Of a stretch of DNA of 6,794 nt, positions 1 through 6,794 are shown one piece after another. The translations under genes and the position numbers were made by a program. The notes under the pieces are model-generated. The model was not told where the DNA came from. It was given only the letters and a program-made list of their open reading frames with translations, and made no database searches. Source of the stretch: Sphingomonas bacterium (GTDB lineage: Bacteria; Pseudomonadota; Alphaproteobacteria; Sphingomonadales; Sphingomonadaceae); contig JAJAYY010000217.1 of assembly GCA_026785965.1 (NCBI GenBank), forward strand, positions 1 through 6,794. Reading direction: 5' to 3'. Position 1 is the first letter of the stretch. Every line of letters starts with the position of its first letter.

Positions 1-297
1 ACTTTCCGGATCATCTATGGCGACGAGGCACCCCACCGCGGCTGCTTCGGCAATCTTGCCTTCGCGCTGGCACCGCATGGCGTGACCGAGGACATGATCC
101 CGACCGCATTCAACGTCTTCATGAACGTGCCGGTCGATGGCGAGACCGGCGCGCTGCGGGTTGATCCGCCGCTGAGCAAGGCCGGCGACCGGATCATGTT
201 CGAGGCGCGCATGGATTTGATCATCGGGCTGACCGCTTGCTCGGCGCTGCAATCGAACAACAACCGCTTCAAGCCGATCCACTGGACCATCGATTGA
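1..297 (+). CDS. DUF1989 / urea carboxylase-associated family protein, C-terminal part (5' end outside window)
   Basis: The first 98 in-frame residues from base 1 to the TGA at 295-297 look like the C-terminal half of a DUF1989 (urea carboxylase-associated, UAAP-type) protein. Visible family-like patterns are HRGCFGNLAFAL (residues 12-23, with a Cys that is often conserved), IPTAFNVFMNV (33-43), LSKAGDRI, and the tail DLIIGLTACSA followed by SNNNRFKPI. Family members are cytoplasmic and probably metal-binding. They occur beside urea carboxylase or amino-acid catabolism genes, but their exact biochemical role is not settled. No start is in the window; the GTG at 82 is an internal codon. The next gene overlaps its stop, so the two are probably co-transcribed. 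The family call is from remembered motifs and the substrate cannot be assigned. Confidence 0.8.
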   Translation, partial: TFRIIYGDEAPHRGCFGNLAFALAPHGVTEDMIPTAFNVFMNVPVDGETGALRVDPPLSKAGDRIMFEARMDLIIGLTACSALQSNNNRFKPIHWTID

Positions 298-1148
298 GCG
301 CGCTGGCGACGGCGCGGGTGGCGTTGGCTTATTTGTGGCGGCACCGGCGCTGGCCGGCGCTGTCGTCGCCGCAGCGGTTCACCGAATGGGTCCAGTGGCG
401 CAAGCTCAACGACCGCGACCGCGACCGCGCGCGGCTGACCGACAAGGCGCTTTCGAAGCAGCTCGCCGCGCAGGCACTGGGCGACGAGTTCATCATTCCG
501 ACGCTGTGGGAAGGCCAGGTGCTGCCCGCCGACCCGCCGTGGCCGATGCCGTTCATGGTCAAGGCCAATCACGGCTGCGGCCACTATGTCGTGGTGCGCG
601 ACGCGGCGGATTATGCCCGCGCCCGCCGCGATGCTCCGGCGTGGCTTGAGCGCGCTTACGGGGGCTGGCTCGACGAATGGCATTATCGCGCCGCGCGGCG
701 CTCGATCCTGGTCGAACCCTATATCGGGGCGGGCGATGTCCTGCCGCTCGATTACAAGATTTATGTGTTCGGCGGACGCGCGGCGATGGTCCAGCTGCAT
801 GAAGGGCGCGCCGCCGCGCATCGCTGGCACCAATATGACCGCCAGTGGCAGCCGCTGTCGCGTCACGCCGGCGCGGCCCCGCCGCCAGTGTCGCTCGAAG
901 CGATGCTCGCCGCCGCAGAGACGCTGGGCGCGGGTCATGATTTTGTGAGGGTCGATTTCTACGAGCTTGGCGGCCGTCCCGTATTTAGCGAATTCTGCTT
1001 GTTCCCCGGCTCCGGGCTCGATCCGTTCGACCCGGTCGGGCTTGACCAATGGCTTGGCACTTTATGGACCGCTCAACGCGGGACGCGACCGGCTCAAGCG
1101 GACCAATGGAATGTGCCCGGGGTTGCGGAAACGCTGCGGACCTGCTGA
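294..1148 (+). CDS. ATP-grasp fold / TupA-like protein (probable amidoligase family)
   Basis: This is a 284-residue protein if it starts at the TTG at 294, which overlaps the upstream TGA (TTGA). A GTG at 318 is an alternative; neither has a clear Shine-Dalgarno sequence. The pattern is that of TupA-like ATP-grasp proteins: an N-terminal RFTEWVQWRKLNDRD block (residues 28-42), LTDK (48-51), FMVKANHGCG (87-96, nucleotide-binding Lys plus Gly-rich loop), EWHYR (128-132), ILVEPYIG (138-145), LDYKIYVFGG (152-161), and FVRVDFYE with FSEFCLFPGSG (217-241, probable Mg/ATP acidic residues D221 and E233). Relatives are linked to cell-wall polymer (teichuronopeptide) or polysaccharide synthesis and would ligate a carboxylate using ATP. 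No signal peptide or membrane segment is apparent, so it is likely cytoplasmic. The substrate is unknown. The stop lies 8 bases before the chosen hisN start. Confidence 0.78.
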   Translation: MSALATARVALAYLWRHRRWPALSSPQRFTEWVQWRKLNDRDRDRARLTDKALSKQLAAQALGDEFIIPTLWEGQVLPADPPWPMPFMVKANHGCGHYVVVRDAADYARARRDAPAWLERAYGGWLDEWHYRAARRSILVEPYIGAGDVLPLDYKIYVFGGRAAMVQLHEGRAAAHRWHQYDRQWQPLSRHAGAAPPPVSLEAMLAAAETLGAGHDFVRVDFYELGGRPVFSEFCLFPGSGLDPFDPVGLDQWLGTLWTAQRGTRPAQADQWNVPGVAETLRTC

Positions 1149-1156
1149 TCAAAAGC

Positions 1157-1912
1157 GTGGATCCGGCATTTTTCTTGAAGCTATCAAGCGTCGCCCGGCG
1201 CGCCATCGAAGCCGAGCTTACGGGCGGGCTGGTGACCGAGAACAAGGCCGCTTCGGGCTTTGACCCGGTGACCACGGCCGATCGCGCCGCCGAGCGCGCG
1301 CTGCGCGCGCTGATCGAGCAGCATTATCCCGACCATGGCATCTGGGGCGAGGAATATGGCCTGACGCGCGGCGCTTCCCCGATCCGCTGGAGCCTCGATC
1401 CGGTTGACGGAACCCGCGCCTTGATCTGCGGGCTGCCGAGCTGGGCGATCCTGGTCGGGCTGATCGAGGATGGTCGCCACGTCGCGGGGATGATCGATCT
1501 TCCGGCGCTGAGCGAAACGCTGATCGGGCACGGCGGGGTGACCACGCGCAACGGCGCGATCATGCGGACCAGCAGCTGCGCGTTGCTGAGCGAGGCGCGG
1601 CTGGCGACGACCGACGCGAGCCTGTTCAGCGCGAGCGAAGCGGCGGGGTTCGAGCGCGTGCGTCAGGCCGCGCGCGTGACGCGCTTCGGGCTCGATGCAT
1701 TGGGCTATGCGCGGATCGCGACGGGCGACATCGACCTGGTGATCGAAAGCGGGCTCAAGCCGCACGATTATGACGCGTTGGTGGCGGTGGTGCGCGGCGC
1801 GGGGGGCGTGATCGGCAATTGGAGCGGCGGAGCCGAGCTTGGCGGTGGCGACGTGGTCGCGGCAGCGAGCCAGCCACTCTACGACGAAGCGGTCGCCTTG
1901 CTCGCGTCATGA
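1157..1912 (+). CDS. hisN: Histidinol-phosphate phosphatase, HisN type (inositol monophosphatase fold)
   Basis: The likely role is hydrolysis of L-histidinol phosphate to histidinol plus phosphate, step 8 of histidine synthesis, in the cytoplasm and Mg-dependent. The metal-site motifs of the inositol monophosphatase superfamily are present: GEEYG (residues 64-68), LDPVDGTR (80-87) and a late Asp in LKPHDYDAL (200-208). The LKPxD form, in place of the generic WD, is characteristic of HisN rather than inositol phosphatases or CysQ. From the GTG at 1157 the protein has 251 residues, normal for the family, and begins right before the first helix. ATG codons at 1049, 1064 and 1106 are in frame but extend into the upstream gene; none has a good ribosome site, so the start is uncertain. 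The gene lies convergent to the his operon, whose HisB lacks a phosphatase domain. This supports the substrate call. Confidence 0.85.
   Translation: MDPAFFLKLSSVARRAIEAELTGGLVTENKAASGFDPVTTADRAAERALRALIEQHYPDHGIWGEEYGLTRGASPIRWSLDPVDGTRALICGLPSWAILVGLIEDGRHVAGMIDLPALSETLIGHGGVTTRNGAIMRTSSCALLSEARLATTDASLFSASEAAGFERVRQAARVTRFGLDALGYARIATGDIDLVIESGLKPHDYDALVAVVRGAGGVIGNWSGGAELGGGDVVAAASQPLYDEAVALLAS
1879..1912. other. Tail-to-tail coding overlap of hisN and hisIE (34 bases)
   Basis: The hisN stop (TGA 1910-1912, plus strand) lies inside hisIE, and the hisIE stop (TAG, complement of 1879-1881) lies inside hisN. The last residues of both proteins are therefore encoded by the same 34 base pairs on opposite strands. 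No intergenic space exists for a classic terminator with a T-tract for either unit, and I see none nearby. Confidence 0.9.
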
Positions 1913-2508
1913 CGGCGCTTGAGTTCCGTGATCACGGCGCCCCATGACGAATCGCTTGCCTCGAGCAAGACGGTCAAATGGTAGACCAGGTCGGCTGCCT
2001 CCGCGGTGAGTTCGGCGGCGTCGTCGCTGGTCGCGGCAAGCGCGACTTCGACGCCTTCTTCGCCGACTTTCTGAGCGAGCCGTTTGACCCCTTCGCCGAT
2101 CAGCCGCGCGGTGTAGCTGGTCGCGGGGTCGGCAGCTGCGCGGCTAGCGACGGTGGCGGCGAGGGTGGCGACGAAGCCGGTCCCGAGGGCTCCGTCGGCC
2201 CCGAAACAGCTGTCGCTTCCGGTGTGGCAGGTCGGGCCGCGCGGGGTGGCGAGGACCAGCAAGGCATCGCGGTCGCAATCGAGCCGCACATCGACGAGGT
2301 CGAGCAGATTGCCGCTGGTTTCGCCCTTGCGCCACGGCGCTGAGCGCGAGCGGCTGTGAAACGTCACCAGCCGGTCGGTGATGGTCGCGTCGAGCGCGGC
2401 GCGATCCATGTAGCCGAGCATCCGCACTTCGCCCGAGGCGGCATGCTGGACGATCGCCGGAATGAGCCCGTCCATCTTGGCCCAGTCGATCGTGTCGGGG
2501 TCGATCAT
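1879..2508 (-). CDS. hisIE: Bifunctional PR-AMP cyclohydrolase / PR-ATP pyrophosphatase
   Basis: This 209-residue fusion catalyses steps 2 and 3 of histidine synthesis: PR-ATP to PR-AMP (HisE domain), then ring opening to ProFAR (HisI domain). The HisI domain spans about residues 1-115, with GEVRMLGYM (26-34), WRKGETSGN (59-67), the DCDRD metal site (77-81) and the zinc cysteines in [12 protein letters not shown] (C94, C101). The HisE domain spans about 128-201, with [16 protein letters not shown] (140-155) and [13 protein letters not shown] (166-178). The ATG at 2508 overlaps the hisF TGA (ATGA) and is preceded by a strong GGAGGT. An upstream in-frame extension to 2904 is just antisense-free read-through of hisF and is not used. 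The gene is last in the operon and its 3' end overlaps hisN. HisI-HisE fusion and this residue pattern are typical of gammaproteobacteria; most alphaproteobacteria have separate hisI and hisE. Confidence 0.97.
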
Positions 2509-3272
2509 CGGCGCACCTCCAGGCCTTGCTCGGCGAGATAGTCTTTCAGGTCCGGAATCGCGATCCGGCGGTCGTGGAACACGCTTGCGGCGAGCGCACC
2601 GCTCGCCCCTGCCGCAAAGGCTTCGGCGAAATGAGCAAGCGTCCCCGCGCCGCCCGAAGCGATGACCGGCACGTCGACCGCACTGACCAGCGCGCGCAAC
2701 TGGTCGAGGTCGTAACCCTGGCGGACGCCATCGCGGTCGATGCAGTTGAGGACAATTTCGCCCGCACCGAGCCGCGCCCCCTCGACCGCCCAGGCGATCG
2801 TTTCGCGCCCTGTATCCTGGGTCGCTTCGGGTCGGCCAGTATATTGCTTGACCGTCAGGCGGCCGTCGCTTGCCCGCAGGCTGTCGATGCCAAGCACGAC
2901 GCATTGCCGCCCGAATGCATCGGCGAGTTCGGCAATCAAGCCGGGGCGGACCAGCGCCGGTGAATTGACGCTAACCTTGTCGGCGCCGGCGCCAAGGCAA
3001 CGCGCTGCGGTTTCGATGTCGCCGATCCCGCCGGCGACCGAGAATGGAATGTCGATCACCGCCGACACGCGCCGGACCCAGGCGGGGTCGAGGCTGCGCC
3101 GGTCGGCGCTGGCGGTGATGTCGTAAAAGACGAGCTCGTCGGCGCCCTCGTCACGGTAGCGAAGCGCATGGTCGACGATATCGCCGATGTCGCGATGATC
3201 CTTGAACTGGACCCCCTTGACCACCCGCCCGCCGACGACGTCGAGGCAGGCAATGATCCTAGCCGCGGGCAT
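2505..3272 (-). CDS. hisF: Imidazole glycerol phosphate synthase, cyclase subunit
   Basis: This 255-residue TIM barrel uses ammonia from HisH to convert PRFAR to imidazole glycerol phosphate plus AICAR (step 5). The catalytic aspartates sit at the canonical places: D11 in IACLDV and D130 in VLGIDS. Phosphate-binding and barrel motifs are FYDITAS (49-55), FSVAGGI (77-83), ADKVSVNS (97-104), NCIDRDG and IASGGAGT. Length is standard (about 255). The ATG at 3272 overlaps the end of hisA by 14 bases and is preceded by GAAGGGG on the minus strand. The stop shares an ATGA with hisIE. The protein should form the HisH-HisF heterodimer with the gene product two positions upstream. Family assignment is secure. 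Confidence 0.98.
2515..2520 (-). promoter_or_regulatory. Strong ribosome binding site for hisIE
   Basis: The minus strand reads GGAGGT, then six bases, then the ATG at 2508. The site is embedded in the last codons of hisF. It fixes the hisIE start and rules out the longer upstream frame. Confidence 0.85.
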
Positions 3273-3987
3273 GAGCGACCCCTTCGGCGACGGTGAAGCG
3301 CCGTTCCCAGATCGCCTTGCCGACGATCGCGCGCGCCGCGCCAGTGGCGCGCAGGGCAGCGAGGTCGTCGAGGGTGGCGACGCCCCCCGAGACCTGCAAT
3401 TCGACACTAGGAAATTCGCTCATTACCGAGGTCATCAGTGCGACATTGGGACCGCTGAGCATACCGTCCGTGACAATGTCGGTGACGAGCAAGTGACGCA
3501 CCGTGGGGAACTGCCTGAGCACTTCGCCGAGTGTGCGCCCCGAGCCGACCTTCCAGCCATGAACTGCGACCATCGCCGCGCCGCCTTCGAGCCGTACGTC
3601 GAGCGCGAGCGTCAGGCGGTCGGATCCAAATCGGTCGAGCAGCGCGGCAAAGGCGGCGGGATCGGCTAAAGCGAGGCTGCCGATAACGACCCGCGAAACG
3701 CCGCAATCGAGGACCGCCGCAACCTGTTCGGCGGTGCGGAAGCCACCCGCGACCTGAAGATTGAGGGCGGACGATTGGGCAAGCGCCACGAACAGATCAT
3801 GCTGGCGCGGCGATCCGGCGCGGGCGCCGTCGAGATCTACCAGATGCGCTTCGGCGGCGCCGCCACTGGCGAAGTCGGCGAGCGCTGCGGCGGGATCGTC
3901 CGAATAGACCGTCTCGCGCGCGAAATCGCCCTGCGCCAGACGCACGCAGCGGCCGCCGATAAGATCGATTGCGGGGAGCAGTTTCAT
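3259..3987 (-). CDS. hisA: ProFAR isomerase (phosphoribosylformimino-AICAR-P isomerase)
   Basis: This 242-residue TIM-barrel enzyme catalyses step 4, the Amadori rearrangement of ProFAR to PRFAR. Key positions are D8 in LPAIDLI (general base) and D130 in TLALDVR, with further motifs HLVDLDGA (48-55), VAGGFRT (79-85), VVIGSLA (100-106), [13 protein letters not shown] and VSGGV near the C-terminal phosphate site. The [13 protein letters not shown] and VHGW pattern resembles gammaproteobacterial HisA as I remember it. The ATG at 3987 overlaps the hisH stop (ATGA). No good Shine-Dalgarno precedes it, so translation is probably coupled to hisH. The 3' end overlaps hisF by 14 bases. In-frame sequence extending back to 4695 lies over hisH and hisCB and is not part of the gene. 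Confidence 0.97.
3279..3285 (-). promoter_or_regulatory. Ribosome binding site for hisF
   Basis: The minus strand reads GAAGGGG, six bases before the ATG at 3272, and lies within hisA coding sequence. It supports the start that gives D11 its canonical numbering. Confidence 0.7.
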
Positions 3988-4565
3988 GCGCCGAGAAATG
4001 CCTGCAGAAACCGCGCACCAGCCGCCGACGAACGTTCGGGATGGAATTGCGCACCCCACAGATTGCCGTGACGGATGGCCGCCGGGATCGGCCGCCCATA
4101 GCATGCGCGGGCAACGGTGGCGGGACCATCGTCGCAGGCGAAGCTGTGCGCGAAATAGACATAATCGCCCGCCGCGAGGCCGACCCCTCGCGCTTCGTCG
4201 ATTCGAGTCCAACCCATGTGCGGAACCGGTCGTCCAGGCGCCGGATCGAGTGCGCCCACCCGGCCGTGGACGAGGCCGAGCAGCGCGGTGTTGCCTTCGT
4301 CCGACGACTCGAACATCATCTGCATGCCAAGGCAGATGCCGAGCAATGGGGCGGTGCGGCGCTTGAGCATGGCGACCAGTCCGCGATCGTGTAGCCGGGC
4401 CATTGCAAATCCCGCCGCTCCGACGCCGGGCAGCACCAACCGCTCGCTGGCTTCGGCAACCGCAGGTTCGGCGGTCAGCACGGCTTCGACCCCGAGCCGC
4501 GCGAAGGCGAGCCGGATCGAATCGACATTGCCATAGCCAAGATCGAGGATCGCCAGCGCGGTCAC
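3984..4565 (-). CDS. hisH: Imidazole glycerol phosphate synthase, glutaminase subunit
   Basis: This 193-residue class I glutamine amidotransferase hydrolyses glutamine and passes ammonia to HisF. The triad is visible: C78 in LLGICLGMQ, and H175 and E177 in GAQFHPERS. Other family motifs are [12 protein letters not shown] (6-17), [10 protein letters not shown] (43-52) and VPHMGWTRI (114-122, the interface and oxyanion region). The start is a GTG at 4565 that overlaps the TGA of the hisCB fusion (GTGA), with AAGGG six bases upstream. No nearby ATG would keep the N-terminal strand. It works as an obligate heterodimer with HisF. It ends in an ATGA overlap with hisA. Confidence 0.97.
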
Positions 4566-6193
4566 AGCACGCCCTTGGTCGAGGGCAGCGAATCGCGCTT
4601 ACCCTCAAGCGCCACTGCGCTGCGCAGCGCCCGCCCAAATGCCTTGAAGCACGCTTCGACCTGATGATGATCGTTGTCGCCTGCGACCGAGACATGGATC
4701 GCCGCGCCCATGCTGTCGGCGAGGCTGCGGAAGATGTGTGGCACCATGTCGGTCGGCAGCCCGCCGACTGCTGCGGTCGAGAAACTGCCGTTGAACTTGG
4801 CGAACGGGCGTCCCGACAGGTCGATCAGCACTTCGGCGCGGGTCTCGTCCATCGGCAAGGCGAAGCCGAACCGCCCAATCCCGCGCTTGTCGCCGAGCGC
4901 TTGGCGCAAGCCCTGGCCAAGCGCGATCGCGACATCTTCGATGCTGTGGTGCGGATCGATGCCGAGATCACCCGAGCAAGCGAGCGTCAGGCTGAACCCG
5001 GCGTGCGCTGCGACCTGATCCAGCATGTGATCGAAGAATGGGATGCCGCTGTCGATGTGGCGCGGCTCGGCGCGGTCGAGATCGACGCTCAGCGCGATCC
5101 GGGTTTCTTTGGTGTCGCGGACGACGTCGGCGCGGCGGTTGGGCGGCGACGGCGCGCCAAGGCCGAACACCGCGAGCAAGGCGCGATTGTCGACCTCGCT
5201 GCCGACCGTCACCCGCACCCCGCCGGGAGCGGCATTGGCACGGAAGCGAACCCGCACCGCCGCCGCGGCGAGGCGCCGCGCGAGGTCGGCGGGGTCGGCG
5301 ACTTCGAGGAACAGGAAGTTGCCGCCAACCCGGATGCGCTCGATTTCGGCGACGGTTGCCAGCGCTGCGGCCAATCGATCGCGATCGGCCAGCAAGCGCG
5401 CGACGCGCTCGGCGTGGATTGGCATCCGTTCGGGTCCCAGCGCGTCGAGCGCGGCGGCAATCGACGGGGTCGGGAGCGGGTAGGGCGGGGACACCTTGGC
5501 GATCAGCTCGATGATCGACGGATCGGCTATCGCGCAGCCGATCCGCGCTCCCGCCAGACCATAAGCCTTGGACAGGGTGCGGAGCACGACCAGGTTGTCG
5601 GTGGCTTCGCTGGCGAGGCTTGGAGCGCCCGAAAACTCGCCATAAGCTTCGTCGGCGACGACCAACGTGTCGGGCAAAGCGGCGGCGATGCAGCGCACGT
5701 CAGCGGCAGCGACCGGGGTGCCGGTCGGGTTGTTCGGCGTGCACAGGAACAGCAGCTTGGGTGCCGCATCAGCCACCGCGGCAAGCACGGCATCGGCGTC
5801 GAACATCAAGCCGGCAGTGAGCCGAGCGGTGATCACGCCCGCGCCCTGCACCCGCGCGAATTGGGCATAAGCCGAGAAGGTCGGCTCGACGATCGCGATG
5901 CAATCGACCGCGGGGCGGCAAAAGGCGCGGATCAACAGGTCGATCGCATCGTCACTGCCGCGCGCGACCCACAGCGATGCTGGCGCGACGCCGTACAGAT
6001 CGGCCAGCCGTTGGCGCAGGGCAGCGGGCTGTGGTTCGGGATAGCGATTGATCCCCGTCTGGCCCGCAACGAGCGAAGCAAACGGATTTTCATTGGCATC
6101 GAGCCGGACCGTCCCCGGCAGCGGCGCGCCGGCGATGTCGGCGGGGGGCAAAGCGAGGATTTCGGGGCGGGCAAGGCGCGCGGCGAGGGTCAT
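4562..6193 (-). CDS. HisC-HisB fusion: histidinol-phosphate aminotransferase / imidazoleglycerol-phosphate dehydratase
   Basis: One uninterrupted 543-codon frame holds two complete enzymes. Residues about 1-343 are a class I/II PLP aminotransferase of the HisC family: LDANENPF (31-38), NRYPEPQP (49-56), CTPNNPTG (151-158), VADEAYGEF (179-187), the PLP lysine K209 in [14 protein letters not shown], and R327 in RVTVG. Residues about 356-543 are a complete imidazoleglycerol-phosphate dehydratase: TKETRI (361-366), [11 protein letters not shown] (383-393), DPHHSIED (413-420), [17 protein letters not shown] (434-450), [15 protein letters not shown] (507-521) and LPSTKGVL at the end. The metal-binding His/Glu residues of both HHxxE repeats are intact. 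A linker of only about 12 residues (345-356) joins them. The dehydratase makes imidazole-acetol phosphate (step 6), which the aminotransferase uses next (step 7). No HAD phosphatase domain is present. The ATG at 6193 has GGAGG upstream and overlaps the hisD stop. Confidence 0.95.
4572..4576 (-). promoter_or_regulatory. Ribosome binding site for hisH
   Basis: The minus strand reads AAGGG, six bases before the GTG start at 4565, inside the last codons of hisCB. It supports the GTG start. Confidence 0.65.
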
Positions 6194-6794
6194 GCTCGCG
6201 CCTCCGCAGAGCGGGCGTGCGCTTCAAGCCCCTCAAGCCGCGCCAGAGCCGCGACCGGCGCGGCGAGCGCACGCGCCGCATCCGGGCTGAGCCGCTGGAC
6301 CGTGATCGCCTTCATGAAGGTTAGCGTCGAGACCCCGCTGGCAAAGCGCGCGGCGCCGTCGGTCGGAAGGACATGGCTCGACCCGGCGGCATAATCGCCG
6401 AACGCCTCGCTTGCCCGGTGCCCGGCGAAGATCGCCCCGGCATTGGTGATTCGCGCCACCATTTGGTCGGCGGCATCGGTCGCCAGGCTGAGATGCTCGG
6501 GCGCATAAGCATTGGCGATCGCCACCGCCTGATCGAGGTCGGCACAACGGATCGCGCGTGCCGTGGCCGCGCCGATGCTGCGGATCGCCGCCGCCTGGCG
6601 ATCGAACTCGCGCTCGACCGCGTCGATCAGCGCCGCGCTGGGCGAGACCAATATCACTTGCGCGTCGCGGTCATGCTCGGCCTGGCTGAGCAGATCGGCG
6701 GCTACCAGCGCCGGATCGGCACGGTCGTCGGCGATCACCATCAGCTCGGATGGGCCGGCGGGTATGTAGATTCCGGGACCGCGCGGATAGGATG
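6190..6794 (-). CDS. hisD: Histidinol dehydrogenase, C-terminal part (start beyond window)
   Basis: The last 200 residues of HisD are visible; the frame is open from 6792 to the TGA at the complement of 6190-6192. HisD oxidises histidinol to histidine in two NAD-dependent steps (9 and 10). Conserved patterns are [16 protein letters not shown] (zinc ligands Gln and His), YAPEHLSL (catalytic Glu-His pair), [13 protein letters not shown] (zinc ligand Asp) and LEAHARS (zinc ligand His), so the active site is intact in the part seen. The stretch between the FDRQ helix and [11 protein letters not shown] is several residues shorter than the HisD proteins I remember. The stop overlaps the hisCB start (ATGA). 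The full gene would be about 430 codons, so roughly half lies outside the window, and hisG may lie further upstream. Confidence 0.97.
6201..6205 (-). promoter_or_regulatory. Strong ribosome binding site for hisCB
   Basis: The minus strand reads GGAGG, seven bases before the ATG at 6193, within the end of hisD. It fixes the start of the aminotransferase part. Confidence 0.85.

Follow-up and report, generated by a model that had tools for sequence, protein, structure and literature searches.

The window analysed here, a stretch of 6,794 nucleotides from a Sphingomonas draft genome, holds the end of a histidine biosynthesis (his) operon, which reads hisD (cut)-hisCB-hisH-hisA-hisF-hisIE on the minus strand (Table 1). 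The gene termed hisCB encodes HisC and IGP dehydratase (IGPD) in a single chain. The plus strand carries a TupA-like ORF and then a hisN-like ORF that lies tail to tail with hisIE. Relatives carry hisG close upstream, on the contig of the other his genes, whereas the draft genome of the window has it on a separate contig. The operon of the window, together with the position of hisG in relatives, leads us to read the gene order as that of E. coli, hisGDC[NB]HAF[IE], minus the HAD part.

Table 1. Positions of the his genes and of the parts of hisCB in the window
Feature	Position	Strand	Basis or remark
hisD, 3' part (cut by contig end)	6190..6792	minus	PF00815; 4-base overlap with hisCB start
hisCB (fused HisC-IGP dehydratase gene)	4562..6193	minus	543 codons plus stop
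HisC (histidinol-phosphate aminotransferase) domain, residues 1-343	5165..6193	minus	PF00155, TIGR01141, Foldseek to HisC structures
Lys209 codon (PLP-binding lysine, motif TLSK)	5567..5569	minus	Lys in 120/120 window-group proteins listed
Interdomain linker, residues 344-351	5141..5164	minus	profile boundaries
IGP dehydratase domain, hisNB type, residues 352-543	4565..5140	minus	PF00475, NF003937, tree
hisH	3984..4565	minus	TIGR01855, 171.5 bits; GTG start, 4-base overlap with hisCB stop
hisA	3259..3993	minus	PF00977; TIGR00007, 210 bits, under its cut-off of 229
hisF	2505..3272	minus	TIGR00735, 316 bits
hisIE	1879..2514	minus	NF002747, 250.8 bits
hisN-like gene (IMPase-type histidinol-phosphatase)	1049..1912	plus	PF00459; TIGR02067, 233.9 bits, cut-off 275.15

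The hisCB frame begins with an ATG at 6193 and continues unbroken to a last codon at 4565-4567 and a stop at 4562-4564. Pfam places Aminotran_1_2 at residues 45-341 and IGPD at residues 383-523, both far above their cut-offs (192 bits against 27 for PF00475). The hisC profile TIGR01141 is exceeded by a narrow margin (277.2 bits, cut-off 276.55) and the IGPD profile NF002111 by a wider one (239.1 bits, cut-off 231). An earlier note on this DNA had proposed an in-frame HisC-IGPD fusion of 543 residues, and the frame, Pfam and NCBIfam all bear this out, the minus strand being added here. The HisNB profile NF003937 gives 281 bits against a cut-off of 443 and is matched only at positions 166-355, its IGPD part; the Pfam scan found no HAD family in hisCB, which does not qualify as a HisNB. 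The HisC match runs to about residue 343 and the IGPD match starts at 352, so that the linker comprises about 8 residues; it is short and in frame, as the note had it, but not the 12 or so residues given there. The window sequence has no stop codon at the HisC/IGPD junction. Two possible internal starts at the junction, TTG 339 and GTG 342, were rejected as the source of a separate HisB because neither is preceded by a Shine-Dalgarno-like site.

Residue conservation was read from the window protein and the 119 other matches listed in the protein search, at HisC positions that we presume, from E. coli HisC, to be catalytic. All 13 residues tested in the HisC half, including Lys209, are invariant in 120/120. 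The IGPD residues tested, which belong to the metal-binding and substrate motifs, are likewise invariant in the 120 except for E450 (119/120), S538 (119) and K540 (118), which upholds the view that active-site residues are intact in both domains. The AlphaFold model of hisCB has a mean pLDDT of 80.9, with low values across residues 18-52 and the C-terminal tail, and a pTM of 0.65, at which the relative placement of the two halves is not to be trusted; it is a monomer model, as is the Brevundimonas prediction described below. In Foldseek, the best matches of the N-terminal half were the HisC structures of Klebsiella and E. coli (TMt about 0.8); the C-terminal half matched IGPDs (TMt 0.81-0.93 among the matches listed). 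None of the 51 PDB sequences matched was reported to cover both halves. From its sequence, we predict that hisCB carries out steps 7 and 6 of histidine synthesis in one chain.

A protein search at E <= 1e-3 matched 6056 proteins, the best 120 of which, the window and 119 others, were listed. All 119 are full length, at 542-553 residues, and share 76-89% identity with the query across 99% or more of its length; they include proteins of Sphingomonas jaspsi, S. mesophila and Sphingomicrobium MAGs. The database check that the note had suggested, a taxonomic search for single chains with HisC followed by IGPD, thus returned many full-length examples. Since the window is a contig from a MAG of 80% completeness, one could suspect an error of sequencing, assembly or frame; with 119 other full-length matches listed and the same frame present in single-contig genomes, the chance of such an artefact is negligible. 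The fusion is real, conserved and recurrent.

Within the window's genus, this IGPD occurs in 48 of 71 genomes; HisC and IGPD share one frame in 40 of the 41 carriers that were read at the sequence level, the frame being broken in the remaining one (G010). Some IGPD is present in 371/396 genomes of the order sample, and among 18 genomes drawn from it, the seven with this IGPD type, which represent three further genera of the family as well as family f2, all have the fusion. Of the 385 genomes in the class sample, 11 have this IGPD at E <= 1e-58: eight, the window included, have it fused to a HisC that keeps the lysine, two are Brevundimonas, and one (G1005) has an unrecognised N-terminal extension. 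The latter is a frame of 559 codons (L238), in which a hisNB-type IGPD follows an extension of 215 residues. It was rejected as a HisC fusion, as its co-linear HisC match is weak and ranks third among the real sequence and 500 shuffles (432 scored); the extension is perhaps a further decayed HisC. The phylum sample (398) yielded, as best relatives outside the Alphaproteobacteria, HAD-IGPD genes with a separate upstream hisC at 23/23 loci (L068-L090).

Among named contigs, the best 80 of 590 relatives were scanned, and HisC and IGPD were found in one frame at 12 loci. Those of the Alphaproteobacteria are a MAG labelled Brevundimonas with its lysine intact (L135), two further Brevundimonas (L144 and L145), Hellea, Robiginitomaculum (start cut by the contig) and three other MAGs. 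The non-alphaproteobacterial ones are three Bacteroidales/Rikenella MAGs and one Balneolaceae MAG, all four being MAG contigs. The Balneolaceae frame (L142:6115-7989) has about 68 residues between its matched domains, rich in repeated S-E-Q units. Several other candidates were dismissed: L098, L099, L100 and L102 are long frames around an ordinary HisB with no HisC inside, L231 and L232 have HAD-IGPD in long frames and a separate HisC, and L233 has HisC-like sequence on the opposite strand only. Proteins deposited as a "separate HisB" for Sphingomonas sediminicola, Allosphingosinicella flava and S. ginkgonis, 212-234 aa long, lie wholly within fused frames (L060, L091 and L031) and are therefore truncated models rather than unfused genes. 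A fourth, from S. lutea (P0180), matched no frame of the fetched loci. Three of the four deposited models checked are thus fragments of a fused frame, which is of importance for annotation.

In most carriers, the fused copy appears to serve as the HisC of the cell. It is the only HisC-class match in 21 of 28 carriers tested (264-315 bits, the next at most 114 bits). A second HisC is present in G037 and G050 (294 and 289 bits), and the remaining five are Brevundimonas, each with a separate HisC. The window's own genome is weaker evidence on this point, being only 80% complete. The same comparison extends to genomes that have no IGPD, which make up 23/71 of the genus (16/53 of those of high quality): all five tested lack hisG as well as any HisC-class match above 111 bits, and the histidine pathway therefore seems to have been lost in part of the genus.

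A chain without the HAD domain requires another source for step 8. The best match to IMPase-type HisN scores at least 216 bits in 26 of the 28 carriers, the exceptions being G037 (166 bits) and G044 (185 bits). Corresponding scores are 153-188 bits in seven hisNB genomes (the HAD was read in six, and G648 was assigned by frame length only) and 150-174 bits in the five genomes without IGPD and pathway. Brevundimonas, with five genomes, is alone among carriers in exceeding the TIGR02067 cut-off; the window HisN, which falls short of that curated score, is the higher of the two matches in its genome. HisN adjoins hisIE in the window, G169 and L138; in G037 the operon itself contains a HisN-like gene, with hisD on one side and hisCB on the other (L227:7680-8498). 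On these scores and positions, HisN has likely, though not provenly, replaced the HAD phosphatase as the source of step 8. The called start of hisN, at 1049, falls within the TupA-like ORF, whereas the HisN match does not begin until 1166; the true start of hisN may therefore lie further inside. The TupA-like ORF, of the ATP-grasp type (237-1148), and a DUF1989 fragment are the neighbors of hisN at window positions 1-1148.

Brevundimonas has the same architecture with an altered aminotransferase half. The protein of genome G458 was matched in 112 of 121 Brevundimonas genomes, 102 of the matches spanning residues 1-4 to 467 and the rest being fragments or weak. Among 120 Brevundimonas proteins listed, the position of Lys209 is occupied by Leu in 119 and Met in one, and thus none has the PLP lysine; it is Leu in 30/30 Brevundimonas genome loci. 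The same 120 proteins have Thr or Ser in place of Asp81, Pro in place of Asn292 and no Tyr at position 184. The asparagine of the PNNPTG motif is a gap in every one; in another alignment, four rows have S, A or T there. Arg217 is conserved in 120 of them and Arg327 in 101; for the IGPD residues the count is 119-120. A separate HisC of the ordinary alphaproteobacterial type is present in 5/5 Brevundimonas genomes (296-312 bits).

The dead domain nonetheless looks constrained. Its median omega in Brevundimonas is 0.34 versus 0.13 for the IGPD, compared to 0.34 for the live HisC versus 0.21 for the IGPD in the window's group (NG86; 434/435 Brevundimonas pairs and 413/620 computable sphingomonad pairs), values which are overstated since third positions are saturated. 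In the 12 closest Brevundimonas pairs, omega of the dead domain is 0.04-0.28. Its predicted fold is HisC-like (pLDDT 83.6, TMt 0.67-0.70 to enterobacterial HisC). The Brevundimonas HisC branch is very long, at 2.7 changes per column, which makes its place in the HisC tree unsure; this length fits a loss of catalytic constraint. The Brevundimonas HisC half thus has, by its sequence, the appearance of a pseudoenzyme under constraint, and it may have a structural or scaffold role.

Histidine synthesis is a textbook case for gene fusion, and hisCB adds a variant to the his gene fusions already known, one whose dead-enzyme branch is informative. Its closest counterpart is HisNB (NF003937; E. coli hisB), which has the same IGPD subtype as C-terminal half and the same place in the operon, but the N-terminal part there is the HAD phosphatase of step 8, whereas in hisCB it is the HisC of step 7. 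The HisC half resembles standalone HisC (TIGR01141; E. coli HisC, PDB 1fg3) in being a complete domain above cut-off with 13/13 tested residues, and differs in being joined to IGPD at its C-terminus and, in Brevundimonas, dead by sequence. Standalone alphaproteobacterial IGPD shares the fold and, by family, the reaction; however, at the loci listed it has only 43-51% identity to the window IGPD (160-185 bits), and it occupies a separate tree branch. The fusions hisIE, HIS7 (hisHF) and HIS4 (hisIED) also place his pathway genes in one chain, although none includes hisC in the accessible parts of the 2007 survey (PMC1963479), and in hisCB an existing fusion partner, the HAD, is replaced. The parts available of the 2023 review (PMC10138114) likewise do not have hisC among fused his genes. 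PMC8305728, in the portion available, reports hisNB in all Bacteroidetes studied; the available text of PMC5764234 mentions five gap candidates fused to other enzymes without their identities; and hisC-hisB of C. glutamicum, as presented in part of PMC6432763, is an operon of separate genes and not a fusion. In line with the earlier note, to which the fusion was not known as a described type, no hisC-hisB fusion is named in the accessible text of the his-fusion literature searched (including PMC1963479, PMC8305728, PMC10138114 and PMC11535334), a coverage that leaves out most subscription journals. Source annotations already give a combined name to some of these proteins, so the architecture is visible in databases while being undescribed as far as that literature goes.

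Trees were built for IGPD (75 rows), HisC (73 rows) and HisH (73 rows, by a quick method). The HisC tree leaves out L107 and L145 under a length/score rule, as well as loci with no HisC on the fetched stretch. Unfused hisNB-type rows came from 27 hand-picked loci (20 gammaproteobacterial, 7 Bacteroidota/Balneolota), other fetched hisNB loci being excluded; two of the seven, L198 and L205, lack a recognisable HAD. The alphaproteobacterial fusions and the gammaproteobacterial hisNB operon genes form one group in both the IGPD (99/96) and the HisC (100/97) trees, and both halves of these fusions are apart from ordinary alphaproteobacterial HisB and HisC. The HisH tree agrees except for L239, whose HisH groups with the ordinary alphaproteobacterial ones. 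The Bacteroidota/Balneolota fusions fall among Bacteroidota/Balneolota hisB. AU tests, with groups named from architecture after the first trees were known, rejected a single clade of all fusions (p-AU 8e-5 for IGPD, 1e-11 for HisC) and a single clade of the four Bacteroidota/Balneolota fusions (p 0.02 and 5e-6), and the latter may therefore reflect more than one event. A clade of all alphaproteobacterial fusions has an IGPD support of 57/34, and for HisC a p-AU of 0.04 with Brevundimonas and 0.06 without. For HisC, L095 and L139 group with gammaproteobacteria of the E. coli side (98/89); Brevundimonas, on its long branch, is placed among gammaproteobacterial rows and away from the other fusions. 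The alphaproteobacterial fusions may, on these trees, derive from one event or more.

The IGPD half is of the E. coli hisNB type, and hisCB occupies the place of hisC-hisNB minus the HAD domain. The earlier interpretation had hisCB right as a bifunctional in-frame chain but missed the tie to the known hisNB fusion. The simplest history would be that the HAD domain separating hisC from IGPD was removed on more than one occasion. In that history, a gammaproteobacterial-type hisGDC[NB]HAF[IE] operon would have been acquired, and loss of the HAD phosphatase domain between hisC and the dehydratase would have joined hisC to IGPD, leaving step 8 to the IMPase-type HisN that adjoins the operon. We consider it probable that hisCB, a 543-residue chain for steps 7 and 6, originated in this way. 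Alternatively, a hisNB-type hisB that had no HAD from the start could have fused directly with the neighboring hisC. Balneolota hisB genes of this type with short N-terminal regions and no recognisable HAD do exist (L198 and L205), and a three-domain HisC-HAD-IGPD intermediate was not found among the loci examined; however, the HAD is present in 23/23 of the nearest unfused loci examined, and the fusions nest inside the HAD-bearing group, which makes a start without HAD rather improbable. The exchange of the HAD phosphatase of hisNB for HisC, which arose separately in the Alphaproteobacteria and in Bacteroidota/Balneolota MAGs, amounts to domain replacement inside an operon.

Why the fusion persists is a separate question, for which the earlier note had raised channelling, the direct passage of imidazole-acetol phosphate from the dehydratase site to the aminotransferase site. 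The steps are consecutive, and neither active site has been lost in the window's group. Brevundimonas, however, has not given up the fused frame although its HisC half is dead (Leu at 30/30 loci), and it has a separate HisC in each of the five genomes tested. Furthermore, IGPD is described in the accessible text of PMC10978614 as an octahedral 24-mer with its N-terminal sheet at the outer surface, which also speaks against direct transfer. Because the fused frame outlives the PLP lysine in Brevundimonas, channelling is not supported as the general reason, and we regard it as unlikely. Neutral compaction, by a chance deletion in a tight operon and with no benefit from the joined chain, agrees with the compactness of the operon (4-base overlaps on either side of hisCB) and with the fusion having arisen more than once, which is what one would predict for an easy event. 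One would expect a useless domain to disappear, yet the dead HisC domain is near full length in 102 of the 112 matching Brevundimonas genomes and its omega is well under 1, so this account is also doubtful, if somewhat less so than channelling.

The remaining account is that HisC acts as an assembly module. Since the N-terminal sheet of IGPD faces outward, an N-terminal HisC can sit outside the 24-mer, and a 24-mer bearing aminotransferase domains is plausible. Octahedral symmetry has 12 two-fold axes. We tentatively propose an octahedral core of 24 IGPD domains with 12 HisC dimers on these axes, whose structural task would be important enough for the Brevundimonas HisC to have lost catalysis and become a constrained pseudoenzyme scaffold; this arrangement is possible, with odds about on a par with those of neutral compaction. 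More broadly, and as part of the reading that we hold probable, the dehydratase half would still form its usual 24-mer with the HisC domains outside, and the joined chain would be retained for the sake of assembly and a fixed stoichiometry rather than mainly for channelling, as the Brevundimonas HisC half has no PLP lysine while the fused frame and its constraint remain. Brevundimonas is a natural experiment, combining the same architecture with a dead aminotransferase and a separate HisC, that separates channelling from assembly. If HisC is indeed an assembly module, the ordinary HisC would supply step 7 in Brevundimonas, and 24 chains of 543 residues, at 110 Da per residue, would give the shell a mass near 1.4 MDa.
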